The notes under the pieces were generated by a model. That model saw only the letters and a program-made list of their open reading frames with translations. It ran no database searches and was not told the origin of the DNA. A stretch of DNA of 64,000 nucleotides from Oligoflexia bacterium (GTDB lineage Bacteria > Bdellovibrionota > UBA1018). This document shows positions 1 through 64,000 of the stretch, in pieces. Both the position numbers and the translations under genes were made by a program. Each line of letters starts with the position of its first letter. Within the stretch, counting starts at the first letter, position 1. The stretch lies in contig JAMPXJ010000001.1 of the NCBI GenBank assembly GCA_023701205.1, positions 62,001-126,000 on the forward strand, read 5' to 3'.

Positions 1-514
1 GGATCTCGATGATCTGCTTGGGATCGAGACCGACGGTCGGCTCGTCGAGGATCAGGACCTTCGGGTTGTGCAGGAGCGCCTGGGCCAGGCCTACGCGCTG
101 GCGATAGCCTTTGGAGAGATTGCCGATGAGGCGCTTGCGTACGTCCCCCAGTCCGGTCTTCTCGATCGCGCCGGCCACGGCCGCCTTGGTCGCCGCCGAC
201 GGGATCTGGTGCAGGCGTGCGGCGAAATCGAGGTAATCCTCGACCTGCATCTCCGAATACACGGGCGGATTCTCCGGCAGGTAGCCCACGTTGCGCTTGA
301 CCTCGAGGGGCTTTTCGAAAACGTCGAAGCCGGCGACGTTCGCCGTGCCGGAGGTCGCCGGCATGAGTCCCGTCAGGACCTTCATGGTCGTGGACTTTCC
401 GGCGCCGTTGGGGCCGAGGAAGCCGACGATCTCGCCGGATTTGACCTCGAAGCTCAAGTCCTGGACCGCGGTGCGCGGGCCGTACATCTTGGTCAGGTGG
501 GAAACTTGGATCAT
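1..514 (-). CDS. ABC transporter ATP-binding protein (GldA/ABC-2 type), C-terminus outside window
   Basis: This is the ATPase subunit of an ABC-2-type exporter. The first 171 residues are visible and the gene runs off the window start. The translation opens MIQVSHLTKMYGPRTAV, with Walker A GPNGAGKST at about residues 33-41, a signature-like LSKGYRQR and Walker B VLILDEP followed by TVGLDP. The NVGYLPENPPVYSEM stretch resembles gliding-motility-type GldA and related ABC-2 ATPases. The ATG at 514 is preceded by AGGAGC at a good spacing. The membrane permease is expected beyond position 1 but cannot be seen, so the substrate is unknown. The family call is firm; the GldA label is only a similarity. 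Confidence 0.9.
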   Translation of the reverse strand, partial: MIQVSHLTKMYGPRTAVQDLSFEVKSGEIVGFLGPNGAGKSTTMKVLTGLMPATSGTANVAGFDVFEKPLEVKRNVGYLPENPPVYSEMQVEDYLDFAARLHQIPSAATKAAVAGAIEKTGLGDVRKRLIGNLSKGYRQRVGLAQALLHNPKVLILDEPTVGLDPKQIIEI

Positions 515-615
515 GATCGCTCCTGTTACCGATTCAACGATTACCGAAACGTTAACGTAACGAAAACCAAAAAGGGTACCGGCTATTAAAGAGCTTTGCC
601 GGCAAAAATCCAGTC

Positions 616-645
616 AAAAAAACCAACGCTCGGTGCTGGTTTTTC
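616..645 (-). terminator. Rho-independent terminator after the DHH phosphoesterase gene
   Basis: On the minus strand a short stem (CCAGCAC against GCGTTGG, one mismatch and one G-T pair) is followed by a run of seven T. It lies about 50 bases past the stop of the DHH gene. A-tracts on one side and T-tracts on the other could let it act in both directions. Confidence 0.6.
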
Positions 646-695
646 GTGCTTTTTTTCACAATGAGCCTGGGCGGGGCCTTGTCAAGCGGGCCGGG

Positions 696-1751
696 TCATT
701 TTCCGAATTTCTGGTAATTCTCGATCAGGCCTTCCAGGCGTTTGGTCACCGCCTCGACGGTCTTGTCGAGCGGCGCGGAGAGCGCAAGTCCGGCCGCGTA
801 CTCGTGTCCGCCGCCGCCCAGCTCCATCGCCACGCGATTGATGACCACGCGGCCTTTGGATTTCAGGGAGACGCGCACCTGGCCGTCGTCCTCCTCGCGG
901 AAGAGGCAGACCACCTCGGCATCTTTGAGCAGCAGCAGCAGGTTGAGGAACGACTGCGTGTCGTCGGCCGAAGCCTGGTGCTTTTTGCGCAGCTCGAGGC
1001 TCATCTCCAGCCAGGCGACGCGGCCTCCAGCCGAGACCCGGACGTTCTGCAGCATGTTGCCGAGCAGCTGCAGATGCGAGAGCTCCTTGGAAGAGTAGAT
1101 CGCCTGGTAGATTTCCTCCGGATTCACTCCGAGCCCGATCATCTCCGAGGCGATCTTGTGGGAGAGCGGCGTCGTACGGGCGTACCGGAAGCTGTTGGTG
1201 TCGGTCATCACCGAGACGTACAGGCCCTGTGCGACGTCCTCGTTGATCTTGGCGAGATTGAGATCCTCGAAAAAACGGTAAAGCAGCTCGCCGATGCTGC
1301 CGGACTCGGTGTCCGAAAGCAGCAGCGCGTGCGGCGGATAGGTGACCTCGGTCATCGGCTGCAGGTCGGGATGATGATCGAGGAAGACGATTTTCTTCGC
1401 CCGCAGCGAAAGCTCGCCCCAAAGCTTGCCCAGGCGCCTCGGATCGTTCGTATCCACGATGACCCAGAGGTCGCAGGTGTCCCAAAGCTCCACCTCGCCG
1501 GGGCCCAGCAGGATCTGGCCTTTCGGATCCAGGAAGCGGTAACGCTTCGGAAGCGGATCGGGATTATACACTCGGCAGGCCTTGCGCGCGCGTTTCAGAT
1601 AGTGAAACAGGGCGGCCTCCGCGCCCAGCCCATCGCCATCCGGCAGCAGGTGAGTGGAGATCAGCACGCGCTTGGACTGTTCCAGGAGCTCTTTGAACCT
1701 CTGGAATTCCTTGGTCTTCGAGAGCGGCAATGCTTTCGTTTTCTTGCTCAA
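696..1751 (-). CDS. nrnA: DHH/DHHA1 phosphoesterase, NrnA-like (oligoribonuclease / pAp phosphatase)
   Basis: Proteins of this family hydrolyse nanoRNAs, cyclic-dinucleotide products or 3'-phosphoadenosine 5'-phosphate in the cytoplasm. From the chosen start the protein has 351 residues. Metal-binding motifs are in the family order: HLLPDGDGLG (34-43), DTND (100-103) and the namesake DHH (125-127). The C-terminal DHHA1 motif GGGGHEYAAG is present. The frame stays open upstream to an ATG at 1814, but that start would overlap the divergent gene at 1798. A TTG at 1751, with GGCGGGG about nine bases upstream and followed by SKKTKALPL, fits better. Whether the enzyme acts on nanoRNA or c-di-nucleotides cannot be told from sequence. 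Confidence 0.88.
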   Translation of the reverse strand: MSKKTKALPLSKTKEFQRFKELLEQSKRVLISTHLLPDGDGLGAEAALFHYLKRARKACRVYNPDPLPKRYRFLDPKGQILLGPGEVELWDTCDLWVIVDTNDPRRLGKLWGELSLRAKKIVFLDHHPDLQPMTEVTYPPHALLLSDTESGSIGELLYRFFEDLNLAKINEDVAQGLYVSVMTDTNSFRYARTTPLSHKIASEMIGLGVNPEEIYQAIYSSKELSHLQLLGNMLQNVRVSAGGRVAWLEMSLELRKKHQASADDTQSFLNLLLLLKDAEVVCLFREEDDGQVRVSLKSKGRVVINRVAMELGGGGHEYAAGLALSAPLDKTVEAVTKRLEGLIENYQKFGK

Positions 1752-1797
1752 GCTATACACCCCGCCAGCCGAAAGGAGTTGAGAGGCGAGCACCCAA

Positions 1798-2127
1798 ATG
1801 AATATGACCGTCAAGCGTGACCAGATCGATCCCCTTTACGTCATCTTCGAGCAACACCTCTACAATTTTCAGGATTCTGACACAGACCGCAAGACCTTCA
1901 TAGGAAATATCGTACTGGAGTACTTTTCCTATCTGCGGAAGATGAACATCGTCATTCCGAAATCGCTCGAAGGCCCCGTCTTCGAGGAGCTGGCCTCGCA
2001 GGTCAGCACGATGTTGGTGAAAAAGATCTACGGCTGCGTCTCGATCCAGGATTATCAGAAGCAGATCCCGCAGCCTCTCCGCAAGAAAGCCCGTACCCGT
2101 TATGCCCGCCTGAAAAAGGCCGGCTAA
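1798..2127 (+). CDS. Conserved-looking hypothetical protein, 109 residues
   Basis: I do not recognise this family. The translation (MNMTVKRDQIDPLYVIFEQHLY...) is well mixed and soluble-looking, with no signal peptide or membrane segment and a basic tail (RKKARTRYARLKKAG). It has no cysteine motif apart from one Cys in KIYGCVS. It is divergent to the NrnA-like gene, with 46 bases between starts if that gene begins at its TTG. Its TAA overlaps the TAG of the convergent rimK-like gene by two bases (CTAA). A second in-frame ATG lies two codons in. The ribosome binding site is weak (GAGGCGAG). Amino-acid composition and the tight fit between neighbours support a real gene. Confidence 0.7.
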   Translation: MNMTVKRDQIDPLYVIFEQHLYNFQDSDTDRKTFIGNIVLEYFSYLRKMNIVIPKSLEGPVFEELASQVSTMLVKKIYGCVSIQDYQKQIPQPLRKKARTRYARLKKAG

Positions 2128-3035
2128 CGCCGCGAGCCCCGCCGCAAGCGATGCCGGCGCGCAATGTGCCGGATGATCATCGCCGCGATGTTGAGGCCGG
2201 TGGCGCGCTCGATCCCTTCGAAGCCCGGCGAGCTGTTCACCTCGAGAACTTTTGGGCCTCCACGGCTCTCCATCAGATCCACCCCGGCGATCTCGAGGCC
2301 GAGAGCGCGGGTCGCGCGGATCGCGGTCCGTTCGAAGGCCTTCGGCAGCTTCACGAGCGTGCCTTCGCCTCCGCGATGGATATTCGAGCGGAACTCGCCT
2401 TCGGGCGCGGTGCGCAGCATCGCGGCCACGACCTGGTTGCCGATGACGAACGCGCGGTAATCGCGGCCGGCGCCTTCGGCGATGAACTGCTGGATGATCA
2501 CGTCCTGCTCCAGGCTTTGCAGAGTCTCGTGAACGGTGGCGAGCGAGATGGGCGCGTTGAGCAACATGACCCCGCGGCCCTGGGTTCCCTGCAGCACCTT
2601 CATCACGACCGGCAGGCCGCCGACCGACTCGATCGCCGTACGGAATCCCCGCTGGCTGCGCGTGAGCACGCTCGCCGGCACGCGGATTCCCGCCTCGGAG
2701 AGGATCTGGAGACACCGCATCTTGTCGCGCGACTCGGCGATCGCGCGCGTCCCGTTGACGACGCAGACGCCGAGCGTCTCGAACTGGCGGACGACGGCCA
2801 GACCGTAGTCCGTGATCGAAGCGCCGATCCGGGGAAGCACGCAGTCGTAATCCGGGAGCGGCTGTGCCCCGACGATGATGCCCGAGCCTCGGGTGAGTCC
2901 GTTGAGCACCAGCTGGCACTCGAGCGGGTTGATGACGTCGCAGCGGATCGCGGGATTGCGGAACTTCCGCGCCTCGGCCAGCAGGCGGCGGATGCTGTGG
3001 AGATTCTTGTTGCGTGAGAGGATCGCGAGGCGCAT
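2124..3035 (-). CDS. rimK: RimK-family ATP-grasp ligase (alpha-L-glutamate ligase-like)
   Basis: RimK-type enzymes use ATP to add glutamate residues to a carboxyl group, classically the C-terminus of ribosomal protein S6, in the cytoplasm. The 303-residue length matches the family (about 300). The N-terminus MRLAILSRNKNLHSIRRLLAEA is a typical RimK opening. The body contains LPRIGASITDYG, the ATP-grasp loop KVLQGTQGRGVML, the QQFIAEGAGRDYRAFVIG region and the metal-binding VDLMESRGGPKVLEVNSSPGFEGIE near the C-terminus. The frame remains open far upstream across the opposite-strand propeller gene, but homology begins at the ATG at 3035. The acceptor could be S6 or another substrate; rpsF is not in the window. 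Confidence 0.9.
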   Translation of the reverse strand: MRLAILSRNKNLHSIRRLLAEARKFRNPAIRCDVINPLECQLVLNGLTRGSGIIVGAQPLPDYDCVLPRIGASITDYGLAVVRQFETLGVCVVNGTRAIAESRDKMRCLQILSEAGIRVPASVLTRSQRGFRTAIESVGGLPVVMKVLQGTQGRGVMLLNAPISLATVHETLQSLEQDVIIQQFIAEGAGRDYRAFVIGNQVVAAMLRTAPEGEFRSNIHRGGEGTLVKLPKAFERTAIRATRALGLEIAGVDLMESRGGPKVLEVNSSPGFEGIERATGLNIAAMIIRHIARRHRLRRGSRR

Positions 3036-3080
3036 CGGAGCTTTGCTCAATCTGGCTTTTACTGTAGCATTGCCTGGATC

Positions 3081-4331
3081 ATGGTCAAGCAAGGCTGGCG
3101 GGTAGTCCTGAGCGCTCTGGCCGCGGGGGTCATTTTCACCGCGACGACGCCCCTGGCGGCATCGGGCAAATCCGCCCGCGCTCCGCGGCCGGCCCGCGCC
3201 ATCGCCTCGGAGGCGCCGAAGCCGCGCAAGCTCTGGACGCGCAAGCTCGCCGGCCTCATCACGGACCTCGATGTTTCGCGCGACGGGAGCGCGATCCTGA
3301 TTTCGTCGGCCCCCAATCGCGAGCTCGCGGGAGGCTCCCGGAGCTATCTCCTTCAGAGCTTCGATGCGCGCGGCAGGATGCGCTGGCAGAAGGAGCCCGA
3401 CTCGCCGATCAAGGCCCAGGCCGTCTCGGCGGATGGCTCGCTTGCCGTGCTCGCGGCTTACGACGGGAGGCTCCGGGCGATCGCGCCGCGGGCGCGAGCC
3501 TATCGTGAGCTTTGGAGCGTCGAGGCCTCCTGTCGGCCTTTCCTCCTCAATGCGGCCCGGAAGATCCTCTGCTTCAACGATGACGACCAGGACCCCGCGC
3601 TGGCGTTCCAGGTCTTCGACTGGGAAGGACGGAAGCTGCTTTCCTATTCGGTCGCGCGGGACGCGCTCGAGTTCGCGCTCTCGGGGGACGAGAAGAGCTT
3701 CGCGGTCGCGCTGACGGGAGGGCTGGTGATCCTTTTCGATTCCGGCTTCCGTCCTCTCTGGCAGGGAAAGCTGGGCGGCGAGATCTCGGCGCTCGACGTC
3801 TCCTCGGGGGCGCAGCCGAGGGTCGCGGTGCTTTTCAACGAGCCGAAGAGCTTTCGGCAGAAATGGCTGATCCTGGATCCCCTCGGGGATTCGCGCGGCC
3901 GGGAGCCCGAGCCTCGCTCCCCGTCTGCGCGCCTGAATCGGCTTCGGTTCGAGCCGGACAGCCGCGACTCGGTCCTGGGCTTCGGCGTCGGCGCCGAAGA
4001 GCAGTTCGTCATCTCGGCAAGCCTCGCTCCGGAGGAGCGCGCCCTTCGCGAGAGCTGGCGGAAAACGGAACCGCGCTCGGCGGATTGCCAGCTCCTCGCC
4101 GAGCTTACGGGCATCGGAGCGGTGCTGGGGAGCGAGCCGCTGGCGGAAGGACCGCGGCATCCGGGCGTGGTCTTTCTCGATGGCCGGGGCCGGACGCTCG
4201 GGATGCTCCCGGTGGGAGGGGAGGAGGGAGCCTGCCTCTATGCGCATTCTTTCGCTTCGGACGCCGGGATGCTGGCGATGGCGCTGGATGACGGGACCTT
4301 CTCCGCGTTCGGCCTTCAGGACCCGCGATAA
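3081..4331 (+). CDS. Exported beta-propeller-like (WD40/PQQ-type) repeat protein
   Basis: This 416-residue protein starts with a signal peptide (MVKQGWRVVLSALAAGVIFTA, then TTPLAASGK) and is probably periplasmic. The rest consists of repeating four-strand-like units with turns such as DVSRDGSAILISS, AVSADGSLAVLAAYDG and FALSGDEKSFAVALTGG, the rhythm of a WD40 or PQQ-like propeller. There is no catalytic motif that I recognise, so function is unknown. The start is 45 bases from the divergent rimK-like start. The stop codon sits on the edge of the hpf terminator hairpin coming from the other side. Confidence 0.72.
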   Translation: MVKQGWRVVLSALAAGVIFTATTPLAASGKSARAPRPARAIASEAPKPRKLWTRKLAGLITDLDVSRDGSAILISSAPNRELAGGSRSYLLQSFDARGRMRWQKEPDSPIKAQAVSADGSLAVLAAYDGRLRAIAPRARAYRELWSVEASCRPFLLNAARKILCFNDDDQDPALAFQVFDWEGRKLLSYSVARDALEFALSGDEKSFAVALTGGLVILFDSGFRPLWQGKLGGEISALDVSSGAQPRVAVLFNEPKSFRQKWLILDPLGDSRGREPEPRSPSARLNRLRFEPDSRDSVLGFGVGAEEQFVISASLAPEERALRESWRKTEPRSADCQLLAELTGIGAVLGSEPLAEGPRHPGVVFLDGRGRTLGMLPVGGEEGACLYAHSFASDAGMLAMALDDGTFSAFGLQDPR

Positions 4332-4358
4332 AAAAAGGCCGCTCCCGGGGGAGCGGCC
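4331..4358 (-). terminator. Strong bidirectional-looking terminator closing the lptCA-lptB-rpoN-hpf operon
   Basis: A perfect stem (GGCCGCTCCC against GGGAGCGGCC, 4337-4346 and 4349-4358) is followed on the minus strand by a T run at 4330-4336. It lies just past the hpf stop and abuts the stop codon of the convergent propeller gene. A near-identical stem sequence ends the lon gene (49441-49472). Confidence 0.85.
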
Positions 4359-4386
4359 TCGAATCGCGCCGGCCTGATCAGGCGGC

Positions 4387-4716
4387 TCAGGAAGTTGCGG
4401 AGGGCCGACCGGAGTTGCCGTTCCGGTGCAGGTGGTCCTTCACGATCTCCTTGTGCTTGCGCAGCTGCTTCTCGATCTTGTCGAGCGTGGAGTCGATGGA
4501 GGCGTGGAAATCCCCGGTCGCGGCCTCGCCGAAATAATCCATGTTGTTGCCCACGAGGTGACAGTGCGCGACCTTCTCCATGTTCTCGATGGAGAAGTTC
4601 CAGGTCACCGAGATCCGGCCGTTGAAATACTTTTTCAGCCGCTCGGATTTCTCCTGGGTGTAAGTCCTCAACGCATCGCTCGTATCCATGTGCTTGAAGC
4701 TGATGTTCAGTTGCAT
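4387..4716 (-). CDS. hpf: Ribosome hibernation-promoting factor, short form
   Basis: HPF binds the decoding centre of 30S subunits and helps store ribosomes as inactive dimers under starvation. The 109-residue protein opens MQLNISFKHMDTSDALRTY and contains YFGEAATGDFHASIDSTLDKIEKQLRKHKE, the hallmark of this family. Its length corresponds to the short HPF/YfiA class without the long-form dimerisation domain. The ATG at 4716 follows GGGAGG; the longer frame to 4752 has no such support. It lies directly downstream of rpoN, the order found in many proteobacteria. Confidence 0.93.
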   Translation of the reverse strand: MQLNISFKHMDTSDALRTYTQEKSERLKKYFNGRISVTWNFSIENMEKVAHCHLVGNNMDYFGEAATGDFHASIDSTLDKIEKQLRKHKEIVKDHLHRNGNSGRPSATS

Positions 4717-4825
4717 CTGCGACCTCCCTCTCTCTCGTGTTCGCCGGGCCATCGCGGCACCGGGCGTTTTCGCGCCAAACGGCGGGCTCGGTGGCGCCCG
4801 CCGCTTCCGCGGAAAACTTCGTTTC

Positions 4826-6313
4826 TTAAATGATCTTCTTTCTCTTCCCTGAAGAAAGGATGCCCAGCATGTCGCGGTACTTGGCCACGGTACGGCGGGC
4901 GATATCGATGTTCTCCGACCTCAGAAGCTCGACGATCTTCTGGTCGGAGAGCGGGTTCTTCACGTCCTCCTTCTGGATCATCTGCCGGATCTTCTCCTTG
5001 ACGGCCTCGCTGGCGAGCGCGTCCGAGCCGTCGGCCGAGCTGATGCTGGAGTTGAAGAAGTACTTCAGCTCGAAGATGCCTACGGGCGTATGCACGAATT
5101 TGTTGGTTGTCACGCGAGAGATCGTCGACTCGTGCATGCCGATGTCGTTGGCCACGTCCTTCAGGATCATCGGCTTCAGCAGCTGGACCCCTTTCTCGAA
5201 GAAGTCGCGCTGGCGGCGGACGATCGCCTCGGTGACCTTGTAGATCGTCTTTTGCCGGTTATGGATCGAGCGGATGAGCCAAACGGCCGAGCGAAGCTTC
5301 TCCTGCACGTATTCCTTGGTGACCTTGTTGGATTCCTTCTGGGCCGAGGAGAGGATGTTCTTGTAATAGGGCGAGATGCGGAGCTTCGGCATCCCGTCCT
5401 CGTTCAGCACGATGACGAACTCGTCGGCGACCTTGTAAACGTAGATGTCCGGCGTGATGTACTGGGTGTCGCTCGTGTGGAACGAGCGGCCGGGCTTGGG
5501 CTCGAACTCCAGGATGAGGCGCGTCGCCTCGATGACCTTCTCGAGCGGGACATTCAACGCCTTCGCGACGGCCTGGTAATTCTTGCGCTCGAGGTCCCCG
5601 AGATGGCCCGCGATGATCTGCTCGACCAGCGGCTGCCGGGGATTCATGAAGCGAGCCTGGATCGCCAGGCACTCCTGCAGGTTCCGCGACCCGACTCCGA
5701 GCGGGTCGAAGTTCTGGACCATCTTGAGCACTTCCTCGGCATCCTCGAGCTCCATCGCCGCTTCGCGCGCGATGTCCTCGAGGTTGGCGTTGAAGTAGCC
5801 GTCATCCGACAGGTTGCCGATGATGAGCTCGCCGAGCTTGCGTTCCTGGTCCGTGAGCGAAGCCATCGAAAGCTGCCAGGCCAGGTGATCCTCGAGGGTC
5901 GTGGTCTTGGTCAGGACGTTCTCGAAGCTGGGGAGCTCCTCGTTGACCTCGCGCATGGACGGAGCGGAGCTCGAGCTCGAGTTGAACTCCTCGACGTAGG
6001 ATTCCCAGTTGAAGTCGTCCTTGCCCGTGACCAGCTGCTCTTCCTGGGCCTTGGGCTTGATGAAGGAGTCCTCGTCGCGCTGCTGGTCGCGTTCGGGATC
6101 GGGCGCATCGGGGCTGGTCTCCGCGGGGGCCTGGTTCTCCCCTTCGGGGGTTTCCGAGAGCTCCTCGAGGACGGGATTTTCCATCAGCTCCTGGTTGACG
6201 ACCTCCGCGAGCTCCATCCGGTTGAGCTGCAGCAGCTTGATCGCCTGCTGCAACTGTGGCGTCATGACCAACTGCTGGCTGAGTCTCAGGCTCTGTTTGA
6301 TTTCTAAGGCCAT
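4826..6313 (-). CDS. rpoN: RNA polymerase sigma-54 factor
   Basis: Sigma-54 directs RNA polymerase to -24/-12 promoters that need an ATP-driven enhancer-binding protein. The 495-residue protein shows the Gln/Leu-rich region I (LRLSQQLVMTPQLQQAIKLLQL, residues about 9-30), an acidic region II (about 50-110), the core-binding region and the C-terminal RpoN box ARRTVAKYR starting near residue 472. It lies between lptB and hpf on the same strand, 50 bases from lptB and 109 from hpf, the classic proteobacterial neighbourhood. The short gaps suggest co-transcription. Confidence 0.97.
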   Translation of the reverse strand: MALEIKQSLRLSQQLVMTPQLQQAIKLLQLNRMELAEVVNQELMENPVLEELSETPEGENQAPAETSPDAPDPERDQQRDEDSFIKPKAQEEQLVTGKDDFNWESYVEEFNSSSSSAPSMREVNEELPSFENVLTKTTTLEDHLAWQLSMASLTDQERKLGELIIGNLSDDGYFNANLEDIAREAAMELEDAEEVLKMVQNFDPLGVGSRNLQECLAIQARFMNPRQPLVEQIIAGHLGDLERKNYQAVAKALNVPLEKVIEATRLILEFEPKPGRSFHTSDTQYITPDIYVYKVADEFVIVLNEDGMPKLRISPYYKNILSSAQKESNKVTKEYVQEKLRSAVWLIRSIHNRQKTIYKVTEAIVRRQRDFFEKGVQLLKPMILKDVANDIGMHESTISRVTTNKFVHTPVGIFELKYFFNSSISSADGSDALASEAVKEKIRQMIQKEDVKNPLSDQKIVELLRSENIDIARRTVAKYRDMLGILSSGKRKKII

Positions 6314-6363
6314 CTTTTCGCGTGATCTTCTTCCGTACGCATGAATCGTACTTTAGCTGCGAT

Positions 6364-7122
6364 TTAAAACTGGAAATTTTCCCCCAGGTACGTCTCCCGA
6401 GCCGTGCGGCTGTTGGCGATCTCCGCCGGCGTACCTTTCTCGACGATTCTACCACTATTCAGCAAATAACCCAAATCGCAAATCTCTAATGTTTCCCGTA
6501 CGTTATGGTCTGTAATGAGAATTCCGATCCTTCTTTTTTTCAGGACTTGGATCATTCTTTGAATGTCGGCCACCGCGATCGGATCGATCCCCGCGAAGGG
6601 CTCGTCTAGCAAGAGGAATACCGGATTCAAGGCCAGGGCACGAGCAACCTCGACCCTCCGCCGCTCGCCGCCGGAGAGCGTATAAGCCTTCTGCCTGGCG
6701 ATATGATTGATGTTGAACTCGTCGAGAAGCTTGTGAAGCGTCTCCTGGCGCTCGGACTGGTTCAGCGGGAGCGTTTCGAGCACGGCGAGGATGTTTTCCT
6801 CCGCAGTCATCCGGCGAAAGACCGAAGCCTCCTGTGGGAGGTACGCGATCCCGCCTTGGGCGCGCTGATGCATGGGCCAGCGGGTGATCTCCGTATCGTC
6901 GAGGGTCACCTTGCCCTCGTCCGACTGGACGAGCCCCACCACCATGTAAAACGACGTGGTCTTACCCGCGCCGTTGGGGCCCAGGAGCCCCACGACCTGG
7001 CCGGACTCCACCTCCAAGCTCACTCCATTCACGACCGAGCGCCCTTTGTAGGCTTTTTTCAGATCCACCGCCCGCAGGACGTGACGCTTCGGAGTTTCGT
7101 CAGTTTCCCTGGCTGTATGCAT
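6364..7122 (-). CDS. lptB: LPS export ABC transporter ATP-binding protein LptB
   Basis: LptB powers extraction of lipopolysaccharide from the inner membrane by LptFG and its push across the Lpt bridge. The 252-residue protein carries Walker A GPNGAGKT (48-55), the Q-loop AYLPQEASVFRRM, signature LSGGERRR, Walker B FLLLDEPFAGIDP and the switch HNVRETLEICD, all LptB-like. About 15 extra residues (MHTARETDETPKRHV) precede the canonical start. It overlaps the upstream lptC-lptA gene by 23 bases, indicating translational coupling. lptF and lptG are not in the window. Confidence 0.96.
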   Translation of the reverse strand: MHTARETDETPKRHVLRAVDLKKAYKGRSVVNGVSLEVESGQVVGLLGPNGAGKTTSFYMVVGLVQSDEGKVTLDDTEITRWPMHQRAQGGIAYLPQEASVFRRMTAEENILAVLETLPLNQSERQETLHKLLDEFNINHIARQKAYTLSGGERRRVEVARALALNPVFLLLDEPFAGIDPIAVADIQRMIQVLKKRRIGILITDHNVRETLEICDLGYLLNSGRIVEKGTPAEIANSRTARETYLGENFQF

Positions 7123-8173
7123 TGCTGTGCTCCACTTCGACGATATCCTTGTCCCGGTGCAGGACGATCACTTCGCCTGTGACTGTATCATTATCCTGAT
7201 AAACCTGGGGATACTCCGTGAGGACGATCACGTTTCGTTGCGCGTCAAAAACGGCCTTGCCGCCGGTCGCGTATTTCAGAGGCGAGGCGCTCGGCTTGGG
7301 CTCGGGTTTGACGGGAGCGGGGAGCTCCCGGATCAGCACATCTTCGTATGCGATGAGATGGTTCAGCCTCTTCGCGGCGTCGCCTTCCCCGTAATTCAGG
7401 TCGCTTCTGCGGCTTTGGGCGAAAAGCGAGGGCTGCCGGATCCTCACGAAGCGGCGCTCGAGAGGGCGCTCGGCGGACATGGTGAAATGGGCGGTTCGCC
7501 GAGCGCGGAATATCACGCACCGGTCCGAGTCGATGGTGGTTCGTTCGGAGCCGGGCGAAAGCGTGCGTACCTGGACGGCCCGGTCCAGGGTGATCCGGGA
7601 CTGCGCCATGTCGAAATCCATTCCGTAGCTGTCGAATTCCATCTTCTGGTTCTCGGTGGCGCTACCGTCCCCTTGGACCGGGTACCGGGCCGGGATCTCG
7701 ATCTTGCGCGCCTGGGGACGGTGGCGAAGGTAAGGGCTCCTCAGCACGAACCCGTCGGGAAAGGTCGTATGAACGTTACCGAAGATCTCGAGATCCCGTT
7801 CGTTCATGAAGTACTTGGCTTCGAGCCCGATGACGACCGTGATTTTTCCATCGGAGTCGTAAAGATAGGCTTTGACGTTCCTGGCATGGACCAGCTTTTC
7901 CTGGTTGTAAAGGAAGGCGGTTTCCGCCACCAGCTTCCACTGCTTCACCCCGTCCTGGGTCGAAACGTAATTGAACTTGTCGACGCTGTAGTCGGGGACC
8001 TGGCCCTGCGGTATCCCAGTAGCGAGCGGCTGATCGCCTTTAGGGATGAAATGCTCGGGGTCTGCCGCAATGCTTCCGCCATCCTGCTCCTCGTCAACCG
8101 ATGAGGGGGAAAGCATCACGATCTGAACCATGGTCAGGATCGAGATCGCGGCGATCAGGAAGCGTCGGAACAT
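7100..8173 (-). CDS. lptC: LptC-LptA-like fused LPS transport protein
   Basis: This 357-residue protein combines two Lpt-bridge modules. Residues about 5-21 form a membrane anchor. The next part (DYSVDKFNYVSTQDGVKQWKL..., about 60-150) resembles LptC, with KAYLYDSDGKITVVIGLEAKYF and FGNVHTTFPDGFVLRSPYLR. The last 100 residues (LIAYEDVLIRELP, then ATGGKAVFDAQRNVIVLTEYP and VTGEVIVLHRDKDIVEVEHS) have the repeating pattern of LptA/OstA. The protein is much longer than LptC (about 190). The AGGGGA before the ATG at 8173 is good. Together with lptB it would bridge the inner and outer membranes. The C-terminal assignment rests on pattern only. Confidence 0.82.
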   Translation of the reverse strand: MFRRFLIAAISILTMVQIVMLSPSSVDEEQDGGSIAADPEHFIPKGDQPLATGIPQGQVPDYSVDKFNYVSTQDGVKQWKLVAETAFLYNQEKLVHARNVKAYLYDSDGKITVVIGLEAKYFMNERDLEIFGNVHTTFPDGFVLRSPYLRHRPQARKIEIPARYPVQGDGSATENQKMEFDSYGMDFDMAQSRITLDRAVQVRTLSPGSERTTIDSDRCVIFRARRTAHFTMSAERPLERRFVRIRQPSLFAQSRRSDLNYGEGDAAKRLNHLIAYEDVLIRELPAPVKPEPKPSASPLKYATGGKAVFDAQRNVIVLTEYPQVYQDNDTVTGEVIVLHRDKDIVEVEHSNAYSQGN

Positions 8174-8248
8174 TCCCCTAAATTAAACCTTTTAAAGGAA
8201 AATTTCCGCCTAGAATCATGACTCAGGACGTTGTAGGGTGGGCGACCG

Positions 8249-9298
8249 ATGGAGTCCGATACCGAGCAGTTTGAGAGTCGGAAGCGGGAGCACCTGCAGC
8301 TCGCGCTGGAGCCGGCACACCAAGCCTTCGGCCTGACGGGGCTGGAGCGAATTCGTCTGGTACATGAAGCATTACCGGACCTGAATTTTCACGAGCTTCG
8401 CCTGGATTCTCCCTGCCTGGGGCGTATCGAGCGGACGCCCTTTTATGTGGCCGGCATGACCGCCGGGCATGCCGATGCGCCGAGGCTCAATCGCACCCTG
8501 GCGATTGCCTGTGCTGAGCGCGGCTGGGCGATGGGAGTCGGTTCTCAGCGCCGAGAGCTGGAAGGGGGCGGTGGGAAGGATCTGGACCACTGGCGGCGGC
8601 TCCGGGAGGAGGTCCCTGGTCTCTTTCTGATCGCCAATATCGGGATTTCCCAGCTGGTCGATGCTCCGCTTGAAAGGATTCAGGCGTTGACCGAAGAGAT
8701 GGGCGCGCAGGCGCTGGCGATTCATCTGAATGCTTTGCAGGAAGTCCTGCAGCCCGAGGGGACGCCCCGCTTCAAAGGGGCGATCCAGGCGCTGCGGCGT
8801 GCCTGCGCCGAGCTTGCGGTTCCGGTGGTGATCAAGGAAACGGGCTGCGGCTTCTCAGGGGAGACGCTTCGCCGTTTTCATGGCTTGAGGCTCGGGGCCA
8901 TCGACGTGAGCGGTCTTGGGGGCACGCATTGGGGCCGGATCGAGGGCGCCCGCGCCCGGCCGGACAGCGTTCACGCCGCCGCGGCGATGACCTTCGGGCG
9001 CTGGGGGGAGTCCACCGCTGAATCGGTGGAACGGGCCCGCGAGATGCTTCCGAGCGCGGAAATCTGGGCGTCAGGCGGGGTTCGTTCGGGCCTGGATGCC
9101 GCCAAGCTGATCGCGCTCGGGGCGCACCGGGTCGGCTATGCGCAGCCCGCGCTCGCGGCGGCGCTCGAAGGGCTCGAGGCCCTGAAGCGGTGGATGGAAG
9201 TCCAGGAGTACGAGCTTCGGGTCGCGCTGTTCTGCACCGGCAGCGCGACACCGGCCGAGCTCAGGAGCTCTCAGAAGGCGATTCGTGTCGAAGCTTGA
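8249..9298 (+). CDS. fni: Type 2 isopentenyl-diphosphate delta-isomerase
   Basis: The enzyme interconverts isopentenyl and dimethylallyl diphosphate using reduced FMN, the last step in supplying both C5 units. The 349-residue TIM-barrel protein shows SRKREHLQLAL near the N-terminus, PFYVAGMTAGH, MGVGSQRREL, AIHLNALQE, VIKETGCGFS, and phosphate-binding glycines in DVSGLGGTHWGRIEG and ASGGVRSGLDAAKLIALGA. It opens the mevalonate operon, 75 bases from the divergent lptC-lptA gene. A TAGAAT box at 8211-8216 is a possible -10. The MTAGH variant differs slightly from the common MTGG. Confidence 0.95.
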   Translation: MESDTEQFESRKREHLQLALEPAHQAFGLTGLERIRLVHEALPDLNFHELRLDSPCLGRIERTPFYVAGMTAGHADAPRLNRTLAIACAERGWAMGVGSQRRELEGGGGKDLDHWRRLREEVPGLFLIANIGISQLVDAPLERIQALTEEMGAQALAIHLNALQEVLQPEGTPRFKGAIQALRRACAELAVPVVIKETGCGFSGETLRRFHGLRLGAIDVSGLGGTHWGRIEGARARPDSVHAAAAMTFGRWGESTAESVERAREMLPSAEIWASGGVRSGLDAAKLIALGAHRVGYAQPALAAALEGLEALKRWMEVQEYELRVALFCTGSATPAELRSSQKAIRVEA

Positions 9299-9308
9299 AG
9301 GAGATGAG

Positions 9309-10619
9309 ATGGAAGCCAAGCGCCACCTGACCGAAGGATTTCACCGCTTGACCCGCGCGGAGCGGCTGAGCCGCGTTCAGGAGCTTTGTGGGCTCACCGC
9401 CGAAGAGGCCCGGATTCTCTCGGGAGAAAAGCCGCTGCCTTTGGATGTCGCCGAGCATCTGATCGAGAACGTGATCGGGTATTTCCCGATGCCCATCGGC
9501 GTGGCCACGAACTTCACGATCGACGGTCGGGATCTGCTCATTCCGATGGCGGTGGAGGAGACCTCGATCATCGCTGCCGCGAGCGCGACGGCCAAGTGGG
9601 TGCGCCGCGAGGGCTGCATCCGCACCTACTCCAAGGGCAACCTGATCATAGGACAGGTGCAGCTGCCGAATGTCCGCGATGCGGGCCGCGCCCGCCGGCT
9701 CCTGCATGAAAGCCGCGAGACCCTGATGGGCCTGGCGAACGCCTGCATCCCCGGGCTCGTCACGCGCGGCGGCGGCGTGCGCGACATCGCGGTGCGCGAA
9801 GTGCCCCGCTACGGGGTTACGGGTGCCGGCGAAGGCACGATGATCGTGCTGCATATCCTCTGTGATCCCTGCGACGCGATGGGCGCCAACCTGATCAATC
9901 AGGTCTGCGAGGCGCTCAAGCCGCGAGTGGAAGATATCACCGGCGAGCGCGTCGGGTTGTGCATCCTTTCGAATCTCGTCGATACGAAGCTCGCGGTGGC
10001 CGAGGCGATCATCCGGAACGTCGATCCGGTCGTGGGACGCGGGATCGAGGAGGCGACGCTTTTCGCGAAGGCCGATCCCTATCGCGCTGCGACCCACAAC
10101 AAGGGCGTTCTCAACGGGATCGATCCGATCCTGATCGCCACGGGAAACGACTGGCGCGCGGTCGAAGCGGGCATTCACGCCTACGCGGCGCGCAGCGGCC
10201 GTTACCAGCCGATCACCGAATGGCGGATGGAAGGCTCGGATCTCGTCGGCAGGATCGAGGTTCCGCTCGCGGTCGGCACCGTCGGCGGCGTGACGAAGGT
10301 GCATCCTTCGGCCCGCGTGGCGCTGAAGATGCTCAAGATCGGCCGTGCCGAAGAGCTCGCCCGGATCTGCGCGGCCGTGGGTCTCGTTCAGAATCTGGGT
10401 GCCTTGAAAGCCCTGGCGACGGTCGGGATCGTCAAAGGCCACATGCAGCTTCATGCCGCCAATCTCGCCATCGCCGCGGGCGCGGAGATCCATGAGATCG
10501 CGCGCGTGCGCGATCGCCTGGCTGAGGTCTTGCGGGTCGAGAAGAACATCAACCTGACCCGCGCCCGTGAAATCCTGGAGGCCATCCGTGTCGCTGAACA
10601 ATCCGCAGCCATTCATTGA
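9309..10619 (+). CDS. mvaA: Hydroxymethylglutaryl-CoA reductase, class II type
   Basis: HMG-CoA reductase makes mevalonate from HMG-CoA. The 436-residue protein is of class II (bacterial) size. It shows ENVIGYFPMPIGVATNFTIDG, VEETSIIAAASATAKW, GEGTMIVLHILCDPCDAMGANLINQ, ATHNKGVLNGIDPILIATGNDWRA and the C-terminal KGHMQLHAANLAIAAGA with the catalytic His. The ATG at 9309 has GGAG six bases upstream; a GTG at 9285 inside fni is also in frame. Class II enzymes often run in the degradative direction, but the operon context indicates biosynthesis. Confidence 0.95.
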   Translation: MEAKRHLTEGFHRLTRAERLSRVQELCGLTAEEARILSGEKPLPLDVAEHLIENVIGYFPMPIGVATNFTIDGRDLLIPMAVEETSIIAAASATAKWVRREGCIRTYSKGNLIIGQVQLPNVRDAGRARRLLHESRETLMGLANACIPGLVTRGGGVRDIAVREVPRYGVTGAGEGTMIVLHILCDPCDAMGANLINQVCEALKPRVEDITGERVGLCILSNLVDTKLAVAEAIIRNVDPVVGRGIEEATLFAKADPYRAATHNKGVLNGIDPILIATGNDWRAVEAGIHAYAARSGRYQPITEWRMEGSDLVGRIEVPLAVGTVGGVTKVHPSARVALKMLKIGRAEELARICAAVGLVQNLGALKALATVGIVKGHMQLHAANLAIAAGAEIHEIARVRDRLAEVLRVEKNINLTRAREILEAIRVAEQSAAIH

Positions 10620-11562
10620 GCGCGTCGGTGGGTATTCCATCGCTGGCAAGGTTTTCGTCCTCGGCGAATACGCCGTCCTGGGCGGGGGGCCCGCGGTAAT
10701 CGCGGCGATCGGACCGCGGTTCAGGGCCAAGGTGGATGCCCGCGCTCCCGATCCCTTCGGCACGACGGCAAGCTTCGAGCGCTTTCATCCCATGAGTCCT
10801 GTCGCTCGGCTCCTGGACTGGGCCGGGGATCTTCGCGCTCCGCGGCTGGAGCTGGACTTCGAGGATCCGTTCGAGGGTTCGGGAGGCTTCGGCGGTTCCA
10901 CCGCGGAATTCGCGCTGGCTTACCGGGCACTGGCCGGTTTCGAGCGCTGGGACGGCGGCTGGGAGCGCGCCTGGCGACTGTATCGCGAGCTGACGATCGG
11001 GGCGGCGCGGACCGGCAGGCCGCCGAGCGGCGCGGATCTGGTGGCGCAGTGGGAGGGCGGCGTCGTGCTTTTCGAGGACGGCCTCGGTTCACCGCGCGCC
11101 GAAAGCCTTTGGAAATGCTTCGATTGGGAGAGCTTCCTCGTGTTTTCCGCCGCCGGTCAGGAAGGACGCAAGGTGGCCACGCATGAGCATCTTGCCGCGC
11201 TCGAAGATCAGGAGGCTTTCGCCGCGTTGATGGCGGCCCTGCGCATCCCTCTCGCCCAGGGAATAGTGGCGATCCGCGAGAACGATCCCGTGCGTCTCGG
11301 AGAGGCGCTGGGGGATTACGCCGAAGCGCTCCGGGCTGCGGGCCTGGAGATCGCCGCGACCACCGAGGATCGGCGCGCGCTGTCCGCCTTGCCGGGAGTC
11401 TTGGGCGTCAAGGGCGCCGGCGCGCTGCAGGCGGATGCCTTGGTCGTTCTTCTTCAGCCCGAATGCCCGCATCGTGAATCCGTCATCGAGGAGGCCAAGG
11501 CTCGCAATCTCGCGCTCGTGAGCGACGGGATCCGTTATGAGCCCGGAGTTTCATGCCATTAG
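10588..11562 (+). CDS. GHMP kinase, probable phosphomevalonate kinase
   Basis: This protein probably phosphorylates 5-phosphomevalonate to the diphosphate. It has 324 residues. The N-terminal motif AGKVFVLGEYAVLGGGPAV and the glycine-rich loop GSGGFGGSTAEFAL fit GHMP kinases; the C-terminal motif VLGVKGAGALQADALVVLL is the third GHMP motif. The two other GHMP proteins of the operon are clearly the decarboxylase and mevalonate kinase, leaving this one for the middle step. The GTG at 10588 has GGAGG six bases upstream and lies inside mvaA (32-base overlap). The exact substrate is inferred from operon logic. Confidence 0.8.
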   Translation: MSLNNPQPFIERVGGYSIAGKVFVLGEYAVLGGGPAVIAAIGPRFRAKVDARAPDPFGTTASFERFHPMSPVARLLDWAGDLRAPRLELDFEDPFEGSGGFGGSTAEFALAYRALAGFERWDGGWERAWRLYRELTIGAARTGRPPSGADLVAQWEGGVVLFEDGLGSPRAESLWKCFDWESFLVFSAAGQEGRKVATHEHLAALEDQEAFAALMAALRIPLAQGIVAIRENDPVRLGEALGDYAEALRAAGLEIAATTEDRRALSALPGVLGVKGAGALQADALVVLLQPECPHRESVIEEAKARNLALVSDGIRYEPGVSCH

Positions 11563-12623
11563 TTTTTTTCGCCAAGGCACCCTCGAACATCGCGCTGATC
11601 AAATACATGGGCAAGAAGGATGCGGCCCGCAACCTGCCTGAGAACGCGAGCGTCTCCATGACGCTCGATGCCCTGTGTTCGGTAGTGGAGCTTGAGGTGG
11701 TCCCGGGGCAAGGCTTGGCTTCGCAGGGGAGTGCCGAGTGGCGGCCGGAGGCGCCCGCCCGCTCCGTCGGGCGAGCCATCCAGGTTCCCGACCTGGGCGA
11801 AGCCGGGATAGGAAAAGTGCTGAGGCATCTGGAAAGAACCCGCGCGGCCGCCCGCGAGCTCCTGCCGCGCTTCGGGATCGCGCTGCGCGATTGCGAGGCT
11901 GGGGAAAAATGGGTACTGCGTTCCGGAAATACCTTCCCGCAGGCTTCGGGGATCGCCTCGAGTGCTTCGAGCTTCGCGGCGTTGACTCTCGCCGGATCCG
12001 CGGCATGCGCGGCGGATCGCGCCTCGTTCGAGCGCGCCTGGGCGGGTGAGGCCGGGCTGCGCTCGGCCTTGGCCGCTGTTTCGCGCGTAGGCTCGGGGAG
12101 CTCCTGTCGTTCGCTCGATGGGCCCTGGGTACGCTGGCAAGGCGAAGAGGTTTCGACGATCCGCTCGTCGCTTCCGCCTCTCGCTCATTTCGTCCTGCTC
12201 GTTTCGCGGGAAGCGAAGCAGGTCTCGTCCTCGCAGGCGCATGCGCTGGTGAAGGGCTCGCCGCTTTGGCCGGGACGGCCCCTGCGCGCGGATGCCCGCG
12301 CGGAGCGTATCGCGGAGGCGATCGCGCGTGGCGCTCTGGGTGAGGTCGCGCGGCTGGCCTGGCAGGATGCCTGGGAGATGCACAGTCTATTTCATACGGC
12401 GGAGGAGCCTTTTTCGTACTGGGAGCCGGGGTCCCTGCGGGTGTTGCGGGCGCTGGCTCCGGCGCTTCGCGAGGATCGTCCGCCGATCGTCACCCTGGAC
12501 GCGGGTCCCAACGTGCACGTGAGCGTCGAAGCCTCGCGGGCGGCGGAGTGGGAGCCGCGCCTGAGCGCGCTGGGTTTCGAGCTCCTGCGCGACGGGCAGG
12601 GCGCGGGCGGGAGGCTGATCTGA
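11553..12623 (+). CDS. mvaD: Diphosphomevalonate decarboxylase
   Basis: The enzyme converts mevalonate diphosphate to isopentenyl diphosphate with ATP use and loss of CO2. The 356-residue protein starts with the diagnostic AKAPSNIALIKYMGKKD and NLPENASVSMTL. It has SGIASSASSFAALTLAG as the phosphate loop, SRVGSGSSCRSL, and TLDAGPNVHV, which carries the catalytic Asp. It overlaps the preceding kinase by 10 bases and the next gene by one base (TGATG), so translation is coupled. A stretch at about residues 55-90 is longer than in yeast-type enzymes. Confidence 0.93.
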   Translation: MPLVFFAKAPSNIALIKYMGKKDAARNLPENASVSMTLDALCSVVELEVVPGQGLASQGSAEWRPEAPARSVGRAIQVPDLGEAGIGKVLRHLERTRAAARELLPRFGIALRDCEAGEKWVLRSGNTFPQASGIASSASSFAALTLAGSAACAADRASFERAWAGEAGLRSALAAVSRVGSGSSCRSLDGPWVRWQGEEVSTIRSSLPPLAHFVLLVSREAKQVSSSQAHALVKGSPLWPGRPLRADARAERIAEAIARGALGEVARLAWQDAWEMHSLFHTAEEPFSYWEPGSLRVLRALAPALREDRPPIVTLDAGPNVHVSVEASRAAEWEPRLSALGFELLRDGQGAGGRLI

Positions 12624-13489
12624 TGTGGCCTTCGTTTGAGGTTCGCGTTCCCGGAAAATGGGTTCTGGCAGGGGAGCATGCCGTGCTCCGCGGGGCGACG
12701 GCGGTGGCGCTTCCTCATCCCGAGCATGGCCTTCGGCTCGCTTTCAGGCCTGAAGAACATAGCGCGAGCGCGATCCTCGAGGTGATTCCAGGCGACGCGA
12801 GGGCCGTGATCGAAGACCTGCTCGTGTCCATCCGGGACGAGCATGAACGGCTGGGCGGAGCCTTTCCGGCTCCTGCCGGCGCGCTGGAGATCCAAAGCAC
12901 GATTCCGATCGGAGCGGGGCTGGGTTCCTCGGCGGCCCTTTGCGTCGCGCTCAGCCGTTGGCTGGCGGAGCCTCTCGGCATTCCGCAGGGGGCATTGCTC
13001 GAGTTCGCCACGCGTCTTGAGCACCGGTTTCACGGGCAAAGCAGCGGAATGGATGTCGCCGTGATCGCAACGGGTTCCCCGGTGTCGTTCGTCCGGGGCC
13101 GGGGACCGGTGGCCTTGGAAGTGAGGCGATTGCCGAGGTTCACGTTTCACGATACCGGCCTGCGCTGCCGCACCAACGACTGCGTCCAGAAGGTGAAGCA
13201 GCTGCACGATAGCGCTCCGGCTCGGGCCATGCTCATCGACGAGGCGATGGCAGCGTCTTCACGGCTCGCCTTGGAAGGATTGCTGGATTTTGACCGCGGG
13301 CAGGATGCGCGGGGATTGGACCTCATCGCCCGTGCGATGCGCCAGGGCCAGGAGTGCTTTGAGGCCTGGGATCTGATGCCTGACGAGGCGCGGAGGTTGG
13401 GGGCTTCGATTTTGGAGGAAGGCGCTCTGGCCGTGAAAATTACGGGTGCCGGGGGCGGAGGGATGCTCGCAGCTCTTTGGCCGTGTTAA
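12623..13489 (+). CDS. mvk: Mevalonate kinase
   Basis: Mevalonate kinase makes 5-phosphomevalonate. The 288-residue protein begins VRVPGKWVLAGEHAVLRGATAVALP, has the central ATP loop PIGAGLGSSAALCVALSRW, the HGQSSGMDVAV motif with the catalytic Asp, and the C-terminal VKITGAGGGGMLAAL. The ATG overlaps the mvaD stop and follows GGGAGG. It is the last gene of the operon; an AT-only hairpin with a T run follows about 100 bases later. HMG-CoA synthase is not in the window. Confidence 0.92.
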   Translation: MWPSFEVRVPGKWVLAGEHAVLRGATAVALPHPEHGLRLAFRPEEHSASAILEVIPGDARAVIEDLLVSIRDEHERLGGAFPAPAGALEIQSTIPIGAGLGSSAALCVALSRWLAEPLGIPQGALLEFATRLEHRFHGQSSGMDVAVIATGSPVSFVRGRGPVALEVRRLPRFTFHDTGLRCRTNDCVQKVKQLHDSAPARAMLIDEAMAASSRLALEGLLDFDRGQDARGLDLIARAMRQGQECFEAWDLMPDEARRLGASILEEGALAVKITGAGGGGMLAALWPC

Positions 13490-13585
13490 GAAGTTTTGTT
13501 TCCGATTTCACTTTGGAAAACCATATAAAAACTAAATTTTTCAGATAGATATACCGATCTATAAGAATCGCATTGCATGAAAACG

Positions 13586-13608
13586 TCTTAATAATATTAA
13601 GATTTTTT
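13586..13608 (+). terminator. AT-only hairpin with T run downstream of the mevalonate operon
   Basis: A perfect inverted repeat TCTTAAT-AAT-ATTAAGA (13586-13602) is followed by six T. It sits in a strikingly AT-rich 150-base gap between the mevalonate operon and the repeat lipoprotein gene. The stem has little GC, so it may be a weak terminator or a protein-binding site. Confidence 0.5.
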
Positions 13609-13640
13609 GGTGCTACACTGAGAAAAGAAGGCGATTCAAA

Positions 13641-16600
13641 ATGATTGGTGCATCGCGAAATGGAATTCGATCGGCAAGTCTCCTAGCCCTTCTGATCGCT
13701 ATTTTCTACAGCGGTTGCGGACCGCGCGGCGGCGCCTCCGTCAGCGCCGGCACCACCGGCTCGGGAACGCGCGATGCCGCAACGAACGTCTCCATGCCCA
13801 CGGTGACCTCTCCCGGCGCGAACCCTTATCTTTCCAACGGCAACACGATTGAGCTCCGCGGCGGCTGCACGACCGGCTACATCGTGAATCTGGTCGAAGT
13901 TCTGGAAGGCGCCAGTGCCGCTCCGGTCACCACCACCTGCGCGGCTTCGGCCTACGCTTTCACGCTCTCTCAATCCGTCGATGGACTGCATTCCTACAAG
14001 CTCTATCAGCAGGCCGTGTTCCAGGGCGAAGCGCTCGCCAACTACTCGGCCGAGGCGAGTTTTGGCTGGTTTCGCGACGGTACTCCTCCCGATGCGCCGA
14101 CAATGACCTCACCGGCTTCGAATCCCTATACTTCCGGCGGCAGCTCCATCACGGTGGCCGGCGGCTGCGAGACCGACGCCACGGTGTACCTCGGAGGCGC
14201 TTCCGAGCAGCAGGTCGTCTGCGTGGCCTCGGCTTACAGCTTCACCGTTGAGAAGAACGTCGACGGTCAGTTCGACTTCACTCTCCTGCAGGTCGATCCC
14301 GCCGGCAACGGCGCGAGCGCGCCGAACTTCTCATGGATCCGCGAATCCAAGCCTCGCACGCCGATCATCACCTCGCCGGCCTCGAGCCCCGTCTTTTCCA
14401 ACGGCAGCACGATCACGCTGACGGGCACCTGTACGGCGGGCTACACCGTGAGCCTGGCCGGTGCCGTCGCCGGTGAGGTCGTCACCCCGGCCGGAAGCCT
14501 GACCCAGGTCTGCCCCGCATCCACAGCGTTCTCCTATGTCGTCTCCAAAGCAGGGGACGGTGCCCATGCGCTCACGGTGACTCAGACCAACCCCACCACC
14601 ACGATCACCTCGGATCCGGCTTCGGTGGTCTGGCAGCGGGACGCCACGCCTCCCGCCGCGCCCACGATCGCGGGTTTCGGGTCGAATCCCTATTACTCCA
14701 GCGAGAGCGATATCGCGATCGGCGGGACATGCGAGACGGATGCCACGGTCGTGCTTTCGGGTGGTTCGAGCCAGACGCAGACCTGCGTGGGCGGCGCTTA
14801 TTCTTTCGCCGTCAACAAGACGGTCGACGCGAGCTACACGTTCTCCGTCAAGCAGATCGACCCCGCTTCGAACTCGTCTTCGAGCGTATCGCAGCAATGG
14901 GTCAGGGATACGGTCGCTCCGGATGCCCCGACGCGCACGAGCCCTGGTTCCGATCCGTTCACCTCGGGCGACTCCGCGATCACGATCTCGGGCGCCTGCG
15001 AGAACAACGCGACGGTCACTCTCGTGGATGTCGACGCGGCGACGACCGACAGCCAGACCTGCGCGTCCTCGACTTACTCCTTCCCCGTGGCGAAGGGCAG
15101 TGACGGCAGCTACGGCTTCCGTATCCGTCAGGCGGATCGCGCCTCGAACCTCTCCGGCGAGACGCTCTTCACTTGGGTGCGCAATACGACGCTGCTCGGA
15201 ACGCCCACGATCACTTCCCCGGCAGCTGATCCGTATTACACTTCGACCGCCACCCTGACGCTTTCCGGGGTCTGCGAGAGCGGCGCCACCGTGACGCTTT
15301 CGGGTGACGTGACCGATGCCGAAGTCACGACGCCGGCATCGGGAATGAGCGTCGCCTGCACGGCCGGGCTTACCTACACCTTTGTCATCGCCAAGGCGAC
15401 GGACGGAAGTTACGCGCTCTCGGTGGTCCAGGAGCTGGCCGCCAGGAACTCCTCGGCGGCAACCCGGCAATGGGTCATCGACCGGCAGGCGCCATCGGCG
15501 CCGACGATCACCGCGCCGGCGTCTTCACCGTATTATTCCAACGCGGACCTGCTGACGATCAGCGGCGGATGCGAAGTAGGAGCCACGGTCACGCTCGCGG
15601 GCGCGAGCTCTCAAACGCAGACCTGCCCGGGCGGAGGGACCTACTCCTTCAACGTCAGCAAGACTTCTGACGGAACCTATAACTTCAACGTGAGTCAGGC
15701 GGACGCCGTGGGCAACGTCTCGCTTGCGGCGACCAGGCAATGGGTGCGCGACGCGACGGTTCCCGCGGCGCCGACGATCACGGCCCCCGCCGGAAATCCG
15801 TATGTCTCGAGCGGTGATCTCACGATCTCGGGTGGCTGCGAGACCGGGACCACCGTCACGCTGGGCGGGAACGTGCTGGCCGGGGACGTCCTCGTTCCGG
15901 CAGGGGCCCTGACCCGCACCTGCAGCGCCTCGGCATATTCCTTCACCATCGCGAAGGGTGCCGACGGTACCTACAATCTCACTCTCGCCCAGCGCGACCG
16001 CGCGGGGAACGATTCGGCAAGCACAAGCCTTCAGTGGATCAAGGAGAGCACGATTCCGGCAACCCCCGCGATCACGGCGCCCGCGATCAGCCCGTATTAT
16101 TCCAATGGAAACTCGCTGCTCGTCTCGGGCGCCTGCGTCCCTGGGTATATTGTCTATCTCGCCGGCGACGATACGCAATCGATGACCTGTGCCGGGGACA
16201 GCACCTTCGGATTCACCGTCGCGAAGGCAGCGGACGCGACCTATCGGTTCTTCGTGAGCCAGGAGAACGCAACGACGGGCAGCGTTTCCTCGGAGGCTTC
16301 GGTGCAGTGGGTGAGGGATACGGCTTTGCCGATGACGCCGACCCGCCTCAATCCGGTCACGGATCCCTACACATCCAGCGATAATCTCCTCATCCAAGGG
16401 CAGTGCGAGCCGGGCGCGACGGTCAATCTCGCGGGCGCCGCGGCGCTTTCCGCCTCCTGTTCGAGCGACGGGGCGTATACGCTCTTGGTTTCCACCCTGG
16501 TTGACGGGGTACATGCCTTCACGGTCACGGAGACGGATCTCGCGGGGAACGTCTCCGGGGCGCTCGCATTGAGCTGGACCCGGAACTCGACGCTGCCGGC

Positions 16601-17804
16601 GACTCCGACCATTTCCTCCCCGAATGTCACGCCCTATGAGTACAACGGCGATTCGATCGTCCTGGCAGGGGACTGCACGACCGGAAACACGGTGATCCTG
16701 GGGGGTACGGTCGTGGCGGGAAATATCCTGAGTCCGGCGGGCAGCCTCACGCAGTCCTGCAGCGGCTCTGTTTACAGCTTCACGATCCAGAAGACCGTGG
16801 ATGGCGTCTATGACTTCACGGTGAAACAGAACGATCCGGTCAGTGGCTTCGACTCGGGCGCCGCCGGCCAACGCTGGATCCGCGACGTGGCGCCGCCCGT
16901 GATCACGCTGGCCTCGAATCCGGCCAACCCGAACCTCTCGCTCGACTCCGTCTTCACCTTCTCTGCGTCCGAGACGGTCACGTTCGAATGCCGGCTCGAC
17001 GGCGCGGCGTTCGCGAGCTGCGCCTCCCCGAAGAGCTATTTCGAGCTCGCGAACGGCAATCACACCTTCGAGGTGCGCGGAACCGACACGGCGGGCAACC
17101 TGGGCAATACGGTATCCTACAGCTGGACCCAGGCCGCCAATCGCACCGTGGCGCTCTATCATCTGGACTCCGTCGGCCCCACGCTGGATTCCGGCTTGTT
17201 CACCGGCGGGAACAACAATGCCTGCACAGTGAATACCGGCACCTCCGCGGCGGCCGCGGTGTTCTCGGAGGGCCGCTCGTTCTCCTCCAGCGGAATTCTT
17301 TCGGCGCCCGACTCGCCGACTTTCGGCACGATCTCCTCGCGGCTGACCGCCGAGGCGCAGATCAAGATCACGCAGATCCCGGGCTCCGGCTTCGACGTCA
17401 TCCTGGGCCAGCACGCCTCGACCGCCAGCAACGCGGGTTGGGAGCTGCGCCTGCGGAAAGGCCAGGGCAACGGGAAAGTCCGCTTCGGCTTCTACGTCAG
17501 TACGGGTCCGTCCACCGGCACGGAGATCCGCAGCTCGTCCGTGGTGAACTCGAGCACGACGTTCTATCATCTCGCGGCGACGTACGAGCGCGGCGCGGTC
17601 AAGATCTTCCTCGATGGAAAGCTCATCGGCAGCGGAACGGTATCCGCGACGGCGCTGAACAACAGCGGCACGCTGTTCCGCATCGGCCAGGCCGATGGCG
17701 GCACGAACGGAGTCACCGCCGTGATCGACGAGGTGCGGATCAGCCAGTTGAACCGCTACCCGGCCCCCTTCGCGGTCCCAAGCTCGGCATTCACCGCCGA
17801 TTGA
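13641..17804 (+). CDS. Large surface lipoprotein: 11 Ig-like repeats plus LamG/ConA-like domain
   Basis: The 1387-residue protein begins with a lipoprotein-type signal (ASLLALLIAIFYSGC, Cys near residue 28) and a Gly/Ser/Thr linker. Eleven tandem units of about 85-105 residues follow (about 45-1090). Each begins P-x-I-T-S/A-P-x-x-x-P-Y-x-S and contains G-x-C-E-x-x-A-T-V-x-L then a second Cys before the Y-S-F-x-V-x-K strand; each ends near W-V-R-D. A related Cys-paired module comes next (ITLASNPANPNLSL..., about 1090-1165). The last about 220 residues resemble a LamG/concanavalin-like fold (FYHLAATYERGAVKIFLDGKLIGSG, AVIDEVRISQLNRYP). Probable role: adhesion or glycan binding at the cell surface; no enzyme motif is seen. 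The next gene encodes an outer-membrane-barrel candidate. Confidence 0.85.
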   Translation: MIGASRNGIRSASLLALLIAIFYSGCGPRGGASVSAGTTGSGTRDAATNVSMPTVTSPGANPYLSNGNTIELRGGCTTGYIVNLVEVLEGASAAPVTTTCAASAYAFTLSQSVDGLHSYKLYQQAVFQGEALANYSAEASFGWFRDGTPPDAPTMTSPASNPYTSGGSSITVAGGCETDATVYLGGASEQQVVCVASAYSFTVEKNVDGQFDFTLLQVDPAGNGASAPNFSWIRESKPRTPIITSPASSPVFSNGSTITLTGTCTAGYTVSLAGAVAGEVVTPAGSLTQVCPASTAFSYVVSKAGDGAHALTVTQTNPTTTITSDPASVVWQRDATPPAAPTIAGFGSNPYYSSESDIAIGGTCETDATVVLSGGSSQTQTCVGGAYSFAVNKTVDASYTFSVKQIDPASNSSSSVSQQWVRDTVAPDAPTRTSPGSDPFTSGDSAITISGACENNATVTLVDVDAATTDSQTCASSTYSFPVAKGSDGSYGFRIRQADRASNLSGETLFTWVRNTTLLGTPTITSPAADPYYTSTATLTLSGVCESGATVTLSGDVTDAEVTTPASGMSVACTAGLTYTFVIAKATDGSYALSVVQELAARNSSAATRQWVIDRQAPSAPTITAPASSPYYSNADLLTISGGCEVGATVTLAGASSQTQTCPGGGTYSFNVSKTSDGTYNFNVSQADAVGNVSLAATRQWVRDATVPAAPTITAPAGNPYVSSGDLTISGGCETGTTVTLGGNVLAGDVLVPAGALTRTCSASAYSFTIAKGADGTYNLTLAQRDRAGNDSASTSLQWIKESTIPATPAITAPAISPYYSNGNSLLVSGACVPGYIVYLAGDDTQSMTCAGDSTFGFTVAKAADATYRFFVSQENATTGSVSSEASVQWVRDTALPMTPTRLNPVTDPYTSSDNLLIQGQCEPGATVNLAGAAALSASCSSDGAYTLLVSTLVDGVHAFTVTETDLAGNVSGALALSWTRNSTLPATPTISSPNVTPYEYNGDSIVLAGDCTTGNTVILGGTVVAGNILSPAGSLTQSCSGSVYSFTIQKTVDGVYDFTVKQNDPVSGFDSGAAGQRWIRDVAPPVITLASNPANPNLSLDSVFTFSASETVTFECRLDGAAFASCASPKSYFELANGNHTFEVRGTDTAGNLGNTVSYSWTQAANRTVALYHLDSVGPTLDSGLFTGGNNNACTVNTGTSAAAAVFSEGRSFSSSGILSAPDSPTFGTISSRLTAEAQIKITQIPGSGFDVILGQHASTASNAGWELRLRKGQGNGKVRFGFYVSTGPSTGTEIRSSSVVNSSTTFYHLAATYERGAVKIFLDGKLIGSGTVSATALNNSGTLFRIGQADGGTNGVTAVIDEVRISQLNRYPAPFAVPSSAFTAD

Positions 17805-17847
17805 GATTCGCCGCCGCTCAGGTAAGATCGAGGAGAGGCGGTGAAAA

Positions 17848-18690
17848 ATGAGACTCCCGGCACTGGTGGCACTCCTTTCCCTCGCTTTTTCCGTCGCGGC
17901 GCGGGCGGATCAGGAGGAACCGGACAGCTTTGATCTGCTCGGCTATTTTCCGACTTCATCGGCCTCTTCGCGGATCAAGCCTTTCCAGGCCCGGATCTCT
18001 CTCCTTTACGGGCCCCTGAACTACGCTTCCTCGAACGCCTCCTCGGATGCCGCGGTGGATGTGCCCGGCTTTCAGCGGGGCTTCCGGCTCGAGGCGGATC
18101 ATTGGTTCCAGGCGGGACCGTCCCGCCGCCGCACGTTGGGGATTTCCGCGGATTTCCAGGCGCTCTTCGTGGATCGTTTCGATGCCCCGCAGGGCCCTTC
18201 GATCCGCTACACTTCCGGAAGCCTGCTCTTCGGGTATCGCTTTCTCGGCTACGGGCATAGTCAGCCCTGGACCCCCGAGGGTCAGCTTCTGCTCGGCGCC
18301 GCGCTCGAATCCTATCCCACCATGCAGCTGTCTTTCGATATGGCCCGCTACACGCTCGCCACGCCCTTGGTGCTCGGAGGCCGCGCGGGCTTCCGTTTCC
18401 GTTTTCCGATCCTTCCGCGCTTCCAGATGCTCTCGCTCGAGACCGCGGGCTTCGTGACGATCCCGATGACGCTCATGGGGGAGGCCGAAGGGACCGTCGA
18501 CAAAGGCGCGACCCGCGGAATCGGCGCGAATATGGCGCTGGACCTGAGGCTGTCAGGGAATCTGGTGCTTGGCGTCGGGGGGTATCTTGGCTGGTTCCAG
18601 CTGCGTTACGCCGCGGCCGGAATGTCGGTCTACGATCGCGTGGAGTTTCTGACGACGAGCGGGCTGGTTTCGCTTCGGACCGCTTTCTGA
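17848..18690 (+). CDS. Predicted outer-membrane beta-barrel protein
   Basis: The 280-residue protein has a clear signal peptide (MRLPALVALLSLAFSVAARA, mature at DQEEPDS). The mature part alternates amphipathic strands (SGSLLFGYRFLGYG, PLVLGGRAGFRFRF, LVLGVGGYLGWFQLRY) and ends in phenylalanine (SLRTAF), the usual signal for BAM-dependent barrel insertion. I do not recognise the family. It starts 43 bases after the repeat lipoprotein, so both are probably expressed together; this protein could anchor or accompany the lipoprotein, but that is inference. Confidence 0.78.
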   Translation: MRLPALVALLSLAFSVAARADQEEPDSFDLLGYFPTSSASSRIKPFQARISLLYGPLNYASSNASSDAAVDVPGFQRGFRLEADHWFQAGPSRRRTLGISADFQALFVDRFDAPQGPSIRYTSGSLLFGYRFLGYGHSQPWTPEGQLLLGAALESYPTMQLSFDMARYTLATPLVLGGRAGFRFRFPILPRFQMLSLETAGFVTIPMTLMGEAEGTVDKGATRGIGANMALDLRLSGNLVLGVGGYLGWFQLRYAAAGMSVYDRVEFLTTSGLVSLRTAF

Positions 18691-18702
18691 AGCGCGACCC
18701 GG

Positions 18703-19539
18703 TCAGCCGCCGAGCAGCTTGAGCGCGATCTTCCCGCCCTGATTGGCCTGGGAGAGGATCGCGATGTTGGAATTCGTGAGAATCTGGGAACGGGTGAGAT
18801 CGGCCGTGAGCGAGGCCATATCGGCATCGGAGATGCGGCTTCTGGAGGCGCTGAGGTTTTCGTCGGTGATCCCGAGGTTGCGGATGGTCGACTCCAGGCG
18901 GTTCTGGAGCGCGCCGATCTCCGCGCGCGTACCGGAGACCTTGTTGATGGCACGGTCGATCTGGGCGAGGCTGCTCTGGGCCGCGAATTTCGTCGCGACG
19001 GAGAGTGCCTGCACGCCGAGGCGCTCCGGATTGGCCGCCGTCTTGAGCACGTCATAATAGAAGCGGTCGTTGTCGGCGTCATTGTCCTTGCCGATCTGGA
19101 TCTCACGGATATTGGCGACCGCATCGAGCAGCTTGGTTCCGTTGAACTCGGTCGTGCGGGCGATGCGCTGGAGCTCCGTCTTGAGCTGTTGTACTTCGAT
19201 GTCGAGATAGCCTCGCTCGGCCTCGCCGATGGTATCGGAGGCGGCCTGGATCGCGAGCTCCCGGAAGCGGACGAGGATGTTGCCCGTTTCGTTGAGCGCG
19301 CCTTCGGCGGTCTGCAGCAAGGAGATGCCGTCGTTCGCGTTGCGTCCCGCCTGGCGGAAGGAACGGATGTTCGCGCGGAGCTTCTCCGAAATGGCGAGCC
19401 CCGCGGCATCATCTCCCGCGCGATTGATCCTCGAACCCGAGGCGAGCTTTTCCAATACGGAACCTTCTTCTTCGCGATTCGCGCGAAGATTCCGCTGGGC
19501 TGCGAGCGCCTGAATGTTCGTGTTTATCCGAAGACCCAC
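18703..19539 (-). CDS. fliC: Flagellin
   Basis: Flagellin polymerises to form the flagellar filament. The 278-residue protein has the conserved N-terminal D0/D1 segment (MGLRINTNIQALAAQRNL, LASGSRINRAGDDAAGLAISEKLR) and C-terminal segment (SRISDADMASLTADLTRSQIL, then AILSQANQGGKIALKLLGG). The hypervariable middle is minimal, giving a short flagellin. Two adjacent GTG codons (19542 and 19539) could start it; AGGAGG at 19546-19551 is spaced better for 19539, giving the usual M-x-LRINTN opening. I do not see a convincing sigma-28 box. It is convergent with the barrel gene. Confidence 0.95.
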   Translation of the reverse strand: MGLRINTNIQALAAQRNLRANREEEGSVLEKLASGSRINRAGDDAAGLAISEKLRANIRSFRQAGRNANDGISLLQTAEGALNETGNILVRFRELAIQAASDTIGEAERGYLDIEVQQLKTELQRIARTTEFNGTKLLDAVANIREIQIGKDNDADNDRFYYDVLKTAANPERLGVQALSVATKFAAQSSLAQIDRAINKVSGTRAEIGALQNRLESTIRNLGITDENLSASRSRISDADMASLTADLTRSQILTNSNIAILSQANQGGKIALKLLGG

Positions 19540-19704
19540 CACGGCCCTCCTCAGTTAAAGTTTCGGAACAATAATTAAGCTTCTTAAAGAAAACTGATGA
19601 CGCCACGCATTGGATGTAGTCGCGAAGAAGGCGCTGGCTTTTTGTGATCAAAATCCTTATATATCCGTATCTTGTAATTTTCGGTCCGAAAGGGGGTGAA
19701 ACAA

Positions 19705-19905
19705 ATGCCTGGAATCATGATTCGTGAGGGCGATTCCTTCGAAGCCGCTCTCAAGAAATTCAAAAAACAATGCGAAAAAGCGGGCATCCTTTCGGAAGTG
19801 CGCAAGCGGGAGGCTTATGAAAAGCCCTCCGTCAAGCGCAAGAAGAAGGACGCTGCCGCGCGTAAGCGCGCGGTGAAGAAATCCCGTCCTTTCCGCCCTT
19901 ACTGA
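19705..19905 (+). CDS. rpsU: 30S ribosomal protein S21
   Basis: S21 is a small basic 30S protein needed for initiation. The 66-residue product ([36 protein letters not shown]...) matches the family end to end, with the basic tail [21 protein letters not shown]. The ATG at 19705 is preceded by GGGGGTG. It leads a cluster with yqeY, mpg, dnaG and rpoD, an expanded form of the rpsU-dnaG-rpoD macromolecular synthesis operon, but a strong terminator separates it from yqeY. Confidence 0.95.
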
Positions 19906-19919
19906 GTTCGTTGTACTCG

Positions 19920-19972
19920 AGAGCCCGTGGCCTGCCGCCTTTCCGGGCGGGGGCTCGGGCTCTTCTTTTTTG
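19920..19972 (+). terminator. Rho-independent terminator / attenuator after rpsU
   Basis: AGAGCCCG (19920-19927) pairs with CGGGCTCT (19956-19963), enclosing an inner GCCGCC/GGCGG stem, and is followed by TCTTTTTT. It lies 14 bases after the rpsU stop. It would let rpsU be made in excess over dnaG and rpoD, as the rpsU-dnaG terminator does in enterobacteria. Confidence 0.85.
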
Positions 19973-20007
19973 CGGCCACCCAGCCGCTCCGACCTGGAGG
20001 GAAGCTC

Positions 20008-20469
20008 ATGGCCACTCAAGCCACCATCAAGGAAATCCTGTCTGAAAAGATGAAAGCCGCGATGAAATCCGGAGACAAGGACACCTTGGCCTTCGCCCGG
20101 AACCTGCATGCCGCCATCCGGAAAAAAGAGATCGACGATCGCGTGGAGCTCGATGATGCCGCCGTCCAAAAGATCATCGGCTCCCTGCTCAAGCAACGGC
20201 AGGATTCCATCACCCAGTTCAAGCAGGGCGGGCGCGAGGACCTGGTGGCCAAAGAGGAAGCCGAGGCCAGGTTTCTCCAGGGCTTCATGCCGGCGCAGCT
20301 GGGCGAGGCCGAAGTGAGGGAAATCGTGAGCTGGGCGGTAACCGAGGCGAAGGCTTCGGGCCCGAAGGACATGGGGAATGTCATGAAGCTCTTGATGCCG
20401 AAGGTCCAGGGGCGCGCGGATGGGAAGCTCGTCAATCAGCTCGTCAAGGAAAAGCTCGGGCAGGGGTAA
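20008..20469 (+). CDS. yqeY: GatB/YqeY domain-containing protein
   Basis: YqeY proteins resemble the tRNA-binding tail domain of GatB amidotransferase; their exact job is not settled. The 153-residue protein has the typical ILSEKMKAAMKSGDKDTLAFARNL start, KKEIDDRVELDDAAVQKIIGSLLKQRQDSI, the FLQGFMPAQLGEAEVREIV linker and the C-terminal GNVMKLLMPKVQGRADGKLVNQLVKEKL. The ATG at 20008 follows GGAGGG. It lies between rpsU and dnaG, a position yqeY holds in many bacteria, and overlaps the next gene by 50 bases. Confidence 0.93.
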   Translation: MATQATIKEILSEKMKAAMKSGDKDTLAFARNLHAAIRKKEIDDRVELDDAAVQKIIGSLLKQRQDSITQFKQGGREDLVAKEEAEARFLQGFMPAQLGEAEVREIVSWAVTEAKASGPKDMGNVMKLLMPKVQGRADGKLVNQLVKEKLGQG

Positions 20470-21085
20470 GCTCCTTCCCGAGGAATTTTATGGGCGGGAC
20501 ACGCTCGCGGTGGCGCGCGAGCTGCTAGGGAAGATCCTGCTCGTGCGAAGCGGCGATTCCGTCCTGGTCGCGCGCATCGTGGAGACTGAAGGCTACCGCG
20601 GAGGCGATCCCGCTTCGCACTCCGCGCGCGGCGAGACGCCGCGGTCCTCGGTCATGTTCGGTCCGCCCGGCAGGGCCTATGTTTATTTCATCTATGGGAT
20701 GTACGAGATGCTGAATTTCGTCACCGAGCTCCGGGGAACTCCGGGCGCGGTCCTCATCCGCGCGGTCGAACCGCTGGCCGGAGAAGAGCTGATGTGGAAG
20801 CGCCGGAAAACCGCGCGCACCCGCCATCACCTCACCAGCGGCCCGGGCAAGCTTTGTCGCGCGCTTGGCATACGCCTTTCCCATAACGGGCTACCGCTTT
20901 CCGGGCCCGAGCTCGAAGTCCGGGACGATGGTTTCGCGGTCCAGTCGGCCGGGATCGCGTGTTCGCCGCGCGTGGGGATCTCGTCCGGCAAGGATGCTTA
21001 CTGGCGATATTTCATAGCCGGAAACGCCTTCGTGAGTCGGGCGCGGGAAAACGCTCTGGCCCGGCCGGCGGAGGAGACGGGATGA
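20420..21085 (+). CDS. mpg: 3-methyladenine DNA glycosylase (AAG/MPG family)
   Basis: The enzyme removes alkylated purines and hypoxanthine from DNA to begin base-excision repair. The 221-residue protein has LPEEFYGRDTLAVARELLGKIL, RIVETEGYRGGDPASHSARG with the catalytic Glu, GRAYVYFIYGMYEMLNFV, GAVLIRAVEPL, TSGPGKLCRALGI and GISSGKDAYWRYFIAGN, all family hallmarks. The only usable start in frame is the ATG at 20420, inside yqeY. Its stop overlaps the dnaG start (ATGA). Placement inside the rpsU-dnaG-rpoD cluster is unusual. Confidence 0.94.
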   Translation: MGSSSISSSRKSSGRGKLLPEEFYGRDTLAVARELLGKILLVRSGDSVLVARIVETEGYRGGDPASHSARGETPRSSVMFGPPGRAYVYFIYGMYEMLNFVTELRGTPGAVLIRAVEPLAGEELMWKRRKTARTRHHLTSGPGKLCRALGIRLSHNGLPLSGPELEVRDDGFAVQSAGIACSPRVGISSGKDAYWRYFIAGNAFVSRARENALARPAEETG

Positions 21086-23110
21086 AGAGGCGCGTCTCCG
21101 GCGAGCTGCTCCAAAAGATCAAGGCCGCGGTGAATATCCTCGAGGTCGTCGGAGAGCACGTCGTGCTCCGGAAGTCGGGTGCCAACTATTCGGGGCTTTG
21201 CCCGTTCCATTCGGAACGCACGCCTTCCTTCAGCGTAAGCGAACAGAAGCAGCTCTATCATTGCTACGGCTGTCGCAAGGGTGGCGACCTGGTTTCCTTC
21301 GTCATGGAGCTTCACGGATTGGACTTCCGCGAGGCGCTCGAGGAGCTCGCCGAACGCGCCCGCATCGCGCTGCCCAATGACTGGGACGGCGGCGCGGATC
21401 CCAACGAGGACCCCGAAGCCCGGCGTCGCCGCGAGGAGGCGCGCGAAAAGCAGGCCACGGCGTTCAAGCTCAACCGGTTCGTCGCGCATTTTTTCCACCA
21501 GCAGCTGGCCGAGAGCCCGACGGTGCAGCGTTATCTGCGGCAGCGGGGGCTCACCGACGAGCTCGTGCGCTCTTTTTATCTCGGTGCCGCGCCGGCGGGC
21601 TGGGAGGCACTGGCCGGGTATCTTGCAGTGAAGAAGGCGCCGCTTCCACTGGCCGCCGAGCTCGGCGTGATCCGCCCGTCAGTGAAGAACCAGGGCCCGA
21701 ACACGACCGGGTATTTCGACCTGTTCCGCAATCGCGCGATCTTCCCGATCATCGATCTGCGCGGCAAGGTCGCGGGCTTCGGCGGGCGCGCGCTCCCGGG
21801 GGGCGACGAGAATCCCAAATATCTCAATTCCCCAGAGTCCTTCGTCTTTCACAAGAGCAAGCTCGCGTTCGGCCTCTATCAGGCGCAAAAGCACATCCGC
21901 GAAAAAGACGAGGTGATCCTCGTCGAAGGCTATTTCGACGTGCTCGCGATGCATGCCGCGGGCTTTCAGAACGTGATCGCGAGCTGCGGAACGGCGCTGA
22001 CTCCCGAGCATCTCGCGATCTTCCGTCGTTTCGCGGGCAGGGTCACGGTTCTCTTCGACGGTGATCGCGCGGGGATCGCCGCCACCGGTCGCGCGATGGA
22101 GCTCGGGCTTGAGCACGGCACGGTAATTCAGGGAGCAGCGATGCCGGAGGGACTCGATCCTGACGAGGTGCTTTTCGATCAGGAAACCGGCACTCCTGTT
22201 CCGGAGGGTCGCGAGCGGATGGCGGCGATCCTGAAAGAGGCCAAACCCCTGATCGACGTCAGGATCGAAGACGCGATTCGGACCTCATCGGAGGGACCCG
22301 AGGCGCGTACCCAGGCTTTGAAGCAAATCGGAAGCTGGCTGGCCCGCTATACCGATCCAGTGGGGCGTGAGGTGCGCGCTCAGCACGTGCAAAGCCGCAT
22401 GGGCATCACCCGGGAGCTGATGGAAAGCGCGATGGGGCGTTCTTCCTCAGTGCAGTCCCGGCAGCAGTCACAGCTCTCCCCCCAGCCCGCGAAGCCGAGA
22501 ATTGGGCTTGCGGTTACCGCGAGGCCAGTTACGCCGCACTCCGCCGGCAGCCGCGGGTCTAGCCCTGCTCAGGATCAGCGTCCGGCTAATCGAAAGTCCA
22601 GGCCAGCCAGGAGCGAGCTTCATCCAGCCGAGAAGGTATTGCTGGCCGCTTTGGTGAGGGGCGGGGAGTGGGAGGCCCATTTCCGGAAGGCCCAGGGCGA
22701 ATTGCCTCCAGGGGCGACAATTGCGGATCTTTTTGACTATCCTTTGGCAAGAGAGCTGGTTTCCGAAATTTTGTTGAATTCCAAAGAATTAGATTCTGAT
22801 CCGCTGAAAGCGTTGCCTGCAGGCGCGCAGTCGGTTCTCGATCATGCCGCCACCCGAGGCGAGGCCGCTCGGGAAAGTTCCTATAGTCCGATGCTCACCG
22901 AAGCCATGGTGGCGTCACAGGTTTCATTTGAATCTGCGGACCTGAAACGAGCGATCGGTCGCGGAACGGGCCGGTGTTGGGCACGATTTTCGCAACGAAT
23001 CAAAGAAGCGCTGGCCGCTGCAGAAGCCAAGAAGGACGCAGAGTTACAGCAGAAATTGATGAAAGAATACCTTGACGTTCAGCGCAAAATGAAAGAGTTT
23101 ACAAGCTTCT

Positions 23111-23124
<14 letters not shown>
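21082..23124 (+). CDS. dnaG: DNA primase
   Basis: DnaG synthesises the RNA primers for replication. The 680-residue protein has the N-terminal CHC2 zinc finger ([13 protein letters not shown], then [11 protein letters not shown], about 39-65), the RNA-polymerase basic core, the Toprim fold ([30 protein letters not shown] and LFDGDRAG, about 275-335), and a Ser/Pro/Gln-rich linker before the C-terminal helicase-binding domain (from about 520). The ATG at 21082 with GGAGGA upstream overlaps the mpg stop; upstream in-frame extension to 20959 covers mpg coding and is rejected. The last 200 residues use more AT-rich codons than the rest. Confidence 0.96.
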
Positions 23125-24970
<1,846 letters not shown>

Positions 24971-24991
24971 GCTCCTGAGTCATCCTTTTCC

Positions 24992-26662
24992 TCAGGTTCC
25001 GAACCGAAGGTCCTCGTGCGCAGGCACCCGGAGGTCGGGTGCGAGCGCTTTCGATCGTTCCTGCGGCCTGAGGTTGATGACAGGGGCCCGAGCGGTGCCG
25101 CGATCCTCCCTTCGGCCTTTGATGATCGCGACGAGCTGGCTCACCGTCTGATTCATCGAGGAGGCCTGGGCAGTCAGGGCTTCGGCACTCCGCGCGGCCT
25201 GCTCGGTAGCGGCGGCTCCTTGCTGGGTGCCGCTGTTGAGCGAGTTCACGGTTTCGGTGATCTGGTGCGCGCCCTGGGCCTGCTCTTCGCTCGCCCGCGC
25301 GATATCGCCGGCCATCTGGGAGACCTCCGTGACCTGAGTGTTGATCTCGTTGAGGACCACCTCGCATTCCTGTGCGACGCGCGCACCGGCGGCGAGTTTC
25401 TGGTCGGCATCCCCGAGAAGGCGGGAGACCTGGGACTGGGTGTCGTTTGCGATCGTCTCCACCTTTTTGACGCTGGCATCGAGCAGGGTGCCGATTTCCT
25501 TGGCCGCGCTGCCGCTCATCCGGGCGAGATTGCCGACTTCCTCGGCCACTACCGCGAAACCCTTGCCGTGCTCGCCGGCGCGCGCCGCCTCGACCGAAGC
25601 GTTGAACGAGAGCAGCTTCGTCTGAAACACGATATCGTTGATGACCTTCGTCTTTCCGCCGATCTCGTGGATCACCCCGACGATCTCGTTCATCCGGGTG
25701 TTGCTCTGCTGGATCTGGCGTCCGATCTCCTCGTTGCTCCGGGTGATCTGTCCGATGGCCTCGAGCAGGTCCTTGACCACCGCCTTGCCCTTGAGGCTCG
25801 AGCTTTGGCTGACGGCGGTGAGCTTTGCGGCCTGCTGGGCATTAGCGGCATTCTGTTGGATCGTGGAGCTGATCTGAGTGATCGCAGCCGTGGTTTCCTC
25901 GAGGGAGGCGGCCTGTTTGGTCGCCTGGCTCGAAAGCTCCGTGCTCGCGCTCGCGATCTCGAATGAAGCGGAGCTCACGCTGTCGGAGCTGCGGCCCAGA
26001 TCCGCGATGACCTGGCCGATGTTCGTGTTGAGCTTTTTGAGGACCGCCGCGGCGAAAAGACTGGTGCTGCCGATGCCGATAACGCTCATCAAAATGATCC
26101 AGAATCTCGCAGATTCGAAGTCCTCGGCTTCCTCGCGGATGGCATTGTCGATCTTCTCCGCGTTGTACCGGATCAGCCAGTCGTAATCATTTTCAATGGA
26201 GCGGCGGAGAGCCGCCCCGGTATCGCGGCTCAACGTGATCGCGGTCTTGATTTCACCGCTTCGGGCGGCTTGGCTGATGCGCTGGTAGTTGGCGAGCCAC
26301 CTGTCGAAATTCTCCTTGATCCGGTCGCGAACTTCCTTGCCCTGTTGGTTCGCCAAGGTATAGCCATCGGCGGCGAGGCCATTCCATTCCTTGACGAGGT
26401 CAGTGATCCGTTGCGCGATCTTTTCCCGATTTTCGGGCTGCTCCTCGAGGATATAGTTCTTTTCGTTGATCGTGATCTCGCGGCCGATGCTGTTCATCAG
26501 CCGGGCGTTTTCGGCGCGCTTGATCATCACTCCCGTGATCTCGCGTATGGAATTCTGGGTGACGCTCAGATGATACAAGGCGAAACCGGTCAGCGCGAAG
26601 CAGGTGACCGAAAGCAGGGCGATCAGCAGTGCGATCCGGGCGTTGAGACTCAGGGAACTCAT
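24992..26662 (-). CDS. Methyl-accepting chemotaxis protein with four-helix-bundle-type sensor
   Basis: This is a transmembrane chemoreceptor that signals through CheW/CheA to the flagellar motor. In 556 residues: TM1 about 8-29, a helical periplasmic domain about 30-185 ([28 protein letters not shown], 4HB_MCP-like), TM2 about 190-212, then a coiled signalling domain with the conserved tip [39 protein letters not shown] see only a short linker and no clear full HAMP domain after TM2. The C-terminus ([11 protein letters not shown]) does not match the CheR-binding pentapeptide. Ligand unknown. It is convergent with rpoD. Confidence 0.92.
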
Positions 26663-26732
26663 GAAACCTCCTCGGTGTGCTCAGTTCTATCGGCACGGGG
26701 GGCTGAGAATTGAGGTTGATTTTGGGATAAGA

Positions 26733-26772
26733 CCAGGATCTGATCTCTAGGATCAGGATTTTCCTGGTTTTT
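26733..26772. other. Nested hairpin in the gap between the chemoreceptor gene and tRNA-Ile2
   Basis: Two inverted repeats are nested: outer CCAGGA (26733-26738) with TCCTGG (26762-26767), inner CTGATC (26740-26745) with GATCAG (26751-26756). TTTTTG follows directly. On the plus strand it looks like a terminator but there is no upstream plus-strand gene to end; it could insulate the tRNA promoter from the divergent chemoreceptor promoter. Confidence 0.55.
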
Positions 26773-26804
26773 GATTCTCGCTATGGTGATATCGATTTCT
26801 AAGG

Positions 26805-26881
26805 GGGCCTTTAGCTCAGCCGGTTAGAGCGGTCCGCTCATAACGGATTGGTCGTAGGTTCAAGTCCTACAAGGCCCACCA
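26805..26881 (+). tRNA. tRNA-Ile2 (CAU anticodon, lysidine-modified)
   Basis: The 77-base cloverleaf has acceptor GGGCCTT pairing AAGGCCC, D-arm GCTC...GAGC, anticodon stem CCG/CGG with loop CT-CAT-AA (anticodon 26839-26841), T-arm GTAGG-TTCAAGT-CCTAC and an encoded CCA end. A CAU anticodon could be Met, fMet or Ile2. The ATAAyvvnTTGGTCG...GGTTCAAGTCC pattern and overall match to E. coli tRNA-Ile2, and the lack of initiator features (mispaired 1-72, GGG/CCC anticodon stem), favour Ile2, which reads AUA after TilS modification. Confidence 0.9.
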
Positions 26882-27075
26882 CCTTACCCCTCCTGAGCAG
26901 CGCACTTTAAAAGCCAGTCTCATTACTCTCTCTCATACAAGTGGTGTCGGACCCGGCCATCCGGGCCTGAGTGCTCACGGGCCATCCCTGGCCCGCACGA
27001 GTCCTCACACTTGTATGAGAGAGAGTAATGAGAGTGGCTGGCAACGCATCCCACTCAGGAAGGGTAAGGTGGCCT
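26871..27075. repeat. Large inverted-repeat element immediately downstream of tRNA-Ile2
   Basis: A perfect 26-base inverted repeat (26918-26943 and 27008-27033; arms begin TCTCATTACTCTCTC) is extended outwards by GCCAG (26913-26917 with 27038-27042), TCCTGAG, ACCTTACCC and AAGGCC, reaching into the last bases of the tRNA on the left and 27075 on the right. The 64-base centre holds further stems: CCCGG-CCAT-CCGGG (26952-26965) and CGGGCCA-TCCC-TGGCCCG (26978-26995). No ORF or transposase is inside. It may be a MITE-like element, a structured RNA, or a terminator protecting the tRNA from the convergent chemoreceptor transcript. Confidence 0.8.
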
Positions 27076-27099
27076 TGATTGGAGCCGGAGCTGTCCGGG

Positions 27100-28683
27100 C
27101 TAGCTATCCGCCCGAACGACCCCGCCGAGCTCCGCGACGATCGTCTGCAGCTGGCGCGCCTGCTCGAGCAGCTCGCCTGCATGCTGCGCGGTCTTGGCGT
27201 AAGTCTTCTCGTTGCTCTCGTTGGTGCGCTCGAGCTGCGCCAGGGCTTTGCCGATCTCCTCGCTGCCGCGGGTCTGCTCCTGGGCCGCCGAACGGATCGA
27301 GCCGCTCCGTTCGCTCGACTCGGCGGCCTTCGTCGCCACCTCGTCGAGGATGGCGCGACAGCGGTCCGCCACGGACTGGCCTTGCTCGAGTCGTGCCTTG
27401 CTTTCGGTCAGGAGAGCCTGGGCGCTGCTCTGGATCTCGACCGAAATCTCCTGCACCGCGCGGGTGCTCTTGTCGATGATCTCCGCGATCTGCGCGGCCG
27501 AATCGCCGCTCATCTGCGCGAGCTTCCCGACCTCCTCGGCCACGACCGCGAAGCCTTTACCATGCTCGCCCGCGCGCGCCGCCTCGACTGAGGCGTTGAA
27601 CGAAAGGAGCTTCGTCTGGAAGACGATATCGTTGATGATCTGGGTCTTCGCCCGGATCTCCCCGATGATCTGGGTGAGGCTCGCCATCTTTTCGGAGTTG
27701 TTCGTGATCACCTTGATCACGGATTCGTTGCTGCCGGCGATCTGCTCGATCGCCCCGGTCATCTCGCGCATGGCTTCCTGCCCTTTGGTCGCGAGCAGCT
27801 TGGTCTCGTCGGCCACGGCGCTCGAGCGATCCGTGTCGGAGGTGGTGCGATGGATCATCTCGTTCATCTCGGTGATCGCCGCAGCCGTTTCCTGGACGGC
27901 CGAGCCCAGCGTCTCACCCGCGTTGGCGAGTGACATCGAAGCCTGGCTCACGTCTGACGCCGTATTCGTCAGCTTGCCGGACTCCTCCTTGAGCTTCTGC
28001 ATCGCCGTCTGCACCGGAATGACGACGCCCACGAGCTGTCTCATGCCGATCCCGAGCGACATCGCGATGAGCACGAGGAAGGCGACGGTGAAGTAAATGA
28101 GGTTTTTGGATCGGAAGGCCGAGATCTCCGCCTGTACGTCATCGACATAGACGCCGCTGCCGATGATCCAGTTCCAGGGCTTGAAAAGCTTCACATACGA
28201 GATCTTCGGCACCGGAGTGTCGTGGCCCTGCTTGGGCCACATGTAATCGACGAAACCATCCCCGGACGAGGTGGCGACCCGGACCATTTCCTTGAAGAGA
28301 AGTTTTCCGTTGGGATCCTTGTTATCGCTCAGGTCCTTGCCATCCAGCTCGGGCTTGAACGGATGCATGATCATCTTCGGCTGCGTGTCGTTGAGCCAGA
28401 AATATTCCTCGCCCGAGTAGCGGAGTTTCGAGATCGCGGAAGCGGCCTCCCGCTGGGCCTGCTCGAGTGGCAATATCCCGGAGGTTGCCTTCGCGTGGTA
28501 GCCCTCGAGAATCCCGAAGGCCGACTCGACCGCGATCCGGGTGGAGTCCTGCTTGGCTTGGGTGATGCGATTGCCGATCGCGGGCAAGGTGTAAAAGAGG
28601 AAAAGCAGGACCATCGGAAGCGAGGCGACCAGCGTCAGCGCGGCCGTGAGCAGCAGAGGGCGGAGATTCTTCGTCGGGATCAT
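27100..28683 (-). CDS. Methyl-accepting chemotaxis protein with single Cache (sCache_2) sensor
   Basis: A 527-residue chemoreceptor. TM1 is about 10-33. The periplasmic Cache_2-type domain (about 34-190) contains [53 protein letters not shown] and [24 protein letters not shown], typical of receptors for small carboxylates. TM2 is about 195-220, followed by a methyl-accepting coiled coil with the tip [31 protein letters not shown]. The signalling tip is nearly identical to the neighbouring receptor, while the sensors differ. The inverted-repeat element lies just beyond its stop. Confidence 0.93.
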
Positions 28684-28817
28684 GAGCGTTCTCCAGGTGT
28701 TTTTTCAAGATGTGCAATGCCGTGTAAGAAAATTTTAGGTGGAAAACGGCGGCCAGACCAATCATTTATTGGCCCGTTCCCGTAGGCCTGGCGGGTATAT
28801 CGCGGATGGATCCGCTC

Positions 28818-29459
28818 CTAAGCGCCCGGTCCCCGGCACTTTTCAAGTCGAAAGCGGCAGGCATCGGACCCCTGCATGATGCAGCTTTCCTGAACGGGCT
28901 CGGCGCCCGTGAGTTTCGCGAGAATCGCGATATCGAACTGGCAGACCTCAGGAAAGCGCGACGCCAGGGAATGGAAAACGCAATTGGTCGCCTGAATCAC
29001 CGGGGCCTTTCCGGATCTTGAAATCGACGCCTCGTAGGCGAGCTCGTTGAGCAGCGTCACTACCTCATCCGCGCGGGTGGGTAGCGAGCGCGACTGAATG
29101 CGGTTCTCCACTGTCTTGGAGATGCTTTGACCAAGCTCTTGAAGCCAGCTGCGAAATCCCTCAGGACCTTTTTCCTTGAGAATGGCCTCGAGTAGAACTT
29201 CCGAAAACCACGAGTACTGTTTGGGGAAAAGATCGTAGCCTTTATGGGTGAGCTGATAGACCTGCACAGGTCGGCCACCGGTCGCCTGAAGATCGCCTTT
29301 CTTGACGTAGCCATTTCTTTCAAGGGTCCAGAGATGCTGGCGCACCGCTGTCCGCGTGATCTTCAGTGCATCACCGATGGAGTCCATCGTCATGCCCTGC
29401 TTGTTCTGCAGCAGCATTTTCAAAAGCGCCTGTTGGCGCTCACCGAGGTCATGAAGCAT
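28818..29459 (-). CDS. Winged-helix regulator with C-terminal cysteine cluster (SufR/DeoR-like, probable Fe-S sensor)
   Basis: The 213-residue protein has an N-terminal winged helix-turn-helix (ALLKMLLQNKQGMTMDSIGDALKITRTAVRQHLWTLERNGYV..., GGRPVQVYQLTHKGYDLF, about 8-75). The C-terminal part carries five cysteines spaced C-x12-C-x19-C-x7-C-x6-C (NCVFHSLASRFPEVC..., GSDACRFRLEKC). SufR-type repressors bind an Fe-S cluster with C-x12-C-x13-C-x14-C; the first and last spacings nearly agree, so a cluster-sensing role is likely but not certain. It is divergent from the exported phosphatase gene and upstream of a chemoreceptor on the same strand. Confidence 0.8.
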   Translation of the reverse strand: MLHDLGERQQALLKMLLQNKQGMTMDSIGDALKITRTAVRQHLWTLERNGYVKKGDLQATGGRPVQVYQLTHKGYDLFPKQYSWFSEVLLEAILKEKGPEGFRSWLQELGQSISKTVENRIQSRSLPTRADEVVTLLNELAYEASISRSGKAPVIQATNCVFHSLASRFPEVCQFDIAILAKLTGAEPVQESCIMQGSDACRFRLEKCRGPGA

Positions 29460-29623
29460 GTTTAAGGGATTATCAGAAAAGCTCTCGGCAGAAAAGCTAA
29501 TTGAAACAGTTATCTAAAATATTCAACAAGAATATATGTCATAAGTGAAATTCCTGCCTTCCGCGAGAAGAGAGGTGGAATTCAGGTCGCCTGCCCGGTT
29601 AGACTCGCGCTCGAGGAGCTTTC

Positions 29624-30499
29624 ATGGGGATGACCAAAGCGGTGGCTATCGGTGGCAGGCGTCTCGTTCTGTTTTCAATCCTTGTCAGTGCTTATGCCGG
29701 TTTGGCGGTCGGGGCTGAAACGATCCAGGCGCCTTGTCGAGGGTCGTGCGAAAGCATCCCTCCCGATTCCCAGGTGCTCCATCGGTTTGGCAAGTACGCC
29801 GAGGAAAGTTTGCCCGAGGGGAACCTGCGCGTGATTACCTGGAACCTCTTCAAGGGGAGAAAGCCGGGTTTCAAGAAGGAATTTGCCCGCTTGACCCGGG
29901 ATGCGGATCTGATTCTGCTTTCTGAGGTGACTCTCGATCGGGAGGTTCAGCCTTCCCTGCTGGCGCTCAACGGGTTCGGCTGGGAAATGGCGGCGTCCTT
30001 TCTCCTCAAGGGCGGGATCGCCACGGGCGTTGCAATGGGTGCGCGTGCACGCCCGGAGGATGTTCGTTTTACGCGCACCACCGATCTCGAGCCCGTGGTC
30101 AATACGCCCAAGGCGATCGTGCTGGGCCGGTATCCGCTCCCCCGGAGCGGGAAGGCTCTGCTTGCATTGAGTATTCACGGCATCAACTGGGCCGGAGATG
30201 GGGCCCTTCGGCGGCAGCTCAGGACGGTGCTCGGGGACTTGCGGCGGCATGACGGGCCCGTTATTTTTTCGGGCGATTTCAACATCAAGAATCCGGAACG
30301 GCTCAAAATCGCCGTGGAAGAGCTACGAGCGGCGGGGCTGGAGCGGGTACGCTGGGAGAATCCGGAAAAGCCCTATCAGCTGGACGATGCGTTTGTCCGT
30401 GGGCTCGAGGTGCATCGGGCCAGGTACCGCTACGAAGTGGTCGGGTCGGGTTCTGACCATCCGGCCATGGAGCTGGAGATCAGCGAATCAGGGGAATGA
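29624..30499 (+). CDS. Exported endonuclease/exonuclease/phosphatase-family protein
   Basis: EEP-fold enzymes cleave phosphodiesters or phosphomonoesters with divalent metal. The 291-residue protein has a signal peptide (RRLVLFSILVSAYAGLAVGA, residues about 12-31). The active-site order is complete: RVITWNLFKG (Asn), LILLSEVTLD (metal Glu), LALSIHGIN (His), VIFSGDFNIKN (Asp/Asn), LDDAFVRG (Asp) and the closing GSGSDHPAMELEI (Asp-His). The ATG follows GAGGAGC. Being exported, it may act on extracellular DNA or phospholipid head groups, but the substrate cannot be told from sequence. Confidence 0.88.
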   Translation: MGMTKAVAIGGRRLVLFSILVSAYAGLAVGAETIQAPCRGSCESIPPDSQVLHRFGKYAEESLPEGNLRVITWNLFKGRKPGFKKEFARLTRDADLILLSEVTLDREVQPSLLALNGFGWEMAASFLLKGGIATGVAMGARARPEDVRFTRTTDLEPVVNTPKAIVLGRYPLPRSGKALLALSIHGINWAGDGALRRQLRTVLGDLRRHDGPVIFSGDFNIKNPERLKIAVEELRAAGLERVRWENPEKPYQLDDAFVRGLEVHRARYRYEVVGSGSDHPAMELEISESGE

Positions 30500-30535
30500 T
30501 CCTCGACTCCCCGGAGTTGTGGTATAGCGGTGACC

Positions 30536-31210
30536 ATGCCTGAATCAAACGAGGTGAAAGCCAGCCGGAACGCTGTCAAGCACTGTCCGCTTTGCGCGTA
30601 CATGGATGACGAGACGGTGGAGCAGCTCGTGAAGATCATCTCGAAGAAGACGTTTCCGAAGGGCGCTCACTTTTACTACCAGGACGATGAGTCGGGCGGC
30701 TTTTACGTGGTCTCCAAAGGCCTCGTGCGCTTGTACAAAACCGCCGAAAGCGGCAAGGAGATCGTGATGGCGATCGTCCGCCCCGGCATGACTTTCGCGG
30801 AGGCGACGCTTTACGGAAGCGGCCGGTATTCCGAGAACGCCGTGGCTCAGGAGGAGACCGAGGCGCTCTTTCTCCCTCGTAAGGAATTTCTCCAGGTCGT
30901 GGCGAAGAACGCCGCGTTGTCCCGTTCCTTGACGGAGTCGGTTTGCCGCTGGCTGAGTGCCTACAGTACCCTTGTCGAGAACCTCAATCTCTCTTCCGCC
31001 CGGGAGCGGGTCGGGCGCTACCTCAAACGGGCCATGGAAGAGCAGCGTTCCAGCGAAATCAAGCTCGCTGACAAGAAATACCATGTCGCCTTGCAGCTCG
31101 GGGTTCGTCCGGAGACCTTTTCCCGCACTCTGGCGGAGCTCGAAGCCGCCGCCGTGATCTCGGTTCGGGGAAACTTGATCCGGATTCTCAAGCCGGATCA
31201 AGTTGCCTGA
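30536..31210 (+). CDS. Crp/Fnr-family transcriptional regulator
   Basis: The 224-residue protein has an N-terminal cyclic-nucleotide-binding-like barrel (FPKGAHFYYQDDESGGFYVVSKGLVRLYKTAESGKEIVMAIVRPGMTFAEATLY), a long dimer helix and a C-terminal winged HTH (KKYHVALQLGVRPETFSRTLAELEAAAVISVRGNLIRIL). The N-terminal CPLC and one later Cys do not reproduce the four-Cys Fnr cluster site, so the ligand is open. It lies 42 bases upstream of the persulfide dioxygenase-rhodanese gene, suggesting a sulfur or redox signal. The ATG at 30536 lacks a strong ribosome binding site; a GTG lies two codons upstream. Confidence 0.88.
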   Translation: MPESNEVKASRNAVKHCPLCAYMDDETVEQLVKIISKKTFPKGAHFYYQDDESGGFYVVSKGLVRLYKTAESGKEIVMAIVRPGMTFAEATLYGSGRYSENAVAQEETEALFLPRKEFLQVVAKNAALSRSLTESVCRWLSAYSTLVENLNLSSARERVGRYLKRAMEEQRSSEIKLADKKYHVALQLGVRPETFSRTLAELEAAAVISVRGNLIRILKPDQVA

Positions 31211-31252
31211 GCCTGAACACCCAAGGCTTCGGGACTGTGATAAGCTTCCGGA

Positions 31253-32395
31253 ATGGAAGCGCTGAACGAGTCCCCAGTCGGGCTCCATCAGTTCCGACGC
31301 GATGGCTGCTATTCGTACCTCTTGTACGATCGCGCCTCGCGCGAAGCCGTAGTCGTCGATCCCCGCGTGGATCTCATGCCGGACTACCGGGCTTTCGTGG
31401 CCGAAAACGGCCTTCGTCCTGTTTTTGCGATAGATACCCATTCGCATTCCGATCATTTTTCGGCGACGCATCTTTTTCGCGCCGAGTTCAGCTCCGAAAT
31501 CGCCATGTCGGCCGCTTCCGGATGCGAGCGCTTGACGCTTGGGCTCAAGACGGGTGATCGGGTCGCGCTCGGGAACCTGGTCCTCGAGGCATTGGAAACT
31601 CCGGGACACACCGCTGACTCTCTCAGTCTGCTCGTGCGCGCGGGAGGCGAAGTCAAAGCGGTCTTCACGGGCGATGCGCTCTGGATCGGGCTTTCGGGGC
31701 GCGTGGAGATGGGAGCGCCTGGCGTCGAGCTGCTATGGAAAAGCTTGGCGGAACTCCTGCTTCCGCTTGAGGAACGCACGCTGGTATTTCCTGCCCATGG
31801 CGGGGGCGCTCGCGGGGGGGCAGGTGGGGAGCTGCTTTTCTCGACCGCAGGCGCGGAAAAGAGGCGAAACCCGCATCTGAAAGCCTCGAGCACGGAGGTT
31901 TTCCGGGAGCTCAAGAGAGCCGAGGTTTTCGCCGCGGATGATCCGGAGGTGCGTCGGCGACTTGAGTTCAATTCCTTGAGGAAGCCCGGGCTTTCAGCAG
32001 GGGAGTGCCAGGATGGAGGGCCTTTCGGGCCTCGCATGGTAGCCGTAGGGGCAATGGCTGAAGAAAGCCCCGTGTCGACGCTTCAGGTTCAGAAGTTCTC
32101 GCAGAAGCTGGAAAGCAGGCTCCGGGCACCCTCCCATTATTTCATCGATGTCCGTGAGGTCTCGGAATTTCGTGCTGGGCGACTGCCTGGAACGATGAAT
32201 TTACCGCTATCGGAGATCGGGTTTCATCTTTCGTCCTTGCTTAATGCGCCTAAACTCTATTTTTCCTGCCAGACGGGCAGGCGTAGTCTATGTGCAGCAA
32301 GAACCCTGAGTTACCTGGGGCACCCGGATGTCGTCAACGTTGCCGGCGGCATGCAGGCATGGTTGAATGCCGGATACCCTCTATTAAAAAATTAA
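31253..32395 (+). CDS. Metallo-beta-lactamase/rhodanese fusion, probable persulfide dioxygenase
   Basis: Persulfide dioxygenases oxidise glutathione or CoA persulfide to sulfite, and fused rhodaneses move sulfane sulfur. The 380-residue protein has the metal motif DTHSHSDH (61-68), further ligands in TPGHTADS and FTGDALW, and FPAHGGG, in a PDO-like metallo-lactamase domain (about 1-230). A C-terminal rhodanese domain (about 270-380) keeps the active-site Cys in YFSCQTGRRS (Cys339) and the DVREVSEFRAGRLPGTMNLPL entry. The Crp/Fnr gene upstream may control it. Detoxification of sulfide-derived persulfide is the likely role. Confidence 0.87.
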   Translation: MEALNESPVGLHQFRRDGCYSYLLYDRASREAVVVDPRVDLMPDYRAFVAENGLRPVFAIDTHSHSDHFSATHLFRAEFSSEIAMSAASGCERLTLGLKTGDRVALGNLVLEALETPGHTADSLSLLVRAGGEVKAVFTGDALWIGLSGRVEMGAPGVELLWKSLAELLLPLEERTLVFPAHGGGARGGAGGELLFSTAGAEKRRNPHLKASSTEVFRELKRAEVFAADDPEVRRRLEFNSLRKPGLSAGECQDGGPFGPRMVAVGAMAEESPVSTLQVQKFSQKLESRLRAPSHYFIDVREVSEFRAGRLPGTMNLPLSEIGFHLSSLLNAPKLYFSCQTGRRSLCAARTLSYLGHPDVVNVAGGMQAWLNAGYPLLKN

Positions 32396-32421
32396 TAATT
32401 CTAACAAGTTAATGAGATCAA

Positions 32422-32628
32422 ATGATTGTTGACAAATCTAATCAGGAACAGTATTTTGCCGACGTTTCAGAAGCCGGGATTCGCCGGCTCAGCCTGATTG
32501 AGGAAAAAATGGGAAAGTCGAAGTTGGTTCAAACCTTCATTTCATTTGTCGGAAACGGCTTATGCCTGCTCGGTGGCGTGGCTTTGGCGGTATTTGTTCA
32601 AGCGATCTTGAGTAACTTTCAGCAGTAG
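32422..32628 (+). CDS. Small single-pass membrane protein, 68 residues
   Basis: No family is recognised. The protein has a charged N-terminal half (VDKSNQEQYFADVSEAGIRRLSLIEEKMGKSK) and one hydrophobic segment near the C-terminus (FISFVGNGLCLLGGVALAVFV, about 42-62). It starts 26 bases after the persulfide dioxygenase gene and may share its transcript. The ribosome binding site is weak and the codon use is more AT-rich than the neighbours. Confidence 0.55.
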   Translation: MIVDKSNQEQYFADVSEAGIRRLSLIEEKMGKSKLVQTFISFVGNGLCLLGGVALAVFVQAILSNFQQ

Positions 32629-32640
32629 CTCAGGATGGAA

Positions 32641-32709
32641 TCAGCCGCTCAGGCAGAGGGCTGCCGAAACAAATGCGACCAGGGTCATGAGAGGGGCCAT
32701 TAAACGCAT
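32641..32709 (-). CDS. Candidate hydrophobic micro-ORF, 22 residues
   Basis: The reading MRLMAPLMTLVAFVSAALCLSG is a short positively started hydrophobic peptide, like a signal or membrane peptide. GGCGG lies five bases upstream of the ATG. A good sigma-70-like promoter (32748-32776) drives this strand with a predicted transcript start about 30 bases upstream. No other gene uses that promoter. Being so short, it could be chance or an RNA gene whose ORF is incidental. Confidence 0.4.
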   Translation of the reverse strand: MRLMAPLMTLVAFVSAALCLSG

Positions 32710-32747
32710 ACGTACCGCCTTTGATCAGTAAGTGATAATCTCTTAAC

Positions 32748-32776
32748 AGTATAGATTAAGGTTTATGACGTAGCAA
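32748..32776 (-). promoter_or_regulatory. Sigma-70-type promoter with overlapping palindrome
   Basis: On the minus strand TTGCTA (32771-32776) is separated by exactly 17 bases from TATACT (32748-32753). The -35 box lies in the loop of an inverted repeat TTTATGAC-N7-GTCATAAA (32762-32784), the layout of a dimeric repressor operator. Confidence 0.55.
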
Positions 32777-32818
32777 GTCATAAATCGTGGGTAAAAAGTC
32801 ATCAGAAATTTCAACAAG

Positions 32819-33991
32819 ATGCCGCGAAAACGTCTCCCGAGTCAAACGATCAAAGCCGTCATTTCGGATCTAGATTCTCGCGCTCCGATTGCCACGGCTG
32901 AGTCCTGGGATAACGTCGGGCTGCTCGTCGGGGATCCGGCCTGGAAAACCTCCGGCGCAGTGGTTTCGGTCGACCTGACCGCCGAAGCCTTGGCGGAAGC
33001 GAAGACCCGCGGCTATCGCCTCATCGTGATCCATCATCCTTGCATCTTTCCCAGGAGTCGGGGAGTCGCACGGGTTCACGCTGGCGGAGACAAGACTGGA
33101 CTGGTCTTCCAGGCTATTCGCAAAGGAATAGCTATCGCCGCCTTTCATACCAACTTCGACAAGTGCGCGATGGAAGTGCCGCAAGCGGTAGCCACGGGCC
33201 TCGGCCTCGAGACGAGGGGGCGGCTGCTGGAGGAGACCTCGGGCGCGCTGGTGAAGCTCGCCGTGTTCGTCCCGGCGGCACATCTCGAGCCGGTGCGAAG
33301 CGCTGTATTCGATGCGGGCGCCGGGCAGATCGGCAATTACGATCGCTGCGGCTTCGGCGTTGAGGGGGAGGGGAGCTTTCGGGGCGGCCAGGGGACGCAC
33401 CCCTTCATCGGCGCTTCCGGAAACCTTGAGAAAACCCGGGAAATCCGCTGGGAGACGGTTTTTCCGCGCGGGATGCAGAGCCGGGTTCTCGCGGCGCTCT
33501 TCGCTGCGCATCCCTACGAGGAGGTCGCCTTCGATCTCTATCCTGTCGAGCAGGAGCCGGCCTCGGTGGGACTCGTCAAGGGTCTCGGTTATGGCTTCTG
33601 GGGAGAGTTTCCGCGGCCTAAGCTCTTTTCAGATGTTTGCAAAGATGTTAAAGGCTTGTTCAAATTGAACGGGTTCATGCTCACGCAAATCACCCCGGCA
33701 GGCGGCCAGCGGGTACGCAAGGTCGCTTTTGTGGCCGGTAAAGGCGACTCCTTCCTTTCAGCCGCGTCTTCCGCCGGCTGTGACGTGTTCATCACGGGCG
33801 AGGTGGATTATCACTCGGCCCTGGAAAGCGCCCGGCGCGGCGTTTCCGTAATCGAGCTCGGACACACGCAAAGCGAACGGTTCTATCTCTCGACGATGAA
33901 GGCCTGGCTCGAAGATCGGAAGCTCGAAGCTGTGGCCTTGAGCGGTCAGGCGCAGCGAATTTGGTTACACCCCGGAGGAAAACAGAAGTGA
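32819..33991 (+). CDS. Nif3-like dinuclear metal centre protein
   Basis: Nif3/YbgI/YqfO proteins hold two metal ions in a hexameric toroid; their enzymatic role is uncertain (GTP cyclohydrolase type 2 homologue in databases). The 390-residue protein has AESWDNVGLLVGDP, VIHHPCIFPRS and AFHTNFDKC at the N-terminal half, and the C-terminal CDVFITGEVDYHSALESARRGVSVIELGHTQSE with the remaining ligands. About 120 residues between (including HPYEEVAFDLYPVE) are the PII/CutA-like insert found in the long YqfO form. The ribosome binding site is poor. It overlaps the next gene. Confidence 0.93.
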   Translation: MPRKRLPSQTIKAVISDLDSRAPIATAESWDNVGLLVGDPAWKTSGAVVSVDLTAEALAEAKTRGYRLIVIHHPCIFPRSRGVARVHAGGDKTGLVFQAIRKGIAIAAFHTNFDKCAMEVPQAVATGLGLETRGRLLEETSGALVKLAVFVPAAHLEPVRSAVFDAGAGQIGNYDRCGFGVEGEGSFRGGQGTHPFIGASGNLEKTREIRWETVFPRGMQSRVLAALFAAHPYEEVAFDLYPVEQEPASVGLVKGLGYGFWGEFPRPKLFSDVCKDVKGLFKLNGFMLTQITPAGGQRVRKVAFVAGKGDSFLSAASSAGCDVFITGEVDYHSALESARRGVSVIELGHTQSERFYLSTMKAWLEDRKLEAVALSGQAQRIWLHPGGKQK

Positions 33992-34734
33992 CGTCTCAAT
34001 TTCCCTTAGCTGAACAGATCAAAGCCTTGGAACATCTGCAGGAGCTTGATCTCAAGATCGACCAGCTGAAAAAAAACAAGAATGGACTTCCCGTCGCCTT
34101 GCGGACGCTTGAAGACAATCTGGCCAAAGCCAAGCTCGCGGTCCAATCGAAGTCGCAGGCTGTCGAGGAGATCGAGAAGCTCCAGCGGCAGGCCGTCGCC
34201 GCGCTCGACCTGAATCGTGACCGGCTGACGCGGTCCGCTTCCCGGCTCGAGCTCGTCAAGAACACGCATGAGTTTCAGGCAGTTTCCAAGGAAATCGAGC
34301 AGCTGAAAAAGCTGAACGGCAGCCTGGAGGAGCAGCACAAGAAAGGCGATCAGGACATCGAGGCTATCCGGAAAGACATGGCCGCCCTCACGGCCCAGCT
34401 CGAAAAAGCTCAGCAGGAGCGCGACGCCCAGGCTTCGTTGGTTTCCACTGAGTCCGGCAAATTCGATTCGGAGATTCAGAAGCTGATGGCTGAGCGCTTG
34501 GAGCATACGCCGAAAATCGACAAGCGGGTGCTCGCTACCTATGATCGCGTGCGGGTGGCGCGTGGGGGGCTGGGGCTGGTTCCAGCTCTCGACGGGCGCT
34601 GCAAGGGCTGTAACATGATGGTTCCTCCGCAGCTCTTCAACGAGATCCGGCGGCTGACCACCATTCATGGCTGCCCGAGCTGCCACCGCCTGCTCTTTGT
34701 TCCCGCGGCATCCGGCACGGCGCAGGCGACCTGA
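33988..34734 (+). CDS. Coiled-coil protein with C4 zinc ribbon (CT398/zf-RING_7 type)
   Basis: The 248-residue protein has a long helical hairpin (about 10-180, Lys/Glu/Gln-rich heptads) and a C-terminal zinc ribbon formed by GRCKGCNMMV and HGCPSCHRLLF. This architecture is that of the CT398/HP0958-like family, implicated in flagellar or RNA-related functions in other bacteria. The GTG at 33988 with GGAGG upstream overlaps the nif3 stop; the upstream in-frame extension to 33961 lies within nif3. Genes for this family are often next to nif3, as here. Confidence 0.9.
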   Translation: MTSQFPLAEQIKALEHLQELDLKIDQLKKNKNGLPVALRTLEDNLAKAKLAVQSKSQAVEEIEKLQRQAVAALDLNRDRLTRSASRLELVKNTHEFQAVSKEIEQLKKLNGSLEEQHKKGDQDIEAIRKDMAALTAQLEKAQQERDAQASLVSTESGKFDSEIQKLMAERLEHTPKIDKRVLATYDRVRVARGGLGLVPALDGRCKGCNMMVPPQLFNEIRRLTTIHGCPSCHRLLFVPAASGTAQAT

Positions 34735-34786
34735 ACAGCCTCGGTTTATTTTGCGCCCCAGATCGGTTGATCGTGCTATGAAGCAG

Positions 34787-35194
34787 GGGCAGGACGGGCG
34801 ATCGCTGGTCGCGGCTTCGGTCGCGACGGGAGGAAAGTCCGGGCTCCATAAAGCAAGGTACTGGTTAACGGCCAGGCGTTTCGCTGGAGACGGCGGGGCG
34901 ACGGAAAGTGCAACAGAAAGCAAACCGCCTTGCGCTTCGCGCGCGAGGTAAGGGTGAAAGGGTGGGGTAAGAGCCCACCGCGCCGGTGGTGACATCGGTG
35001 GCACGGCAAACCCTACCTGGAGCAAGGCCAAATAGGGGAACGCGCGGCGCTGAAAGGCGAAGCAAGGTCGGCTCGACCGAGTTCCCGGGTAAGGCCGCTT
35101 GAGACAGCTGGCAACAGCTGTTCTAGAGGAATGATCGCCTCCGTGGCGCTTTCAACGGCGACACGAAGACAGAACCCGGCTTACAGTCCTGCGC
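34787..35194 (+). ncRNA. rnpB: RNase P RNA (M1 RNA), bacterial type A
   Basis: RNase P RNA is the ribozyme that trims tRNA 5' ends. The conserved segments are all present in order: GAGGAAAGTCCGGGCTCC near the 5' end, ACAGAAAGCAAACCGCC, GGTAAGGGTGAAAGGGTGGGGTAAGAGCCCACCG, and GACAGAACCCGGCTTACAG near the 3' end. GCAGGAC (34789-34795) pairs with GTCCTGC (35186-35192) to form P1. The length of about 405 bases fits type A. A TATGAA box (34777-34782, extended by TGC) is a possible -10; seven T (35195-35201) follow the 3' end. Confidence 0.95.
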
Positions 35195-35342
35195 TTTTTT
35201 TGATTCCATCCGCCTCGAGCGGCTTGAGTTTCTAACTTTCACGATCCTGAATAGGATGATAAAGGGCACTTGAATCCTGAGGCGATGCGTCGCGAGCGCC
35301 CTCGATTCGAAACGGTTTGGGAGTGGCGTTGGGAGAAAGACT

Positions 35343-37355
35343 ATGAGGACCTGGGGCGTTTCCGATTCGCTCAAGCTTTATAACATCGAGAGCTGGGGAG
35401 ATCAGTACTTCAGCATCAATCCTTCGGGCAACCTCACGGTGCATCCGCGCCGCGGTGAAGGTCCCGGCGTGGATCTGGTCAGCGTGGTGAACGAAATCAA
35501 GGCGCAAGGCCTGCAGATGCCGGTGCTGATCCGTTTCCAGGATATCATTCGCCACCGAGTCGTGACCCTGAACGAGGCGTTCCGCAAGTCGATCGCCGAA
35601 TTCAACTACAAGGGACGCTACCAGGGTGTTTATCCCATCAAGGTCAATCAGATGCGCGAAGTGGTCGAGGAGATCATCGATGCCGGTCGACCCTATGACT
35701 TCGGGCTCGAGGCGGGCTCCAAGGCGGAGCTGGCGGCAGTCATCGCGATGAACACGAACCCGAACGCGCTCGTGATCTGCAATGGCTACAAGGATTACGG
35801 CTTCATCAAGACGGCGCTGATGGGCATCAAGCTCGGCAAGCGCGTGATCATCGTCGTCGAGAAGCTTTCGGAGCTCTACCAGGTGATCGCGATCGCCAAG
35901 GAGCTCGGGGTCACTCCGCTGATCGGTATCCGCACCAAGCTCTACTCCAAAGGGAGCGGCAAGTGGGAATCGAGCGGCGGCGAGTTCGCCAAATTCGGCC
36001 TGACGACGCCGGAGCTCCTGCATGCGATCAACATTCTTCGCAAAGAGGGCCTGCAGGACAGCTTCAAGCTCCTGCATTTCCACATCGGTTCGCAGATCAC
36101 CAACATCAAGACGGTGAAAGACGCCGTCAAGGAAGGGACCCGGATCTACTCGAAGCTCCGCAAGATGGGCCTCAACGTCGAGTTCCTCGACTGTGGCGGC
36201 GGCCTCGGCGTCGATTACGATGGTTCGCGCACGAGCTTCGAGAGCTCGATCAACTACTCGCTCCAGGAGTATGTGAGCGACGTGGTGTACTCGATTCAGG
36301 AGATCTGCCAGGCCGAGGAGGTGCCGGAGCCCAATATCGTGACCGAGAGCGGACGCGCACTGGTGGCCCATCATTCAGCGCTCATCGTGAACGTCTTCGG
36401 CAGCATCGAGGTCGGCGCGACCCCGTTCTCCCTCGAGGAGACCCCGGACGAAGACGACGTGGTCAAGGAGATGCGGTATCTTTCGCAGCATCTTTCGACG
36501 AAGAACCTGCTCGAGCACTTCCATGACGCTCTTCAGCGCAAGGACGAGGCGCTCAGCATGTTCAAGCTGGGCTTTCTCTCGCTCGAGGACAAGGCCAAGG
36601 TCGAGCATATCTTCTGGCAGATCTGCAAGGTCATCCACAAGAACGCCGCGGGATTGAAGTACGTCCCTGACGAGGTCGAGGCGCTCAACAAACATCTCGC
36701 GGATCAGTATCTCTGCAACTTTTCCGTGTTCCAGTCGATGCCCGATCACTGGGCGATCCAGCATCTCTTCCCGATCGTCCCGATCCATCGGCACGACGAG
36801 GAGCCCAATCGCGCCGCGACGCTCGTGGATATCACCTGCGATTCCGACGGCAAGGTCTCCAAATTCATCGATCTGCGCGACATCAAGGACACGATTCCGC
36901 TGCACACGCTGAGGCCGAATGACCCTTATTTCCTGGGCTTCTTCCTGATGGGCGCTTATCAGGACATTATGGGAGACCTGCACAACCTCTTTGGCCGCGT
37001 GAACGAGGTGCATGTGTTCCTGGATGAAACGGAGCCGGGTGGCTACTACATCGAGGAAGTCATCAAGGGCAACAACATCGCCGGCGTGCTGTCCTGGATC
37101 CAGTACAGCGCGACCGATCTGGCCAAGCGGGTGAAGGAGCAGATCGACGTCAAGGTTCGCGAGGGCGGCATCAAACCTCGCGAGGGCGTGGATCTCCAGA
37201 ACTTCTACGAGGAAGTCCTCCACGGCTACACTTACGTGGATTACGAGCGCCAGGCGAAGCATCTTCTCGACGCCTCGACTCTGGGAAGCTCGACCGCGAT
37301 GACCACGGTCGGACCTGATCCGGATCAGGCCAACGGCGCGCCCGTCCTGAACTGA
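35343..37355 (+). CDS. speA: Biosynthetic arginine decarboxylase
   Basis: SpeA converts arginine to agmatine for polyamine synthesis, using PLP. The 670-residue protein has the full-length family size. Motifs: WGDQYFSINPSGNLTVHP at the start, the PLP lysine in YQGVYPIKVNQ, GLEAGSKAEL, LLHFHIGSQITNI, FLDCGGGLGVDYDGS, TESGRALVAHHS and the C-terminal substrate region DITCDSDGKVSKFID. A GGGAG precedes the ATG. It follows rnpB and is convergent with the HAD gene. The rest of the agmatine pathway is not in view. Confidence 0.96.
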   Translation: MRTWGVSDSLKLYNIESWGDQYFSINPSGNLTVHPRRGEGPGVDLVSVVNEIKAQGLQMPVLIRFQDIIRHRVVTLNEAFRKSIAEFNYKGRYQGVYPIKVNQMREVVEEIIDAGRPYDFGLEAGSKAELAAVIAMNTNPNALVICNGYKDYGFIKTALMGIKLGKRVIIVVEKLSELYQVIAIAKELGVTPLIGIRTKLYSKGSGKWESSGGEFAKFGLTTPELLHAINILRKEGLQDSFKLLHFHIGSQITNIKTVKDAVKEGTRIYSKLRKMGLNVEFLDCGGGLGVDYDGSRTSFESSINYSLQEYVSDVVYSIQEICQAEEVPEPNIVTESGRALVAHHSALIVNVFGSIEVGATPFSLEETPDEDDVVKEMRYLSQHLSTKNLLEHFHDALQRKDEALSMFKLGFLSLEDKAKVEHIFWQICKVIHKNAAGLKYVPDEVEALNKHLADQYLCNFSVFQSMPDHWAIQHLFPIVPIHRHDEEPNRAATLVDITCDSDGKVSKFIDLRDIKDTIPLHTLRPNDPYFLGFFLMGAYQDIMGDLHNLFGRVNEVHVFLDETEPGGYYIEEVIKGNNIAGVLSWIQYSATDLAKRVKEQIDVKVREGGIKPREGVDLQNFYEEVLHGYTYVDYERQAKHLLDASTLGSSTAMTTVGPDPDQANGAPVLN

Positions 37356-37377
37356 TCGCTTCGATCCGAGATGGGTG

Positions 37378-38103
37378 CTACTGCGGCTCCGGGTCGCCGT
37401 TCTGGGGATTCCGGAGCCGGATGAGCAGGTAGTGAATCTCCATCGGAGCGGTGGCCCAATGATGCGGAGAGTGGGCCGCGAGGCTTTCCCGGTCCGCCAT
37501 GAGGTCCCACAAGGCGGCGACCCCGATGGCCCCGCTTGAGCGCGCGGCGATCATATCGACCGGGTTATCACCGACGAAAAGCACCTGTTCGGGCGCGAGC
37601 TTCATGCGCGAGGTCGCCAGATGGAGCCCCTCCGGAGAAGGCTTTGGGCTGTTCACGTGATCGTTGGCGACGACCGTGACGAATCGATCCAGAAGCCGAT
37701 GGTGCCGGAGAATCACCTCGGTCGTATTCCAGCTGCGGCCTGTGAAGATCGCGATCGGTACCCCCGCCGACTTGAGCGCTTCGAGCAGCTCGGGGACCCC
37801 CGAGTGCAGCGGCACCTGATCGATGTTTTCATCGAGAAAATCCCGGGCCGCCTGATAAGCCTCTCCGGCGCGTGAAGGGCCCACGATTCGCGCGAAGATC
37901 TCTCCTTCACCCGGACCGAAATAAGCCATGAGCTCCTGCGGGGAGTGCCGTCTGCCGCCGCAGCGAACGATCCCGTGATTGAAGGCGTCGAAGGTGATCG
38001 AAAGTGAGTCGACGAGCGTGCCGTCGAGGTCGAAGACGATCCCTTGTGGGATCGCGCTCGGATTTGCGGCGCCGGAAGTCGATTTAGCTGAATTTTCGGG
38101 CAT
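37378..38103 (-). CDS. HAD-superfamily phosphatase (phosphoglycolate phosphatase-like)
   Basis: The 241-residue protein has HAD motif I FDLDGTLVDS (about 24-33), a helical cap (about 40-105), motif II IAIFTGRS, motif III in SPKPSPEGL and motif IV FVGDNPVDMIAA. This is the Gph/PpaX-like subgroup, which dephosphorylates small phosphate monoesters; the substrate is not determinable. About 20 Ser/Ala-rich residues precede motif I. It is divergent from pepP with only 39 bases between starts. Confidence 0.88.
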   Translation of the reverse strand: MPENSAKSTSGAANPSAIPQGIVFDLDGTLVDSLSITFDAFNHGIVRCGGRRHSPQELMAYFGPGEGEIFARIVGPSRAGEAYQAARDFLDENIDQVPLHSGVPELLEALKSAGVPIAIFTGRSWNTTEVILRHHRLLDRFVTVVANDHVNSPKPSPEGLHLATSRMKLAPEQVLFVGDNPVDMIAARSSGAIGVAALWDLMADRESLAAHSPHHWATAPMEIHYLLIRLRNPQNGDPEPQ

Positions 38104-38142
38104 GTTGACTCGATCCAGGGGGCGCGGTTAGAGTGCGTTTCT

Positions 38143-39465
38143 ATGCTTCTCTCACACGTACCGTCGTATTTCAAGGCGCGCAGGGATCGCTTGATGAAGG
38201 CGAATCCGTCGGCAGTTTTCGTCTTTCCCTCGACCGAGGAGTTCGTGCGGAATCCGGATGTCACTTTTCCGTTCCGCCAGGAGAGCAACTTCCATTATCT
38301 GAGCGGCTTCGAGGAGCCGGAGTCCTTTCTCGTGCTCGCGCCGTCGAAGTCGAAGCCGGGCAGCCATCGCATGGTGCTCTTCGTCCGCAAGCGCGATGTC
38401 GAGAAGGAGATGTGGGAAGGGGAGCGCTACGGCGTGGAAGGCGCGCTTCGGGTATTCGGCGCCGATGAGGCTTGCCTGATCGAGGAGTTCGACAAGAAGT
38501 TTCCGGAGCTCCTGCAAGGCGCGGAAAAGGTCTACTTTCGGCTCGGGCTGGATCGCGAAACGGATGAGCGAGTCCTGCGAGGACTGGAGGCCGCGCGGAA
38601 GGCGCTCGGTCGAAGCGGGCGGGGCCTGCTGCCAATCCACGACCCGGGCGAGGTTCTCGGGGAGATGCGGCTCTTCAAGAGCGCCGAGGAAGTCGAGCTC
38701 CTGCGCAAGGCCTGCCGGATCACCGCGCTCGCGCACAAGACGGCGATGAAGGAAGTCCGGCCGGGCATGAACGAATACGAGATCGAGGCGCTGATCGATT
38801 ACACTTTCCGGCGCAACGGCTGCCAGCGCGTGGGTTACGGCAGCATCGTGGCCGGCGGCAAGAACGCGACCTGTCTCCATTATCGGGCCAACAACGAGCC
38901 GCTTCGCGACGGTGAGTTGCTGCTCGTCGATGCGGGCGGCGAATTCGATTATTACACCAGCGACATCACCCGGACGTTTCCCGTCGGCGACAGCTTCACC
39001 GCCCCTCAGGCAAGCCTTTATGATCTTTGCCTGCGGTCGCAGAAGGAGGCTATCGCGATCACGAAGCCGGGGACCACGCTCGTGGCGATCCATCGCAAGG
39101 TCTGTGAGGTGCTGACGGAAGGACTGCTTTCGCTGGGTCTTCTTGCGGGCAAGCGCGATGAGCTCATCCAGGCCGGAGGTCATCGCAGATTTTATCCCCA
39201 CAATACGAGCCATTGGCTCGGAATGGACGTTCACGACGTCGGGTTCTATCAGAACAATGGCGAGCCGCGCATGCTGGAGCCGGGGATGGTTTTCACGATC
39301 GAGCCGGGCCTTTACGTGCAGCCGGGAGATGCCGCCGCTCCGGAGCGTTTCCGAAATATCGGGATCAGGATCGAGGACGATATCCTCGTGACGGCGAATG
39401 GCTGCGAGAACCTCACGCAGGATGCCCCCAAAGAGCGGACGGAGATCGAGGCATTGAAGGCCTGA
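38143..39465 (+). CDS. pepP: Xaa-Pro aminopeptidase (aminopeptidase P, M24B)
   Basis: The enzyme removes N-terminal residues linked to proline. The 440-residue protein has the N-terminal creatinase-like domain (YFKARRDRLMKANPSAVFVFPS, FRQESNFHYLSGFEEPESFLVLAP) and the pita-bread metallopeptidase domain with metal ligands in LLVDAGGEFDYYTSDITRTFPVG (two Asp), NTSHWLGMDVHDVG (His), TIEPGLYV (Glu) and GIRIEDDILVT (Glu). Its stop overlaps the dus start by one base (TGATG). Confidence 0.95.
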   Translation: MLLSHVPSYFKARRDRLMKANPSAVFVFPSTEEFVRNPDVTFPFRQESNFHYLSGFEEPESFLVLAPSKSKPGSHRMVLFVRKRDVEKEMWEGERYGVEGALRVFGADEACLIEEFDKKFPELLQGAEKVYFRLGLDRETDERVLRGLEAARKALGRSGRGLLPIHDPGEVLGEMRLFKSAEEVELLRKACRITALAHKTAMKEVRPGMNEYEIEALIDYTFRRNGCQRVGYGSIVAGGKNATCLHYRANNEPLRDGELLLVDAGGEFDYYTSDITRTFPVGDSFTAPQASLYDLCLRSQKEAIAITKPGTTLVAIHRKVCEVLTEGLLSLGLLAGKRDELIQAGGHRRFYPHNTSHWLGMDVHDVGFYQNNGEPRMLEPGMVFTIEPGLYVQPGDAAAPERFRNIGIRIEDDILVTANGCENLTQDAPKERTEIEALKA

Positions 39466-40514
39466 TGCAAATGGGGAGTACGGTGTCCCGGGGGGCCATC
39501 CGGCTCGGGCCTTTCCGGCTGGATCATCCTTTCATCATCGCGCCCATGGCGGGTATCACGGATTCACCGTTCCGCAGGCTCATGCGCCGGCGGAAGAGCG
39601 CGCTCGTGGTATCGGAGCTGGTTTCGGCGACCGGCATTCAGTACGCCGGGAAAAAAACTCTGGACCTGCTGAAGTACGAGGAAGAAGAGCGTCCTGTAGG
39701 GCTTCAGATCTTCGGCGAGGATCCGGACCATCTCTGTAAGGCCGCGCAATACGTCGAGCGTCTCGGCGCTGACTTCGTCGATTTGAACATGGGCTGCCCG
39801 GTCCCCAAGGTCGTTAAGCGCGGGGCGGGATCCGCGATGTGCCGCGATCCCCTGGGCCTCTCAAAGGTCCTTTCAGCGATGGTTCGGTCCGTGAGAATCC
39901 CCGTGACGATCAAGATCAGGACCGGCTGGGACGCGAATTCGCGGAATGCGCTGGAAATCGTGAGGGTCGCGGCGGATTCCGGGGTGACCTGGGTCGCCAT
40001 CCACGGCCGCACTCGCGCGCAGGGCTATAGCGGTCTTGCCGATTGGGAGCTGATCGGAGAGATCAAGGCAAAGACCGCGCTCCCGATCATCGGCAACGGG
40101 GATGTCTCTACCCCTGAGCTCGCGCTCGAGAAGGTGGATCGTTATGGTGTCGATGCGGTCATGGTCGGCCGTGCGGCGCTTCGCAACCCTTTCATCTTCG
40201 AGCAGGCAAACGAGCTTTGGAGCGGCAGAGGGTATCGGCTACCGGATTCGGGCAGTTACCTTTCGCTGCTCGAGGAGCAGCGTGAGCTGCTGCTCGGCGC
40301 CTACGAGCCCCGTTATGCGATGATTCACATGCGCAAGTTTCTCGCCTGGTATTCCTCCGGCTTTCCGGGATGCCACGAGTTCCGGAGCAAGGTCTTCACG
40401 ATTTCCGATCCGGAGGTGGTCTGGGACCTGGCTCGGCTGTTCTTCGAGAAATGCACCTCCGAGCGGGACATGAAATTCCTTTCCCAGCCGTTTCTCATGG
40501 GGGGGCACGGCTAA
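39465..40514 (+). CDS. dus: tRNA-dihydrouridine synthase
   Basis: Dus enzymes reduce uridines in the tRNA D-loop with FMN and NADPH. The 349-residue protein shows IIAPMAGITDSPFRRL, SELVSATGIQY, VGLQIFGEDPDHL, DFVDLNMGCPVPKVVKRGAGSAM with the catalytic Cys, IKIRTGWD, VAIHGRTRAQGYSG and IIGNGDV...DAVMVGRAALRNPFIF. It most resembles the DusB/general bacterial class. The start overlaps the pepP stop; a second ATG lies two codons on. It is convergent with the DUF1285 gene, overlapping it by four bases. Confidence 0.94.
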   Translation: MQMGSTVSRGAIRLGPFRLDHPFIIAPMAGITDSPFRRLMRRRKSALVVSELVSATGIQYAGKKTLDLLKYEEEERPVGLQIFGEDPDHLCKAAQYVERLGADFVDLNMGCPVPKVVKRGAGSAMCRDPLGLSKVLSAMVRSVRIPVTIKIRTGWDANSRNALEIVRVAADSGVTWVAIHGRTRAQGYSGLADWELIGEIKAKTALPIIGNGDVSTPELALEKVDRYGVDAVMVGRAALRNPFIFEQANELWSGRGYRLPDSGSYLSLLEEQRELLLGAYEPRYAMIHMRKFLAWYSSGFPGCHEFRSKVFTISDPEVVWDLARLFFEKCTSERDMKFLSQPFLMGGHG

Positions 40515-40975
40515 CCCGAGAGACCGATTCTATTTCCCTGGATCAGGAGGTAGTATCCTTGGGCGTCTTCCTGAAGATGCCGCATGAGATCCATGTAGGC
40601 AGGATACAGGATTCGGGCGGCCTCGCCTCTCTGCAGGCGGCAGACGAGTCGCCCGGAGCGGTATTCCAGCGTGGCGGGATTCAGCGGCTCGCGGGTGTCG
40701 TCGCTGATCCTCAGCTCAAAGCCCTTTTCGGGGGATCCGTCGAGGCGTCGGATGAAGTAAGCCGTGTCTTCGACTGTCACGCGCTTTTTTTCATACGCCA
40801 GCTGGATGTAATACCCATGGTCGTCCTTCTGGATCTTCCGCGAGAAAGCCTGGCGGGTGAGCTCGTGGGTGATTTCGATTCCGTTGGCGAGCCAGGTCCC
40901 GTAGCGATCGAGCACGAGCTCCTCGTCGCTTTCGATCCAAAAGGAAGGCATTTTTCCAGGCTTATCTTCCGCCAT
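40511..40975 (-). CDS. DUF1285-family protein
   Basis: DUF1285 proteins are small conserved proteobacterial proteins of unknown function. The 154-residue product shows the family pattern: FWIESDEELVLDRYGTWLANGIEITHELTRQAFSRKIQKDDHGYYIQL, then EKKRVTVEDTAYFIRRL, ELRISDDTREPLNPATLEYR and the closing DAQGYYLLIQGNRIGL. The ATG at 40975 (MAEDKPGKMPS) is chosen; in-frame extension upstream runs into the divergent fumarase start. No operon partner. Overlaps dus at its 3' end. Confidence 0.82.
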   Translation of the reverse strand: MAEDKPGKMPSFWIESDEELVLDRYGTWLANGIEITHELTRQAFSRKIQKDDHGYYIQLAYEKKRVTVEDTAYFIRRLDGSPEKGFELRISDDTREPLNPATLEYRSGRLVCRLQRGEAARILYPAYMDLMRHLQEDAQGYYLLIQGNRIGLSG

Positions 40976-41053
40976 AGCCTCATGTAGCCGCCGGCAGGAT
41001 CGGCCGTCAACGGGCTTTCCAGAAAACGACGGTCGCGCTATTGTGTGGGCATC

Positions 41054-41947
41054 ATGAACTCCACGCAGCAAAAGAAGCTACTCGAGGCATTCATCGAAAT
41101 CATCCGCAAGACTTCGACCGAGCTCCCCAAGGACGTGATCGAGTCCGTCCGCAAAGGGCACGGCGCGGAGGACAAGGGATCGCGCGGAGATTACGCGCTC
41201 GGCATCATCCAGAAGAATATCGACCTGGCGAAACTCAAGAGCCAGCCGCTCTGCCAGGATACGGGGAGCATTCTCTTTTACATTCATTATCCGAAGAAGC
41301 TGGAGCATGACGCCGTCGCGAAGGTCATCAGAAAGGCCGTGGTCGCCGCGACGAAGAAAGGTTATCTGCGACAGAACAGCGTCGACAGCATCACCGGCAA
41401 GAACAGCGGGACGAACGTGGGCCCTGGGTCCCCGACTCTGCATCTGGAGCCTTGGTCCAAAGACGTTTTCGAGGTGCGCCTGATGCTCAAGGGCGGCGGC
41501 TGCGAGAACGTCGGCGTGCAGTACAGCCTGCCGGACGGAAGGATCGGTGCCGGTCGCGATCTTGCGGGCGTGAAGAAGTGCATCCTGGACGCAGTCTATC
41601 AGGCTCAGGGCAAGGGATGCGGGCCGGGAATTCTCGGGGTGACGATCGGAGGGGATCGCGCCACGGGTTATCTGACGTCGAAGGAGCAGTTCCTGCGCAA
41701 GCTTGGGGACAGGAATCCTGATCCGGTTCTCGCGAAACTCGAGGACGAGTGCCTGGTCGAAGCGAATCAGCTCGGGATCGGGCCGATGGGGTTCGGCGGA
41801 AAGACCACGCTGCTGGGGGTGAAGGTCGGTGTCCTGAATCGTTTGCCCGCTTCGTTTTTCGTGAGCGTTTCCTACATGTGTTGGGCTTTCAGGCGCCAGG
41901 GCGCGACGGTCACGTCCAAAGGCGAAATCAAGAAGTGGCTCTACTAG
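41054..41947 (+). CDS. Class I fumarate hydratase / tartrate dehydratase, alpha subunit
   Basis: Class I fumarases add water to fumarate using a [4Fe-4S] cluster; in two-subunit forms this is the cluster-bearing chain. The 297-residue protein has the three cluster cysteines in QPLCQDTGSILFYI, KGGGCENVGVQYS and GKGCGPGILGVTIGGDRATGY, and KNSGTNVGPGSP and PMGFGGKTTLLGVKV near the substrate site. The ATG at 41054 is used; a GTG three codons upstream is possible. The beta subunit follows at once. Fumarase and tartrate dehydratase cannot be separated by sequence alone; fumarase is more likely in a TCA-cycle organism. Confidence 0.92.
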   Translation: MNSTQQKKLLEAFIEIIRKTSTELPKDVIESVRKGHGAEDKGSRGDYALGIIQKNIDLAKLKSQPLCQDTGSILFYIHYPKKLEHDAVAKVIRKAVVAATKKGYLRQNSVDSITGKNSGTNVGPGSPTLHLEPWSKDVFEVRLMLKGGGCENVGVQYSLPDGRIGAGRDLAGVKKCILDAVYQAQGKGCGPGILGVTIGGDRATGYLTSKEQFLRKLGDRNPDPVLAKLEDECLVEANQLGIGPMGFGGKTTLLGVKVGVLNRLPASFFVSVSYMCWAFRRQGATVTSKGEIKKWLY

Positions 41948-41962
41948 TCGAAGGGAATGATC

Positions 41963-42544
41963 ATGATCGAACTCACCGCACCGCTCAATGAAGAGAAAGT
42001 CCGTTCCCTGAAGGTAGGAGACATGGTCGAGCTCTCCGGCATCGTCTATACCGGCCGCGACGCCGTCCATAAATGGCTTCATGAAGGCAATACGCCTCCG
42101 ATGAGCTTCAAGGACGGCGTGATTTATCACTGCGGACCTGTCGTACTGAAGAAGGGCGCGAAATGGGTGGTTACCGCCGCCGGTCCGACCACCTCGATCC
42201 GCGAAGAGCCTTACCAGGCGGGAATCATCGAGCGCCTGGGCGTTCGCGCGGTGATCGGCAAGGGCGGGATGGGCGAGAAGACCCGCCAGGCCTGCCAGAA
42301 GTTCGGCTGTGTGTACCTGCATGCGATCGGGGGAGCCGCGCAGGTCCTTGCCGAGGCCATCAAGGAAGTGGAAGATGTTTTCGGGTATGAGCAGTTCGGC
42401 AGCCCCGAGGCGATCTGGCAGCTGCGGGTCGAGAAGTTTCCCGCTGTCGTGACGATCGACGCCCACGGCAATTCGCTGCACAAGGACATGGAAGCCGCCT
42501 CGAGCGCCAAGCTCGCCGAGCTCTACACCCAGATCAAGAAATAG
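41963..42544 (+). CDS. Class I fumarate hydratase / tartrate dehydratase, beta subunit
   Basis: This is the second chain of the two-subunit iron-sulfur hydratase. The 193-residue protein shows LKVGDMVELSGIVYTGRDAVHKWL, VIYHCGPVV, WVVTAAGPTTSIREEPYQAGIIERLGVRAVIGKGGMGEKT, VYLHAIGGAAQVLAEAI and FPAVVTIDAHGNSLH, all typical. AAGGG is seven bases before the ATG at 41963 but only one before the ATG at 41957, so the later start is preferred. The gap to the alpha subunit is 15 bases, indicating one operon. Confidence 0.93.
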   Translation: MIELTAPLNEEKVRSLKVGDMVELSGIVYTGRDAVHKWLHEGNTPPMSFKDGVIYHCGPVVLKKGAKWVVTAAGPTTSIREEPYQAGIIERLGVRAVIGKGGMGEKTRQACQKFGCVYLHAIGGAAQVLAEAIKEVEDVFGYEQFGSPEAIWQLRVEKFPAVVTIDAHGNSLHKDMEAASSAKLAELYTQIKK

Positions 42545-42547
42545 CCC

Positions 42548-43066
42548 TCATTCGTTCCCGAGCTTGAGATCTTCGGCAAGCCGCATCCGTGATTCCCGCC
42601 GTTTGATCGCCTCGAAGTAGCGCCTCTTTTCCTCTTCGGTTTCAGGCTGGATCGGAGGGACCGGGGTGGGGCGGCCGTGTTCGTCGAGCGCCACGAACGT
42701 GGTGTAGGCGGTGGCCGTGTGCGTCGTCTCGCCGGTGAGCGGGTGTTCGGAGTCCACCCGGACACCGACTTCCATCGAGGTCCGGGCCGCGTAGTTGACC
42801 ATCGCTCGGACATGGACGACATGGCCGACTTTCACCGGCGCCAGAAAGTGCAGTGCATCGATCGATGCCGTGACCACCACGCGACGCGCGTGCCGGGTCG
42901 CGGCGATCGCGGCCGCGATATCGATCCAGCTCATCACCTTTCCTCCGAAAATCGTTCCGAGCGCGTTGGTGTCGGACGGAAGGACCATTTCGGTCATCAC
43001 CACCGAGGACTCCTCGGGTTTCTTGGGAGGTTTCGAGATTTCTGAAGAAATTTTCTTGGCGTTCAT
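42548..43066 (-). CDS. Acyl-CoA thioesterase, hotdog fold (YciA/BACH type)
   Basis: These enzymes hydrolyse acyl-CoA esters. The 172-residue protein shows VVMTEMVLPSDTNALGTIFGGKVMSWIDIAAAIAATRHA (substrate and active-site Asn/Asp region), VVTASIDALHFLAPVKVGHVVHVRAMV and SMEVGVRVDSEHPLTGE, the BACH/YciA signature, with a charged tail. The family prefers medium- to long-chain acyl-CoA. It is convergent with the fumarase operon and 62 bases divergent from the transporter gene. Confidence 0.93.
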   Translation of the reverse strand: MNAKKISSEISKPPKKPEESSVVMTEMVLPSDTNALGTIFGGKVMSWIDIAAAIAATRHARRVVVTASIDALHFLAPVKVGHVVHVRAMVNYAARTSMEVGVRVDSEHPLTGETTHTATAYTTFVALDEHGRPTPVPPIQPETEEEKRRYFEAIKRRESRMRLAEDLKLGNE

Positions 43067-43128
43067 TTTCCCGAGATTACCCGAGACCGCGCCTCGCCTC
43101 CAGCCTGCATTTGAGCTACCCTGCCTCC

Positions 43129-44061
43129 ATGAGATCCCGCACCCTGCTCGGCCTGGTCCTATGCAATCTCATCTGGTCGGCGAATCCGGCAGTGGCGAAA
43201 GGATTACTGAGCCATTTGCCGCCAGTCGAGGTCGCGTTGCTGCGGCATGGGAGCGCGCTGGCGGCTTTTGTCCTGGCTGGAATTCTTTTCCGGTTCCGAC
43301 CGCTTTTCGCGCTTCCCAGGTACCGCCGCGAGCTCGTCTTTGTCGCTTTGTTAGGCGCGCTTTCCTTTTTCTTCGCGCCTTTTCTCCAGCTTCTGGGCCT
43401 CGCTGCGTCGCGCGCCACGGACAATGCCCTGCTGATCGCGATGGAACCCCTGCTTACGGTGCTTTTCGCCGGGATTTTCCTCGGTGAACGTCTCGGCTCC
43501 AGGTTGGCTTTGGCGTTCGTGATCGCGCTCGGCGGATTTTCCCTGCTTTCCGGGTTGAGCCCTGGAGCGATCGATCCCTCCGCGCTCACCAGGATCGGCG
43601 GGAACGCCACGATCCTGCTGGCGCTTTTCGGCGAGGCGGCGTGCTCGGTCTTCGCCCGCAAGCTTTTGAAGACCCATTCCCCGGCGGCAATCCTGGGCTC
43701 GGGTCTTTCGGTCGGCGTGATCCTGCTTGCAGGTGCCGCTGCCTTGAGCGCTGAAGGTTTTTCGCATGTTGGAATTTTGACGGGCTCGGACTGGGCTTCG
43801 GTGCTTTGGCTCGGTCCCATCGGGACTACCGCGACCTATCTCTATTGGATTTTCGCTTTGGCTGAGGCTCCCGTGGCTAGCCTGGCGATCACCTTGTTCA
43901 TTCAGCCTCTTTGTGGAGCGCTCTGGGGACATCTTTTCCTTGGGGAACGGCTTACCTTCACGCAAGCAATGGGAGGGTGCATGATCCTGGCGGCGGTCGT
44001 TTCGGTAACGCAAGGCATAAGGCTGCCCGGCAATGCGTCAAGAAAGCGGATCAAAAATTGA
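43129..44061 (+). CDS. EamA/DMT-family inner-membrane transporter
   Basis: The 310-residue protein has about ten hydrophobic segments in two EamA repeats (LVLCNLIWSANPAVAKGLL, ALLGALSFFFAPFLQLLGLAASRATDNALLIAMEPLLTVLFAGIFLGERL; and WLGPIGTTATYLYWIFALAEAPVASLAITLFIQPLCGALWGHLFLGERLTF), the drug/metabolite transporter fold. The substrate is unknown. The ATG at 43129 is used; a TTG at 43111 is an alternative. The downstream neighbour is an unrelated small gene. Confidence 0.9.
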   Translation: MRSRTLLGLVLCNLIWSANPAVAKGLLSHLPPVEVALLRHGSALAAFVLAGILFRFRPLFALPRYRRELVFVALLGALSFFFAPFLQLLGLAASRATDNALLIAMEPLLTVLFAGIFLGERLGSRLALAFVIALGGFSLLSGLSPGAIDPSALTRIGGNATILLALFGEAACSVFARKLLKTHSPAAILGSGLSVGVILLAGAAALSAEGFSHVGILTGSDWASVLWLGPIGTTATYLYWIFALAEAPVASLAITLFIQPLCGALWGHLFLGERLTFTQAMGGCMILAAVVSVTQGIRLPGNASRKRIKN

Positions 44062-44133
44062 AATTCAGCTTGCTGTTCCGAAATCCACGTTTCTATACTG
44101 GTCTCCGGTGGGTAACTGGGAGGGGTAGGGGAA

Positions 44134-44412
44134 ATGGACGTCTCCAATCACGCGCAAAAAAATAGACCGGAACCAGATGGTCAGGAGCTGATCGAGACCG
44201 TTGTCTCGCTCACTGGCCTGCCACAACCTTTAATGGAGCAGGAGCTCGGAGAAATTCTCGAGGGCGCTGGAATCTCCAGCAACACCTGCACGCTCGAACA
44301 GCTTCGAAGCGCCATGCTCGCTTATCTTGAATCGATTCAGGAAGCCGTTCAGGCGTCCTGCGTTGAAACGACGGAGAGCGGCAGCAGCGGAAATTTGACT
44401 CCCGCTGAATGA
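44134..44412 (+). CDS. Hypothetical protein, 92 residues
   Basis: No family recognised. The product is acidic and soluble-looking (LIETVVSLTGLPQPLMEQELGEILEGAGISS, LEQLRSAMLAYLESIQEAVQAS), probably helical, with a Ser/Gly/Glu tail. A GGGAGGGGTAGGGG stretch lies just before the ATG, an unusually strong ribosome binding region. It stands alone between the DMT transporter and clpP. Confidence 0.65.
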   Translation: MDVSNHAQKNRPEPDGQELIETVVSLTGLPQPLMEQELGEILEGAGISSNTCTLEQLRSAMLAYLESIQEAVQASCVETTESGSSGNLTPAE

Positions 44413-44640
44413 TCGGCCGCTTTTTCCATGCAATTTGCAAAAAAAACCTTGTGACCCGGCGCAACATTCTTTCCGGGTATGTATACTGATTTCAGAGATT
44501 CTCCGGATCTGCCGAGACAGGAAGTATCGGTCTTAGCCGGTTGGTAGGTTGGTTTTGCATACAAATCATACGTGGGCATAGTCCAGGCAGGTAAGAACCC
44601 GTCCGCCAGAGTCGCGATGCCAGCGTTGTTCACGCAGAAA

Positions 44641-44653
44641 AGGAGTGGCTCCT
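44641..44653 (+). promoter_or_regulatory. clpP ribosome binding site inside a small hairpin
   Basis: AGGAG (44641-44645) can pair with CTCCT (44649-44653) around a TGG loop, directly before the clpP ATG at 44655. The Shine-Dalgarno is therefore partly hidden in a local stem. A TATACT box at 44482-44487 is a possible -10 for the clpP transcript, giving a leader of about 165 bases. Confidence 0.45.
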
Positions 44654-44654
44654 C

Positions 44655-45320
44655 ATGTTGATCAGATCTTCCCAGCCCAAAGTTCCTGCGGACCTGATTC
44701 GCCCTGAGCTGGTCGGCTTTGATGCCAGCTACATTCCCAACCCGATCGTTATCGAGCAAACGGCTCGTGGAGAGCGCCAATACGACATCTACTCGCGTCT
44801 GCTGCTGGATCGAATCGTCTTTCTCGGCACCGAAGTGAACGACACGGTGGCGAACCTGCTGGTCGCCCAGCTCTTTTTCCTGGAGTCTTCGGACCCTGAC
44901 AAGGACATCCATCTCTACATCAATTCTCCCGGCGGCTCGGTTTATGCCGGCCTCGGGATTTACGATGTCATGCAATTCATCAAGTCGGATGTCTGCACGT
45001 ATTGTATCGGTATGGCAGCCAGCATGGGCGCCCTGCTGCTGACCGCTGGCGCCAAGGGCAAGCGCTACAGCTTGCCGCACAGCCGGATCATGATCCACCA
45101 GCCGCTGGGCGGGGCGAAGGGACAGGCCTCGGACATCGAGATTCAGGCGAAAGAGATCCTTTATCTCAAGGATCGCCTCAACGGGATCCTCTCGCACCAT
45201 TCCGGCCGCACGATGGATCAGGTAAAGAAGGACACCGACCGCGACAATTACCTCTCGGCCAAGGAAGCCGTGGAGTACGGGCTGATCGACAAAGTGGTCG
45301 AGAAGCGCGGCGTGGTTTGA
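44655..45320 (+). CDS. clpP: ATP-dependent Clp protease proteolytic subunit
   Basis: ClpP forms the 14-subunit proteolytic chamber used by ClpX and ClpA/C. The 221-residue protein has the catalytic Ser in GMAASMGA (Ser123), His in HSRIMIHQP (His148) and the Asp region [22 protein letters not shown]. The N-terminus is about 15-20 residues longer than E. coli ClpP and may be a propeptide. clpX follows 44 bases downstream and lon after that. The usual tig gene is not upstream. Confidence 0.96.
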
Positions 45321-45364
45321 AGCTCGTGTTGAACGCATCTAAGAGAAACCTGTAAGGGAAGGCT

Positions 45365-46684
45365 ATGGACGGAAGAAAATACGGCGATGGTTTCGGTAAT
45401 CTGTGCTGCTCTTTCTGCGGCAAGAACCAAAGAGAAGTCAAGAAACTGATTGCGGGCCCCACGGTCTACATCTGCGATGAGTGCATCGAGCTGTGCAACG
45501 ACATCATCGCGGAGGAAGGACAGAAGGAATCCCCGGCCCGGTCGACCCAGGCGATCCCCAAGCCTGCGGAGATCAAGTCGATCCTCGACCAGTACGTGAT
45601 CGGCCAGGATCGCGCGAAGCGCGTGCTCTCGGTCGCGGTTTACAACCATTACAAGCGGATCCAGCATCAGGGCGAGAAGAAGTCCTCGCGGGAGCAGAAA
45701 GACGCGATTGAGCTCCAGAAGAGCAATATCCTTCTGATCGGGCCGACGGGCTCCGGTAAGACTCTCCTTGCGCAAACGCTCGCCAAGCTGCTGAACGTCC
45801 CGTTCGCGATGGCGGACGCGACGACCCTGACCGAAGCCGGCTACGTCGGCGAGGATGTGGAAAACATCATCCTCAATCTGCTCCAGAACTGCGATAATAA
45901 CGTCGAACGCGCGCAAAAGGGCATTGTCTACATCGATGAAGTCGACAAGATTTCGCGCAAGAGCGAGAATCCTTCGATTACCCGGGACGTCAGCGGGGAA
46001 GGCGTCCAGCAGGCGCTCCTCAAGATCATCGAGGGAACCATCGCCAACGTGCCGCCGAAGGGCGGACGCAAGCATCCGCAGCAGGAGTTCGTCCAGGTCG
46101 ATACCTCGAATATCCTTTTCATCGTGGGCGGGGCTTTCGTGGGTCTCGACAAGATCATCGCGATGCGGAAGGGCCGGCGCAGTCTGGGCCTGTCCGCCAA
46201 CATCACCTCGAAGTCCGAAGAGAACATCTCCCAGCTCCTGGCTCAGGTGGAGCCCGAGGACCTGATCAAGTTCGGGATCATTCCGGAGTTCATCGGGCGT
46301 CTACCGGTGATCGCCACCCTGGAAGAGCTCGACGAGAAAGCCCTGATCGATATTCTGACCAAGCCCAAGAACGCTCTGACCAAGCAGTATTCAAAACTCT
46401 TCGAATATGATGACGTGCAGCTTGAGTTCGAGCCGGACGCGCTCGAGGCGGTGGCGAAGGAAGCGATCAAGCGCAATACCGGCGCTCGCGGCCTCCGCGC
46501 GATCCTCGAACAGGCGATGCTCGAGGTGATGTATGAGCTTCCGGCGAAGCCGAACGTCAAGAAGTGCATTGTGACCAAGAGCGTGATCCTGAAGGGCGAG
46601 CGACCCGTCATGCTCATGGCGGATGGAACCGAGGCAGCCGCCAAAACCGCGGCCGCCACCGCCGAAAAAGCCGAAAGCGCCTGA
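45365..46684 (+). CDS. clpX: ATP-dependent Clp protease ATP-binding subunit ClpX
   Basis: ClpX unfolds tagged substrates and feeds them to ClpP. The 439-residue protein has the N-terminal zinc domain ([22 protein letters not shown], about 14-43), Walker A GPTGSGKT, Walker [11 protein letters not shown], the pore loop GYVGEDVE, the RKH-type loop and the ClpP-binding IGF-like region ([20 protein letters not shown]), plus sensor 2 [11 protein letters not shown]. The Ala/Thr/Glu-rich C-terminus ([16 protein letters not shown]) is an extra tail. Confidence 0.97.
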
Positions 46685-46711
46685 TTCGGAGCTAGACCAG
46701 CTGCTCTTTTT

Positions 46712-46755
46712 CCGCGCCGCGACCGGGTATTCCGGTTCGCGGCGCGGTTGTTTTT
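46712..46755 (+). terminator. Rho-independent terminator after clpX
   Basis: A 14-15 bp GC-rich stem (CCGCGCCGCGACCGG with CCGGTTCGCGGCGCGG, loop GTATT, 46712-46747) is followed by TTGTTTTT. It separates clpPX from lon. Confidence 0.9.
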
Positions 46756-46810
46756 GCCCGTGGCTTTTTGCCGGGGCTCGAGCAAAAAAATTTACGCGAA
46801 AACAAAGTTA

Positions 46811-46838
46811 TTGACCGCATAAACTATGGAAATAACGT
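46811..46838 (+). promoter_or_regulatory. Candidate sigma-70 promoter for lon
   Basis: TTGACC (46811-46816) and TAACGT (46833-46838) are separated by 16 bases in an AT-rich patch between the clpX terminator and lon. This would leave a leader of about 70 bases. No sigma-32 type box is clear. Confidence 0.45.
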
Positions 46839-46915
46839 GTCTTTTAGTTCCGGAATCCTTCCCCTGGGTTTGCAGTCCTTTAAGGGCTGTGCTGTAGTGG
46901 ATAGAAGGAGGCTTG

Positions 46916-49417
<2,502 letters not shown>

Positions 49418-49440
49418 CTGCAAACGGACTTGAAAATGGA

Positions 49441-49472
49441 AAGGCCGCTCCCTTACGGGGGCGGCCTTTTTT
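49441..49472 (+). terminator. Rho-independent terminator after lon
   Basis: AAGGCCGC-TCCC pairs with GGGG-GCGGCCTT around TTAC, followed by six T. The stem is close in sequence to the one at 4331-4358. Confidence 0.9.
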
Positions 49473-49746
49473 GTTTGCGTCGTTCTCTCTCCGCCAACTA
49501 TACGCTTGACCATCCGCTCCTTGTCGTCTATTTTCGCGTCCTTCGCAGGCAATGCGTGCGCAGGGGCTGTTGGTCCTATGGGCTGAGTCCCGTCCGAGTG
49601 TTCCTTTTGGGTTCGGGTGGCGTTAGTCGCAAAACGCTGGGATCTGCGGGAAAATTTAAATAGTGAACCTGCCGGAGTGCAGGCAGGATCAAGGTTCGAC
49701 AGTAGTTCGACGTGAGTCGAAAGGAATAGGAAAGGAAAAGCAGTTC
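49473..49746 (+). promoter_or_regulatory. Promoter and structured leader of the str operon (rpsL)
   Basis: This stretch of the 329-base lon-rpsL gap holds no gene. A good sigma-70 promoter is visible: TTGACC (49506-49511), 17 bases, TATTTT (49529-49534). The leader of about 205 bases contains CCTGCC/GGCAGG (49668-49687) and a TTCGAC-GTGA-GTCGAA hairpin (49706-49721) with a GNRA-type loop. An upstream direct repeat of TTCGAC (49695-49700) could pair with the same GTCGAA, giving two exclusive folds just before the ribosome binding site AGGAAAGGA. Confidence 0.6.
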
Positions 49747-50142
49747 ATGCCCACTATTAACCAGCTCATTCGTAAGGGCCGCTCGAAAAAACCCTGGAAA
49801 ACGAAATCTCCGGCTCTTCAAAGCTGCCCTCAAAAACGCGGTGTTTGCACCCGTGTTTATACGACCACTCCGAAGAAGCCGAATTCGGCGCTTCGCAAGG
49901 TCTGCCGCGTGCGGCTGACCAATGGTTACGAAGTGACTTCCTATATTCCGGGCGTCGGCCACAACCTCCAGGAGCACTCGATCGTCCTGATCCGCGGCGG
50001 CCGCGTGAAGGATCTTCCGGGTGTTCGCTATCATACGATTCGCGGAACGCTGGATGCGCAGGGTGTCGCCAATCGCAAGCAGAGCCGTTCAAAGTACGGC
50101 GCGAAGCGCGCTGCCGGCGGCGCGGCTCCTGCTGCCAAATAA
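49747..50142 (+). CDS. rpsL: 30S ribosomal protein S12
   Basis: S12 lines the decoding centre and is the streptomycin-resistance locus. The 131-residue protein opens [18 protein letters not shown] and contains [24 protein letters not shown] and [19 protein letters not shown]. The lysines of KPNS (streptomycin site) and KDLPG are wild-type. It ends with a short extra [10 protein letters not shown] tail. The frame opens upstream at 49663 but the MPTIN start is conserved. Confidence 0.97.
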
Positions 50143-50167
50143 GTTCAACAGATCGAGGAATTAAAAA

Positions 50168-50638
50168 ATGGGTCGTAAAAAATTTGTTCGTAAGCGTGAA
50201 ATTCTCCCGGATCCGAAGTTCAACGACGTCGTGATCGCGAAGTTCATCAACTCCTTGATGACCCGCGGAAAGCGTTCTATCGCCGAAGCCATTCTCTATG
50301 GCTGTGTCGATAATATCCAGGAGCGCACGGGCGAGGACGGTCTCAAGCTCTTCAAAAAGGGTCTTGAGAACGTGAAACCGCTGCTTGAGGTGAAGTCCCG
50401 CCGCGTCGGTGGCGCAACCTACCAGGTTCCGGTCGAAGTCAAGCCGGCCCGGCGCCAGTCGCTGGCCTCTCGCTGGCTGATCGAAGCTGCTCGTGGACGC
50501 CCTGAGCACTCCATGGCCGAGCGCCTTGCCGCTGAAATCATCGAGGCTTCGAACGGCCGCGGTGGGGCGATGAAAAAGCGCGAAGACGTGCACAAGATGG
50601 CGGAAGCCAACAAGGCTTTCGCGCACTATCGCTGGTAA
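50168..50638 (+). CDS. rpsG: 30S ribosomal protein S7
   Basis: S7 nucleates assembly of the 30S head and contacts E-site tRNA. The 156-residue protein ([109 protein letters not shown]) is full length with no extension. It follows rpsL by 25 bases and is itself followed by a strong terminator. Confidence 0.98.
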
Positions 50639-50664
50639 TTACCGCGAAGCCCGCGTAAAGATCA

Positions 50665-50698
50665 GGGGAGACCGGAGCGATCCGGCTCCCCTTTTTTA
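50665..50698 (+). terminator. Intrinsic terminator between rpsG and fusA
   Basis: GGGGAG-A-CCGG pairs with CCGG-CTCCCC (one bulged A, loop AGCGAT) and is followed by TTTTTTATTTT. It lies 26 bases past the rpsG stop and 23 before fusA, so fusA is either expressed by read-through or from its own promoter. Confidence 0.85.
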
Positions 50699-50720
50699 TT
50701 TTAAACCATCAAGAGCTCTT

Positions 50721-52832
50721 ATGTCAGAAAAGTCGCCCGCTTCGATTTCCGCTTATCCTCTCGAGCGTATCCGCAATATCGGCATCATGGCCCATATCGA
50801 TGCCGGGAAGACCACGACAACAGAGAGGATCCTTTATTATACGGGCAAGACCCACAAGATCGGTGAAGTCCATGAGGGCACCACCGTGATGGATTGGATG
50901 CCTCAGGAGCAGGAGCGTGGGATTACGATCACCTCGGCCGCCACGACCTGTTCGTGGGCCAATCACCGGATCAACATCATCGATACTCCTGGTCACGTGG
51001 ATTTTACCATCGAAGTCGAGCGATCCTTGCGAGTGCTTGACGGCGCCGTGGGCGTGTTTTGCGCGGTAGGCGGTGTCGAGCCGCAGTCCGAGACGGTCTG
51101 GCGCCAGGCCAACAAGTACCATGTTCCCCGCATTGCCTTCGTGAACAAGATGGACCGCACCGGCGCGGATTTTTACGATGTTCTGGGACAGATGCGTGAG
51201 CGATTGGGCGCGAATCCGGTGGCGATCCAGATCCCCTGGGGTTCCGAGGATTCGTTTTCCGGTGTCGTCGATCTGATCGAGATGAAGGCGGTTCGCTGGC
51301 ATTCCGAGGATCTTGGCTCGAGCTTCGACCTTGTCGATATCCCCGAAGAGCTTCAGGAGCGGGCGCGCGAGTATCGCGAGAAACTCGTCGAGGCGGCCGC
51401 GGATTCCGATGAAGCCTTGATGGAGAGTTACCTCGGCGGCGGCATGATCGCGCCAGAGGAACTCAGGAGCGCGCTTCGTAAAGGTTGCGTTTCGTTGAAG
51501 CTCGTGCCGGTGCTTTGCGGCGCGAGCTTCAAGAACAAAGGCGTGCAGCCGCTTCTGGATGCTATCGTGCGATTTTTGCCGTCCCCGCTGGATATTCCGC
51601 CCGTAGAGGGAAAAAATCCCGAAAAACACGATCGCCTCGAGCTGCGCAAGGCGGATTACAAAGAGCCGTTCGCCGCGCTCGCATTCAAGATCATGAGCGA
51701 TCCGCACGTCGGTCAGCTCACTTATTTCCGTGTTTATTCCGGGAAAATTGAGGCCGGACAGATGGTTTATAACGCCGCCAAGGATAAGAAAGAGCGGCTC
51801 GGGCGAGTGCTGCTCATGCACGCGAATAAGCGTGAGGATATTTCGGAAGTCAAAGCTGGCGAGATCGCTGCCGCGGTGGGGCTTCGCTTCACCACGACTG
51901 GGGATACGCTTTGTGATCAGCATCATCCTGTGCTGCTCGAGAAGATGGAGTTTCCGGATCCCGTGATCTCTATCGCGATCGAGCCCAAGACGAAGGCTGA
52001 TCAGGAAAAGCTCGCCTCCGCGTTGCAGCGCCTGGCGATGGAGGATCCTTCCTTCCGGGTATCGACGAACGAGGACACCGGACAGACGCTGATCAGTGGA
52101 ATGGGGGAACTGCATCTGGAAATCATCGTGGACCGGATGCGGCGGGAATTCAAAGTCGACGGCAATGTCGGTCAGCCGCAGGTGGCCTACAAGGAAACGA
52201 TTTCCAAAGCAGCCACCGCCGAAGGGAAGTTCATTCGGCAATCAGGAGGAAAAGGGCAATATGGCCATTGTGTCGTCAAGCTTGAACCTACCGAGCGTGG
52301 CAAGGGCTTTCAGTTTGTCAACGAACTCCGCGTTGGCGCCATCCCGAAGGAGTTCATTCCGGCGATCGAAAAAGGTCTTCAAGAGTCGATGCTTGGAGGG
52401 ATTGTCGCAGGTTATCAGACGGTAGATATCAAAGCCACTTTGCTCGATGGTTCCTTTCATGAGGTCGATTCGAGCGAGATTGCTTACAAGATCGCAGCCG
52501 CGATGGCTTTCCGTGAGGGTACGCAACAAGGCGCTCCGGTGATTCTGGAGCCAATGATGTCCTGTGAGATTGTGTGCCCTGAGGAGTATATGGGTGGCGT
52601 TATCGGCGACCTGAACAGCCGGCGCGGAAAGATCCTTAATATGAGCATGCGGCATGGCCTGCAGGTCATCAAAGCGGAAGTGCCGCTTGCGACCATGTTC
52701 GGTTACTCGACGGCTCTTCGGTCGTCTTCCCAGGGCCGGGCTACTTACACTATGGAGTTCTCGCATTATGAGGTTGTGCCACCCAATGTGGCCGAAGAAA
52801 TCAAGATCCGCTCCGGAGTGCTCATCCGGTAG
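50721..52832 (+). CDS. fusA: Elongation factor G
   Basis: EF-G drives translocation on the ribosome. The 703-residue protein has G1 AHIDAGKT, switch [15 protein letters not shown]3 DTPGHVDF, G4 NKMD, domain IV ([31 protein letters not shown]) and domain V ([30 protein letters not shown], and [29 protein letters not shown]). Both ends are canonical. It stands between the rpsG terminator and the S10 operon promoter; the usual tuf gene does not follow. Confidence 0.98.
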
Positions 52833-52862
52833 GCGGTTTTTTGCGCAACCCCGAGAAAGTGA

Positions 52863-53044
52863 TTGTATTGGAAATGAAGACTCTGTATAGAGTCGTCTTC
52901 TTAAAGAATGTAGGCCGGCGAGGTGATTCTCGCTTGTTTTACGATAGACGATTTGGGAGAGATTGCCTGGTTCCGGAGCGCTCTAAGCGTTCCTTCACGT
53001 CGGGGCCAGGGGAACTCCCCGAAAGCAAAATGGAGATGTGAAAA
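52863..53044 (+). promoter_or_regulatory. Promoter and structured leader of the S10 operon
   Basis: TTGTAT (52863-52868), 17 bases, TATAGA (52886-52891) form a plausible sigma-70 promoter; the -10 lies in the loop of a GACTCT-GTAT-AGAGTC palindrome. The leader then holds an 8-bp hairpin at 52975-52993 (GGAGCGCT/AGCGTTCC, loop CTA) and a CGGGG/CCCCG stem at 53001-53021 whose right arm can instead pair with GGGG at 53009-53012. This resembles an autoregulatory leader, but no sequence match to the E. coli S10 leader is claimed. Confidence 0.55.
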
Positions 53045-53356
53045 ATGGCTATGGAACATAAGATTCGGATCAAGCTCAAGGCTTTCGATCATCGGGTTCT
53101 CGATCAGTCCGTCTGGGAGATCGTGAACACCGCGAAAAGGACCGGTGCCACCGTTCGGGGCCCGATTCCTCTTCCGACCGTGATTAATAAGTATTGCGTT
53201 CTCCGGTCGCCTCATGTAGATAAAAAATCCCGCGAGCAGTTCGAAGTTCGGACTCACAAGCGGCTTTTGGATATCCTCGAGCCTACCCAGCAGACGGTCG
53301 ATTCCTTGATGAAGCTCGATCTGTCGGCCGGTGTGGATGTTGAGATTAAATCCTAG
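53045..53356 (+). CDS. rpsJ: 30S ribosomal protein S10
   Basis: S10 is a 30S head protein and, as NusE, part of antitermination complexes. The 103-residue protein has [64 protein letters not shown] and the closing [12 protein letters not shown] lies 11 bases before the ATG. Its stop is followed at once by a perfect hairpin and 218 bases without a recognised gene before rplC. Confidence 0.97.
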
Positions 53357-53574
53357 AGCAATTGCCCAACCAATTGCTTGAATGAGCGAGTCGAAACTCC
53401 TCTTCGCACTGTAAAGCGCCCGGCGCTGAGCTTTCCCGAAGAGAAAGTCGACGAACTCAACGACTACCGCATGAAAGCATCCGGCGGCCTGAATGGGCGG
53501 CTTCCCGGTGATGCTGTGACGGTAAAATCGTAGAAAGAAAAATTAAGGCGAGTGTTGTTCGCCTTGGAGAAGTT
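53357..53574 (+). other. Structured rpsJ-rplC gap with a 58-codon open frame
   Basis: AGCAATTG-CCCAAC-CAATTGCT (53357-53378) forms a perfect hairpin next to the rpsJ stop. The rpsJ frame then stays open for 58 codons to a TAG at 53531-53533 (reading includes RVETPLRTVKRPALS and EEKVDELNDYRMKAS); a TTG at 53378 is the only early start and lacks a ribosome binding site. A second perfect hairpin AAGGCGA-N7-TCGCCTT (53545-53565) abuts the rplC ribosome binding site. The stretch may be leader RNA, a small gene or a gene relic. Confidence 0.6.
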
Positions 53575-54312
53575 ATGGAAAACAAGCCTGAAGTACAGGC
53601 CGGTGGCAGTGGATCAGCTGCGCCTGGTTCTAACGCTGTGAATCGTGAGCGGGTTGCTCTGACACAGGGTCGCGGTGGTGTTCTCGGTATCAAGGCCGGC
53701 ATGACCCAGGTTTTCACGGAAGCCGGGGACTCAGTTGCTGTGACGGTCATCGACCTGAAGCCTGCGACGATCACTCAAGTCAAAACCAAAGAGAAGAACG
53801 GCTATCAAGCCATTCAGATCGGCTTTATCGAGAAGAAAGCCAAGTCCGCCACCAAGCCTGAGCAGGGTCACGCGAAGGCGGCTGGCGCGGCCGGTTATTA
53901 CCATTATCAGGAGTTCCGGCTTTCTGACGAAAGCAAGCTCGATGGTCTTACTGTCGGCAAGGTGCTCAGTGCTGAATTCCTCAAGCCGGGCGATTTCGTC
54001 GATCTGACTGCGATGAGCAAAGGTAAGGGCTTTCAGGGTGGCATGAAGCGGTACCACATGGCCGGCGGCTTCAAGTCTCACGGCGCCTCGCTGTCTCACC
54101 GTCAGTTGGGCTCGATCGGTAACCGCGCTGATCCCGCGAAGTGCTTCAAGAACAAGAAAATGGCTGGTCACATGGGCCACGAGCGCGTGACGGTTCAGAA
54201 CGTCCGCGTGGTTCGGGTGGATCTGGAGAATCAGCTCCTTCTGGTGCACGGCAGTGTTCCGGGACCGAAGAGCGGGATCGTTACGGTCCAGCGCGCAGTC
54301 AAAGGCGCCTAA
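53575..54312 (+). CDS. rplC: 50S ribosomal protein L3
   Basis: L3 starts 50S assembly near the peptidyl-transferase centre. The 245-residue protein has GVLGIKAGMTQVFTEAGDSVAVTVIDL, the loop KGKGFQGGMKRYHMAGGFKSHGASLSHRQLGSIGNRADP and MAGHMGHERVTVQNVRVVRVD. About 34 residues (MENKPEVQAGGSGSAAPGSN...) precede the canonical start; the ATG at 53575 with GGAGA upstream makes this a real extension unless translation starts later. Confidence 0.96.
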   Translation: MENKPEVQAGGSGSAAPGSNAVNRERVALTQGRGGVLGIKAGMTQVFTEAGDSVAVTVIDLKPATITQVKTKEKNGYQAIQIGFIEKKAKSATKPEQGHAKAAGAAGYYHYQEFRLSDESKLDGLTVGKVLSAEFLKPGDFVDLTAMSKGKGFQGGMKRYHMAGGFKSHGASLSHRQLGSIGNRADPAKCFKNKKMAGHMGHERVTVQNVRVVRVDLENQLLLVHGSVPGPKSGIVTVQRAVKGA

Positions 54313-54334
54313 GCCGAAAGAACGTAGGTAAGCT

Positions 54335-54964
54335 ATGCCAACTTTAGATGTAATCAATCAGGAGAAGAAAAAGGTCGGCTCAATTCAGCTCCGCGACGAT
54401 GTTTTCGCCGTGGATGTGAATGTCGCCCTGGTTCATCAGGTCCTCAAGGCTCAGATGGCTGGTCGCCGTCAGGGTACCGCGAAGACGAAGACCAAATCGG
54501 AAGTTCGCGGCGGTGGCCGCAAGCCTTTCCGTCAGAAGGGGACTGGCAACGCTCGCCAGGGCTCAACTCGTTCACCCTTGAATCCGGGTGGTGGTCAGAG
54601 CTTCGGTCCGGTTCCTCGCTCTTACGAGCAGGCTACGCCGAAGGAGATGATGCGTGGCGCGCTTCGTTCCGCACTATCTGATCGCGTGAAGTCTCAGCGT
54701 GTTCTCGTTATCGACGAATTCAAGCTTGATGCGGTGAAGACGAAGGCTTTCGACGAGATCCTCAAGAAGAAGCTGAATCTCGATCAGGCTTTGATTGTGG
54801 ATGATCTCAATCGAAATCTGGAGCTTTCGGGCCGGAACATTCCGAAGATCAAGGTCCTCAGGACGGAAGGACTCAATGTGTACGACATCGTTCGTTACGA
54901 TTGGCTCGTTCTGACCAAGCGCGCGGTCCAGGCGGTGGAAACCCGCCTCGCCCCGACGGAGTAA
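54335..54964 (+). CDS. rplD: 50S ribosomal protein L4
   Basis: L4 lines the exit tunnel and in enterobacteria represses its own operon. The 209-residue protein contains NVALVHQVLKAQMAGRRQGTAKTKTKSEVRGGGRKPFRQKGTGNARQGS, the tunnel loop, then GGQSFGPVPRSYEQATPKEMMRGALRSALSDRV and a normal C-terminal part. It follows rplC by 22 bases. Confidence 0.97.
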   Translation: MPTLDVINQEKKKVGSIQLRDDVFAVDVNVALVHQVLKAQMAGRRQGTAKTKTKSEVRGGGRKPFRQKGTGNARQGSTRSPLNPGGGQSFGPVPRSYEQATPKEMMRGALRSALSDRVKSQRVLVIDEFKLDAVKTKAFDEILKKKLNLDQALIVDDLNRNLELSGRNIPKIKVLRTEGLNVYDIVRYDWLVLTKRAVQAVETRLAPTE

Positions 54965-54972
54965 GGTGAAAT

Positions 54973-55263
54973 ATGCGTAGCGTTTATGATGTGATCCGTA
55001 GGCCGATCATCAGTGAGAAAAGCACCGCTCTTGCCGAGGTTGCCGGCCGGTATACCTTTGAGGTTGCCACTCAGGCGAACAAGCAGGAGATCCGCGATGC
55101 CATTCAGCGCCTTTTCAATGTGAAAGTGCGCGAAGTCCGCACGGTGACCGTGCATGGCAAGGTGAAGCGTGTCGGACGCTTTGAAACGAAGCGCCCCAAC
55201 TGGAAGAAAGCGGTTGTGACCCTCTCTGAAGGGCAGAAAATCGACTTCTTTCAAACGAAGTGA
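54973..55263 (+). CDS. rplW: 50S ribosomal protein L23
   Basis: L23 sits at the tunnel exit and docks trigger factor and SRP. The 96-residue protein opens MRSVYDVIRRPIISEKSTALAEVAGRYTFEVA and has NKQEIRDAIQRLFNVKVREVRTVTVHGKVKRVGR...RPNWKKAVVTL, all canonical. AAGGTGA is six bases upstream. Confidence 0.97.
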   Translation: MRSVYDVIRRPIISEKSTALAEVAGRYTFEVATQANKQEIRDAIQRLFNVKVREVRTVTVHGKVKRVGRFETKRPNWKKAVVTLSEGQKIDFFQTK

Positions 55264-55273
55264 GAGTTAGAAC

Positions 55274-56107
55274 ATGGCTATCAAGTCGTATAAACCTACT
55301 ACCCCGTCGCTGCGTTACAAGAACACCGCGGATTTCTCGGTACTGACTCCCAAGAAAGAGCAGCCTAGTAAGCCTCGGAAGCTTGTTTCCTCGCTGACTA
55401 AGACCGGCGGCCGCAATACCTTCGGTAAGATGACTGTCCGCCACATCGGCGGTGGCCACAAGCGCAAGTATCGCGTTGTGGACTTCCGGCGTGACAAGCG
55501 GGAGATTCCCGCCAAAGTGGCTTCAGTCGAGTATGATCCGAACCGCACCTGCTACATCGCCCTTCTGAACTACGCGGACGGCGAAAAGCGGTATATCCTC
55601 GCTCCTTTGGGCTTGAATGTCGGTGACAAGGTTCTGGCGAGTGAGTCCGCTGATATCAAGCCGGGCAACAACCTTTCGCTTTCGTCCATTCCTGTCGGCA
55701 CCTTGATCCACAATATCGAGGTCGAGCCGGGCAAGGGCGGAAAGATGGCTCGTTCTGCCGGAAATTACGCTCAGCTGATGGCGAAAGAAGGCGAGTACTG
55801 CCAGGTCAAGATGCCTAGTGGCGAGATGCGGTTGATCCACTCCCGTTGTAAGGCCTCGATCGGTCAGCTCTCCAACACGGACCACGAGAACATCTCAATC
55901 GGCAAGGCCGGCCGCAATCGGTGGCTTGGGATTCGTCCGACGAACCGCGGTGTCTCGATGAACCCCATCGACCATCCGCATGGTGGTGGCGAAGGCAAGA
56001 GCTCGGGCGGCGGTCATCCGCGCACCCCCTGGGGCGTGCCGACGAAGGGTTACAAGACACGTAATAATAAACGGACTGACGCCTTCATCGTGAAGCGTCG
56101 GAAGTAA
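55274..56107 (+). CDS. rplB: 50S ribosomal protein L2
   Basis: L2 is needed for subunit joining and peptidyl transfer. The 277-residue protein has [31 protein letters not shown], the OB and SH3 core with [35 protein letters not shown], and the C-terminal [39 protein letters not shown] with the essential His. Full length, no extension. Confidence 0.98.
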
Positions 56108-56128
56108 TTGAGAATAGGAGATTGAACC

Positions 56129-56479
56129 GTGGCCCGTTCCATTAAAAAAGGCCCATTTTGCGATGATCATCTCTTGAAGAAGGTCCAGGCCTCCCGTCAG
56201 GCCCAGGACCGCAAGGTGATCAAGACCTGGTCGCGTCGTTCCACGATCCTTCCGGATTTCGTGGGTCTGACGTTCGCAGTCCATAACGGCAAAAAGTTCA
56301 TCCCGGTCTATGTCACCGAAAATATGGTCGGTCACAAGATGGGTGAGTTCGCTCAGACGCGCGTCTTCCATGGACACACGCCTGCGGACAAGAAGGCGGC
56401 GGCTGAAGGCGCCCCGGCGGCAGGAGCTCCTGCTGCAGCTAAGCCTGCGGCGGCCAAACCGGCTGCTCCTAAGGCCTGA
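56129..56479 (+). CDS. rpsS: 30S ribosomal protein S19 with Ala/Pro/Lys-rich tail
   Basis: S19 is a 30S head protein that works with S13. The first about 90 residues ([82 protein letters not shown]) are canonical. An added 25-residue tail ([24 protein letters not shown]) makes it 116 residues. It starts with GTG at 56129. Confidence 0.96.
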
Positions 56480-56495
56480 TTTTGAGGAGTGAACC

Positions 56496-56831
56496 ATGCA
56501 GGTGAGCGCGAAACTGAGTTTTGTGAGAATTACCCCGCGAAAGATGGGGCTGCTTGCTGATCAAATCCGCGGTAAGGGGATCAATGAGGCTCTGACTTAT
56601 CTCAAATTCTCCCCGCGGAAGCGGACGGCGGGAATGCTATATAAGCTTTTAAAGAGCGCCGTAGCGAACGCGGATCAAAAAGGCACTGTCGACGTGGATA
56701 CGCTGGTGGTGAAGCAGGTTCTCGTGGGTCAAGGTCCCACGCTGAAGCGCTTCCGCCCCCGCGCAAAAGGTTCGGCTTTCCGGATCAACAAGAAGACTAG
56801 CCACGTCAGCGTGACGCTGTCGGAACGGTAA
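56496..56831 (+). CDS. rplV: 50S ribosomal protein L22
   Basis: L22 lines the exit tunnel and its loop affects macrolide binding. The 111-residue protein has [53 protein letters not shown] and the tip region [31 protein letters not shown], all canonical. GAGGAG lies before the ATG. Confidence 0.97.
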
Positions 56832-56841
56832 GAGGAAGACA

Positions 56842-57513
56842 ATGGGTCAGAAAGTTAATCCAGTAGGATTCAGAATTGGTGTTACCCGTACCTGGGACAG
56901 TCGCTGGTTCGCAAAGCGCGACTATGGGAAGCTGCTTCACGAAGACATCAAGCTTCGCGACTACCTGAAAGGCAAGCTCTTCGGCGCGGGGATTGCTCGC
57001 ATCGAGATCGAGCGCGCAGCCAATAAAGTGAAGATCAACGTTCATACGGCTCGCCCGGGCATCGTGATCGGCAAGAAGGGCGCCGGCGTCGAGCAGTTGA
57101 AGGCTGAGGTTCAGAAGCTTTCGAAAAACGAAGTGTTCCTGAACATTATCGAAGTAAAGAAGCCCGAAGCCAATGCCACTTTGATTGCCGAAAACGTGGC
57201 CTCCCAGCTCGAGAAGCGGGTGGCTTTCCGTCGCGCGATGAAGAAGTGCATGACTGCCGCTTTCAAGCAGGGCATCAAGGGTATTAAAATCCGCGTTTCC
57301 GGCCGGTTGGGTGGCGCTGAGATCGCACGTACGGAGTGGTACAGCGAGGACAGCGTGCCTCTGCATACGCTTCGCGCGAATATCGATTACGGTACCGCCG
57401 AGGCCCGCACCACTTACGGGAAGATCGGCGTGAAAGCGTGGGTCTACCACGGTGAGACCACGACCTTGAAGAAGCAAGCCGCCGCTGAGGCGAAGGCTCT
57501 TCAGGGCGCATAA
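56842..57513 (+). CDS. rpsC: 30S ribosomal protein S3
   Basis: S3 lies at the mRNA entry and has helicase activity with S4 and S5. The 223-residue protein shows [23 protein letters not shown], the KH domain loop [19 protein letters not shown] and the C-terminal [45 protein letters not shown]. Length is typical. It starts 10 bases after rplV. Confidence 0.98.
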
Positions 57514-57526
57514 GGAGTAGCAGACC

Positions 57527-58027
57527 ATGTTGGCACCCAAGAGAGTTAAATGGCGTAAGCATCAGAAGGGGAAGATGCGTGGCACCGCGGATCGTGGCGG
57601 CACGCTTTTCTTCGGTGAGTTCGGCCTTCAGTCCACCGAGTGCGGTCGGATCACGGCTCGCCAGATCGAAGCGGCCCGCGTTGCCATGACCCGTTATGTG
57701 AAGCGTGGCGGCAAGATCTGGACGCGTGTGTTCCCCGACAAGGCGATCACGAAGAAGCCTGCCGAAACCCGCATGGGTTCCGGAAAAGGCAACGTCGAGG
57801 AGTGGGCGGCAGTGATCAAACCCGGCCGGATCCTGTTTGAAATGGACGGCATTCCTCAGGTTGAGGCTTTTGAAGCTCTGCGCCTCGCCAACAACAAGCT
57901 GCCGATTCATTGCAAGGCGATCAGCAAGAAAACAGAGGCGCTCGCCGCGCAGGCCAAGATCGCCGTGAAGGCTCAAAAGGCTAAGGCTAAGGCGAAGGTT
58001 GAAGCTTCTGCCGCCAAGGCGAAGTGA
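57527..58027 (+). CDS. rplP: 50S ribosomal protein L16 with Ala/Lys-rich tail
   Basis: L16 positions aminoacyl-tRNA in the 50S A site. Residues 1-133 are canonical ([75 protein letters not shown]). About 30 extra residues ([26 protein letters not shown]) follow, giving 166 instead of about 137. Confidence 0.97.
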
Positions 58028-58037
58028 GGTAGTTCCC

Positions 58038-58247
58038 ATGGCAACGAAACGTTTGAAAGAATTGAAGAACCTGACCTCGGATGAGCTCGCGACCAAACTC
58101 CGTGAGACGGAAGCGAATCTGTTCCAGACTAGGATGAAAATGGCCACGGGCCAGCTGAGTGATACCGCGAGCCTCTGGCGGCTCCGGAAAGACATCGCTC
58201 GGATGAAGACCCTCAAGGGTCAGGGCGCCGCGAAAGGAAGTAAGTAA
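58038..58247 (+). CDS. rpmC: 50S ribosomal protein L29
   Basis: L29 sits near the tunnel exit with L23. The 69-residue protein (MATKRLKELKNLTSDELATKLRETEANLFQTRMKMATGQLSDTASLWRLRKDIARMKT) is canonical. The ATG at 58038 has GAGG upstream; the in-frame extension to 57999 lies in rplP. It overlaps nothing and ends two bases before rpsQ. Confidence 0.95.
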   Translation: MATKRLKELKNLTSDELATKLRETEANLFQTRMKMATGQLSDTASLWRLRKDIARMKTLKGQGAAKGSK

Positions 58248-58249
58248 AA

Positions 58250-58636
58250 ATGGCTACCGAGAAGAAAGTAGAGAAGAAGCCGGCGAAAGATAAGGCTGCC
58301 ACCCCGGCGAAAGCCAAGGCAGTCGCCCCAGCGCCCGCCGCTACCGCGGTGAGCACCGCTAACGCACTTCAGAAACGTCGAACGGTGGTCGGTACGGTCG
58401 TGAGTGACAAAATGGCCAAAACGATCGTCGTGAAGGTTGATCGCCAGGTTCGTCACTCCATGTACAAAAAATACGTGGTGAGGTCCCGCCGTTTCAAGGC
58501 ACACGACGAGCGCAACGAAGCGAAGGTCGGTGATCGGGTGATGTTGGTTGAATCCCGTCCCATGAGCCGGGAGAAGCGCTGGGTGCTCCAATCGATCATC
58601 CGCAAAGCCGGACAGGTCCTCGAGATCTCCGTTTAA
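58250..58636 (+). CDS. rpsQ: 30S ribosomal protein S17 with Lys/Ala/Pro-rich N-terminal extension
   Basis: S17 is an early 30S assembly protein with an OB fold. The core begins at about residue 42 (KRRTVVGTVVSDKMAKTIVVKVDRQVRHSMYKKYVVRSRRFKAHDE, then VGDRVMLVESRPMSREKRWVL). Before it are about 40 residues of low complexity (EKKVEKKPAKDKAATPAKAKAVAPAPA). The first ATG has AGGAAG upstream two bases after rpmC, so the extension is probably made. Confidence 0.94.
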   Translation: MATEKKVEKKPAKDKAATPAKAKAVAPAPAATAVSTANALQKRRTVVGTVVSDKMAKTIVVKVDRQVRHSMYKKYVVRSRRFKAHDERNEAKVGDRVMLVESRPMSREKRWVLQSIIRKAGQVLEISV

Positions 58637-58661
58637 CAGGACCTGCTAGGAGGTAATAGTT

Positions 58662-59030
58662 ATGATCCAGATGCGTACTCGTCTTGATGTTGCGGATAAC
58701 TCGGGTGCAAAGTCCGTTATGTGCATCAAAGTTCTGGGTGGAACGCGCCGTAAATATGCGACTGTCGGCGACGTCATCGTCGTGACGGTCAAGGACGCCG
58801 TTCCTAACGCCAAAGTAAAGAAGGGCGAGATTTTGAAGGCTGTCATCGTTCGCACGAAGAAGGAAGTGAACCGGAACGATGGCACCTATATCCGCTTTGA
58901 CACGAATTCGGCAGTTCTTATCAATGCTCAGAACGAGCCGATCGGAACCCGTATCTTCGGCCCTGTAGCTCGCGAGCTTCGTGCCCGGGCTTTCACGAAG
59001 ATTATTTCCCTCGCTCCTGAGGTTCTTTGA
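58662..59030 (+). CDS. rplN: 50S ribosomal protein L14
   Basis: L14 forms an intersubunit bridge and binds silencing factor RsfS. The 122-residue protein ([86 protein letters not shown]) is canonical and of standard length. AGGAGG lies nine bases upstream. Confidence 0.98.
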
Positions 59031-59037
59031 GGTTTTT

Positions 59038-59433
59038 ATGGTGACTCAACAAGAGATCAAGTTCTCGATTCGCAAGGACGACCAGGTCGAAGTGATCGCC
59101 GGCCGGGAAAAAGGCAAGACGGGCAAAGTAGTGAAGGTCAATCAGAAGTCGGGCCGTGTGACCGTGGAGAAGGTTAACATGGTCAAACGCCACATGAAGC
59201 CCTCTCAGAAATATCCTCAGGGCGGCATCGTTGAGCGGGAGCTGCCTCTTCATTATTCGAACGTCCTTTTGGTTTGCCCGAAGTGCAACAAAGGGGTTCG
59301 CCACGGCCGTAAGCTTGTCGAAGCGGCGGCTAAAGGCAAGAAGAAGAATGCGAAGGCCGAGTCGGCTGCCGCAAAGAAGATGGTAAAAGTCAGAGTCTGT
59401 AAGCGCTGCGGCGAATCTTTGGACGCTGCGTGA
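59038..59433 (+). CDS. rplX: 50S ribosomal protein L24 with zinc-ribbon-type cysteines
   Basis: L24 starts 50S assembly. The KOW core (IRKDDQVEVIAGREKGKTGKVVKVNQKSGRVTVEKVNMVKRHMKPSQKYPQGGIVERELPLHYSNV) is standard. Near the C-terminus CPKC and CKRC form a C4 zinc-binding pair, separated by a long Lys/Ala insert (EAAAKGKKKNAKAESAAAKK), giving 131 residues against about 104. The ATG at 59038 is used. Confidence 0.96.
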   Translation: MVTQQEIKFSIRKDDQVEVIAGREKGKTGKVVKVNQKSGRVTVEKVNMVKRHMKPSQKYPQGGIVERELPLHYSNVLLVCPKCNKGVRHGRKLVEAAAKGKKKNAKAESAAAKKMVKVRVCKRCGESLDAA

Positions 59434-59452
59434 GTCAGACGGGAGGTAGGTT

Positions 59453-60193
59453 GTGGTAGCAGCAAAGGACGATACCGAGAATAAGAAAGACGTGGCCAGC
59501 GGCGAGGCTGAAGGTGCGGCGAAAGCCAAGACTGACGCCAAGAAAGCCGCTGCTGAAGCAGCTAAAGCCAAGGCGAAGAAGGCCAAGGAAGATGCGGCCG
59601 CCATGTCCGTGAAGATTGCGGCTCCGGGCGAGACCAAGGTTTCTCCCGCTAAGACGCCACGTCTTCAGAATCATTACAAGAACAAGGTGATTCCGGCTTT
59701 GATGAAGGAATACCAGTTCAAGAACCCCATGCAGGTCCCGCGGCTCCTGAAGGTCACGGTCAACTGCGCTGTTAAGGAAGCCGTCGGTAACCCGAAGGTT
59801 CTTGACAGCGCGTACGAGGATATCCTCGCCATCGCCGGCCAGAAGCCGGTTACCACCCGCGCCCGCAAGGCGATTGCGGCCTTCAAGGTTCGCAAAGGCA
59901 ATGCGGTAGGCGTCATGGTGACGCTGCGTCGCGCCCGCATGTACGAGTTCCTTGACCGCCTGATGAATGTTGCGCTTCCTCGAGTTCGTGACTTCAAAGG
60001 GGTTGGGAACAAGTCCTTCGATGGCAGGGGCAACTATTCGCTTGGAATTCGTGAACAGATCATCTTCCCCGAGATCAACTATGACAAGGTGGACAAGATC
60101 CGGGGCATGACCGTGACGATCGAAACGAGTGCTAAGACTAACGAGCATGCGCGCGCGCTTCTGACAGAGCTCGGCATGCCTTTCCGGAAATAA
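59453..60193 (+). CDS. rplE: 50S ribosomal protein L5 with long Ala/Lys-rich N-terminal extension
   Basis: L5 binds 5S rRNA in the central protuberance. The canonical part starts near residue 68 ([100 protein letters not shown]). About 66 residues of low-complexity Ala/Lys ([18 protein letters not shown]) come first. The GTG at 59453 has GGGAGG upstream; a start at an internal ATG (about residue 51) cannot be excluded. Confidence 0.93.
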
Positions 60194-60217
60194 CGGAAAG
60201 ACGAAAAGGAGAATACC

Positions 60218-60403
60218 TTGTCTAAGAAGTGTAAACTCGAAAAGATTGGTTCGAAGCCGAAATTCAAGGTCCGTGTCCGGAACCGGTGCCCGCTCTGCGG
60301 CCGCCCGCGCGCGTTCATGCGGAAGTTCAATATGTGCCGTCTTTGCTTCCGTGGTCTGGCCCTCAAAGGCCAGCTCCCGGGCGTTACAAAGTCGAGCTGG
60401 TAA
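60218..60403 (+). CDS. rpsN: 30S ribosomal protein S14, zinc-binding type
   Basis: S14 completes the 30S head. The 61-residue protein carries both CxxC pairs ([10 protein letters not shown] and CRLCFR) of the zinc-binding short form, with the normal basic N-terminus [19 protein letters not shown]. It starts with TTG at 60218, preceded by AAAGGAG. A zinc-independent paralogue is not in the window. Confidence 0.96.
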
Positions 60404-60424
60404 GGATTAAGAGGATATCAAGTT

Positions 60425-60823
60425 ATGAGCATGACTGATCCGATTGCAGATTTGTTGACTAGGATCCGCAACGCGGCCAAAGAGAAGCATGAGAAGGTCG
60501 AGATTCCGGCCTCTCGTCTCAAGGCGAATGTCGTTCGCGTTCTGAAAGAGGAAGGTTACATCAAGAACTTCCGCCTTCAGCGCGAAGAGGGGCGCCCCGT
60601 CATCAAGGTGTACCTGAAGTATACCGACGGGGGCTCGAGCGTGATTCAGGGGATCCGCCGGGTGAGCCGCCCCGGTCTTCGCCGGTACACCGGTTATGAG
60701 AAGATGCCCCGCCCACTGGGTGGAGCTGGCATCGCGATTGTGTCGACATCCAAAGGGGTGATCACGGGTCATAAAGCCCGCACCCAAAAAGTGGGTGGCG
60801 AAATCCTTTGTGAGGTTTGGTGA
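60425..60823 (+). CDS. rpsH: 30S ribosomal protein S8
   Basis: S8 binds central 16S rRNA and in E. coli represses the spc operon by binding its mRNA. The 132-residue protein (MTDPIADLLTRIRNAAKEKHEKVEIPASRLKANVVRVLKEEGYI, RRVSRPGLRRYTGYEKMPRPLGGAGIAIVSTSKGVITGHKAR, CEVW) is full length. It ends three bases before rplF. Confidence 0.98.
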   Translation: MSMTDPIADLLTRIRNAAKEKHEKVEIPASRLKANVVRVLKEEGYIKNFRLQREEGRPVIKVYLKYTDGGSSVIQGIRRVSRPGLRRYTGYEKMPRPLGGAGIAIVSTSKGVITGHKARTQKVGGEILCEVW

Positions 60824-60826
60824 TCT

Positions 60827-61372
60827 ATGTCTCGCGTAGGAAAAACCCCTGTAAAGATTCTTCAGGGCGTGAAGGTTGAAATCAAAGACAGTTCGGTCAA
60901 AGTTGAAGGTCCGAAAGGGAAGTTGAATCATCAGCTTCCCCGGGGAGTTACTGCCAAGATCGAGAACGGTTCGGTGGTTCTGAGCAGGGATGAGAAGCTG
61001 GTCGGCAACGCGGCGGCCCTCCATGGTTTGACTCGTACCGTACTCCATAATATGGTGCATGGCGTTCATACCGGTTTCACGCGTGAGCTGGATATTGTCG
61101 GCGTCGGTTATCGGGCTTCCGTAAAAGGAAACGTTCTGTCCATGACGCTGGGATATTCTCACCCGGTAGACTACGAACTGCCGCAGGGCATTGCCGCCAA
61201 GGTTGAGAACAACACCCACGTCGTGCTGAGCGGCGCGGACAAGATGCTTGTGGGCATGGTTGCCGCGAAGGTTCGCTCCTTCAAGGAGCCGGAGCCGTAT
61301 CAGGGCAAGGGCATCAAGTACAGTGACGAACATATTATCCGCAAGCAAGGTAAAGCTGCGGGAGCGAAGTAA
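60827..61372 (+). CDS. rplF: 50S ribosomal protein L6
   Basis: L6 sits near the sarcin-ricin loop. The 181-residue protein (MSRVGKTPVKILQGVKVEIKDSSVKVEGPKGKLNHQLP, NMVHGVHTGFTRELDIVGVGYRASVKGNVLSMTLGYSHPV, PYQGKGIKYSDEHIIRKQGKAAGAK) is canonical in length and in the KGKGI-like C-terminal motif. Confidence 0.98.
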   Translation: MSRVGKTPVKILQGVKVEIKDSSVKVEGPKGKLNHQLPRGVTAKIENGSVVLSRDEKLVGNAAALHGLTRTVLHNMVHGVHTGFTRELDIVGVGYRASVKGNVLSMTLGYSHPVDYELPQGIAAKVENNTHVVLSGADKMLVGMVAAKVRSFKEPEPYQGKGIKYSDEHIIRKQGKAAGAK

Positions 61373-61381
61373 GGATTTGTT

Positions 61382-61759
61382 ATGGCTACTAAGATCCGTC
61401 GTACGACGAGCCCGAAACAGGTCATCCGGTTCAAGCGCAAGCGCCGTATTCGGGCGCGTGTGGAAGGAACTCAGGAGCGTCCCCGTCTTTCGGTTTTCCG
61501 TTCCAACAAGCACATCTACGTCCAGCTGGTCGATGATGTGAAGGGCCACACCCTGGTTGCCGCTTCCACTATGGAAGAGGAGCTCCGGGAAAAGGTGGGC
61601 GGGAGCGTCGAGGGTGCCAAGACCCTCGGCAACCTGGTCGCCAAGAGAGCGCTCGCCAAGAACATCAGCCTCGTGGTGTTCGACCGCAGCGGTTACCTGT
61701 ATCACGGCCGGGTCAAAGCCCTGGCTGACGCCGCCCGTGAAGGCGGATTGAAGTTCTAA
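61382..61759 (+). CDS. rplR: 50S ribosomal protein L18
   Basis: L18 binds 5S rRNA with L5. The 125-residue protein has [95 protein letters not shown], canonical throughout. The GTG-free ATG start at 61382 follows rplF by nine bases. Confidence 0.98.
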
Positions 61760-61771
61760 GGAGAAGATCTC

Positions 61772-62287
61772 ATGGCGATGAACCAACAAATGGGACGTCA
61801 GCAGCACGAAGAGTCGGAGTTCGAAGACAAGGTGATCCACATCAACCGCTGCGCCAAGGTGGTCAAGGGTGGCCGCCGCTTCAGCTTCGCAGCCATCGTA
61901 GTGGTCGGCGACAAGAAGGGCCAGGTCGGCGTCGGATTAGGTAAGGCGGGCGAAGTTCCTGAAGCCATCAAGAAGGCTGGCAAGCAGGCTAAGAAGAATC
62001 TCATGAAGATTCCGATGGAAGGAAACACGATTCCGCACGAGATCATCGGTCACTTCGGTGCAAGCCAGGTTCTGATGAAGCCGGCTCCGGAAGGTACCGG
62101 GATCATCGCGAGCTCTTCGGTTCGCGCGATTCTCGAGGTTGCGGGTATCCAAAACATCCTTACGAAATCGATTCGCAGGGACAATCCCCACAACGTGGTC
62201 CGTGCGACTCTCGACGGTCTGATTCGGCTGCGCAGTTTCCAGGATATCGCCAAGGCGCGCGGCAAGACCGTCGCCGAGATCCTCTAA
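61772..62287 (+). CDS. rpsE: 30S ribosomal protein S5
   Basis: S5 supports decoding accuracy and mRNA entry. The 171-residue protein has [131 protein letters not shown] is upstream. Normal length. Confidence 0.98.
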
Positions 62288-62310
62288 TGTATTGAAAGAG
62301 AGAAATCTTT

Positions 62311-62511
62311 ATGACGGCTGCAGGAAAAAGGACGATCACGATTCGCCTGAAGAGAAGCAAGATCGCTTGCAATCCCGATCAGCGCGCTACCATCAACGGA
62401 CTTGGACTGAAGAAACTTGAACAGGAGCGGACTCTGGAGAATACTCCGGCGGTTCGCGGGATGATCAAGAAGGTCCTTCACCTCGTGGAAGTCGTTTCGG
62501 AGACTCGCTAA
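62311..62511 (+). CDS. rpmD: 50S ribosomal protein L30
   Basis: L30 is a small 50S protein. The 66-residue product ([53 protein letters not shown]) is canonical. AGAGAG-type binding site. It is followed by a 114-base structured gap before rplO. Confidence 0.95.
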
Positions 62512-62625
62512 TCGAAAGATAGCAATTAATCGAGATACCCAAGGATTGGGTTGAATGATGGCTCGAGTTCGAGCCCAGGCCATGAGAGGCTGGAGCCGGA
62601 AATCTTCTGGCAATGGAGAAATCAG
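62512..62625 (+). promoter_or_regulatory. Structured leader between rpmD and rplO
   Basis: Three hairpins follow each other: ACCCAA-GGA-TTGGGT (62537-62551), GGCTCGA-GT-TCGAGCC (62560-62575), and CCAGgCC-N6-GG-CTGG (62575-62593). They lie just before the rplO ribosome binding site (TGGAGA). The in-frame upstream extension of rplO runs through these repeats and is not typical L15, so the gap is better read as leader RNA. Confidence 0.6.
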
Positions 62626-63114
62626 ATGTTGAAGCTCAATACTATCAAGGCTCAGAAGGGTGCCACTCATAAGCGCAAGCGCCTCGGGCGTGGTGCCGGT
62701 TCTGGTCACGGTCCTACCGCCGGCAAAGGCGATAAAGGTCAGCTGGCTCGTTCTGGCGGGTCCGTCCGTCCTGGCTTTGAAGGCGGTCAGATGCCGCTCT
62801 ATCGGCGTCTTCCGAAGCGGGGCTTCAAGAATGTTGCGCGGCGCACTAATGCGGTTTTGAATGTTGCGGATCTCGAGAAGCTTCCGGCGGAGATTAAAGA
62901 GGTCTCTCTCGAGAGTCTTGTCGGAATGAATGTGATCAAGGGGCGTTATGATCGCCTCACGATTCTCGGTACGGGCGAGTTGACCAAGGCTTTCAACGTG
63001 AAAGCGCACAAGGTCAGCGCCTCCGCCGGTGAGAAGATCTCGAAAGCGGGCGGAAAATTTGAGTTGATTCCGATTCCGGGCAAGCAGCAGTCGAAGGCTA
63101 AGTCCGCTCAATAA
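62626..63114 (+). CDS. rplO: 50S ribosomal protein L15
   Basis: L15 is a late 50S assembly protein. The 162-residue protein opens MLKLNTIKAQKGATHKRKRLGRGAGSGHGPTAGKGDKGQLARSGGSVRPGFEGGQMPLYRRLPKRGFKN, the canonical glycine-rich start, followed by the globular part with LPAEIKEVSLESLVG and VSASAGEKISKAGGKFELI. The ATG at 62626 has GGAGA upstream; the frame is open back to 62551 but that part is not L15-like. Confidence 0.97.
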   Translation: MLKLNTIKAQKGATHKRKRLGRGAGSGHGPTAGKGDKGQLARSGGSVRPGFEGGQMPLYRRLPKRGFKNVARRTNAVLNVADLEKLPAEIKEVSLESLVGMNVIKGRYDRLTILGTGELTKAFNVKAHKVSASAGEKISKAGGKFELIPIPGKQQSKAKSAQ

Positions 63115-63187
63115 TTCTGTTTTTTAGGCCAGCCGGATTGGCCTGGCTTGTACCTAGCTGGATCAACGTTAAGGAGCCGTGTCGAAG

Positions 63188-64000
63188 ATGTCAGGCGCTG
63201 ATGGACTGGTAAAAATCCCGGAGCTTCGCAAGCGTATTCTTTTCACCCTGATCATGCTGGCGGTTTATCGCATCGGGATCCATATTCCGACGCCAGGAAT
63301 CGATGGTGCGGCATTGACTCAGGTTTTCGCTAATATGAAGGGCACTGTCTTCGGATGGTTCAATCTCTTCAGTGGCGGAGCGCTGGAGCGTTTCAGTATT
63401 TTTGCTCTCGGAGTGATGCCTTACATCAGCAGCTCCATTATTTTTCAGCTGCTGACGGTCGTCTGGCCATATCTTCATGATCTCCAAAAGGAAGGGGATC
63501 AGGGTCGGAAGAAGATCACCCAGTATACCCGATATGGCACAGTCCTGCTTTGCCTCGTGCAAGGATATGGCATCGCGGCCGGATTGGAGCATTACAACAA
63601 TCCGACCGTAGTTCTGGCGCCAGGCATGGCTTTCAAGTTGATGACCACGATCACTCTGACGGCCGGAACCATCTTTCTGATGTGGGTCGGCGAGCAGATG
63701 TCCGAACGGGGCATCGGCAATGGAATTTCGTTGCTGATCTATGCGGGGATTGCCGCGGGCATTCCTGCAGGTATTGGAAGCACTCTGAGTCTCTACCGGT
63801 CGGGAGAGCTGAGCTTCTTCAAGATCCTGCTTGTTCTGGCGGTGATCGTCGCTACCTTCTTTGTGATTATCTTTGTTGAGCGTGGAGCTCGCCGAATTCC
63901 GATCCAATATGCAAAGCGGATCGTAGGCCGGAAAGTCTACGGCGGCCAGAATACGAACTTGCCGCTGAAGGTGAATACCTCTGGCGTCATTCCTCCGATC
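63188..64000 (+). CDS. secY: Protein translocase subunit SecY (C-terminal part outside window)
   Basis: SecY is the channel subunit of the general secretion translocon. The visible 271 residues cover the cytoplasmic N-terminus (MSGADGLVKIPELRKRILFTLIML), the plug region (FNLFSGGALERFSIFALGVMPYISSSIIFQLL), and membrane segments through about TM6 (VGEQMSERGIGNGISLLIYAGIAAGIP, VVIFVERGARRIPIQYAKRIVG). The ATG at 63188 is chosen; a GTG three codons earlier is closer to AAGGAG. It is the usual neighbour of rplO. The gene runs past the window end. Confidence 0.97.
   Translation, partial: MSGADGLVKIPELRKRILFTLIMLAVYRIGIHIPTPGIDGAALTQVFANMKGTVFGWFNLFSGGALERFSIFALGVMPYISSSIIFQLLTVVWPYLHDLQKEGDQGRKKITQYTRYGTVLLCLVQGYGIAAGLEHYNNPTVVLAPGMAFKLMTTITLTAGTIFLMWVGEQMSERGIGNGISLLIYAGIAAGIPAGIGSTLSLYRSGELSFFKILLVLAVIVATFFVIIFVERGARRIPIQYAKRIVGRKVYGGQNTNLPLKVNTSGVIPPI

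Follow-up and report, generated by a model that had tools for sequence, protein, structure and literature searches.

TwoAYGGAY (RF01731), which is filed as a cis-regulatory RNA, consists of two hairpins with (A)YGGAY-type loops atop a long outer stem of variable sequence, and its authors, who gave no role for it, rated it as 'probably' an RNA (Weinberg et al. 2010, PMC2864571). MITEs and other small repeats, such as ERIC, RUP and Correia/NEMIS, are short, non-coding, dispersed intergenic imperfect palindromes, and the members of a classical MITE family share most of their sequence. REP/BIME sequences are extragenic palindromic hairpins, often in tandem, and their genomes sometimes carry RAYT (TnpA-REP) genes; REPs measure 20-40 bp and bear a conserved tag. 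Integron attC sites are recognised less by sequence than by their folded shape; their stems are variable and the sites occur in tandem arrays, with conserved outer boxes and a variable tip. The terminal repeats of parvoviruses (AAV-type) form the ends of genomes with a replication protein, and the arms of their stem are kept identical by snap-back synthesis.

The window, which is the whole stretch of 64,000 nucleotides analysed here, contains a near-perfect DNA palindrome of about 200 bases (about 26871-27077) directly 3' of a tRNA gene. This gene was labelled 'Met (cat)' by ARAGORN; judging from its sequence, it is likely a tRNA-Ile2 of the lysidine type (CAT). The features of the locus are as follows.

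26805 to 26881, + strand: likely tRNA-Ile2 (anticodon CAT) with encoded CCA (ARAGORN; Rfam tRNA, 71.6 bits); the 3' strand of its acceptor stem is the outer edge of the palindrome.
26871 to 26897, + strand: left arm of the outer inverted repeat, made of the 3' strand of the tRNA acceptor, CCA and CCTTACCCCTCCTGAG (sequence, inverted-repeat search, fold).
26898 to 26917, + strand: left loosely paired stretch, the gap between outer and inner repeat (fold; the three-layer pattern is also present in the pairing profile of the family).
26918 to 26943, + strand: left arm of the inner inverted repeat, 26 bp and perfect, the hypervariable layer of the family (sequence, inverted-repeat search, arm comparison).
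26944 to 27007, + strand: conserved core of 64 nt, common to all copies, with the two hairpins CCCGGCCATCCGGG and CGGGCCATCCCTGGCCCG (Rfam, covariance model).
27008 to 27033, - strand: right arm of the inner inverted repeat, the perfect complement of 26918-26943 (sequence, inverted-repeat search).
27034 to 27053, - strand: right loosely paired stretch, the gap between inner and outer repeat (fold).
27054 to 27077, - strand: right arm of the outer inverted repeat, which terminates in the inverted copy of the tRNA 3' end, TGGCCTTG (sequence, inverted-repeat search, fold).

These features agree with the original prediction, which had described a perfect 26-base inverted repeat (26918-26943 / 27008-27033) around a gene-free 64-base core of two GC-rich hairpins, continuing outward until the tRNA end reappears inverted near 27070. 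The inner repeat and its 64-nt spacer are present in the sequence, and the self-alignment of the palindrome extends over 65 nt on each side with 82% complementarity (26879-26943 / 27008-27072). The tRNA end CAAGGCC..A (26870-26878) recurs as the inverted copy at 27070-27077. The fold also yielded the two GC-rich core hairpins, CCCGG-CCAT-CCGGG and CGGGCCA-TCCC-TGGCCCG, and no credible protein gene was found inside the palindrome. When folded as a single strand, a check that had been proposed at the outset, the region 26860-27090 reached -133.5 kcal/mol, 12.5 standard deviations below dinucleotide shuffles (-75.5 +/- 4.6 kcal/mol; z = -12.5, 0/200), which places the palindrome far beyond chance. 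As modelled, the element can adopt a T-shaped hairpin or a cruciform, with a long stem and two small hairpins at its tip. The palindrome separates the tRNA from a convergent chemoreceptor gene; two chemoreceptor genes, at 24992-26662 and 27100-28683 and both on the - strand, bracket the tRNA and the palindrome. The gene rpoD lies near tRNA-Ile2 in the congener G001 as well.

With regard to TwoAYGGAY, the window copy was aligned with RF01731 over the full length of the model on the - strand, with 31.8 bits (E 0.002-0.006) against a gathering cut-off of 43 bits. This cut-off was reached by no match, the scores being 31.8 for the window, 29.7 and 18.4 on contig C38, 40.6 at locus L127 and 36.6 at L109. 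The features of the family, namely a long outer stem and two hairpins with AYGGAY-like loops, are present, and the loops on the - strand read AGGGAT and GGATGG. An isolate of the gammaproteobacterium Parahaliea mediterranea has nine RF01731 matches below the cut-off, which exhibit the same anatomy of perfect variable arms and two hairpins. The window element works like the group behind RF01731 and may be a member of it; in contrast to the filing of this family as a cis-regulatory RNA, our data favour a dispersed DNA palindrome that resembles a mobile element. Matches to microRNA families of Rfam (MIR538, MIR7533 and others) were discarded, as they were far below the cut-off and reflect only the long hairpin.

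A search for further copies, also proposed in the original prediction, revealed that the element is not single-copy. A DNA search of its own genome returned weaker matches that cover the core only, and these sites were found to have the same anatomy with unrelated arms. A covariance model was then built from six copies and run on 143 Bdellovibrionota genomes, which resulted in about 110 matches in 24 of them. The genome of the window (G000) has 16 matches, corresponding to about 15 copies, and its congener G001 has 14; there are 14-16 copies per genome in G000, G001 and G014, and 8-16 in several genomes. Coordinates were compiled for 99 matches, and arm mismatches were counted over 96 elements. 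The expectation of multiple copies with shared ends was borne out in part: the copies are numerous, but their common part is the core, the arms are hypervariable, and conserved terminal repeats are found in genus g30. A search of plasmids with the element gave no match. A genome-wide scan for the core pattern returned mostly unsupported matches, with L173 (= G001) as the only clear member according to the model, and one contig from a pattern search of viral contigs (L180) was rejected, as the covariance model gave it no support. Several contigs end at element repeats. The end of contig C39 and the start of contig C20 of G000 overlap by 20 bases of element sequence, which suggests that the two contigs adjoin each other and that the break between them falls within a tandem array at tRNA-Leu(TAA).

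Within a genome, the copies share 77-88% identity in the core, whereas identity in the innermost 20 nt of their arms is 44-57%, compared with 40% for unrelated arms (95th percentile 55%); arm identity is a shift-tolerant measure here, the outcome of which varies with the placement of the stem end. Despite this near-random identity between copies, the inner arms of each copy are near-perfectly self-complementary. The most clear-cut example comes from genus g73, where an orthologous site precedes the SRP RNA gene; its flank is 90% and its core 80% identical, while the inner arms are 32% identical without gaps and 47% with shifts tolerated, and yet form perfect stems of 18-37 bp. Other g73 members lack the element at this site; these empty sites could be losses, and no transposition event was seen. 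The outer arms are conserved where they correspond to native flank. Arm pairing declines with distance from the core, from 96-97% at 0-20 nt to 87% at 20-30 nt and 76% at 30-40 nt, and climbs again in the outer repeat, a climb that is partly a property of local alignment. The pairing is best beside the core, which fits copying begun at the hairpin tip. No description of such arm hypervariability was found in the literature. At two loci just upstream of the SRP RNA gene (L207 and L209, from G109 and G127), runs of N are located exactly at the hairpin tip, with the perfect arms ACCCAAATTTCTCTCTATGG on either side; these runs represent either bases that were withheld or gaps left in the assembly where the hairpin is difficult to read.

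In the genus of the window, copies immediately follow the genes for tRNA-Ile2, Ser(TGA), Leu(TAA), Pro(TGG), Gln(CTG), Gln(TTG), Arg(CCT), Arg(CCG) and Ala(TGC). The tRNA-linked copies are always on the tRNA strand, with the tRNA upstream on the core strand, and the chance of six tRNA-adjacent cases of the same orientation in one genome is ~1e-15 under a rough model. Several tRNAs are followed by two tandem units, the second of which has the tRNA 3' end duplicated at its start. Tandem units are bounded by copies of the 3' ends of tRNA-Ser, -Arg and -Leu, and inverted tRNA fragments are found after the palindrome. At L050, L052 and L096, tails of ~150-200 bp between tandem units contain extra small hairpins (CATCC/GGATG loops) and inverted tRNA fragments; such tails give the impression of repeated palindrome formation. 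Outside the window's genus, the majority of copies lie away from tRNAs. The non-tRNA loci have 30 convergent versus 9 divergent neighbour pairs (p=0.001), and their codirectional neighbours show no strand bias (14 versus 20).

The outer limits of the element follow the locus in the window's genus, where the outer ends track the local tRNA end. In genus g30 (G043/G050/G052), the copies are discrete units of 183-191 bp at unrelated loci with a conserved 17-bp terminal inverted repeat, GGCCTCGTTCACTGTTG, and inspection of their flanks by eye revealed no target-site duplication. The palindromes of G014 can reach 74 perfect bp and take in the 3' ends of neighbouring genes. Given that the G014 palindromes hold gene 3' ends and that the window copy holds a tRNA end, flank sequence has been copied into the opposite arm. 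Among the loci L104-L113 of G014 there are cases, such as L107, in which both of the convergent genes terminate within the palindrome, and the C-terminus of one of the two proteins is therefore probably supplied by the element. On contig C10 of G000 (L048:561-1377), two copies enclose an MqsR/MqsA-like toxin-antitoxin pair in the manner of a small cassette; these copies have identical cores and inner arms and are 1451 bp apart.

When compared with the known repeats, the elements resemble MITEs in being dispersed and non-coding and, in g30, in having terminal inverted repeats, although no target-site duplication was seen. Unlike the members of a classical MITE family, they share only the core (in g30 also the ends), and their inner arms are almost unrelated. 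REP/BIME sequences are similar in their palindromic, often tandem hairpins, but an association of a RAYT gene with flanking repeats was not found: the core was absent beside the RAYT genes examined, and a RAYT-type Y1 transposase was rejected as a general partner, since it occurs in 15 of the 24 carriers and 74 of the 119 non-carriers (p=1, 143 genomes). The variable stems, tandem arrays and toxin-antitoxin pair are reminiscent of attC sites; in contrast to these, it is the tip that is conserved here and the inner stem that varies. A fixed position and orientation at tRNA 3' ends, together with a copy of the tRNA end, is shared with tRNA-integrating elements. However, no integrase was found within the element or as a recurrent neighbour gene, and no recurrent cargo or neighbour gene of any kind was found across the copies. 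The T-shaped self-complementary stem with two tip hairpins, as modelled, would be a structural analogue, and only that, of AAV-type terminal repeats, whereas the elements are internal chromosomal repeats.

In E. coli, long palindromes are cut by the nuclease SbcD. Matches to SbcD (TIGR00619) were found in 23 of the 143 Bdellovibrionota genomes, and in 14 of these the score exceeded the curated cut-off. All 23 are among the 119 non-carriers, and the 24 carriers have no match (p=0.014; p=0.13 with the curated cut-off only), a comparison that is strongly confounded by ancestry. Since P. mediterranea has both SbcD and the elements, loss of SbcD is not required for their presence and was rejected as a requirement.

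The locus thus belongs to a set of copies with a dispersed conserved core, locus-specific matched arms, inverted copies of the flank and a preference for gene 3' ends. We consider it probable that these copies are non-autonomous, MITE-like dispersed DNA hairpins, the arms of which are rewritten and homogenised by template-switch copying. This explanation upholds the miniature mobile element guessed at in the original prediction, in view of the many copies with a shared core, their fixed orientation at tRNA 3' ends and the discrete units with terminal inverted repeats in one relative. Inverted-repeat arms and hairpin stems are known to arise, and to be homogenised, through template switching (PMC8794818; for E. 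coli, PMC7202029). In the elements, a hairpin would form when the region is single-stranded, as in replication, and the nascent strand would snap back and copy one arm into the other by replication template switching. Such copying would keep the arms complementary, would carry any change to both sides and could push the palindrome outward into the flank. This outward extension would explain the inverted tRNA end in the window and the protein-gene ends elsewhere. Spread to new sites would presumably depend on a trans-acting enzyme with specificity for the two-hairpin core. Template switching alone accounts for the matched arms; it does not account for an inner arm that outpaces both core and flank. 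The element is explicable without any host function.

A structured RNA, i.e. TwoAYGGAY as first proposed, produced either out of the tRNA transcript or from a separate promoter and with a stem kept by selection on the RNA, is in our view unlikely. The conserved core with covarying stems would fit an RNA, as would the sub-cut-off RF01731 match on the - strand (31.8 bits) and the word 'probably' in the source paper of the motif (PMC2864571). However, if pairing was selected in RNA, G.U mismatches should far exceed A.C mismatches. The arm mismatches of the 96 elements, read on the core strand, comprise 142 G.U, 142 A.C and 289 transversions, while the tRNA acceptor stems of the same loci, a small control, have 2 G.U and 0 A.C. 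As G.U and A.C are equal, the arms bear no RNA-strand signature, and the absence of a G.U preference weakens the structured RNA that the original prediction had put forward as an alternative. Taken by themselves, the inner arms show a slight excess of G.U when read on the opposite strand (43 versus 25, p=0.04), and the core hairpins lean weakly to the core strand (12 G.U versus 4 A.C); given that these hints are small and strand-contradictory, the core may still have a role as RNA. The wholesale replacement of arms between orthologs, the unrelated arms of dispersed copies that have no consistent gene partner, and, away from tRNA loci, the lack of a consistent strand with respect to adjacent genes (codirectional 14 versus 20) also speak against an RNA. 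Equal numbers of G.U and A.C would likewise be predicted if pairing were needed on both RNA strands, as in a bidirectional terminator or insulator between convergent units, in which both RNA strands must form the hairpin. The 30:9 ratio of convergent to divergent neighbours and the position of the window copy, with the tRNA on one side and a convergent chemoreceptor gene on the other, are consistent with this function. Nevertheless, it is improbable as the main explanation, as a terminator makes the conserved two-hairpin core and arms of 50-165 bp superfluous, no U-tract follows the palindrome at 27078, the g73 element lies upstream of the SRP RNA gene, and the conserved terminal repeats of g30 would be unexpected. 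What stands of the very strong terminator originally suggested is a possible side role as a strong bidirectional terminator.

We assign a low probability to a site-specific cassette, in which a recombinase of the tyrosine or integron type would act on an attC-like folded hairpin and recombine units of ~350-400 bp into tRNA 3' ends. The fixed orientation at tRNA 3' ends, the tRNA-Ser, -Arg and -Leu arrays with tandem units parted by copies of the tRNA 3' end, and the MqsRA-type pair between two identical copies on C10 would suit such a cassette, but most copies of the relatives are not at tRNAs, conserved outer sites of the attC type were not recognised, tandem units can also arise by duplication, and no recombinase is linked. 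The perfect inner stems of ~20-40 bp with a conserved tip, unrelated in sequence between copies, could also be those of an shRNA-like guide locus, with the hypervariable stem as the guide and the core as a processing handle. This is very improbable: the inner arms of the window's genome match nothing elsewhere in that genome, the arms tested against 50,697 phage records gave no match, and the RNA-strand signature is missing. A guide or spacer origin of the arms was therefore rejected. A chimeric fold-back produced by assembly has a negligible probability; contigs that end at repeats and the N runs at the tip in two assemblies (G109 and G127) would point to it, but this reading is already contradicted by the same architecture in the single-contig genomes of g73 and in the isolate of P. 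mediterranea, and by the recurrence of the conserved core across independent assemblies.

The palindrome of the window is a real dispersed palindromic DNA element, a variant of the small bacterial repeats with unusual arm evolution. It is conceivable, though doubtful, that the copies represent a class of mobile elements whose stem is not passed on as a fixed sequence: the element would move as a T-shaped hairpin of single-stranded DNA, or be rebuilt from one, this hairpin would prime the copying of the flank to which it is joined, the arms would be derived from the target and rewritten in place, the two-hairpin tip would be the only heritable recognition signal, and TwoAYGGAY would be reclassified. 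If the explanation as DNA hairpins with arms rewritten by template switching is true, a listed candidate RNA family would be better read as a dispersed DNA hairpin, and compensatory changes, the usual proof of RNA structure, would here come from DNA copying. This raises the questions of which enzyme recognises the tip and of how long such palindromes persist. The copies would then constitute a natural record of template switching, in which orthologous arms have changed almost wholly and are still perfect complements.
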